Positions 1 through 64,000 of a stretch of DNA of 64,000 nt are shown one piece after another (position 1 is the stretch's first letter; each line of letters begins with the position of its first letter). A model generated the notes under the pieces. It did no database searches and was not told the origin of the DNA. It saw only the letters and a program-made list of their open reading frames with translations. The position numbers and the translations under genes were made by a program. Origin of the DNA: Caldifarciminota bacterium SM23_42 (lineage in GTDB: Bacteria > Hydrothermota > Tepidihabitantia > SM23-42); contig LJUJ01000008.1 in assembly GCA_001303785.1 (NCBI GenBank), positions 62,001 to 126,000 of the forward strand, read 5' to 3'.

Positions 1-128
1 ATGATTATATGTAAATGTCACGTGATGTCAAGCTATCTGACGCGATGCCGAACTGGACAAATAGGGGCTTGCATATATGCGTTGCGTGATTTCAATCAAT
101 GGTTGATACGAAAAGAATCTATTGCCTT
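1..128. other. window edge, no gene recognised
   Basis: This is the stretch downstream of the tldE-like stop codon. I see no recognisable gene, no clear terminator hairpin with a T-run and no repeat here. Confidence 0.5.
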
Positions 129-1403
129 TTAGTGTTGGCCCGAGACGGACAAATCTTCTAAAACTATGGACTTCGGACCCAGATAGCGGCCGTCGAAGAC
201 ACGGTCATTAGTGAAATAAGCACGCTGCATTGCCTCGAGAAGATTACCACTTATTGAACCACCTTTGACAGGTGTTTTTTTGCCTTTTTTCACGTGATAA
301 CCGAATCGAATTTCAGCAACGAAGTCACCGGTGACTGGATCCGGGGTTAGGTCAGAGAATTGAACGATGTCGTAGTAGTCCTGTGAGTCGAACGTCGAAT
401 TGGTGACCGGTTCGATGACTAGATTCTTGAAGCCTCCGGTCGGCTCTACCCCGAGGTAATCAGCATAGCGTTTTGTCGTCCAATACTTCTTGAAGACTCC
501 ATGGTCGATTATCGTGTGCTCCTGGCCTGGGATGCCATCGTCATCAAACGGGTCTGAGTAGATGCCGTAGGGGAGAATGCCGCTGCTCTTCAGGATGAAT
601 GTATTAACGGATTTCTCGACGATACTCTCGTCCAGTTGAAAACGACTGATTGCCTGGTCCTTGGCCCGACCAGAACTATGAAAAATGACCGGGTCCATCA
701 GGTCATAGATGTCGGTTGAACGGAAAGCGACTGCTGCTTTTCCGTTCTTGGGTAGTTGGACATTGAGCATGTCGCGGGCGTACTCTTTGTACTCGCTCAG
801 ACGTTGCGCCAGGCGCAAGCCGTCAATGGACCGTGCTTCAATCTGGAAATTTAGCTCCTGTTCGCGGTTCGCTTGGCTGCTGATGAGCGTTACGTCGATT
901 TCGATTAATCCCTTTACCTTACTGACCTCAATACCGGTCGAAGTCGTCAGTGTCACCTCTGATTTCGTTAGATATATCTCGGAACTCGAGAGGTAGACAT
1001 GTTTTCCCTTGCTGCTATTGTATAGTGTCTCGGCCAACTGTCCGCCGATTTGTCCTGGGTCGGATAACTTCGGATCTAATACTTCAACAGTAGAGATACT
1101 CGTGGATTCCATAAGACCATAATACCGATTCTCAATCATGATGCACGCAGATTTCGCCTGTTCCAGATAAAAACTTAAATCGTCGCTTGGTTTGAATACG
1201 AATGTGTACTCTCCACGAAGCTTCTCCCCATCTTTTCTGTGGTCTGCATAGACGGTGATTTCATAATAATGACTCTCAACGGTGCGTCTTGCCTCAACGC
1301 AATCCTTCAACAGGTATAGCTGATGCTCTTTGGAGTTAACCTCGATTATTTTGTAGTCATCGAAGCCAAAATCAAGTATCCTAGTTTTAATCTCTTGTAT
1401 CAT
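129..1403 (-). CDS. TldE/PmbA-like protein (pair 1)
   Basis: A 424-residue member of the TldD/TldE (PmbA) family, the non-catalytic partner in heterodimeric metalloprotease complexes that degrade or mature peptides in the cytosol. The HExxxH zinc motif of TldD is absent. The C-terminal half has the family-type strands, for example DDDGIPGQ and the GSISGNLLEAM segment near the end. Its ATG lies inside the stop of the upstream tldD (4-base overlap, ATGA), so the two are translationally coupled. It is divergent from the other TldE in this window (18320-19630). Assignment to the family is firm; the substrate is unknown. Confidence 0.88.
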   Translation of the reverse strand: MIQEIKTRILDFGFDDYKIIEVNSKEHQLYLLKDCVEARRTVESHYYEITVYADHRKDGEKLRGEYTFVFKPSDDLSFYLEQAKSACIMIENRYYGLMESTSISTVEVLDPKLSDPGQIGGQLAETLYNSSKGKHVYLSSSEIYLTKSEVTLTTSTGIEVSKVKGLIEIDVTLISSQANREQELNFQIEARSIDGLRLAQRLSEYKEYARDMLNVQLPKNGKAAVAFRSTDIYDLMDPVIFHSSGRAKDQAISRFQLDESIVEKSVNTFILKSSGILPYGIYSDPFDDDGIPGQEHTIIDHGVFKKYWTTKRYADYLGVEPTGGFKNLVIEPVTNSTFDSQDYYDIVQFSDLTPDPVTGDFVAEIRFGYHVKKGKKTPVKGGSISGNLLEAMQRAYFTNDRVFDGRYLGPKSIVLEDLSVSGQH

Positions 1404-2770
1404 CCTAAACGTACCCGGGTTCGAATGTGCGGACCTCCGCTAGAAATGGGAATGTATTCCTTGTAACCCTTGCCACAAAAACCTAAGTCAACTTTGAAGT
1501 CATTACTCACCATTGAGATATCTTTGAGAAGATCAGGCACAAAACCGGTTATGCCGAGGGGTGAGAATATCCGGTCGGTCACCTTACCGTTCTTGATTTC
1601 TTTTCCATATAATGCTAAGATTTGTATACCCCAGCCCTTTGGATCCTCCATACCGCTCAGTCCTTTGATCAAGTAAATCCCATTCTTGACCGACGAGATG
1701 ATTTCATCAGGGCTGTCGGTTCCGGGTTTGAAAAATGTATTCGACATTCTCGTGTAGATTTTTCTCTCAAAAGATTCCCGGCGTCCATTAGCAGTTGCCG
1801 GCAATTTTAGTACCAACCTTGCGTATTCGCTCGTAAGACCTTGAACAAACCTGCCGTCCCGGATAATGTATGTGGGTTGAGCCACACGCCCTTCGTCATC
1901 TATGAAATAAGAACCATAGGCCCCGGGCAGTGTTGGATCATCAATGATGTTGACCAGCGGCGACGCAATGATCTTGCCTAAATAATCTCTTGAACGGGCT
2001 CGGTTCTTGAGGTACATGTCGGTTTCCACACCATGACCAAAGGCTTCGTGAGCGATTAGCCCGGCGATTTCCGGCGTTGCGACTATGTCATAGAAATTGG
2101 GCTCAATCTTTTCCGCCTGCAAAAGCCGGTTGGCGCTTGCGATTAGTTCTTCAACTTGTTCGTCTGTTATCTCCACTAATTCCAAGCCGCCGGTTCCGCC
2201 TACTGACAGATAGTCATACTTCAGATCGTTACCGGCTGACACGTATACGGTGAGGTAATGAGACACATGTCTCAATCGTTCACGCGTTATGCTGCCGCGG
2301 CTGATAAGAGTCTTGTCATCCAAAGCCTCGGAATAGGAGATCATACAGTTTACCACGTTCTTACCCGAGAGTATCTTCGCCCTGCGCTGCCGATAGATAT
2401 CGATTTTCTCCATGAGGGATAGGTCATCAGGGTTGATTTTCTCTTGTGTTTTGAAAGTGTTGCTCCCTGATGCAGGAACGTCGATTTCATATTTGACGTC
2501 TCTCACGGTGGCCTTATCTATCGCCGTGCGACAAAACTTGGCAAGATGGTCTTTTTCGAGTATATCCGTGGCGAATTCTTCAAAATAAGCACCGTTAAAT
2601 ATAGACAGCACAAAACCGGTATTACTCCTCGCTGATGAGAGGCGCTCATTTTTTTTGTCGAAATCTATGTCGATGCCGCGGTTGGTGAAGAAGGTTGCGA
2701 GCGCACAGGGGAATTTTCTCTCCGCCTCTCGGATGATGCTTTGCGCGAGCGTGGTTAAAGCTGTATCCAT
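1400..2770 (-). CDS. TldD-like zinc metalloprotease (pair 1)
   Basis: A 456-residue TldD-family peptidase. The HEAFGHG segment near residue 240 supplies the HExxxH zinc and catalytic motif; GFVPDLLKDIS and GFCGKG near the C-terminus are further family-type segments. In studied bacteria TldD with TldE forms a cytosolic heterodimer that trims peptides, including modified peptide precursors. It is first in a two-gene operon with the TldE-like gene. The start at 2770 is supported by a TTGACC-16-TATAAT promoter whose -10 ends five bases before the ATG, with no Shine-Dalgarno sequence, which implies a leaderless mRNA. No candidate substrate peptide is identifiable beside it. Confidence 0.9.
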   Translation of the reverse strand: MDTALTTLAQSIIREAERKFPCALATFFTNRGIDIDFDKKNERLSSARSNTGFVLSIFNGAYFEEFATDILEKDHLAKFCRTAIDKATVRDVKYEIDVPASGSNTFKTQEKINPDDLSLMEKIDIYRQRRAKILSGKNVVNCMISYSEALDDKTLISRGSITRERLRHVSHYLTVYVSAGNDLKYDYLSVGGTGGLELVEITDEQVEELIASANRLLQAEKIEPNFYDIVATPEIAGLIAHEAFGHGVETDMYLKNRARSRDYLGKIIASPLVNIIDDPTLPGAYGSYFIDDEGRVAQPTYIIRDGRFVQGLTSEYARLVLKLPATANGRRESFERKIYTRMSNTFFKPGTDSPDEIISSVKNGIYLIKGLSGMEDPKGWGIQILALYGKEIKNGKVTDRIFSPLGITGFVPDLLKDISMVSNDFKVDLGFCGKGYKEYIPISSGGPHIRTRVRLG

Positions 2771-2775
2771 TGGAT

Positions 2776-2803
2776 ATTATAGCCAGATTCCTGTGCTGGT
2801 CAA
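2776..2803 (-). promoter_or_regulatory. leaderless-type promoter of tldD pair 1
   Basis: On the minus strand: TTGACC (2798-2803), a 16-bp spacer, TATAAT (2776-2781), five bases, then ATG at 2770. Transcription would start at or within a base or two of the start codon. Confidence 0.75.
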
Positions 2804-2974
2804 CGAAGGAATGCTCGAGATTCTGCATTTCGGCGCTCACGTTCTTCGCTTAAGAAACGGTCGTTTATCGCACGATAGTCATCTGCTACCAATTCAGAGT
2901 ATAGTATGAAGACAATCCTGTCACCGAGTTAAGGCGTCTTTCTTCCAGTATCCAGTTATGGTTCGAGTGAGTCC

Positions 2975-2987
2975 GCCTGAGGCGGGC
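2975..2987. repeat. short GC-rich palindrome, with degenerate copy nearby
   Basis: CCGCCT-G-AGGCGG is a perfect 6-bp inverted repeat with a one-base centre. A similar but decayed copy begins at about 3024. Both lie in non-coding DNA. Confidence 0.5.
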
Positions 2988-3341
2988 GAATCGAGAACCT
3001 GCATAGCCGAGTCGTTGGCGTGTCCGCCTAAGGAGAGAGGCTGACAAAACCTGCCAACGCAATCTCCAGTGTCAAATTCTCAGATTCGAGACTACTCTAT
3101 CCAAGGTCTGTTAACAATCAAAAAAAAAACACCACCCTTGTGGTTAGGTAAATTACTCTTATAATATGGTGAGTCGAAGCAAGGAGCGTACATAGGGTAT
3201 ATTGTAACAGCATAGACATGTCTATCCACACTCGCTGAGATTGATTCGGTCCGGACCCCTCCACAGTAATACGTTGGTGGAGATTGGAACAGGGTCATGG
3301 AGAAAAGTATAAAGCTCTTACAAGGGGGCCGGGGTTTGTAT

Positions 3342-3370
3342 TGACATAGTGTCTTAGGTATAGTAATATT
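3342..3370 (+). promoter_or_regulatory. promoter of small secreted protein gene
   Basis: TTGACA at 3342-3347, a 17-bp spacer and TAATAT at 3365-3370. A short leader follows with an AGGAG ribosome-binding site ahead of the ATG at 3391. Confidence 0.6.
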
Positions 3371-3390
3371 AACTATAGTAGGAGTCAGCA

Positions 3391-3747
3391 ATGAAAGTAT
3401 CAGTAAAAATGCTGGTTGCTTTGTTCTTCGTAGTATCCATAGGTTGGAGTTACTGGTACGGCACCGTCTACTGGAAAGACGGCGGTAACGTCGGCAGGGA
3501 CTGCAAAGTAACTGCGCATGGTGTCGACACTACCGATGTCGTAGTCTATACTGGTTCCCAAGGTGAATATGTTTTGCACGACCAAGATGGCATGGCACCG
3601 GGCAAAACCTACGATCCAGTTCGAGGACAGAAAGATAGAGAGGGTGAAACATGGACTGGAGTTGTAGACGGCGAGACTTACTACACCTATCCTAACAAAG
3701 AGAAGGACATTACGTTAAATCCGCCTGAAGAGAATCCGTCGAAATGA
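3391..3747 (+). CDS. small secreted protein of unknown function
   Basis: A 118-residue protein that I do not assign to a named family. Residues 1-20 form a signal peptide (basic start, hydrophobic core). The mature part is hydrophilic and rich in Asp, Gly, Tyr and Thr. The stretch around residues 45-65 (KVTAHGVDTTDVVV followed by GEYVL) resembles a strand pattern of carboxypeptidase-regulatory-like or transthyretin-like beta folds, but this is only a resemblance. The gene has a good promoter and an AGGAG ribosome-binding site 7 bases before the ATG, so it is probably expressed. A strong hairpin follows its stop. Confidence 0.6.
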   Translation: MKVSVKMLVALFFVVSIGWSYWYGTVYWKDGGNVGRDCKVTAHGVDTTDVVVYTGSQGEYVLHDQDGMAPGKTYDPVRGQKDREGETWTGVVDGETYYTYPNKEKDITLNPPEENPSK

Positions 3748-3755
3748 AACAAATA

Positions 3756-3783
3756 GCCTGGGCAGGGATTATCCTGCCCAGGC
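3756..3783 (+). terminator. strong hairpin between two genes
   Basis: GCCTGGGCAGG, six loop bases, CCTGCCCAGGC: an 11-bp perfect stem nine bases after the stop of the small secreted protein. No T-run follows, so an intrinsic terminator is only partly supported. The 3' arm overlaps AGGCGG (3780-3785), the only Shine-Dalgarno-like sequence before the next ATG at 3795. The hairpin could therefore also mask that ribosome-binding site. Confidence 0.6.
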
Positions 3784-3794
3784 GGTAGAACTTT

Positions 3795-6035
3795 ATGGGT
3801 ATTATCCTTTTCCTCTTGATTTCTAATAATGTCGCGTTTGAGCATCTTCCTAGTCCGTTTATCGCTGAAGAATTCATGGATGTGAAGAGAGTCGACTCCT
3901 TACTCTATTTTGTGACCGAAAGAGGGCTGGAGATTTTCAGCTGGCATTCCGGTAATCCGCAACGTATCTCAAGGTACGCCACTGAGGGATGGGCTGAAGG
4001 TGTTTATGTTGTGGGCGATTACGCTTATATAGCTGATCATTATAATGGACTTTGCATTGTCAGTGTTTCAGATCCAGCTACACCAGCATTGATAGGCAAT
4101 TGCGATACACCGGGCAAAGCACTTGATGTTGTGGTCAGCAATACTTATGCTTATCTTGCTGATCAAGAAAATGGATTAGTGATAGTGGATGTATCCAATC
4201 CTAGCGTACCTTACCTTGCCGGTCAATGCTCGGGAATCGGTCATACCTATGCTGTTACACTTGCGGATACATTGGTATATACAGGTGTATGCAACAGCGC
4301 TCTGAAAATAATCGATGTCTCCGATCCAGCATATCCGCATGTAGTAGGGCAATTTCCTCCTGGTGAGTTTGTTTATGGAATCGATGCATGCATTGATGAT
4401 ACTCTCGCGTATATAAATTGTGGGTTTTGGTCAGGAGCAATTATACATTTTGCTGTAGTCAATGTAAAGGAACCCACTAATCCACTTTATGTAGCAGGAT
4501 TAGCAATACCTGCGACAAATAGGGGGTTAGAAAAGGTGGGCAACAGCATTTACACAAATACTCAGGATCATGGTATTCACATTATTGACGTTACCGAGCC
4601 AACAGCACCATTTGTTACAGGATGTTATGATGAGACTCGTTGGTTTGGGGTAGGATTTATGGCTGACGATACTTTGCTGTTGGCGACCCATTTCTTGGAA
4701 GGCTTTTCCATCGCGGATATCCGTGACCGTCAGAAACCCGTGACTCTGTATAAACATGAGAATATAGTGTGGGAAACTATGGCTTTTGATGACGATCACG
4801 ACTATTCTTATTTTTCTGGCAATATTGAAGAAAATGATCAGTTCTGGCATTCGGTGCTTAAAATTGCTGATGTCTCAGATCCATCAATACCTGTGGTCTG
4901 TGGTGAACTCTATAGTACTGGGAGATGTTACTTGTACAGAGGATCGGCGGACTACCCTTACATTGTCTACACTATACAACGCCATGATTCGTCTTTTATT
5001 GCAGTTACTGATGTTTCTGATCCATATACACCTGAATTGACAAGATTTGTTGAAGGAAACGGTGTGCTTGAATTATGTTCAACTTATCTTTACTGCTTAG
5101 ACGGAAGGAAATTGAAGATTGCTGATATTGATCATCCGTCGTTCTGGGTGGATTCCCTGGTAATACCCGCTGACGGCTACGACATTTGTATAATGGATAC
5201 GCTTGCTTACGTGACCGTGAGAGATTCGCTCTTAATTCTTAGCCTCCTCTCGGGTAACCAACTGGGTTATTGCTATCATGGAAGGCCGCGCGCCATTCGA
5301 ATTTCAACAGATTTTCCTTATCTAGCAGTACCCTATACGCCGTTTCCTGGAAGCAGCTTTGGATTCTTGCTGTTTGATGTCAGTAATCCTGTGTCGCCAT
5401 CTTTGTTATTTGATACCCTCATTTATGAAGAACCAATAGATAGTATAGCATTATACACCGTGGCCTGTGAAATAAAAGACACACTGTTGTTCTTCTGTCG
5501 TACTGGCTATGGTTTTGATATTTGGAACATCAGTAATCCTGATTCCATTTATCGTATAGCAAACCAAGAAACCCCGTACTGTGCACTGTCAGTTCATCTC
5601 AAGGATGATGTGGTTTTCGTAGAAGATATGCGCAGCATTGAGCTATACCGTGCAATTGGACTTGGTATTGAAGAGAGCAGTTTTACAGAAACACGAATGA
5701 AAGAATCTTCTTTTGAAGCCATGCCTAATCCGTTCATGGCTGAAACTAAAATCAAATATTGCCTGCTAGAAAGAGCATACGAGCTGGAAGATAGGTGTGT
5801 CTCGGTTGAACTAAAGATCTACGATGTTTCGGGTCGCGTCGTAAGAGATTTTTTGCTGCCAGTAAGCAGCTTACAATTATCTGTCTCGGTCACTTGGGAC
5901 GGCACAGATGATTGTGGCAATAGACTACCCCAAGGGGTATATTTCATAAAATTAGAGACCGAAAGAGGTGCATGCAGAGAAAAAGTAGTGTTATTGAGAC
6001 TTAGCTTTGGGCCAGGTCGATACGGTTTGGACTAA
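3795..6035 (+). CDS. LVIVD-repeat surface protein with C-terminal FlgD/T9SS-like domain
   Basis: A 746-residue exported protein. A short hydrophobic N-terminus (about residues 1-16) acts as signal peptide. The body consists of many repeats of about 45 residues with the LVIVD-type core (for example ENGLVIVDVSNPSVPYLAG and the SVSDPATPALIG segment), predicted to form a beta-propeller. The last 80 or so residues match the FlgD-Ig or type-A sorting fold: IYDVSGRVVRDF, WDGTDDCGNRLPQGVYFIKL, and then KVVLLR, where such proteins usually stop. Here the frame continues 11 residues past KVVLLR and overlaps the next gene. Binding partner unknown; probably cell-surface attached. Confidence 0.85.
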   Translation: MGIILFLLISNNVAFEHLPSPFIAEEFMDVKRVDSLLYFVTERGLEIFSWHSGNPQRISRYATEGWAEGVYVVGDYAYIADHYNGLCIVSVSDPATPALIGNCDTPGKALDVVVSNTYAYLADQENGLVIVDVSNPSVPYLAGQCSGIGHTYAVTLADTLVYTGVCNSALKIIDVSDPAYPHVVGQFPPGEFVYGIDACIDDTLAYINCGFWSGAIIHFAVVNVKEPTNPLYVAGLAIPATNRGLEKVGNSIYTNTQDHGIHIIDVTEPTAPFVTGCYDETRWFGVGFMADDTLLLATHFLEGFSIADIRDRQKPVTLYKHENIVWETMAFDDDHDYSYFSGNIEENDQFWHSVLKIADVSDPSIPVVCGELYSTGRCYLYRGSADYPYIVYTIQRHDSSFIAVTDVSDPYTPELTRFVEGNGVLELCSTYLYCLDGRKLKIADIDHPSFWVDSLVIPADGYDICIMDTLAYVTVRDSLLILSLLSGNQLGYCYHGRPRAIRISTDFPYLAVPYTPFPGSSFGFLLFDVSNPVSPSLLFDTLIYEEPIDSIALYTVACEIKDTLLFFCRTGYGFDIWNISNPDSIYRIANQETPYCALSVHLKDDVVFVEDMRSIELYRAIGLGIEESSFTETRMKESSFEAMPNPFMAETKIKYCLLERAYELEDRCVSVELKIYDVSGRVVRDFLLPVSSLQLSVSVTWDGTDDCGNRLPQGVYFIKLETERGACREKVVLLRLSFGPGRYGLD

Positions 6036-7584
6036 CCATTATAACGGGCTTGGTAATGATATAGATGTACCTTGCGCAGTTGCTGTAGATTATGGTGGCA
6101 ATGTCTATGTCACAGGTTCAAGTATGGGTGCCAGTTCCTTTGAAGATTATGCAACAATAAAGTACAATTCCTCAGGTGGCTCAATCTGGGAGAGCCGGTA
6201 TGATGGTATCTGGGGTGGAAGTGATTATCCCATTGGACTCATGATCCACGAGGGTGTCAACATATACGTCTCTGGTTCCAGTATGGGACTGGATGCGACG
6301 TACGATTATGTTACCATTAAGTACGACGATGACGGAGATACACTATGGGTGAGAACATTGAATGGCCTGTGGGGTGATCACGATTATGTGTCAGGATTTG
6401 TGGGTGACACAATCGGCAGTATATACGTGACCGGCACCACGCGCTATCCTTGGATCGGTCTCAATTATATGACGGTCAAATATGATGTGCAGGGCGACAC
6501 GAACTGGGTAAGGGTATTCAATCATAGTGCCGATAAAGACGATTCGGCAACTGCCCTCGCAGTCGATGATGCGGGTAGAGTCTATATTACTGGTCGGAGT
6601 TGGGATTACACCACACGAGATGACTACGCAACGGTCAAATACGACGCAGACGGTACTGAAGAATGGGTATCCAGATACAACGGCTTTGCCGATAGTACCG
6701 ACGTTGCCCGGGCAATCGTCGTAGCTGATAATGGTGATGTCTATGTTACTGGTGAGAGTTGGACCGCCAGCTTTGGCTACGACATAGTCACCGTCAAATA
6801 TGACAGCAATGGTGATACCATTTGGACGAGAATCTACAACGGTCCAGCCAATGAAGGTGATTATCCGACAGCATTGCTCTTGGACGATTCGGGTAATCTG
6901 TATGTCGTGGGTTACTCAAGGGCAGCCAATGTTGACTACTGCATTATAAAATACAATAGCGATGGTGATGAGTTGTGGGTTGCTTACTATAATGGTACTG
7001 GGAATGGTGCCGATTTCGCTTATGCTGCAGTACTTGATGATAGCAACGACATTTATGTGACTGGTGCTAGCTTTGGCGTTGGGACGCTACTCGACTACGC
7101 AACTGTGAAATATGACACGGATGGTAATGAAAAATGGGTCGCGCGGTACGCCGGAATCACCGGCGCCAGTTTCGATAGGGCATATGACATAGCCGTAGAC
7201 GCAGCTGGTTACGTCTATGTCACTGGTGAGAGTGGCATCGGTTCAAACGTCGACTATGTGACGATCAAATACTCGCAGGGCACAGGAATAGAGGAACTGG
7301 CAGTTAATAATGTGGTCTTGTCGCTGAACATCCGGGGAACGGTCTTTCGAGATAAGATCGAGATTGAGTATGGCGTCAAAAAACCAACCTGTATTTCGTT
7401 AGAGGTCTATGATATTCAGGGCAGGTTAATCAAGCAGCTTGTTGAGAATCAGAAACAGCACAGTCATAATGTAGTGCAGTGGTCAGGAATGGATGAATGC
7501 GGAAGGAATTCACCTGCAGGTATCTATCTAGTTAGATTGAAGAATTCGTGTTACTCGATAACCAAGAAGATTGTAAAATTATAA
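6007..7584 (+). CDS. SBBP-repeat beta-propeller surface protein, N-terminus apparently lost
   Basis: From a TTG, 525 residues with eight repeats of about 50 residues. Each carries the SBBP pattern (V-Y-V-T-G-S followed by D-Y-x-T-[IV]-K-Y-[DN]-x-x-G), predicted to fold as a beta-propeller. The C-terminus has the same FlgD/T9SS-like domain as its neighbour (VYDIQGRLIKQL, WSGMDECGRNSPAGIYLVRL). The protein has no signal peptide although its domains are extracellular. The only start is a TTG inside the preceding gene, in the +1 frame. Removing one G from the GGG at 6009-6011 would join the upstream frame to LSFGQVDTVW, which reads like the end of a signal peptide and a mature start. Probably a deletion junction, a frameshift or an assembly error. 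Confidence 0.75.
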   Translation: MGQVDTVWTNHYNGLGNDIDVPCAVAVDYGGNVYVTGSSMGASSFEDYATIKYNSSGGSIWESRYDGIWGGSDYPIGLMIHEGVNIYVSGSSMGLDATYDYVTIKYDDDGDTLWVRTLNGLWGDHDYVSGFVGDTIGSIYVTGTTRYPWIGLNYMTVKYDVQGDTNWVRVFNHSADKDDSATALAVDDAGRVYITGRSWDYTTRDDYATVKYDADGTEEWVSRYNGFADSTDVARAIVVADNGDVYVTGESWTASFGYDIVTVKYDSNGDTIWTRIYNGPANEGDYPTALLLDDSGNLYVVGYSRAANVDYCIIKYNSDGDELWVAYYNGTGNGADFAYAAVLDDSNDIYVTGASFGVGTLLDYATVKYDTDGNEKWVARYAGITGASFDRAYDIAVDAAGYVYVTGESGIGSNVDYVTIKYSQGTGIEELAVNNVVLSLNIRGTVFRDKIEIEYGVKKPTCISLEVYDIQGRLIKQLVENQKQHSHNVVQWSGMDECGRNSPAGIYLVRLKNSCYSITKKIVKL

Positions 7585-7822
7585 CACGAACCCTCAGAAA
7601 TACCAGCCGGACGTTACTTAATCTGCATCCGCATTTTTTGAATCAAATAAGCGAGGCCATTTTGCCAAAGCGCACAGTAATTGAAAAAGCCATGGAATGA
7701 CAGAAGCCCCTCGGTTCCGTCGCATTTCCCTCAAATACGCATTGAGATCTTCCAGAATAAGATAAACCATAGACTTCATCCCTGTAAGATTGACATCACG
7801 CGTATTGTTTCTATAATCATTT
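7585..7822. other. intergenic region before the RseC-like gene
   Basis: No gene is supported. A 71-codon frame on the minus strand (7618-7833) overlaps the next gene's promoter and start and has no family signal. The region ends with the promoter at 7790-7817. Confidence 0.5.
7790..7817 (+). promoter_or_regulatory. leaderless-type promoter of RseC-like gene
   Basis: TTGACA (7790-7795), a 16-bp spacer, consensus TATAAT (7812-7817), five bases, ATG at 7823. There is no Shine-Dalgarno sequence and no room for one. Confidence 0.82.
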
Positions 7823-8239
7823 ATGAGGCGCAAAGGGCGGGTGATCGACGTCAGTAATTCACGGGCAACGGTCTGCTTTCACCCAGCTGAGGCTTGTGAG
7901 ACGTGTGAAGCCAGTAAACTGTGTCATGCTGCAGGTAAGAGCCAGACAGTTGTGGTTGAGAATAATATGGGTGCACATATTGATGACGAAGTATACGTGG
8001 AACAAGCACCTGGCATCGGACTGCTGTCGGCATTTTTGGTATTTGGCTTACCCGTTGCCCTGGCATTGGTCGGCCTAATCATCGGCGCTAGATGGGGCCA
8101 GACAGGTTCTCTTCTGATAGGCGTATTCGGCTTTGGTGCAGGTCTCGTAATCGCTAAACTCGTCGATAACAAACTCATCCACAAGTCCTTATTTCTGCCC
8201 AGAATAGCAGAAATAGTAGAAAAAGAAGAAGGTTCTTGA
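7823..8239 (+). CDS. RseC/MucC-like membrane protein
   Basis: A 138-residue protein of the RseC/MucC (SoxR-reducing system) family. The N-terminal soluble part carries the family's cysteine cluster (C-E-T-C, then C at SKLCHA) around residues 25-37. Two transmembrane helices follow at about 68-88 and 93-112 (GLLSAFLVFGLPVALALV, LLIGVFGFGAGLVIAKLV). Relatives modulate sigma-E signalling or join Rnf-type redox complexes; no rse or rnf genes lie nearby, so the role here is open. Leaderless promoter upstream. The -35 of the next gene overlaps its stop codon. Confidence 0.8.
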   Translation: MRRKGRVIDVSNSRATVCFHPAEACETCEASKLCHAAGKSQTVVVENNMGAHIDDEVYVEQAPGIGLLSAFLVFGLPVALALVGLIIGARWGQTGSLLIGVFGFGAGLVIAKLVDNKLIHKSLFLPRIAEIVEKEEGS

Positions 8240-8263
8240 CTTTTAGGCAGTAGGGGGTATAAT
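8236..8263 (+). promoter_or_regulatory. promoter of PorV-like gene
   Basis: TTGACT (8236-8241) overlapping the stop of the upstream gene, a 16-bp spacer, TATAAT (8258-8263). A short leader with a TGGAGG ribosome-binding site precedes the ATG at 8281. Confidence 0.78.
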
Positions 8264-8280
8264 ACCACGATGGAGGTCAG

Positions 8281-9126
8281 ATGCTAGCAACAATTATTTC
8301 ATTGATCGCAACGGTTGGCTTTGAGTTTTTATCGGTTGACCCGGTTGCCCAAAGGACCGGTATGGGCTATGCATTGCATGGTGATGGCTACGACGTGCAC
8401 TACAATCCGGGTGGGTTGGCTTTTTCAGATAATACGCATTATTCAATTTCCTACCTTAATTACTTTGATGGGACGCACTTCGGTTACTTGGGTTATGAGC
8501 GCAGTCAGCTCGGTGTGGGTCTCAGATATTTCTACAGTGGCAGTATGAAGAAGGTCGATGAGCTGGAACAAGAATACGGTACCTTTGGTGTCTACCATAT
8601 TGATATCAATGTGGGAAAGGGTTTTGTCTATAAGAGCTTTGGTCTCGGTGTATCAATAAAGGGCGCTTATGCCAGCATCGATACGCTCAACGCGATCGGG
8701 ATTGGTGCTGATATCGGTGCCATGTACAGAATACCCGAACCAGATATTCATGTGGGACTGTCCGTCAAGAACATTGGTTATGGTGTCAAACCTTTCATAG
8801 AATCGCGGGAGACGTTTCCCTATGAAATCACGCTCAGCGCGGCCAAGATTATGGATGTAGGCTGGTTTGGCCTGGACTTAGTGAAACCCGCGTTGCTCGG
8901 CTTCGGAGTGAGATTCGGTGGTGCTTATTATGTTAATCCTATCTTGCACCTGAAAGCATCTTACAGTACATTGCTTTCTGCGATAAGGACTGAAGGTCTC
9001 GGTTTCCTTGCTGGTCTTACCGTTGGCTTGGGTGTAAGAAAAGACAGGCTTTTGGTCAACTATTCTTATTCACCTTATTTCGACCTTGGTGGGGGGCACC
9101 GCATATCTATTAGCTTCGGAGGCTAG
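8281..9126 (+). CDS. PorV/PorQ-like outer-membrane beta-barrel
   Basis: A 281-residue protein with an N-terminal hydrophobic signal and the family opening found in PorV/PorQ and UPF0164 barrels: alanine/glycine-rich GMGYAL, then HYNPGGLAF at about residues 40-50. The rest is alternating amphipathic strands ending in aromatic and glycine residues (HRISISFGG), typical of an outer-membrane barrel. In type IX secretion PorV shuttles cargo to the surface attachment machinery. Three other proteins in this window carry T9SS-like C-terminal domains, which fits that role, but no porU or core gldKLMN genes are present here. It is followed directly by the coiled-coil membrane protein. Confidence 0.75.
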   Translation: MLATIISLIATVGFEFLSVDPVAQRTGMGYALHGDGYDVHYNPGGLAFSDNTHYSISYLNYFDGTHFGYLGYERSQLGVGLRYFYSGSMKKVDELEQEYGTFGVYHIDINVGKGFVYKSFGLGVSIKGAYASIDTLNAIGIGADIGAMYRIPEPDIHVGLSVKNIGYGVKPFIESRETFPYEITLSAAKIMDVGWFGLDLVKPALLGFGVRFGGAYYVNPILHLKASYSTLLSAIRTEGLGFLAGLTVGLGVRKDRLLVNYSYSPYFDLGGGHRISISFGG

Positions 9127-10122
9127 ATGTCAAGGGGTGCCGCCTCGGTAATTGTTCTTTTTCTGACATTACTCCTGACCGCATTTCTGGTCTTTAGTCC
9201 CCGGTTCTTTTCTCAGAAAAATGCGCAGAATTCGGAGTTGTTCAAGGAGTTGTTGGTGAAAAGATTCACAAGCCTGGGTAATTCTGTGGCTCACTCCTCA
9301 TTCGTGGAGGATGCTGTCATAATGGGCGAGGAGGCAAATCTCATTGAAATCATCACGCGGTTGCGAAGAGACGAACCTGAAATTAGGTTCATTCACATCA
9401 CCGATGCTGAAAACAAGGTTCTTGCCTCAAGTGATTCGACAATGGTAGGTAAGGTGTTTGACACGAAGATCCTGGCTACGGGTTCCAATGCGGTGAGGGA
9501 AACAAGTGGTTCGTATGAAGGCGGATTCAGCATTGATATCGGCAAGATGAAAGTCGGTGCCTTATACTTCGGAGCGAATCCGCGTATGTCGGCAGTGCAA
9601 TTGCCAAGCGACGTAAATCCATTAGCGATCATCGTTGGTATTGTGTTTGCAATCATTGCATTTTTTGTAACGCTGGTGTCGGGACGCAGAATAAGGACAA
9701 AGTTGATTGATGAAATGAACAGGCACCAGGAGGAAATGTTCTCGCCTAAGATCGAGAGCCTGAAGAAAGCACAGAATGAAGCACAGAACAGACTAAACGA
9801 AGTCAACGACCAGATTAAGAATGCAGAGTTAGAGATGCAAAGATTCAGTGAAGAATACGAGTTGCAGAAAAGGGAGGCCGAGAGTAATCCTCTTGTTCAG
9901 TCGGTTGAGAAGCTGAAGGCGGCCGAAGTCAACTTGATAAAACGGCTTGACGATTTGAAGGAAGAGGAGGCCCAGTTGAATACGGAGATCAGCCTGCTTT
10001 CACAAAAGCGAGAAGAGGTACTGAGTGCATTGGAAGTCGAGAAGAAGGAAGAAAGAACTCTGCACGAGAAATTGGATCTAATAAAGAAGAAAATACTCCA
10101 TCTGGAAACACCAGGCAAATAA
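9127..10122 (+). CDS. membrane protein with sensor-like periplasmic domain and long coiled coil
   Basis: A 331-residue protein that I cannot name. Transmembrane helix 1 is at about residues 5-25. A periplasmic domain of about 140 residues follows, with a cache-like segment (IRFIHITDAENKVLASSDS, then VGKVFD). Transmembrane helix 2 is at about 166-188. The cytosolic part from about residue 195 to the end is a charged heptad-type coiled coil. There is no histidine kinase, HAMP, methyl-accepting or GGDEF domain, so any signal must pass through the coiled coil. A GGAGG ribosome-binding site at the end of the PorV-like gene, which stops one base before the ATG, implies translational coupling. Confidence 0.6.
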   Translation: MSRGAASVIVLFLTLLLTAFLVFSPRFFSQKNAQNSELFKELLVKRFTSLGNSVAHSSFVEDAVIMGEEANLIEIITRLRRDEPEIRFIHITDAENKVLASSDSTMVGKVFDTKILATGSNAVRETSGSYEGGFSIDIGKMKVGALYFGANPRMSAVQLPSDVNPLAIIVGIVFAIIAFFVTLVSGRRIRTKLIDEMNRHQEEMFSPKIESLKKAQNEAQNRLNEVNDQIKNAELEMQRFSEEYELQKREAESNPLVQSVEKLKAAEVNLIKRLDDLKEEEAQLNTEISLLSQKREEVLSALEVEKKEERTLHEKLDLIKKKILHLETPGK

Positions 10123-10207
10123 CCATAACTTGACTATCACTGATTTCAAACAAAGGCTCGCCGCAAGTCAGACATTACACGATGTCACTTAACGAGTATT
10201 CAGAATT

Positions 10208-11155
10208 ATGAAAAGCCAGTTCGTGGATGAATTGAGAGCCGGGCAGACCGTTAAGGAGACGTTCGTACTCTCAAAAAAAATCATGAAGGATAAGAAGGAT
10301 GGCGGCGGATTCTATGCCATCCTGGAATTCTCTGACCGAAGTGGCAGCATTGATGGCATTTCTTGGGATGGCGAAAACCTCAGCCACATTTCAGTTGGCG
10401 ACTTTGTTTTCATTACCGGGAACGTCAATGAATATGGTGGTCGGCTACAGGTTGTAGTCAATGCAATCAGTCGCGTCGAGGATGAGGAAATTGACGCCAA
10501 GGACTTTCTACCTCAATATACCGGAGACATTGACGAAGTATTGACGGATATTGAAGGTTTTAAGGCGAAGGTCAAGGATGTTCATCTGCGGAGGTTGTTA
10601 GATACCTTTTTTGAAGACAGTGACTTTGTTGAACGGTTTCGTCTAGCACCGGCCGCGAAAAGGGTACATCATGCATATCTGGGTGGCTTGGCCGTACATA
10701 CCTTGAGTGTTCTGCGGCTGCTGGAGAACATTCGCTCGGTTTATGAGTTTGTAAACTCAGATCTACTCATAACGGCTGGTATCCTGCACGATATTGGCAA
10801 GATATATGAATATGAATACAAGAAAAATATTGACCTCTCTAATCGGGGGAGGTTGCTTGGCCACATCGTGATTGGCAGTGAAATGGTGGCTGAGCGGATT
10901 GCTCGGATGCCTGGTTTTCCCGAAGATCTGAAGTTAAAACTGATGCACATGATTCTCTCCCACCATGGTGAGACAGAATGGGGTTCGCCGAAACAGCCGT
11001 TGTTCCCTGAAGCTTTGATTCTTCATTTTGTCGATAATCTTGACGCTAAGGTTGAAATGATGAAGCAGGCATTTGAAAAACATCGGGGTAAGAACAGACA
11101 ATGGAGTGACTACCATCCCTACTTGGAAAGAGAAATATATCTTGGAGAAGAGTGA
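10208..11155 (+). CDS. YhaM-like 3'-5' exoribonuclease (OB fold plus HD domain)
   Basis: A 315-residue protein. Residues about 15-95 form an OB-fold nucleic-acid-binding domain (GFYAILEFSDRSGSIDGISW, then VGDFVFITGNV). An HD phosphohydrolase-type domain follows with VHHAYLGGLAVHT near residue 155, LHDIGK near 193 and a later SHHGE. This matches the YhaM family of 3'-5' exoribonucleases, cytosolic RNA and single-strand DNA nucleases. The ATG lacks a clear Shine-Dalgarno sequence. It precedes smc by about 25 bases, so the two are probably co-transcribed. Confidence 0.85.
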   Translation: MKSQFVDELRAGQTVKETFVLSKKIMKDKKDGGGFYAILEFSDRSGSIDGISWDGENLSHISVGDFVFITGNVNEYGGRLQVVVNAISRVEDEEIDAKDFLPQYTGDIDEVLTDIEGFKAKVKDVHLRRLLDTFFEDSDFVERFRLAPAAKRVHHAYLGGLAVHTLSVLRLLENIRSVYEFVNSDLLITAGILHDIGKIYEYEYKKNIDLSNRGRLLGHIVIGSEMVAERIARMPGFPEDLKLKLMHMILSHHGETEWGSPKQPLFPEALILHFVDNLDAKVEMMKQAFEKHRGKNRQWSDYHPYLEREIYLGEE

Positions 11156-11180
11156 TGAAGGCATTCAGCGCTGAACGATT

Positions 11181-14100
11181 ATGAAGATAAAAGAAATCAA
11201 GATGTACGGCTTCAAATCCTTTCGTGAAGAAACAAAGGTATTGTTGAACACCGGCATAACGGCCTTCGTGGGACCGAACGGGAGCGGTAAATCAAACATT
11301 TTCGACGCGCTGAGGTGGGTGTTCGGTGAACAGAGTATGAAGGCGCTGCGCTGTGAAAGAATTGAGGATTTGGTATACATGTCCTCGGATACTAAGGAAG
11401 ACGCAAACTTCACCGAAGTTGCGGTCACCATCGATAATGAAGACTACTTTCCACAATTTGGCAGCGAGTTTGAAATAAAGAGACGTTTCTATAGAACCGG
11501 TGATAGTGAGTTCTTCTTGAATCGGGTGAAGTGTCGTCTGCAGGACATCCAGGCTCTTTTCTTGAACTCCGGTGCACTCACTTACTCTTTCTTGGAACTG
11601 GCCGAAGTTGAGCGTATAATACATGGCGACACGAAGGAGATGTTTGATGATGTTGCCGGTATTTTGAAATACCAGGAACGAAAAGAGCAGACCAAGCGGC
11701 GCTTGGATGCTACTGAACAGGATCTGTTGCGTCTTGAAGATATAATCGCCGAAATGCGACGCGGATTAAGGGGTCTTAGAAGACAGGTGCGGCAAGCCAG
11801 TTTGTACAATGAATTGAGGACCGAGTACAAGCACCTGATGCTCTACATAATGGCGAACGATTACCAGGCGACACTGCGGGATATCGAAACTGTTCAAGCT
11901 GAAATTGACGGTAAAGAAACCGAAAGACAGGCGGTGCTGCAGGCGATAAAGCAGCTGGAAAAGGAACGTGAGGAATTGAAATCGGCGATAGAGTGTGCGG
12001 AGACTGAGAAGAAGAGTAGTTTGGCGCAGATAATGGAATTGAATAGAGCGATTGAGGTTCTTCAAAATCGGATTACCGACGAAGAGGCGGAAGTAACGAA
12101 TAAGACTATTTTGTCGGAAAGAGTACTTACCAGCATCAAAGAGAAACAGGAGCTGGTGAATAGTAATAAGAGGCGGGTAACCGAATTAGAGAATGAAAGA
12201 AATGAGGTTAATGCCAAAATCGACAGTGCACAATCGGAAATCACCGAGTTACAGACAACTCTCGATGCTGAGCATCAGAAATATTTCTCATTGGAGAAAA
12301 GCCTGAAGGATAATGAAGGTAAGATTGTGAAGGCTGTCAACAGGGTAGTAGGTGCAAAAAGTGACGTCGCAAAGCTAAGGTACGATAAAGACAATAAGGA
12401 AAACATATTGTCACACACCGCTGAGGAATTGGCCACGCATAAGGATAAGATGGAGAAGGTGAGCCGTCTAAAGAAAGAATTGGAGAAAGATCTCGACGAG
12501 ATCATTGCGCAGCAGAATGGTGCTGATGACCGTTTGAAAAACATGCACGAGAAGGCTGATGAGCTTGAGGCGCGTTTGCACGAGATGGAAGATGATTTGA
12601 AAAAACGAAATGATTCGATGGCCGACTGTAGGATTATGATTGATACATTGAAGCATAGACTCCAGACTGAGGGGAAGAAGAAAATCTCGGAGAAATTCGG
12701 AGACGGCTTGGCCGGGATGTTCAAGGACAGTATCGATGTGGCTTCGGGATATGAGTCCGTTGTGGATATCTGCCTTAGTGATCTTTTGAGTTTCTATTTA
12801 TTGAAGGAGTACAAGCCTGAAGATTTTTCGAATTGTCCTGATGGTCGTTTTGGCTTTATCCCCATGAAAAGCAAGAAGACATCTGATGAACAAACTGAAT
12901 TGAAGGGCGCTACACCGATTGTGCGATTTGTGAAATTCATAACCGCAGAAAGCATACTAAAGCGATATGTGCAGAATTACTTTCTCGTTGATGACCACAA
13001 TAAGGCAGATGAGCTTTCCTCAAAGTACCCAGCGTACGGGTTTGTCACGGCTGATGGAATACTGTTCAAGGACGGCACGATTGTTGTGGAGAAGGGTGAG
13101 GTTGGATATTTCAAGATCAAGCAAAGCCATGAAGAGTACAAACAGCAACTGGAATCACTTCGTAATGAAGTCTTGTTTATAACCGAAGATAGGCAGCGAT
13201 TGAATGAAGAGATTGAACAAGTGAAGCAGGATATCGAGGAGACAAGAAATCAGCTTTTTGCGATAAATGTAAGAAAATCCGAATGCTCACTAAGATTACA
13301 GGAGTCGACTAAAGAGATCGAGCAGAAGACATTGGAGTGGAGTAATGCGAAGGCTGATCAGGAGAGTATGCTCAAGGATAATGAAGCAATCGCTGCAAAA
13401 ATAAAGACGATGGAGCAGAGCATCGAGCAACTGGAGAGTGAGAAAGAAGCAAGAGAACAGGAGAGCCAGAGGCTTGCCGCAGAAATGACTAAACTCAGGG
13501 CCCAGATGGATGATATGAATGCCGTCTTGAACCGATCGACGACCGAAACGGCCGTCCTGGATGGAAGAAAAAACATTATCACGCAATCCATTGGAAAATT
13601 GCATAGCGAGATAAACGGCGCAGAAGCCGAGATTCGCGCGCTGCGGGAAGAATCTCTGCCGACCAATATCGCCCATCTCACAGAAAGTATCAGTACACTG
13701 AAGCATGAACTCAGCCAGAAAAGACAAAAAAAATCAGCATATGAAGCGAAGTTGCCCGATCAACTGCTGGAAGAGTACAGCAAGCGGCAAGGTTTGGTAT
13801 ACGATCAACTCATGCAGAAGCAGAAGGATCATGAAGGCCTGCAAGATCAGATAATGCAGCTCAAATATCAGCTGTTTGAGAAGAATCATCGGCGTGAAGA
13901 CCTAACACGCAAGGCTGACGACGAATTCGCCGTTGTCCTGAGTGAATACATTCCGGATGAAGAGATATCTGATGCTGAGACGAAAATGGCTGAGGTGAAA
14001 GGTAGGATCGAGAAGCTCGGGGAGGTTAATCCTTTGAGCTTGCAGGCTTTCGAGGAGGAGAAGAAAAGGTTAGATGAATTCATTGGACAGCGTGATGACA

Positions 14101-14639
14101 TAATCACTGCCAAGCAAAATCTCTTGAAATCAATAGAAGAGCTAGATCAACGCGCCCGCGAAAGATTCAATGAAATCTTTCAGGACGTGAGGGAGCAATT
14201 CAATTACGTTTTTTCCAATTTCTTTGAAGACGGTCAAGCAGACCTCATATTAACGGATCCAGAAAATCCGTTGGCGAGTAAGGTCGAGATAGTCATCCGG
14301 ATGATGGGGCGACGACTCAAGACCATTAATCAACTCTCAGGTGGACAGAAGACTTTGTTGGCGATCAGCTTGCTCTTGGCTTTCTATTTGGTGAAACCTG
14401 CACCATTCTGTATCCTCGATGAGATCGATGCCCCGCTCGATGACATTAATGTTGTCCGGTTCAGCAAATTCTTGCGAGATCTTTCTCAAAGGACGCAGGT
14501 TGTTATCATTACTCATAATCGGGCGACTATGGAGTACGCTGATTATCTATATGGCCTCACCATGGAGAAACCTCGAGAAAGCAAGGTGATATCGGCGAAA
14601 CTTGCCGACCTTGAGAAGATCGCAGCGTTAGAAGAATAA
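11181..14639 (+). CDS. smc: chromosome segregation ATPase SMC
   Basis: At 1152 residues, standard length for bacterial SMC. Walker A GPNGSGKSN lies near residues 32-40, and the two long coiled-coil arms run from about 170-490 and 670-1000. A hinge domain falls around 510-650. The ABC signature LSGGQKT is near 1052 and Walker B CILDEID near 1076. SMC dimers with ScpA/ScpB organise and segregate the chromosome on the nucleoid; scpA and scpB are not in this window. It is directly followed by ftsY, a pairing found in many bacteria. Confidence 0.97.
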   Translation: MKIKEIKMYGFKSFREETKVLLNTGITAFVGPNGSGKSNIFDALRWVFGEQSMKALRCERIEDLVYMSSDTKEDANFTEVAVTIDNEDYFPQFGSEFEIKRRFYRTGDSEFFLNRVKCRLQDIQALFLNSGALTYSFLELAEVERIIHGDTKEMFDDVAGILKYQERKEQTKRRLDATEQDLLRLEDIIAEMRRGLRGLRRQVRQASLYNELRTEYKHLMLYIMANDYQATLRDIETVQAEIDGKETERQAVLQAIKQLEKEREELKSAIECAETEKKSSLAQIMELNRAIEVLQNRITDEEAEVTNKTILSERVLTSIKEKQELVNSNKRRVTELENERNEVNAKIDSAQSEITELQTTLDAEHQKYFSLEKSLKDNEGKIVKAVNRVVGAKSDVAKLRYDKDNKENILSHTAEELATHKDKMEKVSRLKKELEKDLDEIIAQQNGADDRLKNMHEKADELEARLHEMEDDLKKRNDSMADCRIMIDTLKHRLQTEGKKKISEKFGDGLAGMFKDSIDVASGYESVVDICLSDLLSFYLLKEYKPEDFSNCPDGRFGFIPMKSKKTSDEQTELKGATPIVRFVKFITAESILKRYVQNYFLVDDHNKADELSSKYPAYGFVTADGILFKDGTIVVEKGEVGYFKIKQSHEEYKQQLESLRNEVLFITEDRQRLNEEIEQVKQDIEETRNQLFAINVRKSECSLRLQESTKEIEQKTLEWSNAKADQESMLKDNEAIAAKIKTMEQSIEQLESEKEAREQESQRLAAEMTKLRAQMDDMNAVLNRSTTETAVLDGRKNIITQSIGKLHSEINGAEAEIRALREESLPTNIAHLTESISTLKHELSQKRQKKSAYEAKLPDQLLEEYSKRQGLVYDQLMQKQKDHEGLQDQIMQLKYQLFEKNHRREDLTRKADDEFAVVLSEYIPDEEISDAETKMAEVKGRIEKLGEVNPLSLQAFEEEKKRLDEFIGQRDDIITAKQNLLKSIEELDQRARERFNEIFQDVREQFNYVFSNFFEDGQADLILTDPENPLASKVEIVIRMMGRRLKTINQLSGGQKTLLAISLLLAFYLVKPAPFCILDEIDAPLDDINVVRFSKFLRDLSQRTQVVIITHNRATMEYADYLYGLTMEKPRESKVISAKLADLEKIAALEE

Positions 14640-14677
14640 TAACTATCACGTCCCGTAAAATATAGAGGAACCGAATC

Positions 14678-15517
14678 TTGCTGCGTAAGTTGAAGCCAAC
14701 ATTATTTAGACTCAAAGAAGTTTTTTCGCAGACAAGAAATGCTTCGTTGGAGGCAGTCGAAGATATATTGATCGAGGCTGATGTAGGCACGAAGTATACG
14801 CAAGACATCATGCAGAAAATCCAGAAGGGTGGGGGTGACCGAGTAGAGATACTGAAGGCCGAGCTAATAAACCTACTGAGTATGCCAAAGCCCAGTCCCC
14901 ATGCCACGCATCCCCTGGTCATTATGGTGAGCGGCGTTAACGGCTCAGGCAAGACAACCACTGTGGCTAAACTTGCTAATGTTTACAGGCGGCGAGGTTC
15001 AGTATTACTCGCGAGCGGTGACACGTATCGTGATGCTGCTCATGAACAGCTTGAGATTTGGGCGGAAAGGATGAACGTTAGGATCGTTGGTTCGCGAAAG
15101 GGACAGGATGCAGCTGCCGTGGTTTATGATGCGATATCGAAGGCTATGTCAAAGGACATCTCCTGTGTATTGATCGATACGGCAGGCCGACTACACACGC
15201 GAATTGACCTAATGGAAGAATTGAAAAAGATTGCGCGCGTTATCAAGAAGCTCAAACCTACGGGACCCGACTACAACATTCTGACCATAGACGCAAGCTT
15301 GGGACAGAATTCCATTCAGCAAGCGAGAATATTCACAAAGGATGTCGGGATAAACGGGCTGATACTCACGAAATTTGATGGTACTGCAAAAGGCGGTGCG
15401 ATAATCCCGATATGCAATGAGCTGGGTCTGCCGATCCTCTATCTTGGTGTAGGTGAGGGAATCGAGGATATCATTGAGTTCAACCCAAAGGATTTTGTCG
15501 ATGCCTTGTTTGAATAG
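14678..15517 (+). CDS. ftsY: signal recognition particle receptor FtsY
   Basis: A 279-residue SRP GTPase at the membrane, which docks SRP-ribosome complexes to the translocon. G1 GVNGSGKTTT is near residue 85-94, DTAGR near 168 and TKFDGTAKGG near 230. The acidic N-terminal A domain of the E. coli protein is absent, leaving the compact NG form. The start is a TTG preceded by AGAGGAA; no ATG gives a complete N domain. It lies 38 bases after smc. Confidence 0.95.
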   Translation: MLRKLKPTLFRLKEVFSQTRNASLEAVEDILIEADVGTKYTQDIMQKIQKGGGDRVEILKAELINLLSMPKPSPHATHPLVIMVSGVNGSGKTTTVAKLANVYRRRGSVLLASGDTYRDAAHEQLEIWAERMNVRIVGSRKGQDAAAVVYDAISKAMSKDISCVLIDTAGRLHTRIDLMEELKKIARVIKKLKPTGPDYNILTIDASLGQNSIQQARIFTKDVGINGLILTKFDGTAKGGAIIPICNELGLPILYLGVGEGIEDIIEFNPKDFVDALFE

Positions 15518-15544
15518 CGCTTAGAGCAGTAAGAGATTAAACTT

Positions 15545-16441
15545 CTAGAAGAACATCACGAGAAAAGCACCGATAAAAGCCAAGCCAATACCAATTGTCT
15601 TTCGTAAGGTCATCCGTTCCTTGAGAATCAAAGCGGCAAATATGAAGACGAAGATCGTGCTTGTTTGGTTCAAGGCAGAAGCGATCGATGCTTGTGTGTA
15701 CTTTATGCCTGCTATCCAGATGATCATAGCAAGATAAGCACCGCAGAAGGATCCGCCCAGTGTGTACTGCCAATTACGGGTCTTGACGAGTGAATCCACA
15801 ATTCCCCTACGCCGCGGGTGAAGCAGTAAAACCGATGCTAATACCACCATGCCACCTAACAGCCGGATTTCTGCCACCCAGATCACCGAGTATGTGTTAA
15901 GCAATGGTTTCATTATGACCACGCCGGCCGCCATCGCGGCCGAAGCAAGAATGCCATACAAGACGCCGTGGATAACTCCCTTTCGGGTCACTTCTTTATC
16001 GCCACGTTGAATCGTGGCGATCAATACGGCAATAATAACGAGTAATGCTCCCAGTAGCTGCAGGGATGCGAGACTTTCATTCAACCAAACAGATGAGAAG
16101 CTGATGACAAAGGGACTGTACATACACACCACAATAGCAGTCAGTCCGGCGCCAAGCTCGTTGAGGCTCTTGAAGAAGAGTGTGTCGCCAATACCTATAC
16201 CGATAGCTCCGCTCAGAAATAGGATAAGATACCCATGATCAGGGGTCTGCGGCATCAGTGTTTCGCTGGTCAGCCAGATCGTCGGAACGAGTAGCACCAT
16301 GGCGAGCAGATTCTTGAATGCATTGAGAGCGAGTGGGTGCACGGTCTCGCCGCTCTTCTTGAAAAGAATGACTGCAAAACCCCATATTACCGCGGTCAAG
16401 ATTGATAATGCCTCACCCAGATGAGGTACGGCAGATAGCAT
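15545..16441 (-). CDS. EamA/DMT-family transporter
   Basis: A 298-residue inner-membrane protein with about ten transmembrane helices in two homologous halves, as expected for the drug/metabolite transporter EamA family. The second half ends with the typical ASIASALNQTSTIFVFIFA and LKERMTLRKTIGIGLAFIG segments. The substrate cannot be inferred. It converges with ftsY (28 bases between stops) and is divergent from the outer-membrane protein at 16576. Its TATAAT ends five bases before the ATG, so it may be another leaderless transcript, although GCAGG just before the ATG could act as a weak ribosome-binding site. Confidence 0.87.
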   Translation of the reverse strand: MLSAVPHLGEALSILTAVIWGFAVILFKKSGETVHPLALNAFKNLLAMVLLVPTIWLTSETLMPQTPDHGYLILFLSGAIGIGIGDTLFFKSLNELGAGLTAIVVCMYSPFVISFSSVWLNESLASLQLLGALLVIIAVLIATIQRGDKEVTRKGVIHGVLYGILASAAMAAGVVIMKPLLNTYSVIWVAEIRLLGGMVVLASVLLLHPRRRGIVDSLVKTRNWQYTLGGSFCGAYLAMIIWIAGIKYTQASIASALNQTSTIFVFIFAALILKERMTLRKTIGIGLAFIGAFLVMFF

Positions 16442-16446
16442 CCTGC

Positions 16447-16475
16447 ATTATACGCAAAACTGAATCGCAACTCAA
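16447..16475 (-). promoter_or_regulatory. leaderless-type promoter of EamA gene
   Basis: On the minus strand: TTGAGT (16470-16475), a 17-bp spacer, TATAAT (16447-16452), five bases, ATG at 16441. It lies back-to-back with the promoter at 16484-16512. Confidence 0.68.
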
Positions 16476-16483
16476 GTGCGTTG

Positions 16484-16512
16484 TTGACTTTGTGTTGTAA
16501 TCCTGGTATAAT
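16484..16512 (+). promoter_or_regulatory. promoter of outer-membrane protein gene
   Basis: TTGACT (16484-16489), a 17-bp spacer, TATAAT (16507-16512). The leader of about 57 bases contains a 14-codon frame (16521-16565) whose stop is fused to the GGAGG ribosome-binding site of the next gene. Confidence 0.72.
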
Positions 16513-16575
16513 GATCATCAATGTTTTTATGCCCTTTGCGATCAGTCATTTGTAGTACATATTAAGGAGGTTGGT

Positions 16576-17442
16576 ATGAAAGTGGGAGCTAGATTTATGA
16601 CGGTCTTGTTGTGCAGTTATGTTCTTGTTGCTTCTTCAGTCTTTGCACAAGAACACGAGTGTGGTGCTGGCTCATTACTGAACGACCCTGATAAGCCTTT
16701 CGATTTTCGTGGCAGTCTTGAAATAGGCTTTATCGATGTTATTTCGCACACCATACAATTTGGCGAGAACGGGACAGAATTTGACTATATTGACGAGGGC
16801 GGGCAAGATATATTATTCCGTTTCAATAGATTGACCGCCGAACTGGCGCTTGGTCGTAGGCATACGCTAATATTGCTATTCCAACCTTTGAACATTCAAA
16901 CCGAAGCACTGCTCAGACGAGATGTTGTGATTGATGATCTCATTTTCCCGGAAAATACGGCGGTGAAACTACGCTACGGATTCGATTTCTGGCGTTTGAG
17001 CTACCTCTATGATTTCTGGAAGCAGAAGGACCGGGAATTATCGATCGGCTTATCGCTTCAAATAAGGAATGCATCAATAAGCTTTCGATCCTATGATGGC
17101 ACTTTGTTTCGAGTTAATCAAGGCGTTGGACCGGTGCCGATATTCAAATTCCGGACCAGAATACCATTCAGTAACGGCATGTGGTTCGGTAGTGAGGTCG
17201 ATGGTTTCTATGCATCGGGAAGATACATCACGGGTAGCGAGAATGATTTTGTTGGCTCGATCCTTGATGCTTCATTGCGCCTCGGATTTGAGTTGAATAA
17301 ATCATTTGACACGTTTCTCAATATTCGCTACATCGGTGGTGGTGCGCGTGGCACCGAGGAGGATGATCCGGGTCCAGGAGATGGTTACACGGAGAACTGG
17401 CTCCATACGGTCTCGGTAACCCTTGGTACGTATATCAAGTAA
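16576..17442 (+). CDS. secreted, probably outer-membrane beta-barrel protein
   Basis: A 288-residue protein with a clear Sec signal peptide (residues 1-24, ending SSVFAQ). The mature part alternates hydrophobic and polar residues with many aromatics and Gly, as in barrels of 8 to 12 strands: LELGR-type turns, WRLSYLYDFW, FDTFLNIRYIGGGARG. It ends in the strand TVSVTLGTYIK. I do not recognise a named family. AAGGAGG sits 8 bases before the ATG. It is convergent with the methyltransferase at 17482. Confidence 0.62.
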   Translation: MKVGARFMTVLLCSYVLVASSVFAQEHECGAGSLLNDPDKPFDFRGSLEIGFIDVISHTIQFGENGTEFDYIDEGGQDILFRFNRLTAELALGRRHTLILLFQPLNIQTEALLRRDVVIDDLIFPENTAVKLRYGFDFWRLSYLYDFWKQKDRELSIGLSLQIRNASISFRSYDGTLFRVNQGVGPVPIFKFRTRIPFSNGMWFGSEVDGFYASGRYITGSENDFVGSILDASLRLGFELNKSFDTFLNIRYIGGGARGTEEDDPGPGDGYTENWLHTVSVTLGTYIK

Positions 17443-17481
17443 TCCGACACGGCGTATTCGATTAACTGATATTAGGATACG

Positions 17482-18237
17482 TCATTTTTCACAGACGAAT
17501 ATTGGGTATGGGCTGTGTTGGTTGTATTTTCTTAGAGAAAAGGTGATGTTTCTTCCGCCGCTGTACAAATGTGCTCGAAATCCTGTGTCTCTTAGCATGC
17601 GTTTTATTCTCGCTACATCGAAGAACCCAAATGTTTCAAAATTGTCAATTTCAAAACGCACCCTGGACGATTCTTGTATCATGTAGACAGCGTTGCCTTC
17701 AACACTGCGTCCTTTCCTGCGGTATAATTCGATCAATGTTATGTGCTTCTCTTGATTATGCTTCTTGGTGATTACTATTGTATCTTGTTTGTGATGCTCT
17801 TTCAAGAATACTGGGTCTAAATAGAAAACCAGTACCCCACCGTTCAGGAGGTGCCGGTGGAAATTCCTGAAGGTCTTGCGCAACTCTGTGTGGTCTCTCA
17901 GATAGCACATTGCGTCGAAGCAGGTGATTACATCGTACCGATTCTCGAATCTGAATGTTCTCATGTCACCGGAAAGGTAAGTCAGTTCAGGATTTCTTCG
18001 CCGTGCGATTCGAAGAACGCCACTATTTAAATCCATGCCCGTTACGTGGAAGCTCAGCTTGAGAAATTTATCTTCTAGGCCTGTACCGCAGGCAACATCA
18101 AGCAATTCCTTGCCGCATGATTTCAGATGTCTGTTAATGAGTCTTTTAAGAACCGCTACATCCTTTTTCCGGTTCTCAAGCGTGCATATGAAATCATAAA
18201 AGGGTGCAAGCTCGTTGTAAAACCTGGCTCTCTTTAT
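17482..18237 (-). CDS. class I SAM-dependent methyltransferase lacking a canonical start codon
   Basis: The SAM-binding motif LDVACGTGLEDKF, GMDLNSG and the CFDAMCYL post-motif strand identify a class I methyltransferase. A TTG at 18105 would begin right at the SAM-binding strand. The same frame continues upstream with the conserved-looking lead-in FYNELAPFYDFICT, which such enzymes need, back to a TAA at 18241-18243. Between that TAA and the TTG at 18105 there is no ATG, GTG or TTG. The first plausible initiator is ATA at 18237, behind an AGGACGG-like ribosome-binding site. I set the gene there, about 251 residues. It is downstream of tldE pair 2 in the same direction. Substrate unknown; a start-codon mutation is the alternative. 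Confidence 0.68.
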   Translation of the reverse strand: MKRARFYNELAPFYDFICTLENRKKDVAVLKRLINRHLKSCGKELLDVACGTGLEDKFLKLSFHVTGMDLNSGVLRIARRRNPELTYLSGDMRTFRFENRYDVITCFDAMCYLRDHTELRKTFRNFHRHLLNGGVLVFYLDPVFLKEHHKQDTIVITKKHNQEKHITLIELYRRKGRSVEGNAVYMIQESSRVRFEIDNFETFGFFDVARIKRMLRDTGFRAHLYSGGRNITFSLRKYNQHSPYPIFVCEK

Positions 18238-18319
18238 GGATTACCGTCCTGTTTTGCAGAATAGCATGTGGGAACCAACCAGAAGTTGACCCCGATTCAC
18301 AGCTTCACAGCATATACGG

Positions 18320-19630
18320 CTAACTCTTTGTAGCTACGTTGACATCGCCGAATAGAACCGCAGGATAGTAACCAGTGTAGGCTGCGTGTACGCGATTTTC
18401 GATGTCGATAACGCGCTGCATCACGTCATATATGTTGCCTGAAATCATTGCGTCTTTCACCCTGCCTGTGATCTCACCTTTCTCGACGTACAATCCAGGC
18501 GCAAGGCCAATCGAAAAATCACCATTTGGAATATTCCCGCTGTGGGCACCAAGCGCGCCACACACAATAATACCCCTGTCTATGTCCTGCACTAACTGCC
18601 AGAACTCTTTGCCACCGGGCCTAATAGTGAGATGTCTGAGAACGGGCGAAGGCTTCATGGATATTGTGTCGCCCGGCCACCGAGATGTCTTGAAACCATG
18701 GCCGGTCGGTTCAGTGTTCATTTTAGATGCGTAGTAGAGATTGTAGTGAAAATTATTCAGAACGCCCTTATCTACAATCGAAAGCTCCTTGCAGGCTATT
18801 CCTTCATCGTCATAGGCCCGGGCATGTGGTTTTGTGTCATCGAGCGGATTGTCGATAATGGTGAGTTGCTCGTCGAATATTTTTTCGCCCAACTTGTCGA
18901 CGAGTGGCGATTGCTGGTGATATAGTGATTCACCGTTGGTTGCACTCTGCAAACGCCAAATTAGTGCATACAGGGTTTCAGGCATGAAAAGAACTTTCAT
19001 CCGGCCGCCGGTAACTTCCAATTCCCGCTCACCCTTGTTGTACAACTCAGCCAGATCAGATAGATATTGGTCATCTGTTTTTTCAAAGGACTTGAATGCT
19101 AATGATCTAAAGAGACCGGCTTCTGAACCAGGATACAATATCGAGACCGTAATGAAATAATGAGACATCTTCGTCAACAAATCAGTACCCGCGCTGTTCA
19201 TGATGCGGATTTTTGTGGTTGCGGTTACGGCACCGATGTTGACCTGTCCATTCGTTTTTTGCGGCATGAAGGAGTAGATTCGTTTACATTCGTTTACTAT
19301 TCTTGTGTTTGTCGCCTGTTCAATCGCGCTATCGTATGTGTTCAGTGTCAGTGCTGTTTTGTTGAGTGGGAAATCGAATCTTGCTTCGACCCCACCTTTG
19401 AGAGAATCGACGGCATTTTCAACTAATTCCTTTTCGTTATGGAAGTTCTTTGTGTAGGAGAAACCTAACTTGTGGTCTTTGATGATTCGCATGGTTATGC
19501 CAGATTGTATGGTGCTCTTTATATCATTCAACTCGGCATCTTCAAAATCGATTGAATTTTGACTTTTCTCTAAAAAATACAGCTCAACCTGATCACTGTG
19601 CGATTTGGCGAGGGTCATTAATCTATCCAT
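18320..19630 (-). CDS. TldE/PmbA-like protein (pair 2)
   Basis: A 436-residue TldE-family partner subunit without HExxxH. DDEGIACKELSIVDKGVLNNFHYNLYYA, split by a turn, is the characteristic mid-C-terminal segment, and DAMISGNIYDVMQRV matches the end of the family. It follows tldD pair 2 by one base, so the pair is one operon and presumably one heterodimeric protease. It is only distantly similar to the pair-1 TldE when read side by side, so these are likely old paralogues with distinct substrates. Confidence 0.88.
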   Translation of the reverse strand: MDRLMTLAKSHSDQVELYFLEKSQNSIDFEDAELNDIKSTIQSGITMRIIKDHKLGFSYTKNFHNEKELVENAVDSLKGGVEARFDFPLNKTALTLNTYDSAIEQATNTRIVNECKRIYSFMPQKTNGQVNIGAVTATTKIRIMNSAGTDLLTKMSHYFITVSILYPGSEAGLFRSLAFKSFEKTDDQYLSDLAELYNKGERELEVTGGRMKVLFMPETLYALIWRLQSATNGESLYHQQSPLVDKLGEKIFDEQLTIIDNPLDDTKPHARAYDDEGIACKELSIVDKGVLNNFHYNLYYASKMNTEPTGHGFKTSRWPGDTISMKPSPVLRHLTIRPGGKEFWQLVQDIDRGIIVCGALGAHSGNIPNGDFSIGLAPGLYVEKGEITGRVKDAMISGNIYDVMQRVIDIENRVHAAYTGYYPAVLFGDVNVATKS

Positions 19631-19631
19631 G

Positions 19632-20996
19632 TTATACTCCTCCGATGATTAGATCATTTATTATTAGATGGGGTGTTCCGAAGCATGAACGGATATTGGT
19701 TTGTCCCTTACCGCAACCGCCAGTCTGGCTTAGCTGCAGATCATTGCCGATTGCTGTGATGTTTTTCAATGTGTTGTACAGGTTGCCCGAGATGTTTATG
19801 TCCCGCACCATTTTGCCCAACTTACCATTTTCCACAAGATAACCATACTGGGCACCGAATGTGAAATTTTCGCCGCTGGTCTGACCACCCTTGGCATCTA
19901 GAATATATAAGCCGTTTCCGAGTTTGTCGAGGAGTGTGTCGAAGTCGTTTGCCCCCGGTTCAATGAAAATTGTACCCATCCTGATTATCGGTGCATAGCG
20001 ATAATCCTCAGCAATGCAGTGTCCGCTCAGAGGTTCTTGAAATGCTGCCGCCGTTCTTCTGGAATGTAATCGGCCAGCCACTACGCCGTTTTTTAGCAGT
20101 TGCGTCCTTTGTGCTGCCACTCCTTCATCGTCGTATTTATAGTGCCCGAGCTGGTTAGGCAACGTTGGATCATCGACGATGTCCACGATATCACTGCCAA
20201 GGGTTGCCCCGATTTGCATCTTCTCTCGCATCGAACGGTTATGCTCGATGATGTCGGCTTCAGAGAAGTGTCCAAAGGCTTCATGAGTGAATACGCCACC
20301 CAGATTTTGGTTAACGATTGCGTTGTGGCGTCCACCCCGTACTGGTTGCGCCTTGAGTAGGTCTACGGCGATACGGCTTTTCTTCTCGAATCTATCCTCC
20401 TGGGTCTTCAATATTGCGAATCCGTTGCTCCCGCCAGCGCCGACCCTGACATTTTGTATTAGATTTCCATCGCGGCTCGTGATTAGTCCGCTGATACGAG
20501 TAGTTATGAGTTCTTCTTTGATTTCACTGCCCTCGGTGCTGATGAAATGCTTTTCCCGAATGAGTTCGACATAATTGATGTTTGTAGTGGCCACCTTTTC
20601 GTTGTTCAGGGCCATTTCGTTGTAGCGCCTGGTGAGCTGCAGTTTTTCATCGATTGTTATTTTGCGTGGGTCCTCGATTAGGTTTGGAATGTATTCGTCT
20701 TTTATGATATCGGTGGATTTAAAGACTACCGGGTGAGCGGCAAACTTAGTCATGAGATCGGCATTCTCCAACGCGGTACGTATTGCTCGCTCATGGTTGG
20801 CCGGATCCGTGAAGGCTACTGAAGAAAAGCCGCCCTTATGCAGAATACGTAGTACATAGCCATCAGTGGTATTGGTTCCGATCTCGGTGAGTTCCTTGCC
20901 ATTGAAAGCAATTCGCGTTTCCTTCTTGATCTCATGGCGAATGTCAGCATACTCTGCTTGAATCTTGCTCAATATTGATTTTAATGTATCAAACAT
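19632..20996 (-). CDS. TldD-like zinc metalloprotease (pair 2)
   Basis: A 454-residue TldD peptidase with zinc motif HEAFGHF near residue 236. The adjacent AEDYRYAPIIRMGTIFIEPG and GGCGKGQ segments are standard for the family. It has a normal promoter and an AGGAGA ribosome-binding site, unlike the leaderless pair-1 tldD. The order is tldD, tldE, methyltransferase. Cytosolic; substrate unknown. Confidence 0.91.
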   Translation of the reverse strand: MFDTLKSILSKIQAEYADIRHEIKKETRIAFNGKELTEIGTNTTDGYVLRILHKGGFSSVAFTDPANHERAIRTALENADLMTKFAAHPVVFKSTDIIKDEYIPNLIEDPRKITIDEKLQLTRRYNEMALNNEKVATTNINYVELIREKHFISTEGSEIKEELITTRISGLITSRDGNLIQNVRVGAGGSNGFAILKTQEDRFEKKSRIAVDLLKAQPVRGGRHNAIVNQNLGGVFTHEAFGHFSEADIIEHNRSMREKMQIGATLGSDIVDIVDDPTLPNQLGHYKYDDEGVAAQRTQLLKNGVVAGRLHSRRTAAAFQEPLSGHCIAEDYRYAPIIRMGTIFIEPGANDFDTLLDKLGNGLYILDAKGGQTSGENFTFGAQYGYLVENGKLGKMVRDINISGNLYNTLKNITAIGNDLQLSQTGGCGKGQTNIRSCFGTPHLIINDLIIGGV

Positions 20997-21019
20997 GTCA
21001 TCTCCTAATGATTAGTTAT

Positions 21020-21048
21020 ATTATACGCCTGACTGAAGCAATAGTCAA
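21020..21048 (-). promoter_or_regulatory. promoter of tldD pair 2
   Basis: On the minus strand: TTGACT (21043-21048), a 17-bp spacer, TATAAT (21020-21025). The -35 overlaps the stop codon of the upstream lipoprotein gene. Confidence 0.75.
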
Positions 21049-22859
21049 TCTGCACTGCCTATGATTTTGACAGCCCTTCTCTTTATCGTCCAGTATGTAA
21101 AAACTGGTAAGACTTCTGGGGGCACGTCTTTGCGTGATACGATTTTTCCTCCGTCGTAAATGCTGTCGACCACAAAAACATATATACCGGCTGGTGTTAA
21201 TAACATATCTTTATGCGATTCTTGAGCCGCGAATACTGCTTTGGTAAATGCGTCACAGGCGGTGGGGTACAGAAGCGCGTGATCCACAAAGTCGAACGTT
21301 TCCTTCGCCTGCTCGATTACCACTAGTGAATCGCCAATGATCCAAGGCAGGAAAGTAAACCGTACCTTTCTTGTGGGGGGTTCAACGAGTTCGTTGCCGA
21401 GAGGGAATACTACACGGTCTAGATATTCAAATGCCGCCGCGTCTTGTGAGATGAGATCGACAAATTCCTCGCGCATAAGTCCCATGCGTACCATATCGCG
21501 TGTAGGATTCATGGATAACGATAAGAGAAATGCGGCGAAACGGAGATCTTCACCCCACGCGACTAAAGGTTTGCCTTTCTCAACATGTGTCGGATGCGGT
21601 CGCTCAATGAATATGTCGGCCACCGCTTCGTATCGCGTGCTATCCGTGACTAAACTCTCCTCTTGCGGCGCGCCTTGTTTCCATTCTGCTATGTCACGCA
21701 TTGTGTCAACACGTGTGAAGTCGAAATAGCACACGCCCGCGCCGTTCATATTTCTGACTGCATTTTCCTGCCATAATGCGGTGTTGCTCATGTCGGGCCA
21801 TAAGAATCCAATGCCGATGAGTGCATCGAAACGATGATAGACTGCAAAATTCAGATAGTCAGAAAAAAGCGTAATGTTAGGTGTATAGGACATGATGACG
21901 GGAAAGTAGAGGTCATGCCGCCATTGTGTCCAGTCTTGCGCAAATGAGTAACGAAAGAGTGCAGGATTTGCGAACACTGCGGTGGATAGCCGACAATCTT
22001 TTTTTAATGCATGTTGTTCGACGGTTATGCCTAGATCAGTAACGATCTGCGAAATAGTCCATTGTCGGTTTCTGGTCAGACGCCAAGCATGCCATATCAG
22101 CCAACGCTCGAAGACATTCATTCTTGCGTAATTAACTAGATTACACCACAGAGCTATGTCGGCGTCGGTGCCCGCAAGTACGGCAGCCTCGTCATTGTTT
22201 GGTAGTCCCCACAAGATGCCAGGGTAACGTATGAAATCCAAGTGAATGCCTTCAACCGGATAGTGGGAAGCAAGCTCTTGGCATATTTGGATTAAGAATG
22301 CACGCACGTCGGGGTTAATCGGGTCTAGGTAGAGTCCTTCGAGACGGAGATCCTTCCATTTGTTGTATGAGTAATCGGCCATCGATTGATTGTTTATGTC
22401 ACGAATAAACCAGTCTGGATGTGCATAAAGGATGTGGCGTAATGAATCAGGGGGGTCAGACAATGACCAACTCAAGAGTGTGTTCACCCATGCGTGGATT
22501 CGGACCGGAGTACCTTCACAGGCTCGTACTAGAGAGTCAAGTGGATCATAGTCGGCACCCGAAATTTTTGAAAGATATTGACTGCGCGATAGTATATTCG
22601 ATTTATAATACGCGTATCCACCCACCACGACCTGCACAAAGATGTCGGTGATGCCCATATCATTGACTACGCGCATGATGCTTGAGATTGAGTCGGGAGA
22701 GGCAGTTGAGGCTGCACGTACCCATAAGCCGCGTCGGAATTCGGGGAGGGCTTGTTTCTCGATCACCTTGAAGGGCCTTGTGGCTTTTCTTTGCGAGACA
22801 CATGCCGTAGCTAAGAAGATGCCTAAGATAAGGTATGAGATACTGCGAAGACTAGTCAT
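21045..22859 (-). CDS. GH10-like (GHL10/DUF187-type) glycoside hydrolase lipoprotein
   Basis: A 604-residue exported protein. The N-terminus is a lipoprotein signal (ILGIFLATAC, probable lipidated Cys near residue 20). A TIM-barrel domain typical of glycosyl-hydrolase-like 10 proteins follows: RGLWVRAAST, ITDIFVQVVVGGYAYY, VRIHAWVNTLL, and GIHLDFIRYPG with the conserved Asp. Family members hydrolyse or bind surface polysaccharides or peptidoglycan; the substrate here is not known. The C-terminal 200 residues are less familiar. It lies 59 bases downstream of rplQ in the same direction, with no clear promoter of its own visible. Confidence 0.8.
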   Translation of the reverse strand: MTSLRSISYLILGIFLATACVSQRKATRPFKVIEKQALPEFRRGLWVRAASTASPDSISSIMRVVNDMGITDIFVQVVVGGYAYYKSNILSRSQYLSKISGADYDPLDSLVRACEGTPVRIHAWVNTLLSWSLSDPPDSLRHILYAHPDWFIRDINNQSMADYSYNKWKDLRLEGLYLDPINPDVRAFLIQICQELASHYPVEGIHLDFIRYPGILWGLPNNDEAAVLAGTDADIALWCNLVNYARMNVFERWLIWHAWRLTRNRQWTISQIVTDLGITVEQHALKKDCRLSTAVFANPALFRYSFAQDWTQWRHDLYFPVIMSYTPNITLFSDYLNFAVYHRFDALIGIGFLWPDMSNTALWQENAVRNMNGAGVCYFDFTRVDTMRDIAEWKQGAPQEESLVTDSTRYEAVADIFIERPHPTHVEKGKPLVAWGEDLRFAAFLLSLSMNPTRDMVRMGLMREEFVDLISQDAAAFEYLDRVVFPLGNELVEPPTRKVRFTFLPWIIGDSLVVIEQAKETFDFVDHALLYPTACDAFTKAVFAAQESHKDMLLTPAGIYVFVVDSIYDGGKIVSRKDVPPEVLPVFTYWTIKRRAVKIIGSAD

Positions 22860-22918
22860 TCGTGCTGAATAGTGGTATTGAGGTTTTTTTGGGAGACAAA
22901 AAGGCTGGCACCGAATCG

Positions 22919-23467
22919 CTATTTAGCCTTCTTTTTTGTTTTCTTTTCTTTCGGTGCTTTTGTCTGAAGTTTCTTACTTGCTTTCTTTTCCTTTCTTTCT
23001 GTGGTCTTTTTTCCCTTTGCTTTTTTCTCCTTCGACTTCTTCTCTTTTTTCGTCTCGACTAAGACACGCCGCTCGATCAGTTTTCTTCTTCGTACAATGT
23101 CCGAGATATCACTCTGTTCGACGAGCTCGAGTATGGCCATCTCTGCTCCATCACCGAGTCGCGGGCCCATTCGATACATCCGGGTGTACCCGCCGGAGCG
23201 GTTCGCGAATTTCGGCCCGATCTCATTGCAGATTATTTTCACCAACTTATGATCCGGCACGAACCGGTAGATTTGTCTCTTTGCCGCGAGGTCGTTTCGC
23301 TTTGCGAATTCAATGAGTCGTTCGGCCATTTTCCTGGCTGCCTTTGCTTTAGGCATGGTGGTTTTGATCTTCTCGAAAATGAATAGAGAGCGACAGAGGT
23401 TCTTGAGTAATGCCTGACGATGTTCTCGTGTTCTACCGAGTTTTTTTACGCGGTCTCCGTGTCTCAT
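22919..23467 (-). CDS. rplQ: 50S ribosomal protein L17 with long lysine-rich tail
   Basis: Residues 1-120 are a standard L17 (MRHGDRVKKLGRT start, KTTMPKAKAARKMAERLI, GGYTRMYRMGPRLGDGAEMAILELV). Typical L17 is about 115-130 residues, but this one is 182. The extra 50-60 residues are almost entirely Lys, Glu, Ala and Thr (KEKKSKEKKAKGKK and similar) and are probably disordered and RNA-binding. It is last in the ribosomal operon, 4 bases after rpoA. Confidence 0.95.
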   Translation of the reverse strand: MRHGDRVKKLGRTREHRQALLKNLCRSLFIFEKIKTTMPKAKAARKMAERLIEFAKRNDLAAKRQIYRFVPDHKLVKIICNEIGPKFANRSGGYTRMYRMGPRLGDGAEMAILELVEQSDISDIVRRRKLIERRVLVETKKEKKSKEKKAKGKKTTERKEKKASKKLQTKAPKEKKTKKKAK

Positions 23468-23471
23468 GGTA

Positions 23472-24455
23472 TTATATATCCTCTTTCAGATATTTGTCAA
23501 CGTTCATCTCCAGATGCAACCCCACCTTTGCTAAATTCTTCTCCAGTTCCTTGAGCGATTTTCGCCCGAAATTTTCATAACTGAGCAATTCCTTGCTGCT
23601 TTTCTTGACCAACTCGCCGATCGTCTTGATATTCTTATCCTTTAGACAATTAGATGCTCTCACGGATATCTCGAGTTCGTCTATGCTACGCTTCAGTATT
23701 TCTCTTATCCGCCTATGTTCCGCATCGAGCTGCTCCTTGGATGCGAAATGAGGTTCGACACCAAGAGCGGTGTAGAAAGAGAGATGGTGTTTCAACAAAC
23801 CAGAGGCTTCGACAACTGCCTCAACGGGAGTGATCGTGCCGTCAGTCTTCACGTCGAGTATCAGGTGATCGTAGTCGGTTCTTGTACCAACGCGCGTGTT
23901 CTTTATGTCGAAATTCACGGAAAGAACCGGTGAGAACATCGCGTCGAGGAATATGGTGCCCACCGGAACCTCAGCATGTTTCATCATCTCCGCCGGCACG
24001 TAACCACGGCCGGTTTCAACACACATCTCGATCGTAAGATTTACTTTGGTGTCAGTGACCGTCAATATCTTTTGTTCGGGATTAGCGATAATCACATTAG
24101 GGTTCTTCTCGATATTCTCAGCAAGATATTCCTTTTTTGCCTTGACCTTCAGATATAGGTTGCTTGGTTCATCGGAGAGAAGTTTCACGCGGACGTTCTT
24201 GAGATTCAGAATGATCTGAGAGACATCTTCATAAATGCCAGGAATTGACGAGAACTCTTGCAGAATGTCGCCGATTCGCGCCCGTGTGATGGCTGCACCC
24301 TGTATCGAGGAGAGCAACATCCTTCGCAATGAATTCGCTAATGTTACGCCAAAGCCGCGCTCCAAAGGTGAAAGTATGAATCTGCCGAAGGTGTCGTTGG
24401 TCACTTCTTTGTCGATTTCAACATTTTTTGGCATGACAAGTGGTTTTAGTGTCAT
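23472..24455 (-). CDS. rpoA: RNA polymerase alpha subunit
   Basis: 327 residues, normal length. The N-terminal domain has FILSPLERGFGVTLANSLRRMLLSS and RIGDILQEFSSIPG; the C-terminal domain, from about residue 245, has SVRASNCLKDKNIKTIGELV and GRKSLKELEKNL, the UP-element and activator contact region. It sits between rpsD and rplQ as in most bacteria. Confidence 0.97.
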   Translation of the reverse strand: MTLKPLVMPKNVEIDKEVTNDTFGRFILSPLERGFGVTLANSLRRMLLSSIQGAAITRARIGDILQEFSSIPGIYEDVSQIILNLKNVRVKLLSDEPSNLYLKVKAKKEYLAENIEKNPNVIIANPEQKILTVTDTKVNLTIEMCVETGRGYVPAEMMKHAEVPVGTIFLDAMFSPVLSVNFDIKNTRVGTRTDYDHLILDVKTDGTITPVEAVVEASGLLKHHLSFYTALGVEPHFASKEQLDAEHRRIREILKRSIDELEISVRASNCLKDKNIKTIGELVKKSSKELLSYENFGRKSLKELEKNLAKVGLHLEMNVDKYLKEDI

Positions 24456-24464
24456 AATTTCCCT

Positions 24465-25094
24465 CTACTTTGAATAAAACTCAACGACTAAACTTTCTTG
24501 TATTGGCAAGGCAATATCGTCACGCTTTGGGAATCTGAGCACCTTGCCAGCGACGTTATCCTTGTCGATTTTGAGCCAGCCGACTATCTTGTCGAGGTCA
24601 CGTTCCTCAAGCGATTTGGTTACTTCAGGATTCTTCTTTTGGCTATCGACTAGCCTAATCTCCTGGTCGGTCTTCACGAGATACGATGGGATATCGACCT
24701 TTTTCCCGTCTATTAGGATATGGCCATGCCGAACGAGCTGACGCGCCTGGGTACGTGAAGAAGCGATGCCCAACTGATAAACAACATTGTCCAATCTTCT
24801 TTCCAATAAGACCAGCAGATTTTCCCCAGTGTTTCCGGATATCCGCGCTGCCTGGGCAAAAATCTTGCGAAATTGCCTTTCCAACACGCCATATATTGCC
24901 TTGACCTTTTGCTTCTCCCTTAGTTGGGTCGCATAGGAGGTTAGTTTTCTGCGCCCTACCCTACCGTGGGTACCAGGAGGATAGCCTCGTCGTGTGAAGG
25001 CACATTTGTCGGTGTAACATCTGCTTCCCCGTAAGAACAGCTTTTCACCCTCACGTCGGCATATCTTACATTTTGCCCCTATGTAACGTGCCAT
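24465..25094 (-). CDS. rpsD: 30S ribosomal protein S4
   Basis: 209 residues from the ATG at 25094 (MARYIGAKC), the usual S4 start. This ATG shares its A with the TGA stop of rpsK and follows GGAGG. An ATG one codon upstream is possible but would add only one residue. The N-terminal Zn-type cysteines (C-K-I-C at residues 9-12, then C near 26 and 31) are retained, and the S4 RNA-binding domain is at about residues 99-160. Confidence 0.96.
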
Positions 25095-25486
25095 CATACC
25101 CTCCTGCGCCGGGGTGGTTTGCAACCGTTGTGGGGAAGCGGTGTGACGTCTTTGATCGCGGTAATTGTCAATCCAACCGTCTGTAGTGTTCTAACAGCAG
25201 CTTCCCGGCCAGGACCCGGACCCTTGATTCGCACTTCGACCTTCTTGACACCTAATGCCTGTGCTTCTCGAGCAGCGGCATCGGCGCATTTTGCAGCAGC
25301 ATATGCGGTGCCTTTTTTCGTTCCCTTGAATCCTATCCTACCTGCAGAAGACCAACAGAGAACGTTACCCTTGGAATCGGCAATTGAAACAATGGTGTTG
25401 TTGAACGTCGCATAGATGTTGGCAATACCGGTCGGCTCGACTCTGATGCCCTTTTTTCGTCTTGGTGTTCTGATCGGCCTTTTCAC
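25094..25486 (-). CDS. rpsK: 30S ribosomal protein S11
   Basis: 130 residues with [47 protein letters not shown] and the terminal [12 protein letters not shown]. Overlaps rpsM by four bases and rpsD by one, so translation of the three is coupled. Confidence 0.97.
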
Positions 25487-25869
25487 TTTCTCTCTCCTCT
25501 TGGACCTCGATATACAGAGACTGTCTTCTTTCTTCCTTTTCGCGTGCGTGCATTTGTGCGCGTGCGCTGGCCTCTTGCGGGCAGTGATATTTTATGGCGG
25601 ATTCCGCGGTAGCAACCGATGTCGATCAAACGTTTTATGTCGGCCGCGATTTCGGCACGCAATGCGCCCTCGACTCGATAATCAGATTCAAGTAGTTTCC
25701 TTATTTTGGTTACTTCCTCGTCAGTCAGGTCTTTGATTTTCTTCGACCGATCAATGCCGATATGAGCAACAATTCTCTGTGCTGTATGGAGACCGATGCC
25801 AAAGATGGCCGTCAATCCATACTCCACTCTTTTGTTTGGTGGCAAATCAACACCAGCAATTCTGGCCAT
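25483..25869 (-). CDS. rpsM: 30S ribosomal protein S13
   Basis: 128 residues, [10 protein letters not shown] start and the C-terminal [13 protein letters not shown] motif. A GGAGG lies before the ATG. There are 113 bases between it and rpmJ, the longest untranslated gap in this operon. Confidence 0.97.
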
Positions 25870-25982
25870 AAACCTCCTTGCACATGACAGGGACTGGCGG
25901 CTGGGATTCGGGGCTAGTGTATCTTTCCATAATCATTAATCATTATTTTTGGTCCCTCGTCCCTAACCTTTAGCACCTGTCG
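25870..25982. other. 113-bp gap inside the ribosomal operon
   Basis: No gene. It holds a tandem ATGATTA repeat (in minus-strand reading, around 25930-25955) and the rpsM ribosome-binding site. No convincing promoter or terminator. Confidence 0.45.
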
Positions 25983-26096
25983 TTATCCCTGACGCTGCTT
26001 GTGTCTGGGATTCTTACAAATAATCATCACCACGCCTTTTCTCCTGATGATTCGACACGAAGCACACCGTTTCTTGACCGATGTCTTAACCTTCAA
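25983..26096 (-). CDS. rpmJ: 50S ribosomal protein L36
   Basis: 37 residues, starting at TTG behind [22 protein letters not shown] and [11 protein letters not shown]. It keeps the zinc ligands Cys-x2-Cys, Cys and His of the C+ form. The order infA, rpmJ, rpsM is the classical one. A TTG start in a ribosomal protein is unusual but the length and N-terminus fit exactly. Confidence 0.96.
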
Positions 26097-26155
26097 ATTT
26101 CCTCCTGCAAACTCTTATTATATACATTTTCACAGCTAAATCAAGCCTTTCATCG

Positions 26156-26374
26156 TCATTTATAGCGCCAGACGATTCGCCCGCGTGATAGGTCATAGGG
26201 GGTCAACTCCAATAAGACCCGATCACCAGGTAGAATCTTAATATAACTCATTCTCATCTTTCCGGAAACATGGGCAAGTACTTTGTGTCCGTTGTCCAAT
26301 TCAACGCGAAACATTGCATTGGGCAGGGTTTCAACTATCGTGCCTTCCGTCTGTATGAGGTCTTTTCTCGCCAT
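26156..26374 (-). CDS. infA: translation initiation factor IF-1
   Basis: 72 residues of S1/OB fold: [39 protein letters not shown], and an end at RGRIVWRYK. It helps position initiator tRNA in the 30S P site. It is 3 bases after map. Confidence 0.97.
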
Positions 26375-26377
26375 TCG

Positions 26378-27136
26378 TTAGTTCTCCATTGTTCTCGTTA
26401 CGTTGATATTTCCATCTTCAAGAATCAGTATTGTGTCTTCGTAGTGGCAGGACAGGGATTTGTCACGGGTGAGAACAGTCCAGCCATTCGATGCGGTGAC
26501 AACATCCTGGCTGCCCATATTTACCATGGGTTCAATTGCCAGAGCCATCCCCGGCATTATGCTGACTTCTGGTCCGTCGCCTACGAAATTTGGAATGACC
26601 GGCTCCTCATGTAGATGTTTACCCACTCCGTGTCCGGTCAGCTCACGAACCACGCTGTAGCCTTTGGCTTCAACCGTTATCTGGATGGCGCGTGAAATAT
26701 CTGATACCTTATTACCAGGCCGTGCCGCTTCTATACCATTGTTGAGTGCCTGCATGGTCACGGAAAGCATCTGCAGGACTTCAGGAGTGACATTGCCGAC
26801 CGGGAACGTGCGCGCGGCATCGGCGATATAGCCGCCGTATTTGACCCCAATATCTACTTTTACAATATCTCCGTTTTTGACTAGGCGCAGGTCAGGGATG
26901 CCGTGAACGATTTCGTTGTTCAACGATATGCAGCAGCTCTTTGGAAATCCGCGATAATTGAGAAACGCGGGCGTAGCATTCCGTTCCCGAATGAGGGTAT
27001 CTATCCTATCATTCAAATCCAGTGTCTTCATCCCTCTCAAATCCATCTTTTCGATTCTCTTGAAAACCTCAGCTATGATGTACCCAGCGGCTCTGATTTG
27101 CTCAGTTGCTTCTGCTTTTACTAGTGAGGTAGTCAT
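26378..27136 (-). CDS. map: methionine aminopeptidase, type I
   Basis: 252 residues from the ATG at 27136. Metal-binding residues fall in DIGVKYGGYIADAARTF (two Asp), GHGVGKHLHEEP (His), AIEPM (Glu) and HYEDTILI (Glu). It removes the initiator Met from nascent chains. Two TTG codons precede the ATG but add nothing conserved. The start lies inside the end of adk (35-base overlap) and no strong ribosome-binding site is seen, so coupling to adk is likely. Confidence 0.95.
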   Translation of the reverse strand: MTTSLVKAEATEQIRAAGYIIAEVFKRIEKMDLRGMKTLDLNDRIDTLIRERNATPAFLNYRGFPKSCCISLNNEIVHGIPDLRLVKNGDIVKVDIGVKYGGYIADAARTFPVGNVTPEVLQMLSVTMQALNNGIEAARPGNKVSDISRAIQITVEAKGYSVVRELTGHGVGKHLHEEPVIPNFVGDGPEVSIMPGMALAIEPMVNMGSQDVVTASNGWTVLTRDKSLSCHYEDTILILEDGNINVTRTMEN

Positions 27137-27770
27137 CAACAATCTCAGATATTGTTGTTAAAACTTCTTCCTGAGTTCCTTGTGCGTGGACTTCTCTGTA
27201 GACATTGAGTGTTTCGTAATAGCTGATCATCGGACGGGTCTCAGTTTCGTAAATCTTGAGTCTTTGTTTTATTACCTCCTCCGTGTCATCATCCCTTTTT
27301 GTCAGTTTCTGTTTATCGAAGTCACAAACACCATCGTTCGTTGGAGGATTCGTGACGTAGTTATATATCCTGCCACATTTTGGGCAATAACGGCGATTCA
27401 TGAGACGTTTGATGATCTCATTTTCATCCAGATACATCTCAAAAGCGATATCAACTGTTTGGTCGAGTTGGGCTAGGCTCTTTTCTAGGTTGCGGGCTTG
27501 AGCGAGGTTTCTAGGAAACCCGTCAAACAGTATGTCATTATCTTGATTCTCAATGAGCATATTGTCGACGATTTCGAAAATTATGTCATCAGGCACTAAA
27601 TGACCCTTCCTCAAATATTGTTCAACCTTCCTTCCGACCTGGCTATTCAGTGACACTTCTTCGCGTAGCAAATCACCGCTTGATAGCCGTAGCATATTGT
27701 ATTTCGAGGCCAGGAGTTGCGCCTGAGTGCCCTTTCCGACGCCAGGGGGTCCGAATAGTATGATCCTCAT
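27102..27770 (-). CDS. adk: adenylate kinase with metal-binding lid
   Basis: 222 residues. P-loop GPPGVGKGTQ at residues 7-16, FDGFPRN near 80, and a long LID domain at about 125-165 with Cys-x2-Cys (YCPKCGR) and Cys-x2-Asp (VCDFDK), the structural zinc site of the long form. It keeps AMP/ADP/ATP in balance. Overlaps secY by four bases. Confidence 0.96.
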   Translation of the reverse strand: MRIILFGPPGVGKGTQAQLLASKYNMLRLSSGDLLREEVSLNSQVGRKVEQYLRKGHLVPDDIIFEIVDNMLIENQDNDILFDGFPRNLAQARNLEKSLAQLDQTVDIAFEMYLDENEIIKRLMNRRYCPKCGRIYNYVTNPPTNDGVCDFDKQKLTKRDDDTEEVIKQRLKIYETETRPMISYYETLNVYREVHAQGTQEEVLTTISEIVDDYLTSKSRSN

Positions 27771-29080
27771 CGCCTGCCTCTTATCCTGCCACGTTTCATG
27801 AAACCTTCATAGTGATACATCATCAACTGCGATTCGATCTGCTGCAACGTATCCAAGGCAACACCGACAATGATCAGCAAAGTCGTACCGCCGAAGTAGA
27901 ATGGTACATTAAGAAAGTTAATCAAATACCAGGGTACAAGGGCAATGAAACCCAAGAACAGTGCTCCGGGTAGAGTGATTCTCGACAAGACGTTGTCGAC
28001 ATAGTCAGCGGTCCGCGGTCCGGGTCGTATGCCTGGTATGAACCCACCATAGCGTTTCATGTTGTCGGCTAGTTCAACAGGGTTAAAGACCACCGAGGTG
28101 TAGAAGTAGGTGAAAAAGACAATTAGAGAGAAGAAGACAATATCGTACAGCCAGAATCCGGGTCGGAAAATCTGTGTGATGTTTGCTAACGCCGGGACGT
28201 ATGCGGCGACCGTGCCCGGGAATACCACGAGAGCCTGCGCAAAGATGATTGGTATCACGCCGGCCGTATTCACCCTGAGCGGAAGGAATGTCGATTGCCC
28301 TCCGTACATTTTACGACCGACGATTCGCTTTGGATATTGAACAGGAATACGTCGTGCCGCCTGGGTCATGACTACTACCGCGGCAACGATAAAGACCATG
28401 ATAAGAATTACTAAAATGAGATTTATTATTGACAGGCCCTGGGTCATGACGAGCTGTACCGTTCGGATGAAATAACCTGGATATTCTTCAAGACAGCCAA
28501 TGAAGATGAGGAATGAAATACCATTACCAATACCTTTATCCGTGATCTGCTCGCCGATCCACATTGCGAAGACGGCGCCACATGTCAAGGTTAACATTGC
28601 GGTTAGCCTGAATGCCCACCCTGGATTGAAGATGATGGGCATAACACCGGTAGGGCCAGTATACTTTTGAGTTTCGAGAAAGATGGCAATGCTAATCGCC
28701 TGGAACGCAGCCAGACCCACGGTGAGATACCTCGTGTATTGGGTGATTTTTCTTCTTCCGGCCTGGTCACGCTGTAGTCTTTCTATCTGTGGAAATACTG
28801 AGCCGAGTAGCTGGAAGATGATCGAAGATGAAATATAAGGCATTACCCCCAGAAAGAGTATCGCAGCGCGTGATAGGGCACCGCCTACGAATATGTCGTA
28901 CATACCGAAGATTGAACCCTGTTGCTTCAGCTGTTGCATGAGCAGCCCCAGTGCCTGTGCATTAATGCCAGGCATCGGTAGGTGAGCTCCAAGACGGTAT
29001 ACCGCCACGGCAAACAGCGTGAATAGGAGTTTTTTCTTCAGTTCAGGAACTTTGAAAATATTGCCAAATGTGGAAATCAT
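27767..29080 (-). CDS. secY: protein translocase subunit SecY
   Basis: 437 residues, ten transmembrane helices. Plug region [10 protein letters not shown]; cytosolic loops [13 protein letters not shown] and [13 protein letters not shown], the latter near the ribosome- and SecA-contact surface. It forms the inner-membrane channel with SecE and SecG. Start overlaps the rplO stop by four bases. Confidence 0.97.
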
Positions 29081-29517
29081 GCTAATTGCTCGACCTTGCC
29101 ATTTGCCTTCAATATTTTATCTCGGGCCGATTTCGAAAACCTGTGAGCCTTCACGGTTAGCGCCACAGATATCTCACCATTGCCTAGTATCTTCAACTTC
29201 TGTTTTCCCTTAATTATGCCTTTCTCTTTCAGTAGATCCGGGGTCACCTCAGTATTGGGTTCGAACTTGTTGAGGGTTTCGACATTTACAATCTCGTAAG
29301 CCATCTTGAAAATATTGGTGAAGCCGCGTTTGGGAATTCTTCTTACCAAGGGCATCTGGCCACCTTCAAACCCTGGTTTACTTCGGAATCCAGACCGCTG
29401 CCTGTGGCCCTTATGCCCGCGCGTCGATGTCTTCCCGTGTCCCGAGCCTGGTCCCCGTCCGATGCGTTTTGGTTTCTTTGTGGCGCCTCTGGCGGGTTTC
29501 AGATCATTTAGTTTCAT
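29077..29517 (-). CDS. rplO: 50S ribosomal protein L15
   Basis: 146 residues from the ATG at 29517 ([12 protein letters not shown]), preceded by GAGGAG. An upstream in-frame start adds seven residues that L15 does not have. The glycine- and lysine-rich N-terminus ([18 protein letters not shown]) is diagnostic. It overlaps the rpmD end by 14 bases. Confidence 0.96.
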
Positions 29518-29698
29518 GCGTAATCTCCTCGACATCAACCATATAGGAAATCTGGTTTATCATTCCTCTTACGGCATCGTTGTCGGGAAAAACTCTTGTT
29601 TTCCCGACTTTGGTCAACCCCAATGCCTTAAGCGTGAGTTTATGTCTTTTCTGTTTGTCAATCAGGCTTTTCTTCAGTGTCACTCGTAGCTTTTTCAT
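29504..29698 (-). CDS. rpmD: 50S ribosomal protein L30
   Basis: 64 residues: [17 protein letters not shown] and [19 protein letters not shown], then [10 protein letters not shown], as in L30. It starts 41 bases inside the rpsE reading frame, so the C-terminal tail of S5 encodes its initiation region. Confidence 0.94.
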
Positions 29699-30194
29699 GT
29701 TTTTTCCTCATGAAATATTCGATCGGTTTATTACGCATCTCAGCGACTTCGGCAACCGAACGGATTGACTTCAGCCCGTTAATAGTGGCGCGCGCGAGGT
29801 TAGTCGGGTTATTAGAACCCAGCGATTTTGTGAGTATGTTTCTAATGCCTGCTGCCTCACAGACAGCGCGTACCGCACTGGACGCGATGATGCCGGTGCC
29901 CGTCAAAGCGGGCTTCAAAATGACAATACTTGCGCAGAATTTACCGGTCACCGGATGGAGGATGGTTCCTTCAGTGACATCGACCTTCATCATTTTCTTT
30001 TTTGCGCTCTCAGTTGCCTTCCTTATTGCCGGGGCCACTTCCGACGACTTCGAGTGACCAATACCGACGTTCCCGGTTCCATCTCCTACTACAACACATG
30101 CGTAGAGCTTCAGCCTCTTGCCTCCCTTTACTACTTTTGAAACTCTTTTCAATTCGATGAGCTTTTCGATAAATGGACTCGATTCAAACACCAA
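29658..30194 (-). CDS. rpsE: 30S ribosomal protein S5
   Basis: 178 residues: ELKRVSKVVKGGKRLKLYA, VVVGDGTGNVGIGHSKSSEV, GIIASSAVRAVCEAAGI and KSLGSNNPTNLARAT are all S5 signatures. The last 15 residues ([12 protein letters not shown]) are an acidic tail overlapping rpmD. Confidence 0.97.
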   Translation of the reverse strand: MVFESSPFIEKLIELKRVSKVVKGGKRLKLYACVVVGDGTGNVGIGHSKSSEVAPAIRKATESAKKKMMKVDVTEGTILHPVTGKFCASIVILKPALTGTGIIASSAVRAVCEAAGIRNILTKSLGSNNPTNLARATINGLKSIRSVAEVAEMRNKPIEYFMRKKHEKATSDTEEKPD

Positions 30195-30202
30195 ACCTCC
30201 TT

Positions 30203-30547
30203 CTAGAATTCCAATCCCGCGGCGCGGGCGCCTTCGGCAAGAGCCTTGACGCGTCCGTGATACTTATATCCGGCGCGGTCGAATGCTACTTGTTTGATAC
30301 CCTTATCAACTGCAATCTTACCAAGCATCTTGCCCACTTCCGTGGCAGCTTCGATTTTTTTCTTCTCTTTAATATCTTTCAAATTCGACGAGGAGTATGC
30401 CAACAGAACCTTATGCTTCGTGTCGTCAATCAGCTGGGCGTAAATATAGCGGTTACTTCGGAAAACACACAGTCTCGGGCGCGCACTCGTACCCATAACC
30501 TTTTTCCTGATACTCTGATGCCTTTTCTTCCTTCCGGTCAGCGCCAA
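30203..30547 (-). CDS. rplR: 50S ribosomal protein L18
   Basis: 114 residues from TTG at 30547 behind [17 protein letters not shown] start, [20 protein letters not shown], and the [19 protein letters not shown] end that binds 5S rRNA. Only TTG gives the expected N-terminus. Confidence 0.96.
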
Positions 30548-30557
30548 TTAATCCTCC

Positions 30558-31127
30558 TTATGCCTGAACGACTGCGCGTTTGCCAATCTTTTTGCGTAGG
30601 ACTTCGTCCGCGTATCGAACACCTTTATGTTTGTAAGGATCAGGTTTTCTGGTTTTTTTCACCAACGCCGCGACGTCACCTACTTTCTGCTTATCAACTC
30701 CCTTGAGGGTAATATATGTCAAATCACCTTTTTCTGCGCTCTTCACGACTTTTAGCTCACACTTTATGTCTTTGGGTATCGCAACTGTTTTGGGTTTTGA
30801 ATACCCGAGGAAGAGCTGTAGACCGGCACCACTCATCTGTGCACGGTAACCGGTTCCTTCAATTATTAGGGTTTTCTCAAAACCTTTGACCACGCCGTCG
30901 ATCATGTTCAAGATCAACGATCTCATTGTTCCCTGCTGCGCCGCTGCAGTTTTTGTGTTCTCAAGGGCTTTTACAGCAATCTGGTCTTGCTCGACCACTA
31001 CCTGCACCTTAGAGCCGATCTTCCGCTCCAGATTCCCGAGTGGCCCTCCAACCTTGATGATTGAATCCTCAACTGAGATCTTCACCTGTTTTGGAATCGA
31101 GACCGGCCGAAAACGATTTTTGGACAT
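30558..31127 (-). CDS. rplF: 50S ribosomal protein L6
   Basis: 189 residues with two L6 repeats. C-terminal EVLRKKIGKRA and RKPDPYKHKGVRY are the conserved rRNA-contact segment. Spaced 10 bases from rplR and 12 from rpsH. Confidence 0.96.
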   Translation of the reverse strand: MSKNRFRPVSIPKQVKISVEDSIIKVGGPLGNLERKIGSKVQVVVEQDQIAVKALENTKTAAAQQGTMRSLILNMIDGVVKGFEKTLIIEGTGYRAQMSGAGLQLFLGYSKPKTVAIPKDIKCELKVVKSAEKGDLTYITLKGVDKQKVGDVAALVKKTRKPDPYKHKGVRYADEVLRKKIGKRAVVQA

Positions 31128-31139
31128 TATTTCCTCCAG

Positions 31140-31526
31140 TTAGTAGACATAGGCGATCACTTCGCCACCCACACCTTTGCGGCGTGCCTCGCGGTCACTC
31201 AAGACGCCCACTGGTGTTGTGAGGATTGCGGTACCCAGCCCGCCCAACACCTGCGGGATTTCACTCTTAGATACATATACTCGGCACGAACACTTGGAAA
31301 CGCGTTCGAGATTTCTGATAACCGACTCGCCAGTCTTTGCATACTTCAGCATTATTGTTATCTTTCTCTTCTTGGCATCTAGGGTGAAGTTATTGATATA
31401 ACCCTCTTCGAGAATAACTCGCAAAATCTCTGTCTTCAGACGTGAATATAGAACAGTAACCTCTTGCTTCTGAGCTTGGCAGCCGTTTCTGATTATTGTC
31501 AGCATGTCAGCAATTGGGTCCATCAA
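31140..31526 (-). CDS. rpsH: 30S ribosomal protein S8
   Basis: 128 residues, MDPIADMLTIIRNG start and VLSDREARRKGVGGEVIAYVY end. Here S8 is the first gene of the operon. The usual upstream genes (rplN, rplX, rplE, rpsN) are not present; a promoter lies directly upstream instead. CAGGAGG before the ATG. Confidence 0.97.
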   Translation of the reverse strand: MMDPIADMLTIIRNGCQAQKQEVTVLYSRLKTEILRVILEEGYINNFTLDAKKRKITIMLKYAKTGESVIRNLERVSKCSCRVYVSKSEIPQVLGGLGTAILTTPVGVLSDREARRKGVGGEVIAYVY

Positions 31527-31577
31527 ACCTCCTGCAAATGCTCATAATTGCGTCTAATATTTTGACCATAGACTATA

Positions 31578-31605
31578 ATATTACCCAAATTACATGAAAA
31601 GTCAA
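31578..31605 (-). promoter_or_regulatory. promoter of the rpsH-rplQ operon
   Basis: On the minus strand: TTGACT (31600-31605), a 16-bp spacer, TAATAT (31578-31583). An alternative -10, TATTAT, overlaps it (31575-31580, 19-bp spacer). The leader is about 45 bases with a GGAGG site. Confidence 0.65.
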
Positions 31606-31632
31606 TAGGGAAATTGCGTTGTTTAACTGCTA

Positions 31633-31660
31633 TTGACAGTCGTCCTGAAAAATGTACATT
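31633..31660 (+). promoter_or_regulatory. leaderless-type promoter of pseudopilin-like gene
   Basis: TTGACA (31633-31638), a 16-bp spacer, TACATT (31655-31660), five bases, ATG at 31666. No Shine-Dalgarno sequence. Divergent from the ribosomal promoter. Confidence 0.72.
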
Positions 31661-31665
31661 AGAAC

Positions 31666-32016
31666 ATGGCGAAAGCAACACGGGGTGGTTTTACGGCGAT
31701 CTCCCTCGTGCTTTCCTTGGTTATCCTCGCGTTTGTTGTTGTCATTGGAATTGCTTACTTAGGCAGACAGCAGAGTGGTGCATCGGGCGATACATCCACA
31801 CCATTGGCCCGGGCGAGGAGCGTTGAGTGTTTGGCGCAGATCAAGAAGGTCGAGATGCACGTGCATCTTCATTATGTCGAAAAGGGCCAATATCCCAAAG
31901 CATTGCGTGGCTTGGAAGGCGTGTCAGATAGCGATCTGCGCTGTCCGGTAACTGAAAGCCTTTATCGTTACGATTCCGAAACCGGCCGCATTTTTTGTCC
32001 AGACCACACGAAATAA
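31666..32016 (+). CDS. pseudopilin-like protein without Glu5
   Basis: A 116-residue protein that starts like a type IV pilin or type II secretion pseudopilin: a short basic leader MAKATRGG, then FTAISLVLSLVILAFVVVIG, one hydrophobic helix. After cleavage at Gly-Phe, position 5 of the mature protein is Ser instead of the normally invariant Glu. The periplasmic part carries the small-pseudopilin pattern: YVEKGQYPKALRGL, then LRCPVTESLYRYDSETGRIFCP with paired Cys. No pilin assembly genes lie nearby. It may be a minor pilin or a processed but non-polymerising relative. Confidence 0.65.
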   Translation: MAKATRGGFTAISLVLSLVILAFVVVIGIAYLGRQQSGASGDTSTPLARARSVECLAQIKKVEMHVHLHYVEKGQYPKALRGLEGVSDSDLRCPVTESLYRYDSETGRIFCPDHTK

Positions 32017-32065
32017 CCATCACCATCCATCTGGGTAATGCCCGCAGCATCCTGGTGGATTTTTC

Positions 32066-32093
32066 TTGACATATGACAATATTTACATATAAT
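32066..32093 (+). promoter_or_regulatory. leaderless promoter of the arsR operon
   Basis: TTGACA (32066-32071), a 16-bp spacer, TATAAT (32088-32093), both full consensus, then five bases and the GTG start of arsR at 32099. No ribosome-binding site. Confidence 0.85.
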
Positions 32094-32100
32094 CATATGT
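32069..32100. promoter_or_regulatory. inverted-repeat operator over the arsR promoter
   Basis: ACATATGA (32069-32076) and TCATATGT (32093-32100) form a perfect 8-bp inverted repeat separated by 16 bases, spanning from the -35 to the start codon. ArsR/SmtB regulators commonly bind AT-rich inverted repeats of this type over their own promoter, so autoregulation is expected. Confidence 0.68.
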
Positions 32101-32431
32101 GAATAAAGAGACACTAAAGACCGAAGCTGCGATGTTTAGTGCCCTGGCTCATCCGTTACGTCTTAAGATCCTGGAGAAACTCCACGATGGTCCCTGTTGC
32201 GTCTGCAAGATAATACAGTACGTCGGAGGTGAACAGTCAAATGTTTCGCATCATCTGGCAATTTTAAGAAAGGCCAATATCGTGCACAGCGAGAAAAAAG
32301 GGCTCGAGGTTTGGTATGAAGTAACAGATCCTGAGATTTTCAGGATTGTCGATTTGATGCACGGCTGTATTGTGTTAAATCTGAAGAAGAGCAGGGACAT
32401 TCTTAATTCATTGATCCGGAGTGTCAAATGA
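32099..32431 (+). CDS. ArsR/SmtB-family metal-responsive repressor
   Basis: 110 residues, winged-helix DNA-binding protein. HPLRLKILEKLHDGPCCVCKIIQYV carries the Cys pair and third Cys of the alpha-3 metal-binding type (compare the CVC box of ArsR); the recognition helix is EQSNVSHHLAILRKANIV. Start is GTG at 32099, chosen because the promoter puts transcription start there and an overlapping ATG is immediately followed by a stop. It overlaps the permease gene by four bases (ATGA). It probably senses arsenite or another soft metal ion and derepresses the operon. Confidence 0.85.
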   Translation: MNKETLKTEAAMFSALAHPLRLKILEKLHDGPCCVCKIIQYVGGEQSNVSHHLAILRKANIVHSEKKGLEVWYEVTDPEIFRIVDLMHGCIVLNLKKSRDILNSLIRSVK

Positions 32432-33594
32432 AAGACAGCACCAAGCTTCTATTGTTTGTAGTTGTGTTTGTGGTACTTTATTTCGTACCGCTCGAGGGGG
32501 CAAATCTCCAGAAGGCAATACTTGAGGCTTTTTTCATGCTTCAGGAATATGCCCGGGAACATGTGTTATTCTGCCTGGTCCCTGCATTCTTCATTGCTGG
32601 TGCAATCAGTATTTTCATTTCCAAAGAAGCGGTGATTAAGTATTTCGGTGCAAAGGCAAACAAGGTCCTTGCATATGGAATGGCGTCAGTGTCGGGCAGC
32701 ATCCTGGCAGTATGTTCATGCACAGTACTACCAATGTTCGCTGGGATATATGCAAGGGGTGCGGGCATCGGTCCCGCAACGGCGTTTCTTTATTCAGGTC
32801 CCGCGATAAACGTATTGGCGATTGTTCTTACTGCAAGGGTTCTTGGTCCTGAATTGGGTCTTGCGCGTGCGGTCGGGGCAATCGCATTCTCGGTGATCAT
32901 TGGTCTTTTGATGTCAGTTTTTTTCAAGAAAAAGAAAGTAACCGATGATGAGCTCATAATTCCTGAAACGTCTGGTGGCAAATCGCGCAACCTTGAACAG
33001 AACGCCCTTTATTTTCTCACGCTCATTCTCACCCTGATCTTTGCGGCTTGGGCAAAACCCAAAGATGCAGTTGGATTCTGGAACGCGGTTTACAATATTC
33101 ACTGGTACTTAACCGGTGTGATGCTAGTTGTCTTAAGCGTCATGTTGCTTTCCTGGTTCCGGAAAGAGGAAATTTCTGATTGGGTATTTTCAACCTGGAC
33201 TTTTGCAAAACAAATTTTACCCCTGCTCTTTGTCGGCGTGTTTGTTGCCGGTTTCTTGCTGGGTCGACCAAATACCAATGCAGGAATCATTCCGCCACAG
33301 TATGTTGCCACGCTAGTGGGTGGTAATTCGATCAGCGCGAATTTCTTTGCTTCGATTGCAGGGGCATTAATGTATTTTGCGACGCTTACCGAGGTGCCCA
33401 TCTTGCAGGGGCTTATGGGAAGTGGTATGGGCAAAGGGCCGGCCCTTGCGTTACTGCTTGCCGGGCCAGCGGTGAGTCTGCCAAGCATTCTGGTCGTCAA
33501 CAGTATTATTGGCTTCAAGAAAACGTTGTCTTACATCATATTGGTTGTGATAATGTCGAGCCTCGCTGGTTGGGTTTTCGGCGCAATAAACTGA
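32428..33594 (+). CDS. UPF0718/ArsP-type permease
   Basis: A 388-residue inner-membrane protein with about ten transmembrane helices in two halves. Each half has the family motif; the first reads SILAVCSCTVLPMFAGIYARG with a Cys-x-Cys inside the membrane, followed by GPATAFLYSGPAINVLA. The second half, GPALALLLAGPAVSLPSILV, is the matching repeat. The family includes ArsP, an organoarsenical efflux permease. With an ArsR-type repressor upstream and a thioredoxin-like protein downstream, metal or metalloid export is likely, but the substrate is unproven. Confidence 0.82.
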   Translation: MKDSTKLLLFVVVFVVLYFVPLEGANLQKAILEAFFMLQEYAREHVLFCLVPAFFIAGAISIFISKEAVIKYFGAKANKVLAYGMASVSGSILAVCSCTVLPMFAGIYARGAGIGPATAFLYSGPAINVLAIVLTARVLGPELGLARAVGAIAFSVIIGLLMSVFFKKKKVTDDELIIPETSGGKSRNLEQNALYFLTLILTLIFAAWAKPKDAVGFWNAVYNIHWYLTGVMLVVLSVMLLSWFRKEEISDWVFSTWTFAKQILPLLFVGVFVAGFLLGRPNTNAGIIPPQYVATLVGGNSISANFFASIAGALMYFATLTEVPILQGLMGSGMGKGPALALLLAGPAVSLPSILVVNSIIGFKKTLSYIILVVIMSSLAGWVFGAIN

Positions 33595-33605
33595 AAGGAG
33601 TCACA

Positions 33606-33848
33606 ATGGAGATAAGGATATTAGGTCCTGGTTGCCCGCGTTGTCATGAGGTAGAAAAGAGGACGATCGAGGTACTCGCTAAGATGGATGTCGCGGCCGA
33701 TGTTCAGAGGATATCGGATATGAAAAAAATCATGGAGTACAAGATATTGGCTACGCCGGGTTTGGTTATTAATGGCAAAGTAGTATGTTCCGGGAAAATA
33801 CCAGCCAAAGATGAAATAAAGAAGTGGATTGAAGCAGAACTGTCTTAG
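33606..33848 (+). CDS. small thioredoxin-like redox protein (GCPRC)
   Basis: 80 residues from the ATG at 33606, preceded by GAAAGGAG. A glutaredoxin/thioredoxin-fold protein of the TM0996/MTH895 type with active site GPGCPRC and the cis-Pro segment ATPGLVINGKVV. It follows the permease by 11 bases. Such small redoxins often accompany UPF0718 permeases and may hand a thiol-bound metal or arsenical to them. Confidence 0.85.
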   Translation: MEIRILGPGCPRCHEVEKRTIEVLAKMDVAADVQRISDMKKIMEYKILATPGLVINGKVVCSGKIPAKDEIKKWIEAELS

Positions 33849-33911
33849 CTAGTTACGCCGACGTTCTTGCAGGTTACTGTGATTTCCTTGCTGAACAGTC
33901 TTTATTGTATG

Positions 33912-35480
33912 CTATCGAAGTAATACGATTTTGGCCTTGGGCAATTTGCTTTTGCCTGCCACACCCACAAAGTAAATACCTTCAGACAATATGCGGCCGG
34001 AATCGTCAGTACCATTCCAGGCTGCTTGGTCAAGAATACGCATGTTCTTTACCACGCGCCCCAGCGCATCATAGATCTGTATATCTAACGCATTGCCCGA
34101 TTGGTTATTGTTGATGGTGAAGGTAAAATGCCCATTGCTGATGTTTGGGTGTACGTTAAGGGTCAGGTTTTGTACTGCCGTTTCTGTGTACTCTTCGACG
34201 CCGGTTCCGACCGGATTTGCCAACAATGCCAACGTCGCGATTTCGGCCTTGGTGACTTCAGTACAGAACGCATGATCATTGTAACCGGCACCGATCGTGT
34301 CACCGGGTGTATGGTAATAGGGGTTCACTACGTACCAGTCCTCGATACTACAAAGTGCCAGATACCCATTGTCCCAGAACGGTGCGTGGTCTGAGTATAC
34401 CATCGAGTAAGTCATGCGTTTTCTCGAGAGTAGCGTAGTATAGGTATCTGCAGCTGCGATGAAGAAATCTGCAAATGGCTCGCAATTAGGGTTTGAGATC
34501 TTAGCGATGACCTCGAGGGTTTCCGGCTGCATATCAGCATAGGCGATCATATCACTGTTGAGCACGCCGAGAATGCTGTCGCCCTGGGAGTGGGCGAGCT
34601 GAGCATAGTACTCGCTTCCATATAAGCCAAATTCCTCACCGGAAAATGCTATGTAACGTATTGAACGATCAAATTCATAGCCATTCATGACGCGTACCGC
34701 TTCGATTACTGCTGCGGTGCCGCTTGCGTTATCATCGGCGCCTGGTGCGATATCTGGTGCCAGATAAGAGGTGGCGTCAAAATGACCGCAGATCACTGCA
34801 TATATCGAGTCGGGATAGACTGATCCGTGCTTGATTCCGATGACATTTGGGGCATGACCTGCTGTGTGATACTGAAAGTAAACCGAATCACAGCCATAAG
34901 TGTTGAACTTGTCAGCAATATAATCCGCGGCGGCAAAGCAGGAGTCGTGCGTCGAGTACCTCGTAACATAATCTTGTAATCTTTGGACATTGTCAAATAT
35001 GCTGTCCGCATCAACTAAGTTCACCATTTCTTGGACTGTGTAATTGAAAAACACCGGTGGCAGAAGTGTTTCGTCTCTTAGAACCTTCGGCGTGAATGTT
35101 AGGCGTTTCAGCATGACTTTCTGTTTTAAGAGCGGTTCCAGCATGTTTTGTCCTACTCTTAACAAGTAGTTCTCGTTTCCCTGCGTTAATATATCGCCGA
35201 ATTCTGTAAGATTTAGTGTTTGGTCAACCGTGTGCACGAGATAGTAATCGCCGTCTCGCGGGTTTGTGTCGAGTATCTCGTAATTCTGTGACCCGATATC
35301 GTCGAATTCAGAGTCGTCGGCTAATATGAACGCGCAGTGCTCGAGCTCGCCGATGATTCTCAAACCATTCTCGGCGAGAGGGGTCAACCTTTGTTCGGTC
35401 AGTTCGACACGGACCAGATGTGTATCACCAAGCCCGAGTATGATTGTGAACATAATCAATATGGCCATATTTTTCAACAT
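33912..35480 (-). CDS. secreted M28-family metallopeptidase with C-terminal FlgD/T9SS-like domain
   Basis: 522 residues. A signal peptide (residues 1-18) is followed by about 150 residues of N-terminal region. The M28 catalytic domain runs from about 190-420: GHFDATSY (zinc His), PGADDNASGTAAVIEAV (bridging Asp), FSGEEFGLYGSEYYA (catalytic and zinc Glu), NSDMIAY (Asp), and YHTPGDT (His). The last 80 residues are the same sorting-type domain as in the two propeller proteins (IYDALGRVVKN, WNGTDDSGRILSEGIYFV, KIVLLR). Probably a surface or secreted aminopeptidase for protein nutrients. Same strand as, and 42 bases after, the ferredoxin gene. Confidence 0.87.
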   Translation of the reverse strand: MLKNMAILIMFTIILGLGDTHLVRVELTEQRLTPLAENGLRIIGELEHCAFILADDSEFDDIGSQNYEILDTNPRDGDYYLVHTVDQTLNLTEFGDILTQGNENYLLRVGQNMLEPLLKQKVMLKRLTFTPKVLRDETLLPPVFFNYTVQEMVNLVDADSIFDNVQRLQDYVTRYSTHDSCFAAADYIADKFNTYGCDSVYFQYHTAGHAPNVIGIKHGSVYPDSIYAVICGHFDATSYLAPDIAPGADDNASGTAAVIEAVRVMNGYEFDRSIRYIAFSGEEFGLYGSEYYAQLAHSQGDSILGVLNSDMIAYADMQPETLEVIAKISNPNCEPFADFFIAAADTYTTLLSRKRMTYSMVYSDHAPFWDNGYLALCSIEDWYVVNPYYHTPGDTIGAGYNDHAFCTEVTKAEIATLALLANPVGTGVEEYTETAVQNLTLNVHPNISNGHFTFTINNNQSGNALDIQIYDALGRVVKNMRILDQAAWNGTDDSGRILSEGIYFVGVAGKSKLPKAKIVLLR

Positions 35481-35522
35481 TGTGTCACCTCACTTATTTA
35501 GACAATCATTTATCGCAGAAAG

Positions 35523-35969
35523 TTACTGCCTAAATCTGATGGCTCTTATTTCCTGTCCAAGTTCTTTTGGTACAGAAATGCCAACGATTGCACAGCGGTC
35601 AAACTTCTTTGCATCTATGACTTTAATGATTTTCGCCTCGCATCGCTCTTTTCCTTCACGGTCCAAACCCATTGCGGTTTCACCTCTCTTGGGTCGAGGC
35701 AAGAATTCGTAGGGAATGTAAACGATTGAATGGTCTTCTGGTGTCTCGTCGATCACGAAAATCGCAAGCCCTGGACATCGTGGAATACACACCAGACAGC
35801 CAGTGCATTTTTCATAATCGACTTCCGGCAGTTCGATGATCGAGCCCGGAATCGTGATCGCGTCGTTTGGACAGGCATCGACGCATGGATCACATGGTAT
35901 CTTTTCGGGACACTCGATGACCACATAGGGCCCTTTCTTTCTACGTTCTGCGGAGACTGGCGTGTTCAT
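35523..35969 (-). CDS. dicluster 4Fe-4S ferredoxin-like protein
   Basis: 148 residues from the ATG at 35969 (MNTPVSAERRKKGP). Two ferredoxin motifs: C-P-E-K-I-P-C-D-P-C-V-D-A-C-P at residues about 18-32 and C-T-G-C-L-V-C-I-P-R-C-P at about 54-65. The C-terminal 60 residues are a separate small domain. Similar ferredoxins usually sit beside FAD-dependent amine or proline dehydrogenase-type subunits; none is present here, so its partner is unknown. A longer frame exists upstream, but the promoter at 35977-36004 overlaps that extension and supports 35969. Confidence 0.82.
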   Translation of the reverse strand: MNTPVSAERRKKGPYVVIECPEKIPCDPCVDACPNDAITIPGSIIELPEVDYEKCTGCLVCIPRCPGLAIFVIDETPEDHSIVYIPYEFLPRPKRGETAMGLDREGKERCEAKIIKVIDAKKFDRCAIVGISVPKELGQEIRAIRFRQ

Positions 35970-35976
35970 TGCTAAT

Positions 35977-36004
35977 ATACTATCCAAAAAAAGCGGATAG
36001 TCAA
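35977..36004 (-). promoter_or_regulatory. promoter of the ferredoxin gene, near-leaderless
   Basis: On the minus strand: TTGACT (35999-36004), a 16-bp spacer, TAGTAT (35977-35982), seven bases, ATG at 35969. No Shine-Dalgarno sequence. Confidence 0.62.
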
Positions 36005-36660
36005 CGGTAGCCCGCTCTTGCATTATTCAGGAATGAACTATGTACTCCTTACACTCTACGCTACACGCTTGACGCATTACGCTGTCTCTACAATAAGCAT
36101 ATCGGATGATCAGGGTATCAGTAAGCAGAAAATCAGCATACCGGAATAACAGATGACCCACCGGCTTTTCGTAGCCTGATACACTGATGTCCTGGTATTC
36201 TGCCCACTGGTATTCTGATATCCTGATCTCCGCTACAAGGGATCTGGGATTGATTTGCAAACAGAATGTGAGAATCCCGCGTTCGCTGAACATCAAAGGC
36301 AGACAATCTTCTCGACGCAGTCGGCTCCGCCTCCTTTGCTCGAAGAATAATACACTTGTGTTCAGACGTGGTCGAGAACAATACTACATGGCTTCTTCAC
36401 CGTGTTGAATTTTGTACCCTGAAATTTGGATTTGTTTACCCGTAGAATATAGAAAGTTCATTCCACAGGGTGAAGAGTTTGATGTTTGGAATTTACAGTG
36501 CTCCGTCTCACCGTTTCTCCATCCCTTACTATAGCGCCATGCCCTTTGCACTATGCGCCAGGCTGGAGTAGGGCGTTTGCGCCCGTACGACGCACATGGA
36601 CCACGTAGCCTGTACATGGGTCCAAAATTGGTTTTGTAGAACTGATATTTGGAGTCAGCC
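36005..36660. other. about 650-bp region without a gene
   Basis: No frame here has a plausible ribosome-binding site or family features. Two direct copies of CTGGTATTCTG (36192-36202 and 36207-36217) occur; the same 11-mer reappears in the palindrome on the other side of the TonB receptor gene. The sequence around 36030-36130 is rich in short ACGC/CTACAC-like iterations, which looks like decayed repeat DNA. Confidence 0.5.
36192..36217. repeat. direct repeat CTGGTATTCTG, two copies
   Basis: Two copies of CTGGTATTCTG start 15 bases apart. Shared with the palindrome at 39472-39507. Confidence 0.6.
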
Positions 36661-39345
36661 TTACAGTTCGATGCCTATACCGAGTCTTACACGGAGTGGG
36701 CTACCATAGTTAGTCGGGTCCTGATAAAGGGCTTGAATTGCATCCGCATAATCGTCGCGTCTTTCAACTGCGGTCATTAATCCATCATGATTGAAGTCGG
36801 CCTGCGGTGAATACGTTTCATTGAGAATCGATATATACGAAAATTGACCGACTGACGGTAGTGGATAACCAGGATCATCTGGATCACCAGTTGTATTATA
36901 GACATCGAATATTTGCCCAGTGTTGAAGAGATTACGCACCAAAGCGGTTAGCACCAACCTTGTCGGACCAACACCGAAGCAACGTGTAAATTTCAAGTCA
37001 ACGTTCCAATAGCCAGGCATGCGTTCTGAATTCTTGTCCCCAAGATAGTTGCCCGCCCAATCCATTGGCGTAAATGGTTGACCGGAACCGTAAAAGAACG
37101 TGAGTGCGGCCTTAGAGTCTCTTAGCAAACCAAATGAGAAACCTGATGGTAGCTGGTATTGCAGCTGGACTCTTATTTGATGCCGTTCGTCAAAATCAGC
37201 GGGCGCGACGGTCTCTGTTGTATCGCTTGGATAATAGTAACCGTAATACCAGTAGAAGTTCGAGCCATAAGCATATTGTAGGTTGTATGCAACGACCAGC
37301 GATGTATACGATGAAAGTTTTGCATACAAATCGAGCTGCATGCCCATAACGCCGACATAATCGTCGTATTCACAAGTGCCGTAAATATTATAATCATACT
37401 CATTGCTTTTATCCTGCAGCCAGTCATTATGCTTTTTGTAATACAGGTCTAGTCCCACTGCGAGATCATGGAGAAAGTTGTAGTCTGCAGATAAGCCGTA
37501 AACAGTTGTGCGATACGTAAACGGTCGACGAAAAGTTGTTTTGTACCTGTAGTACACTCGCACGTAATGTCCATAGTCAAAATTTATTTTCAGGCGATTC
37601 ATTATGGGGATGTTGATATTCAATCGAGGTGATATAGTGAAACTTGGATTCTCCAATGTATCAACAATGAATGGCGTCGTGTCAATTCTTGATTCGGTGT
37701 TCGGGTGAAAATAGTCGAGTCGGACTCCCACTGTTGCAGACACGTTTCTGTGATACAAATTATGCTCTAGATATCCGTCGATCCGATACGGTTCACAAAG
37801 GTAGTAGTCCCACAAAGGAAAATCATACCAGGCGGTCGGATTATTGTAGTATCGGATGTCATACTTGATGAAGTGTATACCTGACTTCAGCTTAAAGTAT
37901 CGATTGAAATATTGGTTTATTTCCAAACAGGCTTGAATATTGTTGTTCTGGCTGTATGACCATACCCAGTAATCCCCGTACGTGTATAACCGCCCCTCGA
38001 TACCCCATGGATTATTGCGCAGGGCGGCTGCTCCTCTATTTTGTGCTTCATTATGATAGGTCATCATGCTATCTACGAGTATGTCGCGGATCGTAAGGTA
38101 ATTTTGTCCCTGCCATTCTTCGTCGAGCAGGTAAGGAATCAGGTGTTCGGCTTTGAACCGGTAATCGTTGTACCAACTATGACCATTTTCTTCTTCCCAT
38201 GTGTAATCCCGGTTGCCATAGCAGCGGTCAAAATGATCGACGTCAATTCTCAGCGAAGTCAAATTTTTTGATGAGAATCTGTAATCCAAGGCGGCCATGC
38301 CGTACCAGTATTTTGTTCTCGTCATGGGCCGTTGGTCAAAGTACTTGAACGTATTCCCGGGTTCGATATATGGGCTCCATCTCACGTATTGCTCTCGCGC
38401 ACGAAAGCCTGATAAGCTCAGTTGCCCGCGCGCATTCGGAATCTGGTATGTCAATTTGCCGTATCCGTGATAGTCAGTTCTCGGTGATGTTATTCTGTAT
38501 TTTGCTTCCTGAAATGCATCGTTGAATACGTAGTCGCCCGAGAAGAAATAGCTAATGTTTGCCTCTAATGGTCCGCTTGCTATTACGTCGTAACGATTAT
38601 AACCGAAATTGAGCTTGTCCCCCGAGAATATTTCATCAGTAGAATAATGAATTCTTGCGGCATGTCTAGCACCGGCCTGGCGCGTGACAATGTTCACAAT
38701 GCCCGCACGCGTTTCACCGTACCGGGCTTCAATACTACCACTCTGCAGCGATATCTCTTCTATCGCGGAAAGAGGTATTGAAATGTGTTGCCAGCCCATC
38801 ATATGTGGCCACATCATGATGAGTCCATCAACATAATATGTTATGTCATCGCTCGTACCGCCGCGTAGATGCGAGCCGTATTCGCTCGTAATAATACCTG
38901 GAAGTAGCCGGATCAGCTCGATAGGATCAGTTGCAGAGGACCCCACTATGTCTTTGTAATTGAAGGTAGCTGTGCGCAAAGATTTCGTGTGTGGTTGATC
39001 AAAGGTCAACATTGGTGTAGCTAAGATAATCCCGTGTGTGTAGAAATCCAAAGCTGTGCTCTTACCCGATTCAATCCGCACGCCCACATGTGTTATCATA
39101 GCATATCCGGGTGCAGTCAAAGAAATACGGTACGTGCCCGTCCTTATTGAGTGTATATAATAATAGCCGTGCTCGTTTGTCTTTGCTGCACATTTAGTGT
39201 GTTCGACCCATACTCTGGCATTTTCTAGTGGTTCGTTAGTTTCTTCGTCAAATACCCTGCCGGCGATGCTGCCATACTCAGTGGCAAAAATGAATGATAT
39301 CCACGTCGCGAGTATGAGCACGATAAATATCCAATATTTCTCCAT
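36661..39345 (-). CDS. TonB-dependent receptor with N-terminal carboxypeptidase-regulatory-like domain
   Basis: 894 residues. Signal peptide at about residues 1-22; a carboxypeptidase-D regulatory-like beta domain at about 24-115 (GSIAGRVFDEETNEPLENA, GYYYIHSIRTGTYRI); plug domain at about 135-230 (LIRLLPGI, LRGGTSDDITYYVDG, SLQSGSIEARYGETRAG). The rest is a 22-strand-type barrel rich in Tyr and Trp. Just before the C-terminus is an insert with DFNHDGLMTAVE, an EF-hand-type calcium loop. The substrate (siderophore, oligosaccharide or peptide) cannot be assigned. No tonB/exbBD in this window. GGAGG ribosome-binding site. Confidence 0.88.
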   Translation of the reverse strand: MEKYWIFIVLILATWISFIFATEYGSIAGRVFDEETNEPLENARVWVEHTKCAAKTNEHGYYYIHSIRTGTYRISLTAPGYAMITHVGVRIESGKSTALDFYTHGIILATPMLTFDQPHTKSLRTATFNYKDIVGSSATDPIELIRLLPGIITSEYGSHLRGGTSDDITYYVDGLIMMWPHMMGWQHISIPLSAIEEISLQSGSIEARYGETRAGIVNIVTRQAGARHAARIHYSTDEIFSGDKLNFGYNRYDVIASGPLEANISYFFSGDYVFNDAFQEAKYRITSPRTDYHGYGKLTYQIPNARGQLSLSGFRAREQYVRWSPYIEPGNTFKYFDQRPMTRTKYWYGMAALDYRFSSKNLTSLRIDVDHFDRCYGNRDYTWEEENGHSWYNDYRFKAEHLIPYLLDEEWQGQNYLTIRDILVDSMMTYHNEAQNRGAAALRNNPWGIEGRLYTYGDYWVWSYSQNNNIQACLEINQYFNRYFKLKSGIHFIKYDIRYYNNPTAWYDFPLWDYYLCEPYRIDGYLEHNLYHRNVSATVGVRLDYFHPNTESRIDTTPFIVDTLENPSFTISPRLNINIPIMNRLKINFDYGHYVRVYYRYKTTFRRPFTYRTTVYGLSADYNFLHDLAVGLDLYYKKHNDWLQDKSNEYDYNIYGTCEYDDYVGVMGMQLDLYAKLSSYTSLVVAYNLQYAYGSNFYWYYGYYYPSDTTETVAPADFDERHQIRVQLQYQLPSGFSFGLLRDSKAALTFFYGSGQPFTPMDWAGNYLGDKNSERMPGYWNVDLKFTRCFGVGPTRLVLTALVRNLFNTGQIFDVYNTTGDPDDPGYPLPSVGQFSYISILNETYSPQADFNHDGLMTAVERRDDYADAIQALYQDPTNYGSPLRVRLGIGIEL

Positions 39346-39361
39346 CCTCGCCTCCGCGTGA

Positions 39362-39389
39362 ATTATAGTGCTCGTTGAACCGCTGTCAA
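39362..39389 (-). promoter_or_regulatory. promoter of the TonB-receptor gene
   Basis: On the minus strand: TTGACA (39384-39389), a 16-bp spacer, TATAAT (39362-39367), then a 16-base leader with GGAGG before the ATG at 39345. Confidence 0.8.
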
Positions 39390-39471
39390 GATGGTTAGAC
39401 GAAGGAGTCGTTCAGCAGTAATTCGCCTGACTTTATTCATACCCGCAGCTCGTTTATAGAAAAGAATACGG

Positions 39472-39507
39472 ATTCTGGTATTCTGGTAATTACCAGAATA
39501 CCAGAAT
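39472..39507. repeat. 36-bp perfect palindrome
   Basis: The left half-site ATTCTGGTATTCTGGTAA (39472-39489) is followed directly by its exact reverse complement (39490-39507). Each half is itself built from a tandem TATTCTGG-type unit. It lies between the divergent TonB-receptor and BFD promoters and could form a cruciform or RNA hairpin, or bind a dimeric regulator. Confidence 0.82.
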
Positions 39508-39582
39508 AGATGGTTCAATGGATGGAATGGGTGCCAGAGGTGGCGCTGGCGAAGATCGTTGAACTCACGACGCCACAATTTC

Positions 39583-39610
39583 TTGACTTGCGTTGGATTT
39601 CGGGTAGAAT
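39583..39610 (+). promoter_or_regulatory. leaderless-type promoter of the BFD-lipB-lipA operon
   Basis: TTGACT (39583-39588), a 16-bp spacer, TAGAAT (39605-39610), five bases, ATG at 39616. Confidence 0.78.
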
Positions 39611-39615
39611 GGTGT

Positions 39616-39873
39616 ATGAAAATAATCTGCCGGTGTGAAGACATAACTGAAGAAGAAATCGTTCAGAAAATTAGTGAGGGCTATCACACCATGGACGACC
39701 TAAAGAGGATTCTACGGGTGACCATGGGATTGTGTCAAGGCAAAGGATGCCGCAGGCATATCGCCAAGATTATCTCAAGAGAGCTTGGTATACCGATGGA
39801 GAAAATTGTTCAGCCGACCTATCGACCACCCATCAAACCCATTCCCATCAGCGCGACAGTTGATAGAAAGTAA
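39616..39873 (+). CDS. BFD-like [2Fe-2S]-binding domain protein
   Basis: 85 residues: CRCEDITEEEI near the N-terminus and G-L-C-Q-G-K-G-C-R-R at about 38-47 supply the four cysteines of a bacterioferritin-associated-ferredoxin-like [2Fe-2S] domain. Such domains also occur at the C-terminus of oxidoreductase subunits; here it stands alone with a Pro-rich tail. It is 43 bases ahead of lipB in the same direction. Supplying iron-sulfur clusters or electrons to LipA is an attractive but unproven idea. The start follows the leaderless promoter; an upstream extension would overlap that promoter. Confidence 0.8.
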   Translation: MKIICRCEDITEEEIVQKISEGYHTMDDLKRILRVTMGLCQGKGCRRHIAKIISRELGIPMEKIVQPTYRPPIKPIPISATVDRK

Positions 39874-39916
39874 CGGCTCATTTAAGCTTAGCTAGTAACT
39901 CACGGCATTCTTCGGT

Positions 39917-40576
39917 ATGCAGGTATTAAATTTAGGCAGAAGGGATTACAAAGAAGTCTGGGATCTACAGAAGAGCATCCACCACGAGAGAGTAGACAAT
40001 AGAATACCTAATACCTTGATTCTGGTTGAACACGATCCAGTTATCACCTTGGGCAAGAGCGGTAGGCAGGACAACGTGCTTTTTCCGGTGGTTTCTCTAG
40101 AGTCAAGAGGCTTGAAATACTACAAGATCGAACGCGGGGGCGATGTCACTTTTCACGGTCCTGGTCAGTTGGTCGGGTACCCCATTTTTAACGTGAAGGA
40201 AGGTCTGACCGGAATCAAACCCTTCATTGAAAGAATAGAAGATGCAATAATCGAAACCGTGAGTGATTTTGGCATAAATGCATACAAGAGGGAAAAATTT
40301 ATCGGGGTGTGGACCGAAAAGGGCAAGATCTGTTCAATCGGTATTGCGGTGAAAAGATGGGTGAGTTTCCACGGGTTTGCACTCAACGTCAATACTGATC
40401 TGAAGTACTTCGACCTCATCGTGCCGTGTGGTTTGAAAAATGTTGAAATGACATCTATGCAGCAAATACTGGGAAAGCAGCTTTCTATGGATAAGGTTCT
40501 GGAAACTACGATTGAACGGTTCAGCAGTATCTTTCATGAAGGCATACAAGAGACATGTTTAGAAGAAATCATCTAA
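39917..40576 (+). CDS. lipB: lipoyl(octanoyl) transferase
   Basis: 219 residues: EHDPVITLGKSG, ERGGDVTFHGPGQLVGYPIF, GVWTEKGKICSIGIAVKRWVS split around the conserved Lys, and NTDLKYFDLIVPCG with the active-site Cys. It moves octanoate from acyl carrier protein to lipoyl domains of 2-oxoacid dehydrogenases or GcvH. It overlaps lipA by 22 bases. No strong ribosome-binding site at the ATG. Confidence 0.95.
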   Translation: MQVLNLGRRDYKEVWDLQKSIHHERVDNRIPNTLILVEHDPVITLGKSGRQDNVLFPVVSLESRGLKYYKIERGGDVTFHGPGQLVGYPIFNVKEGLTGIKPFIERIEDAIIETVSDFGINAYKREKFIGVWTEKGKICSIGIAVKRWVSFHGFALNVNTDLKYFDLIVPCGLKNVEMTSMQQILGKQLSMDKVLETTIERFSSIFHEGIQETCLEEII

Positions 40577-41424
40577 AGAAACCAGACTGGCTCAAGGTTA
40601 GGATTCCATCGGGGAAGGAATACAAGTCAATTTATAAAATCTTGGAGAAGAACAATCTATCAACCGTCTGCCAGGAGGCGCGTTGTCCTAACATCGGGGA
40701 GTGCTGGAATCGGAGAACTGCAACGATCATGATACTGGGTAGAGTATGCACCCGCGCCTGTCGTTTCTGTGCCGTCGCGACGGGTAATCCGATGGGTACT
40801 TTCGATCCAGATGAGCCTGTACACGTTGCTGAGGTAGTAAAGTCTCTGGGGCTGAAATATGTTGTCATTACCTCGGTTGATCGAGATGATCTGGAAGACG
40901 CTGGCAGTGGTCATTATGCCGAAACGATTAAGTCCATAAGAGAGAAGAACCCGGACACAAGAGTGGAAGCGCTCGTTCCCGATTTTGGAGGTGACACGAA
41001 TTGTCTGCAGAAAATAGTCGGCGCGCGTCCCTATGTGATAGGGCATAATGTCGAAACCGTTGAGAGACTCACGTCCCACATTCGGGACCGCAGGTGTGGT
41101 TATGAGAGGTCATTGAATGTTTTGAGAAAATACAAATCGCTTGATGCGGGTATCCTCACGAAGAGTGGTTTCATGGTTGGTCTGGGTGAAACTAGTGAGG
41201 AGATAAGGAAAACCCTAGAAGACCTGCAGGATGCCGGTGTCGACATCGTAACGATTGGTCAGTATCTGCAACCAACAAAAAAACACCATGATGTCCAAAG
41301 GTATTATACACCCGAGGAATTCGATAGTTTTAGGAAAGTTGGCCTGAAAATTGGCATCAGACACGTACTCAGTGGTCCATTGGTGCGGTCATCATATCGC
41401 GCCGGAGAAATCTTCACTCAATAG
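40555..41424 (+). CDS. lipA: lipoyl synthase
   Basis: 289-residue radical-SAM enzyme. Auxiliary cluster cysteines in CQEARCPNIGECW, radical-SAM C-x3-C-x2-C in CTRACRFCAV, and the terminal RSSYRAGE motif with the serine that ligates the auxiliary cluster. It inserts two sulfurs into octanoyl groups made by LipB. Same operon as lipB. Confidence 0.97.
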   Translation: MFRRNHLKKPDWLKVRIPSGKEYKSIYKILEKNNLSTVCQEARCPNIGECWNRRTATIMILGRVCTRACRFCAVATGNPMGTFDPDEPVHVAEVVKSLGLKYVVITSVDRDDLEDAGSGHYAETIKSIREKNPDTRVEALVPDFGGDTNCLQKIVGARPYVIGHNVETVERLTSHIRDRRCGYERSLNVLRKYKSLDAGILTKSGFMVGLGETSEEIRKTLEDLQDAGVDIVTIGQYLQPTKKHHDVQRYYTPEEFDSFRKVGLKIGIRHVLSGPLVRSSYRAGEIFTQ

Positions 41425-41632
41425 CCGGGGGTGTCTGATTCCTCCGCACCTCGGTGAAACCTTGAGTCGTCATTACTAGTCCTACTGAGGAGGATTCACT
41501 TGTAGCGATGAGAACCGTTGTGCATCATAAAAGCATTACCAACGATGGTTCTCAAGAAATGGAGAAGACCCGGGCGGCTTTGCTTGACTTGACACAAATT
41601 TCGGCTATTATTGCACTGCGAAAGGGGAGAGC
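41425..41632. other. lipA-apgM intergenic region
   Basis: Holds the apgM promoter and an imperfect hairpin (GAGAACC at 41510-41516 with GGTTCTC at 41547-41553). No gene: the short frame starting at 41509 runs through the promoter. Confidence 0.5.
41584..41611 (+). promoter_or_regulatory. promoter of apgM-purH operon
   Basis: TTGACT (41584-41589), a 16-bp spacer, TATTAT (41606-41611), then a 21-base leader with a GGGGAGA ribosome-binding site before the ATG at 41633. Confidence 0.7.
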
Positions 41633-42826
41633 ATGTCAGAAATATTGCAGGAGCTATTGAGCAACAATGAGAAGAAAATAATTCTAATTGTCATGGACGG
41701 TCTGGGGGATTTGCCGGCTCCTGAGAAAACGGCATTGGAAATCGCTAAGACACCAAGCCTCGATAAATTGGCAAAGAAGAGTAGTTTCGGTTTTACCGTT
41801 CCGATATCACTCGGTATTACACCGGGCAGCGGGCCGTCACATCTGGCATTGTTTGGCTATGACCCGATTGAGAACCAGATCGGTAGGGGTGTGCTCGAGG
41901 CGTTAGGTATTGATATGGATGTGAAAGAAAATGACCTCGCGGTACGCGCAAATTTCGCGACGGTAAGGGATGGTGTTATCGTTGACCGCAGGGCGGGCAG
42001 GATTCCTACCAAGGAATGTGCAAGACTCTGTCAGAAGCTTCAATCTGCGATTAAGTCCGTTGAGAATGTCCCGGTCACGATACAGCCAGCCAAAGAGCAT
42101 AGATTTGTCGTGAAGTTCGAGAACGCAGGGCTCTCTGAACATCTTACCGATGCTGACCCGCAAAAGGAGAACAGAAAACCGGTGTTTGCCGAAGCCAAGG
42201 AAGAAGATGCTCAGAGATCGGCCGAAGTCATCAATGCTTTCATCAGGAAGTCGGCCGAGGTCTTGAGCGATGAGAAGCAAGCTAACTACGTGCTGCTAAG
42301 AGGTTATGCTAGAAACCCGAATCTTCAACCCGTGGCCGAACGCTATGGAGTGTGCGCTGCGGCAATTGCTACCTATCCAATGTACCGGGGTCTCGCCGCA
42401 TTGGTAGGCATGAGAATACTGAAGACCGGCGAAACAGTGGCCGATGAGATTAATACCCTGAAGGAGAATTTCATAAACTACAATTTCTTCTTCATACATA
42501 TCAAGGGTACGGACAAAGCCGGCGAGGATGGTGACCAGCCACAGAAGGTCAAGGTCATTGAAGAATTTGACAAGAGCCTGCCTTCCATAGTGAATCTGAA
42601 ACCAGACGTATTGTGCATCACTTCAGATCACTCAACGCCGACTCTACTGCACTCCCATTCGTGGCATCCTAATCCCGTGTTGTTGTATTCAAAATACGTT
42701 TTTGCGGAAAAAAAGCGTTTTACCGAAAGAAACTGTGCTATGGGAAACCTTGGCAAGCTGAGATCGATGGATATTATGCCATTGCTTCTTGCCAATGCGT
42801 TGAAACTCAAAAAATATGGAGCATAA
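41633..42826 (+). CDS. apgM: archaeal-type 2,3-bisphosphoglycerate-independent phosphoglycerate mutase
   Basis: 397 residues of the alkaline-phosphatase superfamily (ApgM type): MDGLGDLP metal site, [16 protein letters not shown] with the phosphorylated Ser, [23 protein letters not shown] and [19 protein letters not shown] for the second metal set. It interconverts 2- and 3-phosphoglycerate in glycolysis and gluconeogenesis. It is one base apart from the purH start, in one operon. Confidence 0.94.
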
Positions 42827-42827
42827 A

Positions 42828-44282
42828 ATGAGTAAGATCAAAAATAAGGCACTTATTTCCGTTGCAAACAAAGAAGGGATCGTTGAATTTGCGAAGGCAT
42901 TGAAGCGCATGGGTTTTGAGATCATTGCGACCGGGGGCACGCAAAAGCTACTGAGTGATAATAGCATAGAGGCAATCAAGATATCTGATTATACGGGTGG
43001 TTCGGAAAGTGAACGTGTCAAGACCTTGAGTCAACGCATCGCAAAAGAAATCCTTGAGACTGGAGATATCGGTCTGGTGGTTTGCAATCTCTATCCGTTC
43101 TTCGCTCAGAAGGACAAACCATTAGAGGAGATGATTGAGTTGATTGACATCGGCGGTGTAACGCTGATCAGGGCAGCCGCAAAGAACTACAAGAAGGTGT
43201 GCGTGGTACACGATCCGAATCAATACGAATATGTAATCGGCGCTTTGCAAAAAGACCAGGCTGATGAGAATTTAAGGCTTGAGTTAGCCAAGAACGCATT
43301 TGATTACATCGCTTGGTATGATGCGATCATTGCTGGATATTTCACCCCGGATTTCGCGTCCCGGCGGTATTTTGCAGCCGCCGCCGAGAGGTTCATTCCC
43401 CTGCGCTATGGAGAGAACCCGCATCAAAAAGCGGCATTCTATCTGAATAGAATTTATCAGGATGGTTTCAAGATTCACGGCGGCAAGGAGATATCATACA
43501 ACAATATCCTCGATGCTGACGTCGCGTTCGGGACGGCAATTGAATTCACCGAAGAGATTGCCTGTGCGATCATCAAACATCAGACCCCATGTGGGGTTGC
43601 CCTTGGCGAGAACCAGCCAGAGGCTTTCGAGCGTGCCTACATGGCTGATTCCTTATCTGCGTTTGGCGGCATTGTCGGCTTGAATCGAAAGCTGGAGCCG
43701 GACACGGCAGAGCTCATTATCAAACACTTTTTTGAAGTGATTATTGCCCCAGCCTATGATGAGAAGGCTCTGGAAATATTACACAAGAAGAAAAATCTGC
43801 GCATTGTTGAATTGGACCCAGAGTTGATTGAACCGATGGTATACCGGCCAGTTTTCGGCGGCATACTAGCGCAGGAGCGAGATCTCGCTGACCTGAAGGA
43901 CTGGGAGGTTGTGACGAAGAGACCCCCTGACGATTATGAAACCGCGGCGTTGAAATTTGCCTGGAAGGTGGTGAAATGGGCAAAATCCAATTCCGTCGTT
44001 TTCGCTATCAAGGGGCGAACCGTGGGTATCGGTGCCGGACAGACATCGAGGGTAGGAGCAGTTGAAATCGCACTCCGCCAGTCAGTCGACCGGAGTGCGG
44101 GTATTGTGATGGCTTCGGATGCGTTCTTTCCCTTCCGCGACGGCATTGATACGGCGGCTAAGGGCGGCGTTACCGCAGTTATCCAGCCGGGCGGTTCGAA
44201 GCGCGATCAGGAAGTCATCGATGCGTGCAACGAGCAGGACATGGCCATGGTTTTCACACATCTGCGGCATTTCCGGCATTGA
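42828..44282 (+). CDS. purH: bifunctional AICAR transformylase/IMP cyclohydrolase
   Basis: 484 residues from the ATG at 42828 (MSKIKNKALISV), behind GGAG in the end of apgM; an ATG four codons earlier is less likely. The MGS-like IMP cyclohydrolase domain is residues 1-190 (GFEIIATGGTQKLL, NLYPF, IDIGGVTLIRAAAKN); the AICAR formyltransferase domain follows (LRYGENPHQKAAFY, IIKHQTPCGVA, SDSLSAFGGIVGLNR-like, SDAFFPFRDGID). It carries out the last two steps of de novo IMP synthesis. Confidence 0.95.
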   Translation: MSKIKNKALISVANKEGIVEFAKALKRMGFEIIATGGTQKLLSDNSIEAIKISDYTGGSESERVKTLSQRIAKEILETGDIGLVVCNLYPFFAQKDKPLEEMIELIDIGGVTLIRAAAKNYKKVCVVHDPNQYEYVIGALQKDQADENLRLELAKNAFDYIAWYDAIIAGYFTPDFASRRYFAAAAERFIPLRYGENPHQKAAFYLNRIYQDGFKIHGGKEISYNNILDADVAFGTAIEFTEEIACAIIKHQTPCGVALGENQPEAFERAYMADSLSAFGGIVGLNRKLEPDTAELIIKHFFEVIIAPAYDEKALEILHKKKNLRIVELDPELIEPMVYRPVFGGILAQERDLADLKDWEVVTKRPPDDYETAALKFAWKVVKWAKSNSVVFAIKGRTVGIGAGQTSRVGAVEIALRQSVDRSAGIVMASDAFFPFRDGIDTAAKGGVTAVIQPGGSKRDQEVIDACNEQDMAMVFTHLRHFRH

Positions 44283-44314
44283 TTTTGGATTGTTGTACTG
44301 TGCCTAATATGAAA

Positions 44315-45685
44315 CTACAGTATCACCCATAGACCCATGCTGAATAGCAATTCATCGCGGTCGTTGTTTGTATTGTGACCTTCGTTATACTTGTATAATT
44401 GACCGATATTGGATTTTATGTGGAATCTGGTTTTATATGTGTAGTCTATACCGCATTTTATTTGCAGCGTTCTTTCGACTACACCCGACGGAAACGGCGG
44501 ATTGATTGAACCACCTTCGTCTTCATAAGGAACGTATACACTCCCCTCTCCTTTTCGTGAGTAGTCGATCGTTAAATGAGGTCGCACACCGTACTTGTTT
44601 TCATAACGTAGCGAAAAGGATACCTGATCAACGTCATTACCCAAAGGGAAACCCAAGCAGCGGCCGCGGCGTTCATACACATTAAGCGCTGTTTCGTGGG
44701 TATACACCCACTTGTCGACCGAGGTGTAATTGATCTTGGCGATCAATGTTTGCCAAACCAGTGATTTCAATCCTACTTGGTATGCTAGTTTATCCGGATA
44801 AGGGTCGTCTTCATACATGTAGTCATCGATGAGTAATTCAGCATATAGTATCGAATTAAACAATTGCAGCTGGAAATCAAATGACCACATGACGTTGTCG
44901 TCAATGATTTCATTGCGGTCACTACCCCATTGGGCAAGATAGTAGGGGAGAAAAAAGTTTAGATACATTGGCTCGAGAGACCCGCTGAAAAGAATTGCCT
45001 CTGAAAATCCGATTTTCAAGAACCTTTTCAGATTCAACCCGAGGCGGTGGATTGACACGAACCGAGATTCTGTGGCATCCAGCACCGAAAAGATACCGCT
45101 GAACTCGAAGTAACGCCCGGGTACTTGCAGCGAGAATCCATCATAACTTTGGTGGCCCGGGGAAAAGAGAAGACTGTGCGTGTCGCCCGGTCCTAACAGG
45201 AAATTCCGGCGGCCGAAATCGAACATTATCCTATCGAAGTCAAGGCGGATCAATCCTTCATCCAGATAGACCTGGAAATCATTCCAGGGCTTCGGACCGA
45301 GGCTATCGAGCTCATTTGCACGGCTGAACCTCGTGCCATGAGCGTATTCCACACGCGGGATGATTCTTCCACCTATCCGTCCATCAAGAATCCCACCGTA
45401 TATTTCAGGTTCGCTCTGATATGCACCAGCCACATGTAGCAGGTATGAGGAACTCGGATTTTTGGTTAGCAGCGGCGAGAAATAAGAGATAATCCTTCGG
45501 TCAATATCATTGACTGTGGTTTCTTTGATCAGCAGGTCATCTAGTTGGCTGATTATCCATTGTGCATCATGTGGGCGTAGCGAGGGTACATCAAAAAATC
45601 CTCTGAGCTGGAGATATTCGATATTTTCCATGATCGGTGAATCCAGGGGTACGGTGTATGAAAGTAATATGAATAACAACATCAT
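44315..45685 (-). CDS. Wzi-like outer-membrane beta-barrel (capsule assembly family)
   Basis: 456 residues. Signal peptide at residues 1-15, then a helical segment with paired motifs (LQLRGFFDVPSLRPHDA) and a barrel: FGRRNFLLGPGDTHSLLFSPGHQSYDGF is the Wzi/capsule-assembly signature (GP-G region with aromatic neighbours). Wzi anchors capsule polysaccharide to the cell surface; homologues in non-capsulated bacteria have unclear roles. It has its own promoter with an inverted repeat. Downstream of the Omp85-like gene. Confidence 0.72.
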   Translation of the reverse strand: MMLLFILLSYTVPLDSPIMENIEYLQLRGFFDVPSLRPHDAQWIISQLDDLLIKETTVNDIDRRIISYFSPLLTKNPSSSYLLHVAGAYQSEPEIYGGILDGRIGGRIIPRVEYAHGTRFSRANELDSLGPKPWNDFQVYLDEGLIRLDFDRIMFDFGRRNFLLGPGDTHSLLFSPGHQSYDGFSLQVPGRYFEFSGIFSVLDATESRFVSIHRLGLNLKRFLKIGFSEAILFSGSLEPMYLNFFLPYYLAQWGSDRNEIIDDNVMWSFDFQLQLFNSILYAELLIDDYMYEDDPYPDKLAYQVGLKSLVWQTLIAKINYTSVDKWVYTHETALNVYERRGRCLGFPLGNDVDQVSFSLRYENKYGVRPHLTIDYSRKGEGSVYVPYEDEGGSINPPFPSGVVERTLQIKCGIDYTYKTRFHIKSNIGQLYKYNEGHNTNNDRDELLFSMGLWVIL

Positions 45686-45724
45686 TTCCTCCTTACTTTA
45701 GTGCATACCGGAAAAGGTAAGATC

Positions 45725-45758
45725 ACTTGTATTATATCACAAGTTTTCGATTTTGCAA
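45725..45758 (-). promoter_or_regulatory. promoter of the Wzi-like gene with inverted repeat over the -10
   Basis: On the minus strand: TTGCAA (45753-45758), a 16-bp spacer, TATAAT (45731-45736). ACTTGT (45725-45730) and ACAAGT (45739-45744) form a perfect 6-bp inverted repeat around the -10. A leader with AAGGAGG follows. Confidence 0.65.
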
Positions 45759-45833
45759 CAGTGAAAAGATTTATGAACACGAGTACCATTTCTTTGAAAA
45801 GTGATAGGTGAACCAGAGCATCTTTATGATATG

Positions 45834-47126
45834 TTAAAAGCCTCTCTCGAAGGTCAGGTGTAGTTTACCATCACGCCACCTCCCGCCCTTCGGCCAGGCG
45901 ACTGTAATCGAAGCGTTTCCGTAACTGGATCGCGCCTCAAGGCCGAGACCGTATGAGTAAAGCAGCTCACCATCGAGACGTGCGACGTCGACGAGTGGGA
46001 AAATCGGCAAGCGGTGATACTCAAGATTGAGCCATAATGCACTGCTGACAAGGAATTCGTCCTCAAGATACCCTCTCAGAGTTCGTGCACCGCCCACGCG
46101 TATGTAATCGAAAAACTCCAAGGAGTCAGTTCGTACCCGGTGATAGTGCAGACCGATGATTACCCGATACATAATACAGTCACTGTCGTACACGATTTTC
46201 AGCCTGTCGGCCTCTCGAAATAGATAATCGAGATGACCCTGCTGTGAGCAAGACCAATCATATTTTTCGTAGTCGAAGCCGAGGCCGATACCAAGCAGAT
46301 TGTCGGAGCTTTCATAGCTTGCCGTATCATTCCTGTAATAGTTTACTAGCTCGATTCCTGAAAGCAACGAAACGTTGAAGTATTCGCCGATCGGCGCTCT
46401 GAACCGCACTTGTCCTTCAATCAGTCTGGCGGTATCATAGGTCCAGATCGAGAAATTGGCGTCGAGCATTGCCGGGGCGATGAGCACCGGGTCACGATAC
46501 TCGAGAGAAAATAGTCTCTGGTATTCATAATTGAAATTCATCTGTCGAAGCGTGCCTAAAAGACTATAGGAAGAGAAGGATGCGCCGAATTCGGTATTGT
46601 CGCTACTCAGTGACCCGGAAAGAGTCAGAAAATCACTCTGTGTTTCCTCTAATGCAAGCAGTAGATAATACTTACCATTGCGGTCGAGAACACCTTCTCC
46701 GATGCCTGCGAATGCTTTTGTGCGCATTAGCCTAATTTTCGCTAATGCGACCTTCCGCGAGGAGAAATATTCACTTTTCTGCCAATTGACCAGTCTTTTC
46801 GCAGCACTGACATCGGTGTGGCCATCGGTTTGGAAGTATACGTCTTCGATGATGACCCTCGTTCCCTCGTTAATAACGAGTATCAGTCTATCCGCCTTTT
46901 CAACATCATCATATGATAGTTCGGGTGCAATCGTGCAGAACGGAAAACCGGCATAGTTGTATTTGCTGAGAATATCGGATATCAGACGTTCGGCCTCGTC
47001 ATCATTACTGATGCTTGTGTTATCTTTGAGTAGGTATTTCGACGAAAAGAAAACGTTACCCGTTATTTCCACTGCCACGTCTTGAGTAGACAGTAGAAAC
47101 GCTAAGGCAATGATGTTGTGTAACAA
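45834..47126 (-). CDS. Omp85-superfamily outer-membrane protein (BamA/TpsB-like)
   Basis: 430 residues from TTG: a short signal (LHNIIALAFLLSTQ), a POTRA-like region at about 20-165 (VAVEITGNVFFSS, VINEGTRVIIEDVYF, the latter a classic POTRA strand) and a 16-strand-type barrel. Near residue 350 is GGARTLRGY, the family's RGY lid-lock loop, and the protein ends ITVAWPKGG to LTFERGF. It has one or two POTRAs instead of five, so it is not the main BamA. Secretion of a partner or membrane insertion of specific proteins is possible. The TTG start is the only one giving a signal peptide. Confidence 0.78.
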   Translation of the reverse strand: MLHNIIALAFLLSTQDVAVEITGNVFFSSKYLLKDNTSISNDDEAERLISDILSKYNYAGFPFCTIAPELSYDDVEKADRLILVINEGTRVIIEDVYFQTDGHTDVSAAKRLVNWQKSEYFSSRKVALAKIRLMRTKAFAGIGEGVLDRNGKYYLLLALEETQSDFLTLSGSLSSDNTEFGASFSSYSLLGTLRQMNFNYEYQRLFSLEYRDPVLIAPAMLDANFSIWTYDTARLIEGQVRFRAPIGEYFNVSLLSGIELVNYYRNDTASYESSDNLLGIGLGFDYEKYDWSCSQQGHLDYLFREADRLKIVYDSDCIMYRVIIGLHYHRVRTDSLEFFDYIRVGGARTLRGYLEDEFLVSSALWLNLEYHRLPIFPLVDVARLDGELLYSYGLGLEARSSYGNASITVAWPKGGRWRDGKLHLTFERGF

Positions 47127-47144
47127 TATGACACTACACCTAGA

Positions 47145-47651
47145 TCAACATTGAAAAAGGTAAGGATGCCACTTGGCATTCGGACTGCCAAATTCGTTAA
47201 GTACAAACGTAAAGTAATTTGGTCTTTTTGGCTTCTTCAAGGGAAACATGCCTGCTTGCTTCAAACTACGGTTCCCTTTCTTATTATTGCACTCGTGACA
47301 TGCACAGACCAAGTTTTCCCACGAGTCGTCACCACCCAGCGCTTTTGGTAATATGTGATCCGCCGTCATCAAGCCCGTCTTCTTGCCACAGTATTGACAC
47401 TGATGATTATCTCTCTTTATAACATTCTTTTTGGTGAGCGAGATCTCTTTACGCTTTATGTGTATATAATACCTTAATCTAATAACCGACGGCACACGGT
47501 AGCTAATGCTGACGGCATGGATGACCTTACCGTCTTCCTTCTCGACCATGTCCACCTTGCCTAATATCAAAAGGGTAATCGCCCTTTTGAGTTTTAGGAT
47601 GGTGAGTGGCTCATAGTTCTGGTTCAGCAGTAATACGGGCAGTCGTAGCAT
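47145..47651 (-). CDS. HNH endonuclease family protein
   Basis: 168 residues from the ATG at 47651, which shares its A with the upstream stop. The zinc-finger-type HNH domain lies at about 85-150: C-Q-Y-C-G, DHILPKALGGDDSWENLV, and C-H-E-C-N-N-K-K. This form (NQNYEPLTILKLKRAITLL start) is widespread in bacteria, probably a DNA nuclease of unknown biological role; no restriction genes are nearby. Confidence 0.88.
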   Translation of the reverse strand: MLRLPVLLLNQNYEPLTILKLKRAITLLILGKVDMVEKEDGKVIHAVSISYRVPSVIRLRYYIHIKRKEISLTKKNVIKRDNHQCQYCGKKTGLMTADHILPKALGGDDSWENLVCACHECNNKKGNRSLKQAGMFPLKKPKRPNYFTFVLNEFGSPNAKWHPYLFQC

Positions 47652-48013
47652 CAATACTCGATTTGAATCGGTGCGATTTTGTCAATAACAAATTTCCGGC
47701 TATAGGTGAAGACTCCAAAAATGCTCGATGAATCTTCATATTCAACGTAGATCCGAAAAGAATCAGGTTCGGAATGGTCTACCAAGATGTTTTCTGGCCT
47801 AAGCATGATATTTATTTCGGTCCCGCGCTTTATCAGCTCCTCCCGAATCATGTCGTCGTTTTGAACTGGCCCGATGCGTACAGTATTCTCAACTTTTTCA
47901 CTAATCGTCCCATAATTGAAATGAACACGGGCAACTTGGTATCCAGTGTAACCCACGACCAAGAGCACGATTAGCAGGAATATGACACCGAAACCAGAGA
48001 TCCCTCTATTCAT
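47651..48013 (-). CDS. single-pass membrane protein of unknown function (DUF4845-like pattern)
   Basis: 120 residues from the ATG at 48013, overlapping the TPR gene stop. MNRGISGFGVIFLLIVLLVVGYTGYQ, broken by a Gly turn, is one transmembrane anchor at about 7-27. The soluble part is a small mixed fold ending VFTYSRKFVIDKIAPI. It resembles short membrane-anchored proteins downstream of TPR lipoproteins but I cannot give a function. Coupled on both sides by one-base start/stop overlaps. Confidence 0.62.
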   Translation of the reverse strand: MNRGISGFGVIFLLIVLLVVGYTGYQVARVHFNYGTISEKVENTVRIGPVQNDDMIREELIKRGTEINIMLRPENILVDHSEPDSFRIYVEYEDSSSIFGVFTYSRKFVIDKIAPIQIEY

Positions 48014-49218
48014 TACGATCCACCCTTGCAATAAAACCACTTATCTTCTTCGAGTTCTTCTATCAAGTTACTGGCGCGTGTGATTTCATTGTTGCAATAT
48101 TGCGTGCACTGCGCATCAGGTTTTGCCTTAGTATAATATGAAATGGCGGATTTGAAGTAACTCATCGCATTGTTTAGTATGCTGCAGTTCTTCGTGCTCT
48201 TATCCTTGACCCATTGATTACGGGCGATAATGGCTCTGCGCTGATAAACATCGCCCAGTAACAGGTACGCATACCGGTTACTGGGTTCTATTGTCAGCGC
48301 TTCTTTGGCCAGTTGCTCGGCGGTGCCATACTTACCACGTGTGATATTCAAATCAACCAGATAGTAGAGAGGTAATGCTTTGTCAGAGGCCAGCCGGCGC
48401 GCGGCCTGGAACTCTTGGTCAGCAGCCTGATATTTCTTTTGCCGCTGATAGGCTTCACCCAATTTCAGATGATAGTAGTAATTGTCGGGCTTGTTCTCGA
48501 TTAGTTTTATGTACTCCTTCTCCGCTTCCGCGTAGCGCTTGAGTTCGAGCAATGTCTCGCCGAGTTTCTCAACAACCTCCATATTATCGGACCTTTTGGC
48601 AACGATGTCCTTCAAATACGATATTGCCATGTCGGGCTGGCTCATCTGAATATAGACATCGGCAATTGCATACTGAGTACTCAAGTTCTCGCGTTCATAC
48701 AGTAGGCTCTTATTGTAGTAATCAATGGCCTTTCGATGTTGTCCCATTTCTTTGTAGACATATCCCAAACCATTGAGTAGATTCACATTGGTCGAGTCTT
48801 TTTCCAAGCCGCCTTCGTATTCGGCAATTGCTTCGGTGAACCTTTTCTGTTCGGCATATAAGGCACCCAGCCCTTCGTAGGCACGGGGGTCATTCGGGTC
48901 AATCGTTCTTGCCCTTTTATAGAGAGATTCAGCAGTCGTTTTCTCGAGCTTCGCGCGATGGGTTTTGGCAAGGGCAATGTAAGCGCCATAGAATCCGGGC
49001 CACAATTCTATGGCCTTATTGAAGTTCTTAATGGCTTCGTCGTAATTACTCTGCTTATAGTACTCAAACCCAATAGAATAGTGCTGTTCTGCTTCTCTTC
49101 TTTGTTCCTCGGTTGTCTTCACGACTGGTTCCTGCGTGGTTTGTGAGGGTGCACAAGACAAGAGTAAACTCGTTGTGATGAGTATCACAAGGCCGACACC
49201 CATAATCATTCTTTTCAT
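48013..49218 (-). CDS. TPR-repeat lipoprotein
   Basis: 401 residues from the ATG at 49218 behind GGAGG. Lipoprotein signal LLLSCAPS, Cys at about 21. About nine tetratricopeptide repeats follow (for example EQHYSIGFEYYKQSNYDEAIKNFNKAIE split over two helices, ending LWPG; later LLNGLGYVYKEMGQHRKAIDYY). TPR lipoproteins scaffold envelope complexes. The gene is directly downstream of tRNA-Ala with no visible terminator between them, so one transcript probably covers both. Confidence 0.85.
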   Translation of the reverse strand: MKRMIMGVGLVILITTSLLLSCAPSQTTQEPVVKTTEEQRREAEQHYSIGFEYYKQSNYDEAIKNFNKAIELWPGFYGAYIALAKTHRAKLEKTTAESLYKRARTIDPNDPRAYEGLGALYAEQKRFTEAIAEYEGGLEKDSTNVNLLNGLGYVYKEMGQHRKAIDYYNKSLLYERENLSTQYAIADVYIQMSQPDMAISYLKDIVAKRSDNMEVVEKLGETLLELKRYAEAEKEYIKLIENKPDNYYYHLKLGEAYQRQKKYQAADQEFQAARRLASDKALPLYYLVDLNITRGKYGTAEQLAKEALTIEPSNRYAYLLLGDVYQRRAIIARNQWVKDKSTKNCSILNNAMSYFKSAISYYTKAKPDAQCTQYCNNEITRASNLIEELEEDKWFYCKGGS

Positions 49219-49248
49219 CTTTGCCTCCATTTCCTTTGTTATGTAATA

Positions 49249-49321
49249 TGGAGCCGACGGGATTCGAACCCGTGACCTCTTGACTGCCAGTCAAGCGCTC
49301 TCCCAACTGGGCTACGGCCCC
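49249..49321 (-). tRNA. tRNA-Ala (anticodon GGC)
   Basis: A 73-base cloverleaf on the minus strand. The anticodon stem-loop is TTGA-CTGGCAG-TCAA with anticodon GGC. The acceptor stem pairs GGGGCCG with CGGCTCC, giving the G3-U70 wobble pair, the alanine identity element. T-loop TTCGAAT is standard. CCA is not encoded (TATTA follows the discriminator A). Confidence 0.95.
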
Positions 49322-49346
49322 GGATTTGCTCATTTAGTTTAATGAG

Positions 49347-49375
49347 ATTATATTGTAAAACTACTCTGAAGTCAA
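49347..49375 (-). promoter_or_regulatory. promoter of tRNA-Ala and TPR gene
   Basis: On the minus strand: TTGACT (49370-49375), a 17-bp spacer, TATAAT (49347-49352), 25 bases upstream of the mature tRNA 5' end. CTCATT (49329-49334) and AATGAG (49341-49346) can pair around the likely transcription start. Confidence 0.75.
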
Positions 49376-49658
49376 GGATAATCTATGAAGATGCGTTGCG
49401 GTGCTGGTTTGGAAATGCGAGCAGTCTAAGTGTGTCGGGTTCGTCTTAAGATCCACATCCTGTTGGTTGGTTTCGAAAAGCGATTCGTTGATCGGGTACC
49501 GGTTTCGTTCGAAACCGTAAAACGCAACCGTATCGCACTTCGCAACCGATTACCGACCATGATAATGCACACGTGCGCGTATGATCCACCGTAGGGCAAA
49601 CGACGGCTGGGAAGGGCGGGTAAGAGGGGGCACGGGAAATGCCCCCTTCTGTGTTATT
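49376..49658. other. intergenic region without a gene
   Basis: Contains an 18-bp palindrome, CGGTTTCG-TT-CGAAACCG (49500-49517), with a further GGTTTCG copy near 49469, and the terminator hairpin at 49624-49648. No gene. Confidence 0.5.
49624..49648 (-). terminator. terminator hairpin after the lipoprotein gene
   Basis: GGGGGCA (49626-49632) pairs with TGCCCCC (49640-49646), extended by an A-T pair, with a 7-base loop. It lies about 10 bases past the lipoprotein stop. The T-run after it is short (TCTT), so efficiency may be moderate. Confidence 0.6.
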
Positions 49659-50576
49659 CTATTCTTCATCCTCGGGTATTTCGTCTCCGGGCTGCAGCAC
49701 GATGTAGGGCAGGCACCAGGCACGCGCATAGTATGTGGCGTCAGCGGTGTCGAAAAGAGTCTGCCAGCCGATCACATCCGTCGCGCTGTGACGCACTGCG
49801 GGCGTGACGATTATGCTGTCGTGGGCAATGACCCAGGTGCGTGTAAATGTATTGGTGTTCTCCCGATAAAATGGTCGCCGGATATGATGTCCAATGCCTG
49901 GTCGGTGTCCGGTTCCGTGATGTAAGAATGCCCACGTGGAATCGTCTTGAGCATTACACACAACCGTGACCTCGACCGTGTCGCCAGGATAGAAAATGGG
50001 CAGTTCATCTTTCTCGAAATATGTATTTGCATCATTGACGACGAATTCGTAATTTCGGCTCGCCACCAGAGCTCTAATTTCGGTGATTGTCACGGGATAG
50101 TCAGTGTTTTCGGTGTAGATATCGGCCACGGTGAGACTGCCGAGTCGCCAATCTCCGCCCTCGTCTTTCCATAGCTTGACCTTACGAATAACGCTATCTG
50201 TGATGGCACGTTGATAAACGGGTTCCATTATGTCGTTGTTGACAAAGAACCCGTAACCAGGTGGTTCGCCGTGGAAATGCGCACGTATGGTGACGTCAGC
50301 ACTGTCACCGATGATAATTATCTCATATTCACGAATCACTGGTCTCTCTATCCAGCGTACCCACCTGACGTAGGGTATGGAGTCGTTTAGTATGATTTTA
50401 TCCGCGTTTTCTCTTGGAACTTGTGTGCTGTCGTCATGATTCTGGAGCGCTCCATCAGCGATATACCATGAAGATTCTAGGAGATCCCGAATCGATGCCT
50501 CATCGTTTTCTTTGGTGCAGCTTGTGATGAACGCCATGACCAACAGCAGAACTAGTAATAGTCTCACGTGTTTCAT
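49659..50576 (-). CDS. lipoprotein of unknown function
   Basis: 305 residues from the ATG at 50576 behind AAGGAGGAAGG. Signal and lipobox VMAFITSC with Cys at about 20. The remaining sequence has beta-rich segments, with one Ig-like stretch at about 215-235 (GDTVEVTVVCNAQDDSTW) and an acidic C-terminus (DEIPEDEE). No family is recognised. It is 60 bases after tatC in the same direction and is closed by a terminator, so it may be the last gene of that operon. Confidence 0.65.
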   Translation of the reverse strand: MKHVRLLLVLLLVMAFITSCTKENDEASIRDLLESSWYIADGALQNHDDSTQVPRENADKIILNDSIPYVRWVRWIERPVIREYEIIIIGDSADVTIRAHFHGEPPGYGFFVNNDIMEPVYQRAITDSVIRKVKLWKDEGGDWRLGSLTVADIYTENTDYPVTITEIRALVASRNYEFVVNDANTYFEKDELPIFYPGDTVEVTVVCNAQDDSTWAFLHHGTGHRPGIGHHIRRPFYRENTNTFTRTWVIAHDSIIVTPAVRHSATDVIGWQTLFDTADATYYARAWCLPYIVLQPGDEIPEDEE

Positions 50577-50636
50577 CCTTCCTCCTTTCACAGAGTTTGA
50601 CGTCCGGTACTAGGGGAAAGGTTTAATTCTTGTGTA

Positions 50637-51341
50637 CTAGCGCTTCTTTGATAATCTTGCGGCCAGGATGCTCAGCTCAAAGAGCAATAGCAAGGGCACC
50701 GATAGCAGTAGCAGGGTAAAGAAGTCGCCAGTAGGGGTAATAACCGCACATAGAATCAAAACGGCAACGATGGCTTCGGGCCTGTGCTTTCTTATTGTGT
50801 CAACATCCACGATACCCAACCTCATCAAGAAAAAGACGATTAGCGGCAGTTGGAACAATACACCACTTCCTAACATACACCAGAGGAAAAAATTCAGGTA
50901 TTTCCCAATGTTCAGCAGGGGTTGAATCGTGTCACTGCCAAAAGAAAGCAGGAATTTCAGACCGTACGGTATGAGTATGTAGTATCCGAAAAGAATGCCG
51001 ATCACGAACAGGATGAGCCCCGAACCGATGTAGCTGAGCGAAATTCTTCTTTCACTTTTGGTTAGACCCGGGCCGATGAACGCCCAAGTCTGATACAGCA
51101 AGAAAGGAAAAGCTATGATTATTCCTAAGAATAGTGCCACTTTGATCTGAGCAACGAACGCTTCTGCTGGTGCAAAGAAGTAGGTGGTCTCCAGCGAAGC
51201 GCGTTGAATTATCATGCCCATGACCTTTTTCGCAAAGAAGAAGCCAGCGATCGTGAACACCGCGACCCCAGCGATTGAGTACAGAATTCTCTTCCTGAGT
51301 TCTTCTAGGTGCTCAATGAATGTTGTCCGCTTTTCGTTCAT
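50637..51341 (-). CDS. tatC: twin-arginine translocase subunit TatC
   Basis: 234 residues with six transmembrane helices: the FIEHLEELRKRI start, FFAPAEAFVAQIKVALFLG with the conserved Glu, FPFLLYQTWAFIGPGL, and GSGVLFQLPLIVFFLMRLGIV broken by Pro. TatC recognises twin-arginine signal peptides at the inner membrane. No tatA/tatB in this window. No strong Shine-Dalgarno sequence. Confidence 0.93.
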   Translation of the reverse strand: MNEKRTTFIEHLEELRKRILYSIAGVAVFTIAGFFFAKKVMGMIIQRASLETTYFFAPAEAFVAQIKVALFLGIIIAFPFLLYQTWAFIGPGLTKSERRISLSYIGSGLILFVIGILFGYYILIPYGLKFLLSFGSDTIQPLLNIGKYLNFFLWCMLGSGVLFQLPLIVFFLMRLGIVDVDTIRKHRPEAIVAVLILCAVITPTGDFFTLLLLSVPLLLLFELSILAARLSKKR

Positions 51342-51371
51342 GTGATATGCCGATATGAGATTGCTTCGGCT

Positions 51372-52832
51372 CTAATCGCGATACTCAAGAGGGAGGGAAT
51401 ATGCTGAGTTTTTTGATATGGCAAGGATTCGTTCGTCGATCACGAATACATAGTCATAATGTATCCGTGGCAAATTGTAGATGACTTTGTACGTTGCGGA
51501 TGCGGGATCGTAGTAATAGATGCCCGAGTAGGTTGCGCAGTAAAGAACATCGTTGTCGGTGTCGATGTCATAGATGTTAAAGTAAGGGAGAAGCATCCAG
51601 CTGCTGTCGGTGCCTAGTGAATCGTCGACCACATCCGAATACCGTATGATTTGATTATTAAGGCCAAGAGAGTAGATATCATTTTCGATGCTGACGATGT
51701 CCTTCACGCCGAAATTGTATATGGTGGACCATCCCTCAATCACTTTGTTGTATTTGTACAGGGCAAATTCTCCTCCCACGTAGACTGCTTTCTCGGTAGG
51801 GTGAATGTAGTACACTGCATACCGATCCGGGCCGAAAGGTATCTCGATACTACTGCCTTTGATGATCTTATACATCCCAGAACGCGTTCCGACGTAGATA
51901 TTATCCTCATCTGAACCCAGCGACAATACGTTTGTGTTGAAATTACCTACGGGAAATTCAAGTGAACCGCTTGTCCTTAAAACCAGATTATCTCGAGCGA
52001 GGAAAATATCATCGTCAATGGTAACGATGTCGGTCACCACGCGGTCCAAGCGAAGGTACTGCCAGTTTTTGTCGCCCGTTCGATAAGAAGATATTCCTGA
52101 CGTGCACAGGAAATAGAGCCTTTCGGCAGATTTCTTGACGGTCGTAATTCGGGAATCAAGTGGGCCGTGGACGATGCGTTCGTTTTGCAGCGATATTTTG
52201 TTGTATTTCAATAAGCCATATTGATCAGTGCCGACATATAGATACATGCCGTCATCGTAGATTGACGTTATTGCGTATTGATGAAAAGGCATCTGTGAGG
52301 TTTGGGCGTCGTCATAATAGTAGTACGGGTTGAGGAATGGATACTCCCGGGTATCGCTCGGAGATGTCTTTTTGTACCAGCTCAGATTTTGTGGAAAATA
52401 ACTAACGTTGGATAATACTCCGGTTGTTTTGTCGAGGGCGTACTTCTCGCTTGTCTCGGTACCCTCGATGTACAGCATGCTCGCATCGATGGCAAATCTA
52501 TATACGACGCAAGAGATAGGGTACTCCCTCAGATTATAAGTAGTTTGAGAAAGACGGAGGACACGGTCTGGACAGACAATCCAGAGGTCATTGGTGTACC
52601 GGTCATACCCTACCAGTTCAGGGACGCAATCGAAATATATCGATTTCTCAAAGGTGAAGCTTTGTTTGTTTATGAACAGCAGATGTTGACCACTCACGGC
52701 AAACACTTGCAGATCAGAGGTGGCAATTGATTTGACTTTTCCGAGAGGAGGCATTATTGTATAACGGTCCCACATTGCATTCCGCGGGTAGATATTGACC
52801 TGAAGCAAGAAACAGAGTAAAAGATTGATCAT
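51372..52832 (-). CDS. secreted beta-propeller-like protein
   Basis: 486 residues from the ATG at 52832. N-terminal hydrophobic stretch INLLLCFLLQVN as a short signal. The rest is repeats of beta strands with the pattern of sensor-type propellers: DGMYLYVGTDQYGLLKYN, EDNIYVGTRSGMYKI, DNDVLYCATYSGIYYYD. No catalytic signature. Between nnr (overlap of the start region) and tatC; its role is unknown. GTG one codon upstream is an alternative start. Confidence 0.68.
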   Translation of the reverse strand: MINLLLCFLLQVNIYPRNAMWDRYTIMPPLGKVKSIATSDLQVFAVSGQHLLFINKQSFTFEKSIYFDCVPELVGYDRYTNDLWIVCPDRVLRLSQTTYNLREYPISCVVYRFAIDASMLYIEGTETSEKYALDKTTGVLSNVSYFPQNLSWYKKTSPSDTREYPFLNPYYYYDDAQTSQMPFHQYAITSIYDDGMYLYVGTDQYGLLKYNKISLQNERIVHGPLDSRITTVKKSAERLYFLCTSGISSYRTGDKNWQYLRLDRVVTDIVTIDDDIFLARDNLVLRTSGSLEFPVGNFNTNVLSLGSDEDNIYVGTRSGMYKIIKGSSIEIPFGPDRYAVYYIHPTEKAVYVGGEFALYKYNKVIEGWSTIYNFGVKDIVSIENDIYSLGLNNQIIRYSDVVDDSLGTDSSWMLLPYFNIYDIDTDNDVLYCATYSGIYYYDPASATYKVIYNLPRIHYDYVFVIDERILAISKNSAYSLPLEYRD

Positions 52833-52838
52833 CACATT

Positions 52839-54392
52839 TTATTGTGCAAACTCTCTCCTCAGAAGAAAATTCATGGCTTTGGGAAGGTAGTCTATCAAGT
52901 CTCCAGCCATGAGTGTGTATTCATTTGTCTCATCCATTGCCCGGTCAGCGCATAATCCGTGCAGAAAGACGCCGGTAATGGCAGCGTCCAATAACGTCTG
53001 GCCTTGCGCCAGTAGACCGCTGATCATACCGACTAGAACATCACCGGTACCGGCCGAGGCGAGTCCCGAGTTACCCGTTGGATTCACATACGTTGTGCCA
53101 TCCGGCGCAGCGATTACGGTTGGTGCTCCCTTGAGTACCAGGATGCAGTCAAATCTCTTGGCATACGTCGTCGCCAGTTCGACTCTTCTCCGGTTGATTT
53201 CGCGCGGTTTGATCTTTACTAATCTAGCCAATTCACCGGGATGTGGTGTAAGTATGAATGGTGCCTTGATTTTCTTGAAGGTTCCCGGATGTTGGGCAAG
53301 AATATTGATCGCGTCAGCGTCAATTATCAGGGGTACGGTGATCTCAGGTAATATGAGACGGAGGAACTCGGCAGTCTCTGGGTGCGTCGTGATTCCAGGG
53401 CCGAGGACGACTGCCTCGCTGATTTTTGCGAGGCGTAGCAGTTGCCCTGCTGCTTTTGAGCTTATTGTTTCGTCCGCCGTCTGTGCCAACGGTACCTTAA
53501 CGACCTCCAGTAGTCTGGATTCCAGAGCATCCATGATGCCGCGTGGCGCAGCCAGGCGGACCAGACCAGCACCCACCTTGAGAGCCGAGTGGGAGGCCAG
53601 CGCCGCAGCCCCAGAAAACCCACGTGCGCCCGCGACGACTAGTACATTTCCAAAGGTTCCCTTGTTGCCGTCGGGCGGACGGTAAGGAATCAGTGAGAGA
53701 ATATCGTCGTATTCGATGACCCGTGGGAATTCATTATCGATCAATGAATAAGGTATGCCAATGTCAATCGTATACAAGTCTCCACAGAACGCTCGACCTG
53801 GGAATAGGTAGTTGCCTCTTTTGGGTAGGCACATGGTGGCTGTAGCATCAGCAATGACACATGTCTTCTTGAATTGACCGTCGTCGCCATTGACACCTGA
53901 AGGGATATCGATTGATAAGACAAACGCCTCGGTATTATTGATGAGTTCAATCGCTTGATAATGGATACCTTTCGGCATACCACTGAAGCCGGTGCCAAAG
54001 ATTCCGTCGACTATCACTCTCGGATTGAATGCGCGGTTCACGTTATCGAGATTGCCGAAGCGGGCAGTGGGGTATATGTCTAACTTTGCCTTCTTAGCGA
54101 GGTCGAAGTTGAGCAAGGCGTCGCCCTTCAACTCGTTCACTTTGCCCAGAAGCACAATTTTCACGAGGGCCCCGCGATTGTGCAGATGTCGGCCAATGAC
54201 AAATCCATCACCTCCGTTGTTACCCTTACCGCAGATGATCAACACCCTCAAATCCTCCAGAGGGAAGTAATTATCGAGCACGTCAACGCAACCACGGCCG
54301 GCATTTTCCATGAGAACAGCGCTGGGAATACCTAGTTCGTTCATCGCCCAGGTGTCGATCTTCTTCATCTCGGCATTGGTAACTAGTCGCAT
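52839..54392 (-). CDS. nnr: bifunctional NAD(P)H-hydrate epimerase and ADP-dependent dehydratase
   Basis: 517 residues from the ATG at 54392 (MRLVTNAEM), chosen because the -10 ends five bases upstream; an ATG farther upstream would overlap the promoter. N-terminal YjeF epimerase domain (residues 1-215: ENAGRGCVDVL, CGKGNNGGDGFVIGRHL, IVDGIFGTGFSG). C-terminal ribokinase-fold dehydratase (TPHPGELARL, NSGLASAGTGDVLVGMISG). Repairs damaged, hydrated NADH and NADPH in the cytosol. Confidence 0.94.
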   Translation of the reverse strand: MRLVTNAEMKKIDTWAMNELGIPSAVLMENAGRGCVDVLDNYFPLEDLRVLIICGKGNNGGDGFVIGRHLHNRGALVKIVLLGKVNELKGDALLNFDLAKKAKLDIYPTARFGNLDNVNRAFNPRVIVDGIFGTGFSGMPKGIHYQAIELINNTEAFVLSIDIPSGVNGDDGQFKKTCVIADATATMCLPKRGNYLFPGRAFCGDLYTIDIGIPYSLIDNEFPRVIEYDDILSLIPYRPPDGNKGTFGNVLVVAGARGFSGAAALASHSALKVGAGLVRLAAPRGIMDALESRLLEVVKVPLAQTADETISSKAAGQLLRLAKISEAVVLGPGITTHPETAEFLRLILPEITVPLIIDADAINILAQHPGTFKKIKAPFILTPHPGELARLVKIKPREINRRRVELATTYAKRFDCILVLKGAPTVIAAPDGTTYVNPTGNSGLASAGTGDVLVGMISGLLAQGQTLLDAAITGVFLHGLCADRAMDETNEYTLMAGDLIDYLPKAMNFLLRREFAQ

Positions 54393-54397
54393 ACAAA

Positions 54398-54425
54398 ATT
54401 CTATGGAAAAAAATGAGAAAGTCAA
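54398..54425 (-). promoter_or_regulatory. leaderless-type promoter of nnr
   Basis: On the minus strand: TTGACT (54420-54425), a 16-bp T-rich spacer, TAGAAT (54398-54403), five bases, ATG at 54392. Confidence 0.78.
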
Positions 54426-54541
54426 TATTCAATGGCTTCGACACGCATTAACAGGGTGGAGCGAAAAGACGTGCAACAGTATTGAGCTAGGAAAGGACTA
54501 AACGACAGCACGCGTACGCTGTCGAATCTATGAGTGTGGGC

Positions 54542-54569
54542 TTGACTTAGTGCATGGAATATATATAAT
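54542..54569 (+). promoter_or_regulatory. promoter of yajC operon
   Basis: TTGACT (54542-54547), a 16-bp spacer, TATAAT (54564-54569), then a leader with AAAGGAG before the ATG at 54587. Confidence 0.8.
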
Positions 54570-54586
54570 CTGCAAAGGAGTAGAAA

Positions 54587-54892
54587 ATGATTTTTTTCTT
54601 ATTTGGTCAGAGCTCAGGGCAGAGTAATCCCATCATGGGTTTGCTGCCATTGATACTCATATTTGTTGTTTTTTATTTTCTCTTGATTCTGCCACAACAA
54701 AGAAAACAGAAGCAACACAGAAGATTGATAGCCGAGTTAAATAAGGGGGATCGTGTTGTGACGTCCTCTGGTATCCGGGGCACAATAGCTAACGTGAAAG
54801 AGGATACCATCACCCTTCTAATCGCAGACGGCGTAAAGATTGAGCTGGAAAAGGGACACATTGTAAACAAATTAAAGCCCAGCGGTAGTTAA
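54587..54892 (+). CDS. yajC: preprotein translocase accessory subunit YajC
   Basis: 101 residues: one transmembrane helix at about 18-38 (GLLPLILIFVVFYFLLILPQ, then QRKQKQH) and a small cytosolic domain with NKGDRVVTSSGIRGTIANV. YajC joins SecDF at the SecYEG channel. First in the yajC-def-fmt-rsmB operon. Confidence 0.93.
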   Translation: MIFFLFGQSSGQSNPIMGLLPLILIFVVFYFLLILPQQRKQKQHRRLIAELNKGDRVVTSSGIRGTIANVKEDTITLLIADGVKIELEKGHIVNKLKPSGS

Positions 54893-54934
54893 GACCAACT
54901 TACATAGTTCGGGGCAGCAGACACGGAGTAAAAA

Positions 54935-55456
54935 TTGGCACTGTCGGTTCTAAAATATCCAGCATCAGGGTTGAGAAAGAAGGCCGCGCCAGTAGAGAAG
55001 ATCGGTGAAGAGATCTTCAATCTGGTCGAGGCCATGATTGAGACCATGCTTACGGAAGACGGCCTTGGTCTGGCGGCTAATCAGGTTGGCAAGGATTCAA
55101 GGATTTTCGTCTTGAACACGACACCGCGTGAGGAACAACCGCAGTCCATGGCTTTCATCAACCCGGTCGTGCTCCATCAAGAAGGCGAGGTGAAAGGTGA
55201 AGAAGGTTGCTTGAGTTTTCCCGAACTCTATTTGGATATTGCAAGACCCGAGAAGGTACGAATCTATGCAAAGGATTTATATAATGAGGGTTTTATACTC
55301 GACGTAGCAGGGATCCTAGCCCGCGCCGTAATGCATGAAATGGATCATCTGAATGGTATTCTATTTATCGATCACGCGGCGGACACGGATCGTGAAAATC
55401 TCCAAAAATACCTGGCTGGTCTGGCAAAAGAAGTTGAGGTCCGTGAAGAACGATGA
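54935..55456 (+). CDS. def: peptide deformylase
   Basis: 173 residues from TTG behind CGGAG. The three catalytic motifs are GLGLAANQVG (about 44-53), EEGCLSFPE with the metal Cys (about 88-96) and HEMDHLNG (about 132-139). It removes the formyl group from N-terminal Met. Overlaps fmt by four bases. Confidence 0.96.
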   Translation: MALSVLKYPASGLRKKAAPVEKIGEEIFNLVEAMIETMLTEDGLGLAANQVGKDSRIFVLNTTPREEQPQSMAFINPVVLHQEGEVKGEEGCLSFPELYLDIARPEKVRIYAKDLYNEGFILDVAGILARAVMHEMDHLNGILFIDHAADTDRENLQKYLAGLAKEVEVREER

Positions 55457-56370
55457 ACATATTCTTTTTTGGCTCGACGGACTTTTCCTTACCCATATTG
55501 CAGCGTATTCATGAAGCATTCGGCGTTTCGGGTGTTGTGATTACGAAACCAAGACCGAGGGGCCGGGGTTTGAGAACGACACCACCGCGCGTCGCCGAAT
55601 GGGCTGAGCGCCTCGGGTTGAACATATACATGCCCGATGATCCGAACAGCGAAGCTTTCATCGACGAATTGAGAGAACTGAGGCCGGATTTGTTCGTGCT
55701 TTCCGCGTACGGGTACATCTTGAGCAAGACTTTGCTTCAGCTTGCCCGACTCGGAGGGATTAATATTCATCCATCATTGTTGCCTAGATATCGAGGCGCT
55801 GCACCGATTCAGAGAGCCATCATGGCCGGTGAGGAAAGAACAGGGATTACCATATTTTTTATGGACGAGAAGGTTGATCACGGCGAGGTAATTGCTCAGC
55901 GTGAGATACCGATTGAAAAAGATGATACCTATGGTTCGCTTGCTGACAAACTCGCGCACCTGGGTGCCGAAATGATAACCGGTGTTATACAGAGGGTGAA
56001 ATCCGATAGTCATGAGCTAACCAAACAGCAAGAGGGAAAAGCATCATATGCGCCTAAGATAAAGAAGCAGGAATTTTTCATCAACTGGGAGCAGACTGCG
56101 GAAAAGGTATATAACCATATTCGGGCTCTGTTGCCCCGACCCGCAGCAAGAACGCATTTCAGGCAGCGTGAGTTGATGATCACGCGGGTACAGCTCGGAG
56201 ACAGGAAACTTTCACCTGGGATGCTCTCGGTGGAAGATAAGAGATTGTACGTTGGTGCGGGTAACGGATCACTCGAGCTGCTTGAGGTCAAACCAGAGGG
56301 CCGCAAAGCAATGTCGGCTCGTGATTTCATCAATGGTTATCGCATACAAGAAGGAGAGGTGTTAGGATGA
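55453..56370 (+). CDS. fmt: methionyl-tRNA formyltransferase
   Basis: 305 residues. GSTDFSLPIL start, catalytic segment GGINIHPSLLPRYRGAAPIQ (Asn-His, plus SLLPRYRG), and MDEKVDHGEV. The C-terminal anticodon-side domain from about 210 carries NWEQTAEKVYNHIRAL. It formylates initiator Met-tRNA. Overlaps rsmB by four bases. Confidence 0.95.
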   Translation: MNIFFFGSTDFSLPILQRIHEAFGVSGVVITKPRPRGRGLRTTPPRVAEWAERLGLNIYMPDDPNSEAFIDELRELRPDLFVLSAYGYILSKTLLQLARLGGINIHPSLLPRYRGAAPIQRAIMAGEERTGITIFFMDEKVDHGEVIAQREIPIEKDDTYGSLADKLAHLGAEMITGVIQRVKSDSHELTKQQEGKASYAPKIKKQEFFINWEQTAEKVYNHIRALLPRPAARTHFRQRELMITRVQLGDRKLSPGMLSVEDKRLYVGAGNGSLELLEVKPEGRKAMSARDFINGYRIQEGEVLG

Positions 56371-57623
56371 CTGCGCGTGAGGCAGCGCTCAATGCGCTCT
56401 GTGAAGTGGAAGAGGGGAAGAATCTCAAAGACGCCTTGGGTGCGATCTTTGAAAAAAACGAAATCAAGGATGAGGATCGACAACTCGCAAATGAACTGGC
56501 GTTTGGTACGCTGCGGCATCGTGAAGAAATAGACCAGATAATCAGAGAAACCCTGACCGGTGATTTCTTCTCGCTCGATATCGTACTCAAGAATGTATTG
56601 AGAATCGCTGTTTATCAGTATTTGTTTTTCGACCGGATACCGATTTATGCAATCGTTAACGAAGCGGTCAATTTCGGACGAAACCTGAAAGAAAAAGGTT
56701 TGATCAATGCCCTGCTGCGCGGTGTTATTAGAAACAAGCGGGTTCAGGTATTACGCGAGCCACGTGCCTGGGTTTTTCGGAAAATCATTGAAGCCTACCA
56801 GGTAGAGGGCGAGAAGATCATAGAATGTTTCAAGATTCGTCCTACGCCCTATATCCGTATCAATCTATTGAAAAACAGTGTTGAAGAGGCGCGAGAAAGA
56901 TTACGCATGAACGGCTTGGATTTCAGACCTGCGAACTGGTTTTCCGAATTTAAGTCGGTCGATCATCTCAGTTTAATCATCAACAGTCCCCTGATGAAGC
57001 AAGGATACATTTCGATTCATGACGAAGCACAGGGTTTGGTTTGCCACCTCGTGGCTCCGAAGCCAGGGGAGAAAATCGTCGACCTCTGCTCGGCACCAGG
57101 GAGCAAGGCAACCTATATGGCCGAGTTAATGCAGAATGAAGGTATGATCATTGCTGTCGAAGTCAGCAATGAGCGATTAAAGTTGGTGGTGGACAACGCG
57201 GATCGATTGGGCATTCGAACCATAAGGCCAGTTATTGCGGATGGCCGTTACTACACTCTCGTAGGTGTAGACAAGGTACTCGTAGACGCGCCGTGCACCA
57301 ATGCTGGTGTTATTGCAAAAAGGCCTGAGGTGAAGGATCGGGTGAACAAAAAGGTTGTTACAAGGTTGGCCAAGCTCCAATACGACCTACTTACAAATGC
57401 GGCAAAATTCTTACGGGTTGGCGGTTCACTAATATACTCAACCTGTAGTATTTTACCCGATGAGAATGAAGATGTCGTTGCGCTGTTTCTGAAGGATAAT
57501 CCTAATTTCGTCGTCGAACCAGCAAAGGATTTCGTGCCGCAAGGCGACGAGTTTCTCAAGGTATTACCTTGTGATCATAACACCGACGGTGTTTTTGCGG
57601 CAAGACTCAAGAAGGTTGAATGA
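56367..57623 (+). CDS. rsmB: 16S rRNA cytosine-967 C5-methyltransferase
   Basis: 418 residues. N-terminal NusB-like RNA-binding domain (1-140: REAALNALCEVEEGKN, NELAFGTLRHREEIDQII) and a methyltransferase domain with VDLCSAPGSKATYMAE, LVDAPCTNAG and the catalytic YSTCSILPDENEDVV. Second Cys pair is as expected for m5C enzymes. Last in the operon; a hairpin follows. Confidence 0.94.
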   Translation: MTAREAALNALCEVEEGKNLKDALGAIFEKNEIKDEDRQLANELAFGTLRHREEIDQIIRETLTGDFFSLDIVLKNVLRIAVYQYLFFDRIPIYAIVNEAVNFGRNLKEKGLINALLRGVIRNKRVQVLREPRAWVFRKIIEAYQVEGEKIIECFKIRPTPYIRINLLKNSVEEARERLRMNGLDFRPANWFSEFKSVDHLSLIINSPLMKQGYISIHDEAQGLVCHLVAPKPGEKIVDLCSAPGSKATYMAELMQNEGMIIAVEVSNERLKLVVDNADRLGIRTIRPVIADGRYYTLVGVDKVLVDAPCTNAGVIAKRPEVKDRVNKKVVTRLAKLQYDLLTNAAKFLRVGGSLIYSTCSILPDENEDVVALFLKDNPNFVVEPAKDFVPQGDEFLKVLPCDHNTDGVFAARLKKVE

Positions 57624-57664
57624 GTTCCCTTTGATGGAATGAAAAAAAGTAGTAAATGATTCGG

Positions 57665-57685
57665 CCCGACATTAGCGATGTCGGG
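57665..57685 (+). terminator. terminator-like hairpin after rsmB
   Basis: CCCGACAT, five bases, ATGTCGGG: an 8-bp perfect stem 42 bases past the stop. No T-run, so termination efficiency is uncertain. Confidence 0.5.
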
Positions 57686-57800
57686 ATCGGTTCTCCGCAA
57701 AATTTGAGTATTCTCGTATAATCATCACAAGAAAAAGCATACATATAGAAATACCCCGTGATTTCATGCCTAATATCATGAATTAAGGCCATATTAGTAC

Positions 57801-57828
57801 TTGACAAATATCAAATAATATGTAAAAT
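57801..57828 (+). promoter_or_regulatory. mraZ promoter
   Basis: TTGACA (57801-57806), a 16-bp spacer, TAAAAT (57823-57828). The -10 is directly abutted by the MraZ repeats. Confidence 0.75.
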
Positions 57829-57852
57829 GGGGTGAAATGGGGAAAAATGGGG
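57828..57852 (+). promoter_or_regulatory. MraZ operator, three TGGGG repeats
   Basis: TGGGG at 57828-57832, 57838-57842 and 57848-57852: three direct repeats with an exact 10-bp period, which is the layout bound by MraZ upstream of its own gene in other bacteria. Here the array starts in the -10 and ends over the start codon, so binding should block transcription. Confidence 0.85.
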
Positions 57853-58329
57853 AACATTAGATTTCGTGGATTCTTCACGCATATCCTAGACGACCGCAAA
57901 CGACTGGCCATACCTAGTCAGTTCCGTAATGTTTTGAATCACGAATCAGAAGGCCGGGTGATTCTCACCCCTGGTTATGATCGTGAAATTGCTGTCTATC
58001 CCTTGAAGATATGGGAGGAGATCGAAGACAAGGAGTTATTGTCTCTCTCCATGGATTACTTACAGTCGCGTCGCTACCGGCGCCATTTCACCTTTGGTAT
58101 CAAGGAGGATCGACTCGATGCCCAAGGAAGAATATTGATCCCAGATTTCTTGCTCGCGCATGCCCGGGTCACCAAGGAAGTCGTGATTGTTGGTGAAATT
58201 AACTACATTGAATTATGGTCTCCTGAGAATTATGCGGTGTTTGGTAAGGAAGTTGAGAAATTCTATTCAGAAGATGCTGAAGGCATCGAACGTTTAAGAA
58301 GGAGGAAAGATGAAAATACAAGCCGTTGA
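57847..58329 (+). CDS. mraZ: transcriptional regulator MraZ
   Basis: 160 residues from the ATG at 57847 (MGNIRFRGFFTHILDDRKRL). A GTG five codons earlier is in frame but lies inside the operator repeats. Two AbrB-type swapped-hairpin repeats: DDRKRLAIPSQFR and DAQGRILIPDFLLAHA. Represses the dcw cluster by binding the TGGGG array. Followed, with 20-base overlap, by the STAS gene. Confidence 0.94.
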   Translation: MGNIRFRGFFTHILDDRKRLAIPSQFRNVLNHESEGRVILTPGYDREIAVYPLKIWEEIEDKELLSLSMDYLQSRRYRRHFTFGIKEDRLDAQGRILIPDFLLAHARVTKEVVIVGEINYIELWSPENYAVFGKEVEKFYSEDAEGIERLRRRKDENTSR

Positions 58330-58651
58330 GGCAATGAATGACAAGAAGGTTTCATTTTTTCTGCCGAGTGGTGAAATCGACGAGCCTGGATTCGAAAAGA
58401 TAGAACTCAAGTTTAAACAGATGATCGAAGAGGGTGATTTCAATATAATAATCGATCTTTCGCGGGTGAGTCATATTAACTACAAGGTCGTCGGATGGCT
58501 CATCGAATATCAACAGAAATTCAAGAAATACGGGGGTGATATAAAGCTCGTAAACGTTTCACCCTACTTGTACGATATCTTAAGATTATACGGCTTTTAT
58601 CCGTTTGAAATCTATCCATCACGCAGAGCCGCGCTCAAGAGCTTCGCCTGA
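58310..58651 (+). CDS. STAS-domain protein lacking the phosphorylation-site serine
   Basis: 113 residues, one STAS (anti-sigma-factor antagonist) domain: FNIIIDLSRVSHINYKVVGW, with the beta strand and helix start as in SpoIIAA. Where SpoIIAA has D-S-S-G, this has N-Y-K-V, so the phosphorylated Ser is absent. AGGAGG lies inside the mraZ end. A STAS gene inserted between mraZ and rsmH is not a standard part of dcw clusters. Regulation of cell-wall genes by partner switching, or a structural role, is open. Confidence 0.8.
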   Translation: MKIQAVEAMNDKKVSFFLPSGEIDEPGFEKIELKFKQMIEEGDFNIIIDLSRVSHINYKVVGWLIEYQQKFKKYGGDIKLVNVSPYLYDILRLYGFYPFEIYPSRRAALKSFA

Positions 58652-58654
58652 TTG

Positions 58655-59542
58655 ATGGCACAGCAACAGGTTTTTCATCAACCTGTCCTAGTAGATGAAG
58701 TTATTCATTGGATGAACCTGAATGACGAGGGCTTGTACTGTGATTGTACGGTCGGTGGTGCGGGGCATCTTGTGGCCATGTTGAAGAATACCGACGCGGC
58801 GCGGTTTGTCGGTATCGACTGCGACCCCGAGGCAGTCGCCCATAGCCGCCACGTTGTGGCTGATTATCGCAATCGGTGTTTTATCTTCGAAGATAACTTT
58901 ATTAATCTAGATTTAATCCTTGATAAAATAAACATCCGATTTGTCAATGGTATACTTTTCGATTTAGGTGTTTCATATCATCAGCTAACGACCTCGGCTC
59001 GTGGATTCAGTTTTGACCGAGCGGGTGATTTGTTAATGCAGATGTCGCCAAAAACCGAATCCTTGCGTGACAAATTATACAGAGTACGCGAAGATGAGAT
59101 AATGCGTGTTTTGAAGGAATATGGTGACGTCCGTAATTATCGGAAGTTGGGAAAAAGAATCTTTGAACTCCGAGATGCTCTCCATACGACTCTTGATTTG
59201 AGAAGTGTTGTCGAAGAATCAGTTCCAAGACGATACTTGAAAAAGAACCTACACAAAGTATTTCAGGCTTTGAGGATTTGGACGAATCAGGAGTTGACAA
59301 ATCTCAGGCAGGGTTTGCTTGTCGCCTTCCGAAAACTAGAAACCAAAGGCAGGATGCTCGTCATCGCCTACCATTCGGGTGAGGATAGGATAGTGAAATG
59401 TTTTTTCCGTGAGTTGAAACAGGGAGGCAAGATTCGAATGTTAAACAAGAAGGTGATAAAACCTCGAGATGAAGAGGTTAAGAACAATCCGCGTGCGCGA
59501 AGCGCAAAGATGAGGGTAATCGAAAAATGCGTGCGCTCGTAA
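58655..59542 (+). CDS. rsmH: 16S rRNA cytosine-1402 N4-methyltransferase
   Basis: 295 residues from the ATG at 58655 (MAQQQVFHQPVLVDEV), right after the STAS stop; a TTG one codon earlier is the alternative. Motifs: CTVGGAGHLVAMLK (SAM), GIDCDPEAV, FDLGVSYHQLTTSARGFSF split at Thr-Thr, and IAYHSGEDRIVKCFF, where the usual Ser-Leu-E-D is Ser-Gly-E-D. Overlaps ftsL. Confidence 0.95.
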   Translation: MAQQQVFHQPVLVDEVIHWMNLNDEGLYCDCTVGGAGHLVAMLKNTDAARFVGIDCDPEAVAHSRHVVADYRNRCFIFEDNFINLDLILDKINIRFVNGILFDLGVSYHQLTTSARGFSFDRAGDLLMQMSPKTESLRDKLYRVREDEIMRVLKEYGDVRNYRKLGKRIFELRDALHTTLDLRSVVEESVPRRYLKKNLHKVFQALRIWTNQELTNLRQGLLVAFRKLETKGRMLVIAYHSGEDRIVKCFFRELKQGGKIRMLNKKVIKPRDEEVKNNPRARSAKMRVIEKCVRS

Positions 59543-59778
59543 TTTTCATCTCGGTTATCATTTATCTCTTCGTGCTCGTGTTCATTGAGAGTGAATTGGT
59601 GAAGATTGAGGTACGCATGGAGGAGTTGAAGAACCGTGCTATCGCTTTGAGGAATCGGAAAAAGCAATTGGAATCCGAATTGATCGACATTGCCAATCTC
59701 GCAAACATTGAGGCTTCGGCAAAAGCGATGGGGTTTGTGTTCCCGGATGATGATGATGTGTTAGGGGTAGTCGAGTGA
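59527..59778 (+). CDS. FtsL-like cell-division protein
   Basis: 83 residues: one transmembrane helix at about 5-22 (VIFISVIIYLFVLVFIE) and a leucine- and charge-rich coiled coil from about 24-68 (VRMEELKNRAIALRNRKKQ). Length, topology and position between rsmH and ftsI identify an FtsL-type divisome protein even though FtsL sequence is poorly conserved. Confidence 0.8.
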   Translation: MRALVIFISVIIYLFVLVFIESELVKIEVRMEELKNRAIALRNRKKQLESELIDIANLANIEASAKAMGFVFPDDDDVLGVVE

Positions 59779-61400
59779 TCCGAACGAAAATTCTCAATTT
59801 CCTTCTCTTTTTCCTCTCGCTGGTCTTTTTCTCCTATCTTTTCTATATACAATGCTTCAAGCATCAATACTACGAAGCAAGAGCGAAGCGACAGCACGAA
59901 AAGAAATATGTTCTGTTGGGTACCAGGGGCAACATATATGATCGAAATGGTATCCCTATTGCTACATCGGAACCATGTTTCAGTGTTTTTTGTACACCGC
60001 GCTATGCGGTTAGAAAAAATGAGCTGGTTCGTGAAATCGCCGGGGTTTCTCGTAAGTCACGCGCTCAGATAAGAAAGTTGGTCGACACCCGTGAGTTCTT
60101 CTGGATCGAGATGAAGGTGGATAAGAAGCGGCGTGATCGATATCTGGCGATCGACGATCCAAGTATCGGTTATACCAACGACTTGAATCGTCTCTACAAC
60201 ATGCCCGAAATCTTTGCCAGCCTGATCGGTAAGTGCGGTATGGACAATCGTGGTATCGAAGGTCTTGAGCTGCAGTTTAACGACATCCTCAGCGGTGAAT
60301 CGGGATTTGCGGTATATCAAAAGGATCCGACCGGTGGAATCTTTCCTTATCATAATCATCCCGAGAAGGAACCTCAATCGGGCAAGGATGTCTACCTGAC
60401 GATCGATCTCCAGTTGCAGGCGATCCTTCACAGGAAACTCAAGGATTGTCTAGAAAAGGAAGATGCCCGGACCGTAGCCGGCTTGATCATCGAACCGAGC
60501 ACGGGAAGAATTCTTGCCATGGTTAACATTGGAAGAAACGGTGATCATAGAAATCATGTGGTCTGTGATGAATTTGAACCCGGGTCCACCTTTAAACTAG
60601 TGCCTTTGACATTTGCGCTGCAGAATGGGGTAAAGGAAACCGATGTGATCGACACCCAAGATGGTAAGATAAGAGTGCGCGGACATCTTATAAACGATTA
60701 CCGAGACTACGGTATTGTCACAGTGCGCCAGGCCATTGCTCATTCGAGCAATGTTGCGATGGTGAAGTTATCGGAAAAATTCGATCGGGAAAACTTCTTC
60801 CTCTTGCTGCGAGATTTTGGGTTTGGAGAGCATACCGGTATTGAATTCCCCGGTGAGGTACGAGGTCGATTGCCTGACGCTACCAAGGTTAACGATGTTG
60901 AATTTGCGACCCTGGTTTTTGGCCAAGGACTGACCGTGAATTTGCTTCAGCTGTCGATGGCCTATCAGGCAATCGCGAATAGCGGAGTTTTATACAAACC
61001 CAATATTTTGCAGGAGATACGAGCAGGGAAGAAAATCATCCAGCAAAACCGTCCGTTGAGGATAAGACGTGTCGTTAGTTCGTCGATGGCTCGGCGCGTA
61101 ACCGATATACTATGTGCAGTTGTTGAAGAAGGAAGTGGCGCTGCTGCTTCCTTTAATGACATCAAGATAGCAGGTAAGACAGGAACCGCTCAGAAAGTTG
61201 TTGATGGTAAGTACTCAAATAGCTCTATCGTTACTACCTTTGCAGGCTATTTCCCTGCTGCAGCACCCGATTACCTTATCATGCTCATGATTGATGAGCC
61301 GAAAAGCGGATATTGGGCGAGTACGATCGCGGCACCAGTATTCAGAGAAGTTGCTCATAGCATATATCAGATGAACTCGCATCGTTATGCGGCTAAGTGA
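59775..61400 (+). CDS. ftsI: class B penicillin-binding protein FtsI-like
   Basis: 541 residues: membrane anchor at about 8-30, a dimerisation domain (GTRGNIYDRNGIPIATS) and a transpeptidase with the three motifs PGSTFKLVPL (active Ser at about 271), SSN at about 322 and KTGTAQ at about 467. It cross-links septal peptidoglycan with FtsW. Overlaps ftsL by four bases and murE by 14. Confidence 0.92.
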   Translation: MIRTKILNFLLFFLSLVFFSYLFYIQCFKHQYYEARAKRQHEKKYVLLGTRGNIYDRNGIPIATSEPCFSVFCTPRYAVRKNELVREIAGVSRKSRAQIRKLVDTREFFWIEMKVDKKRRDRYLAIDDPSIGYTNDLNRLYNMPEIFASLIGKCGMDNRGIEGLELQFNDILSGESGFAVYQKDPTGGIFPYHNHPEKEPQSGKDVYLTIDLQLQAILHRKLKDCLEKEDARTVAGLIIEPSTGRILAMVNIGRNGDHRNHVVCDEFEPGSTFKLVPLTFALQNGVKETDVIDTQDGKIRVRGHLINDYRDYGIVTVRQAIAHSSNVAMVKLSEKFDRENFFLLLRDFGFGEHTGIEFPGEVRGRLPDATKVNDVEFATLVFGQGLTVNLLQLSMAYQAIANSGVLYKPNILQEIRAGKKIIQQNRPLRIRRVVSSSMARRVTDILCAVVEEGSGAAASFNDIKIAGKTGTAQKVVDGKYSNSSIVTTFAGYFPAAAPDYLIMLMIDEPKSGYWASTIAAPVFREVAHSIYQMNSHRYAAK

Positions 61401-62811
61401 GTTGATTCTCGGGGTCGACGGCCAGTTGTATAACATGAAAGATGTCGAGATACGTTCGCTTGAGTTCGATTCCAGGAAGATAAACCGAGATGCTCTATAT
61501 ATTGCGGTGCAAGGAGCAAGATACGATGGTCATAATTTCATACGGGAGGTGGAGAGCAAAGGAGCCGTGGCCGTCGTTACTCAGAAGAAGGTCGATACGA
61601 CGTTGCCTCAAATAGTGGTAAGTGATACTCGCGATGTTTTGCGGAAGTTGGCAAAACGATTCTATGGCAATTTTGATAAGTTAATCAAAATTGGGGTAAC
61701 CGGGACCAATGGCAAAACGACTACGGCCTTTCTGATTCACTCAATTTTGACTCAGGCGAGGAGGAACCCCGGCCTCATTGGGACAGTATATTATCTATCG
61801 AAAACAACGTACAAAGCAACACGCACGACTCCCGAGGCTCTAGATATTCTGAAATTATACAACGAATTCGAGATGCAGGGGCTCGATTCGGTGGTCATGG
61901 AGGTATCATCACATGCCCTTAAACTCAAGCGTGTGGAAGACATAGATTTCGACGTTGCAGTATTCACAAATCTGTCGCAGGACCATCTTGATTTCCACGA
62001 TACCATGGATGATTATCGCGCATCCAAATTGCATATATTTTCGTTGCTCAAGCAGAACGGCCATGCGGTATATAACAACGATGACGAAATCGGCGCGTTC
62101 ATTAAGGCATTACCGCTGGTTAATAAGATATCCTTCGGGACCAAGACCGGGAGCGATATTCAAGCTAGAATCGTTGAACAGACACTCGATGGTCTGAGAC
62201 TCATGGTCCGGTTGGACGGCAATGAACATGAGGTCCGATCTGCCTTGATCGGGGAATTCAACTTATACAACATCCTGGCTGCGTTTGCGGCGGGTATTGC
62301 GTTAGACATTGATACAAAAAATATCGTCGGGGGTATTGAGAAATTGAAGACAGTGCGTGGGCGCATGGAACGCGTTGTCAGTAATATCTTTGTTGATTTC
62401 GCGCATACGCCAGCAGCAATCGAAAATGTTTTGCGTTCCTTGAGAAAATATGCCGTGGGTAGGTTGATCATTGTTTTTGGTTGTGGTGGCGATCGTGATA
62501 AGGACAAACGTCCAAAGATGGGTGCGATTGCCTCAAAACTGGCTGATATGGTAGTAATAACATCAGACAATCCGCGCACTGAGGTACCTACGCAAATCAT
62601 CGATGATATCAAACGAGGCATTATAGGTAATAACTACAAGATTGTCGAGGATCGCGTAGATGCCATCAGATACGCGATCTCTTCGAGAGACGATAGCGAT
62701 ATTGTCGTCATTGCTGGAAAGGGACACGAAGAGTATCAAATCGTCGGTGATAGGGAAATTGAGTTCGATGATGCTGAGGTGGTACGGAAATGTTCCGAGA
62801 ATTCATGTTAG
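61387..62811 (+). CDS. murE: UDP-N-acetylmuramyl-tripeptide synthetase MurE
   Basis: 474 residues, three-domain Mur ligase: N-terminal LEFDSRKI and GARYDGHNFI, P-loop GVTGTNGKTTTAFLIHS near 102, EVSSHALKLKRV and DNPRTEVP. The DNPRTE-type motif, DNPR, is typical for enzymes that add meso-diaminopimelate. Cytosolic peptidoglycan precursor synthesis. Confidence 0.95.
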   Translation: MRLSELILGVDGQLYNMKDVEIRSLEFDSRKINRDALYIAVQGARYDGHNFIREVESKGAVAVVTQKKVDTTLPQIVVSDTRDVLRKLAKRFYGNFDKLIKIGVTGTNGKTTTAFLIHSILTQARRNPGLIGTVYYLSKTTYKATRTTPEALDILKLYNEFEMQGLDSVVMEVSSHALKLKRVEDIDFDVAVFTNLSQDHLDFHDTMDDYRASKLHIFSLLKQNGHAVYNNDDEIGAFIKALPLVNKISFGTKTGSDIQARIVEQTLDGLRLMVRLDGNEHEVRSALIGEFNLYNILAAFAAGIALDIDTKNIVGGIEKLKTVRGRMERVVSNIFVDFAHTPAAIENVLRSLRKYAVGRLIIVFGCGGDRDKDKRPKMGAIASKLADMVVITSDNPRTEVPTQIIDDIKRGIIGNNYKIVEDRVDAIRYAISSRDDSDIVVIAGKGHEEYQIVGDREIEFDDAEVVRKCSENSC

Positions 62812-64000
62812 GTGAGATCGTCGAGATGGTAAACGGCGAGGCAAGATTCTCCGGTGCTGAATTGGTGCGTCGTGTTTCGATCAATTCAAGGGAGACTAAA
62901 CCGGGCGACCTTTTCTTTGCCCTGAAGGGGCAACATGCTGACGGGCATGATTATGTTGAGGATGCATTTCGACATGGTGCGCTTGCAGCAGTTGTTGAAC
63001 GAGAACAATCATTGGTCAATGAAATACTTGTTTCGGATGCGCTTTTTGCCTTGGGAGAATTAGCACGAAATTATCGCAAGCATTTTACGGTAAAGACGAT
63101 CGGTATCACCGGTACCACCGGCAAGACGACCGTGAAGAATTTGGTCGCGGCAATATTGAGAAAACAGTATCGAGTACTATGTACTGGGAAAAATTACAAT
63201 TCGCTGATTGGTCTGCCGTTGACGATTCTCGGGTTATCAGGTTATGAAGACTACTCCGTATTAGAGATGGGAACTAACGCTCCTGGAGAAATCCGACGCT
63301 TGTGTGATGTTGCAAGGCCTGATATCGGACTGATTACTAACATAGGGCCAGGTCATCTTGCCGGGCTCAAATCGATTGAAGGCATCAGAAGGGAGAAATT
63401 CGCGTTGTTGGATGCGCTGCCGAGGGATGGTCTTGCCCTGGTCGGCGAAGGGGCGGGTGAGTCGACGAGGGATAATTTCGGTCGCTTCTCCCGAGACATG
63501 ATAGAAACCGTTGAAATCACCGAACACGGTTCCAGTTTTTCCTATCACGGAAGTTCATTCTTTACTCAACTATTGGGTATGGCTAATGTGTACAATTGCT
63601 TGGCGGCGGTTTGTCTTACTTCATTAATGGGTATCGACTATCAGGCTCAGCGAGCAGCTATCGCTGAATCGAGACCCGAACCCGGCCGTATGGAACCGAT
63701 ATCGATAGGTGGTCTTTTAATAATCAATGATACCTACAACGCAAACCCGGCTTCCATGAAGGCAGCAATTGATTTCGTCACCGCACTGAACCGTAGAAAG
63801 ATTCTTGTCCTCGGTGATATGCTCGAGCTCGGGTCACGGTCCCGAGAGTTGCATCGGGATGTCGGTCATTATGCGCAGCACCGCACAGATATGCTCATCA
63901 CCCTGGGTCGTGAGTCAGAGTTTTACCGCGGTAAGCATTTTGTGCACAAAGACGAATTGCTCTGCTACCTGAACGAAACTCTGGCCGGAGACGAGGTCGT
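62790..64000 (+). CDS. murF: UDP-N-acetylmuramoyl-tripeptide D-alanyl-D-alanine ligase MurF, cut by the window edge
   Basis: At least 403 residues, open at the end. Starts at ATG 62790 (MFREFMLGEIVEM), 22 bases inside murE, behind GAGGTGG. A second in-frame ATG at 62805 is possible. NSRETKPGDLFFALKG, P-loop ITGTTGKTTVKNL near 105, GKNYNSLIGLPLTIL, EMGTNAPGEI and NDTYNANPASMKAA are all MurF signatures. It adds D-Ala-D-Ala to the UDP-muramyl tripeptide. Confidence 0.95.
   Translation, partial: MFREFMLGEIVEMVNGEARFSGAELVRRVSINSRETKPGDLFFALKGQHADGHDYVEDAFRHGALAAVVEREQSLVNEILVSDALFALGELARNYRKHFTVKTIGITGTTGKTTVKNLVAAILRKQYRVLCTGKNYNSLIGLPLTILGLSGYEDYSVLEMGTNAPGEIRRLCDVARPDIGLITNIGPGHLAGLKSIEGIRREKFALLDALPRDGLALVGEGAGESTRDNFGRFSRDMIETVEITEHGSSFSYHGSSFFTQLLGMANVYNCLAAVCLTSLMGIDYQAQRAAIAESRPEPGRMEPISIGGLLIINDTYNANPASMKAAIDFVTALNRRKILVLGDMLELGSRSRELHRDVGHYAQHRTDMLITLGRESEFYRGKHFVHKDELLCYLNETLAGDEV

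Follow-up and report, generated by a model that had tools for sequence, protein, structure and literature searches.

A predicted STAS protein lacking the phospho-acceptor serine is encoded between mraZ and rsmH in the dcw cluster and is a candidate regulator of division genes

Few bacterial operons have been studied as much as the dcw cluster. In the window, by which we mean the whole stretch of 64,000 nucleotides that was analysed, the beginning of this cluster contains an additional gene encoding a STAS protein, designated here dcw-STAS. The locus is organized as follows.

57801..57828, plus strand: putative operon promoter, TTGACA (57801-57806), 16-nt spacer, TAAAAT (57823-57828)
57828..57852, plus strand: MraZ-box-like operator, TGGGG at 57828, 57838 and 57848 (10-bp period)
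57847..58329, plus strand: mraZ, dcw transcriptional regulator (PF02381 7.9e-23, TIGR00242 1.2e-26)
58299..58305, plus strand: Shine-Dalgarno sequence AAGGAGG for the STAS gene, inside mraZ, kept in nearly all relatives of families f1-f3
58310..58651, plus strand: dcw-STAS gene (113 aa), from Pfam match, fold model and residue signature
58655..59542, plus strand: rsmH (mraW), 16S rRNA methyltransferase (PF01795 4.5e-78, TIGR00006 2.3e-75)
59527..59778, plus strand: ftsL-like gene, next in the operon, from weak DivIC/FtsL matches and position
59775..61400, plus strand: ftsI-like gene (PBP), an ORF with homologues at the equivalent place in nearly all loci
from 61387: murE-like ORF after the ftsI-like gene, with which the dcw cluster continues

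An equivalent of the promoter layout was found upstream of mraZ in most relatives. The third TGGGG repeat overlaps the mraZ start codon and the -10 box is close upstream, so that the leader of the dcw mRNA may be only about 12 nt long. Judged by eye, repeats of the TGG[G/T]G type lie ahead of mraZ in most WOR-3 loci, whether or not these carry the STAS gene, and TGGTG variants of the repeat were seen in relatives. Between mraZ and an upstream rsmB-like gene lies an inverted repeat (57661-57692, GGCCCGACAT..ATGTCGGGATC) without a T-run. An earlier note on this DNA had claimed a translational overlap between mraZ and the STAS gene, and indeed the STAS ATG is located within mraZ, giving a 20-nt overlap that is shared by most of f1/f2, the AAGGAGG motif doubling as mraZ coding sequence. 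The two-base gap to rsmH given in the same note has to be corrected, since the STAS stop is separated from the rsmH ATG by 3 nt (58652-58654), or by 0 nt should translation of rsmH begin at the TTG at 58652; the gap or overlap between these two genes is short in most f1-f3 relatives. The idea of a fixed co-expression with division genes is supported by the overlap with mraZ, by the short distance to rsmH and by a position kept across relatives. As read from the DNA, dcw-STAS has a co-transcription layout with mraZ and rsmH under a putative MraZ-box-like operator. Gene order and operator are like those of the canonical dcw start mraZ-rsmH-ftsL-ftsI (PMC8871954, PMC8475190), from which the locus differs by the extra conserved gene between mraZ and rsmH; the term STAS is not mentioned in PMC8871954.

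The 58310-58651 ORF encodes a single-domain protein of 113 aa, whose match to PF01740 (4.6e-12, 46.1 bits vs a curated cut-off of 22.6) assigns it to the STAS domain and which also matches STAS_2 above its cut-off (2e-7). The AF2 model (pLDDT 86.8) displays a STAS topology with a TM score of 0.79 to 1th8_B, and the best PDB structural matches retrieved by Foldseek were SpoIIAA in complex with SpoIIAB, then RsbV. These profile matches and this model bear out the STAS domain that had been read at this place. A deep member of the group (L179) has no Pfam match, yet is predicted to adopt a STAS fold, with a TM score up to 0.84. The gene is not a chance ORF, given that it is kept in 23/23 genomes of the same GTDB-like family, that dN/dS, where computable, is about 0.01-0.16 and that a non-Ser motif is present in 67/67 dcw-linked STAS. 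Profiles and model thus indicate that the ORF corresponds to a real STAS protein.

N57-Y58-K59-V60 of dcw-STAS was aligned to D57-S58-S59-G60 of SpoIIAA, as had been claimed earlier, and a HMMER alignment to PDB SpoIIAA chains agrees with it. Residue 58 is the start of helix 58-73 in the AF2 model. The complete signature of the window protein, H55-x-N57-Y58-K59-V60, is accompanied by a second tyrosine, Y86, with which the next helix begins. In a comparison set made of matches to the dcw-STAS profile, which does not survey STAS proteins as a whole and counts close relatives repeatedly, position 58 of the 67 non-identical dcw-linked proteins is Y in 52, F in 6, T in 3, I in 2, L in 2, A in 1, V in 1 and S in 0, hence aromatic in 58/67 and another residue in 9/67. 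The same position in the non-dcw bin (60 rows) is S in 59 and T in one; the latter, L057, is a dcw-STAS truncated where its contig stops, and a further row, L122, is poorly aligned (YIASAW), Ser being present in 58/58 once both are set aside. H55 was recovered in 56/67 dcw-STAS vs 3/60 in the non-dcw bin and Y86 in 62/67 vs 3/60, and position 57 is N or H in 54/67 dcw-STAS. Tallied by family, position 58 is aromatic in 18/22 and Ser in 0/22, the aromatic residue being absent in f4 and f8 (T/A/I, L), f219 (L) and f101 (V). The phosphorylatable Ser characteristic of anti-sigma antagonists (S58 of SpoIIAA) was therefore found in none of the 67 dcw-STAS, in agreement with the earlier claim that standard Ser phosphorylation is lost. 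Taken together, these alignments indicate that dcw-STAS represents a distinct, locus-bound STAS subfamily in which a conserved H-x-[N/H]-[Y/F] patch takes the place of the phospho-acceptor site. The window protein displays both features of the group, namely the place between mraZ and rsmH and a non-Ser site with Y58 and Y86.

The genome is a MAG of the WOR-3/Stahlbacteria type, named relatives with these labels being found at 74-94% identity. Within the class, carriers of the gene belong to f1-f4 and f8. Profiles of increasing breadth were then run across the phylum and the loci read, which added families f11, f12, f16, f31, f36 and f37, and WOR-3 carriers amount to 56 genomes belonging to 11/37 sampled families. 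The gene is located between mraZ and rsmH in 54/56 of them, the contigs of the two others (G001, G044) being masked or ending on the mraZ side. Direct succession of mraZ and rsmH was seen in f5, f6, f7, f9, f10, f13, f21, f25, f26, f30, f32 and f33, among others, and f37 is mixed, with the gene in G142-144 and a 32-nt gap instead in G145 and G146. The dcw-STAS of f16 (L170-L173) carry N- and C-terminal extensions, reaching 156-165 aa, and overlap the rsmH reading frame. The last profile search covered 390 genomes. About 243 of these do not belong to WOR-3, and in this subset the loci of the better-scoring matches (39 + 20) were read. Among these loci, the mraZ-STAS-rsmH order was found in 14 genomes (G351, G210, G176, G323, G174, G275, G356, G170, G285, G277, G317, G318, G215 and G300) from 11 families, counts that are lower bounds because only better matches were read. 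The order is thus present in 22 sampled families and at least two phyla. Absence from this locus in all relatives, which the earlier note had named as the outcome speaking against its proposal, is not what was observed.

On a STAS tree built after removal of the signature columns, dcw-STAS needs 2 changes vs 34.8 when shuffled, and a single dcw-STAS group was not rejected (AU p=0.459, signature columns removed, with few columns and an unsettled bootstrap). A near-single origin of dcw-STAS is thus not rejected by these sequences. Presence of the gene on the rsmH+ftsI tree requires at least 7 changes vs 24.5 when shuffled, which fits ancestral presence followed by losses, gains being also possible. 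Since STAS distances follow ftsI distances (r=0.92), descent is mainly vertical. Identity to the nearest relative is 93% for STAS, 90% for MraZ and 72% for RsmH, and within-genus identities are 87-93%, 83-91% and 64-72%, respectively. The dN/dS ratio of STAS is 0.008-0.16 where synonymous sites are unsaturated and lies below that of rsmH in most pairs; within the genus, saturation of synonymous sites often prevented its calculation. These values indicate strong purifying selection on dcw-STAS. Families f4 and f8 (L053-L059, L103), in which the aromatic residue is absent, branch as sister to those class families that are without the gene; the position of this one branch would fit a relaxed role ahead of gene loss.

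dcw-STAS is like SpoIIAA/RsbV in being a single-domain STAS protein of about 110 aa, in its best PDB sequence and fold matches and in the point at which the helix following the switch loop begins. It differs from them by H-x-[N/H]-Y instead of D-S-S-G, the phospho-Ser being absent, by its location in dcw and by scores far under the TIGR00377 and TIGR02886 cut-offs (31.2 vs 53.45 and 32.5 vs 114.75 bits). SpoIIAA itself is a GTP-binding protein (PMC8256260). The window protein is the sole STAS of its genome, in which no SpoIIE phosphatase was found, nor any RsbW/SpoIIAB-type kinase among four of the six PF13581 matches, the other two being weaker; these four are three kinase-length frames (735, 728 and 647 aa) and one 150-aa kinase-tail frame. 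A diverged kinase partner might be among the weaker two. At G000:C13:49532-51541 (L138), a PAS-type sensor kinase is present as two overlapping frames of 572 and 150 aa, by a frameshift or a real split, and adjoins a response-regulator-like ORF. A HATPase of about 150 aa, conserved in most f1/f2 genomes (L139-L147), could pass mistakenly for RsbW. It was rejected as such, being part of a hydrogenase-type operon (DRTGG-like, ferredoxin-like, PHP-like and NuoE-like flanking ORFs, names read off the sequences) with no sigma module. In some relatives, STAS modules of the Ser type occur separately, together with HATPase and SpoIIE domains, which makes the contrast with dcw-STAS visible. In G001 (L021:7800-9463), a truncated ftsI is closely followed by a SpoIIE-HATPase frame together with a Ser-type STAS, a neighbourhood that is unreliable because the scaffolded chromosome is interrupted by 100-N gaps every ~2 kb. 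The partner switch envisaged in the earlier note, and the RsbW-like anti-sigma partner that it suggested looking for, thus have no counterpart among the genes listed, and a classical partner switch is not supported by the predicted gene content. The structural function that the note named as its other option is still conceivable, as is a role as an adaptor. The protein might still be an anti-sigma-factor antagonist, either bound to an RsbW-like kinase without Ser phosphorylation or switched by Tyr phosphorylation at Y58. Its fold and nearest sequences are those of SpoIIAA/RsbV, the tyrosine found in 52/67 proteins sits exactly at the phospho-Ser position, and SypA is a STAS protein active unphosphorylated (PMC8256260). 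SypA and BtrV are non-canonical STAS-only proteins with partners other than the classical sigma switch but, unlike dcw-STAS, they retain the regulatory Ser (S56, S55) (PMC8256260). We regard such an antagonist as improbable, given the lack of a second STAS and of SpoIIE, the sensor-kinase nature of the PF13581 frames listed, the hydrogenase-type context of the small HATPase of relatives, the replacement of Tyr by Phe, Thr, Ile, Leu, Val or Ala in 15/67 and the separate location of genuine Ser-type modules.

In the MlaFE lipid transporter, the STAS protein MlaB has a structural role. dcw-STAS, likewise STAS-only, could be a structural subunit of a membrane complex, like MlaB or the STAS domain of SulP, rather than a Ser switch. 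MlaB was retrieved by Foldseek (6zy3, TM 0.53), and the genome encodes an MlaE permease and no other STAS. MlaE is, however, equally present where STAS was undetected (f9 and almost the whole of f6), whereas none was detected in the carriers G010 and G011, its occurrence being independent of the dcw-STAS gene. Moreover, MlaB is a far poorer structural match than SpoIIAA, its family score is 13.6 bits vs a cut-off of 90, and in the loci examined the gene is always beside mraZ/rsmH, never with ABC genes nor linked to mla genes. An MlaB-like role was therefore rejected, and a membrane-complex subunit in general appears very unlikely. Docking is a common use of STAS domains, and operon membership and conservation would also suit a general divisome or cell-wall scaffold binding FtsL, FtsI or Mur enzymes, with no role at MraZ. 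We give this little credence, as the fixed place of the gene is between mraZ and rsmH and does not adjoin fts or mur genes. It is also unlikely, although slightly less so, that dcw-STAS acts on RsmH, as a chaperone or activity modulator made just ahead of it. The close spacing of both genes argues for such an action, as does the divergence of STAS within f1/f2, which tracks that of RsmH better than that of MraZ (r=0.80, partial 0.60). On the other hand, RsmH works without STAS in families with mraZ directly before rsmH, and it evolves faster than STAS.

The explanation that we favor, still tentatively, is that dcw-STAS is a phosphorylation-independent docking protein that holds a protein of its own operon, MraZ being the most likely target and RsmH the second, and thereby tunes dcw autorepression. 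It would use the surface by which SpoIIAA/RsbV contact their partners, and would be either permanently 'dephospho-like' or controlled through the H/Y patch, to which a partner or small ligand would bind. MraZ is a repressor of its own cluster, repression by MraZ requires linkage to the cluster in M. genitalium, and an antagonistic effect between MraZ and MraW was described in E. coli (PMC8475190). Given this autorepression and this antagonism, a third protein made between the two is a natural candidate for setting their balance. Co-divergence does not single out MraZ, the partial r given ftsI being 0.54 for STAS-MraZ vs 0.55 for MraZ-RsmH, and the presence of the MraZ-box-like operator with or without the STAS gene implies that STAS is dispensable for that regulation. 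A role of dcw-STAS in tuning dcw expression or division is what we infer. Going further, dcw-STAS might be the first dedicated post-translational regulator of MraZ, ancient and present in several phyla, which would sense a signal from the envelope or from division, through a ligand or partner at the H/Y patch, and set MraZ repression of the division and cell-wall cluster; we consider this doubtful.

In the literature searched, dcw, mraW or rsmH were never paired with STAS, and matches combining mraZ and STAS were unrelated by title. The link between cell-wall genes and a STAS protein, which the earlier note had presumed new, thus has no description there. As far as checked, the locus-bound, Ser-less subfamily is undescribed, the fold and the family being known. 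To our knowledge, no regulator of MraZ activity has been established. The recurrence of the gene between mraZ and rsmH points to a putative, unrecognised regulator of division genes, and its conservation there, in 11 WOR-3 families and at least 11 others, makes it a concrete candidate for a regulator of MraZ. dcw-STAS defines a STAS group with the classic phospho-Ser consistently substituted and, as this residue is mostly replaced by an aromatic one, a phosphorylation-free STAS mechanism becomes testable.
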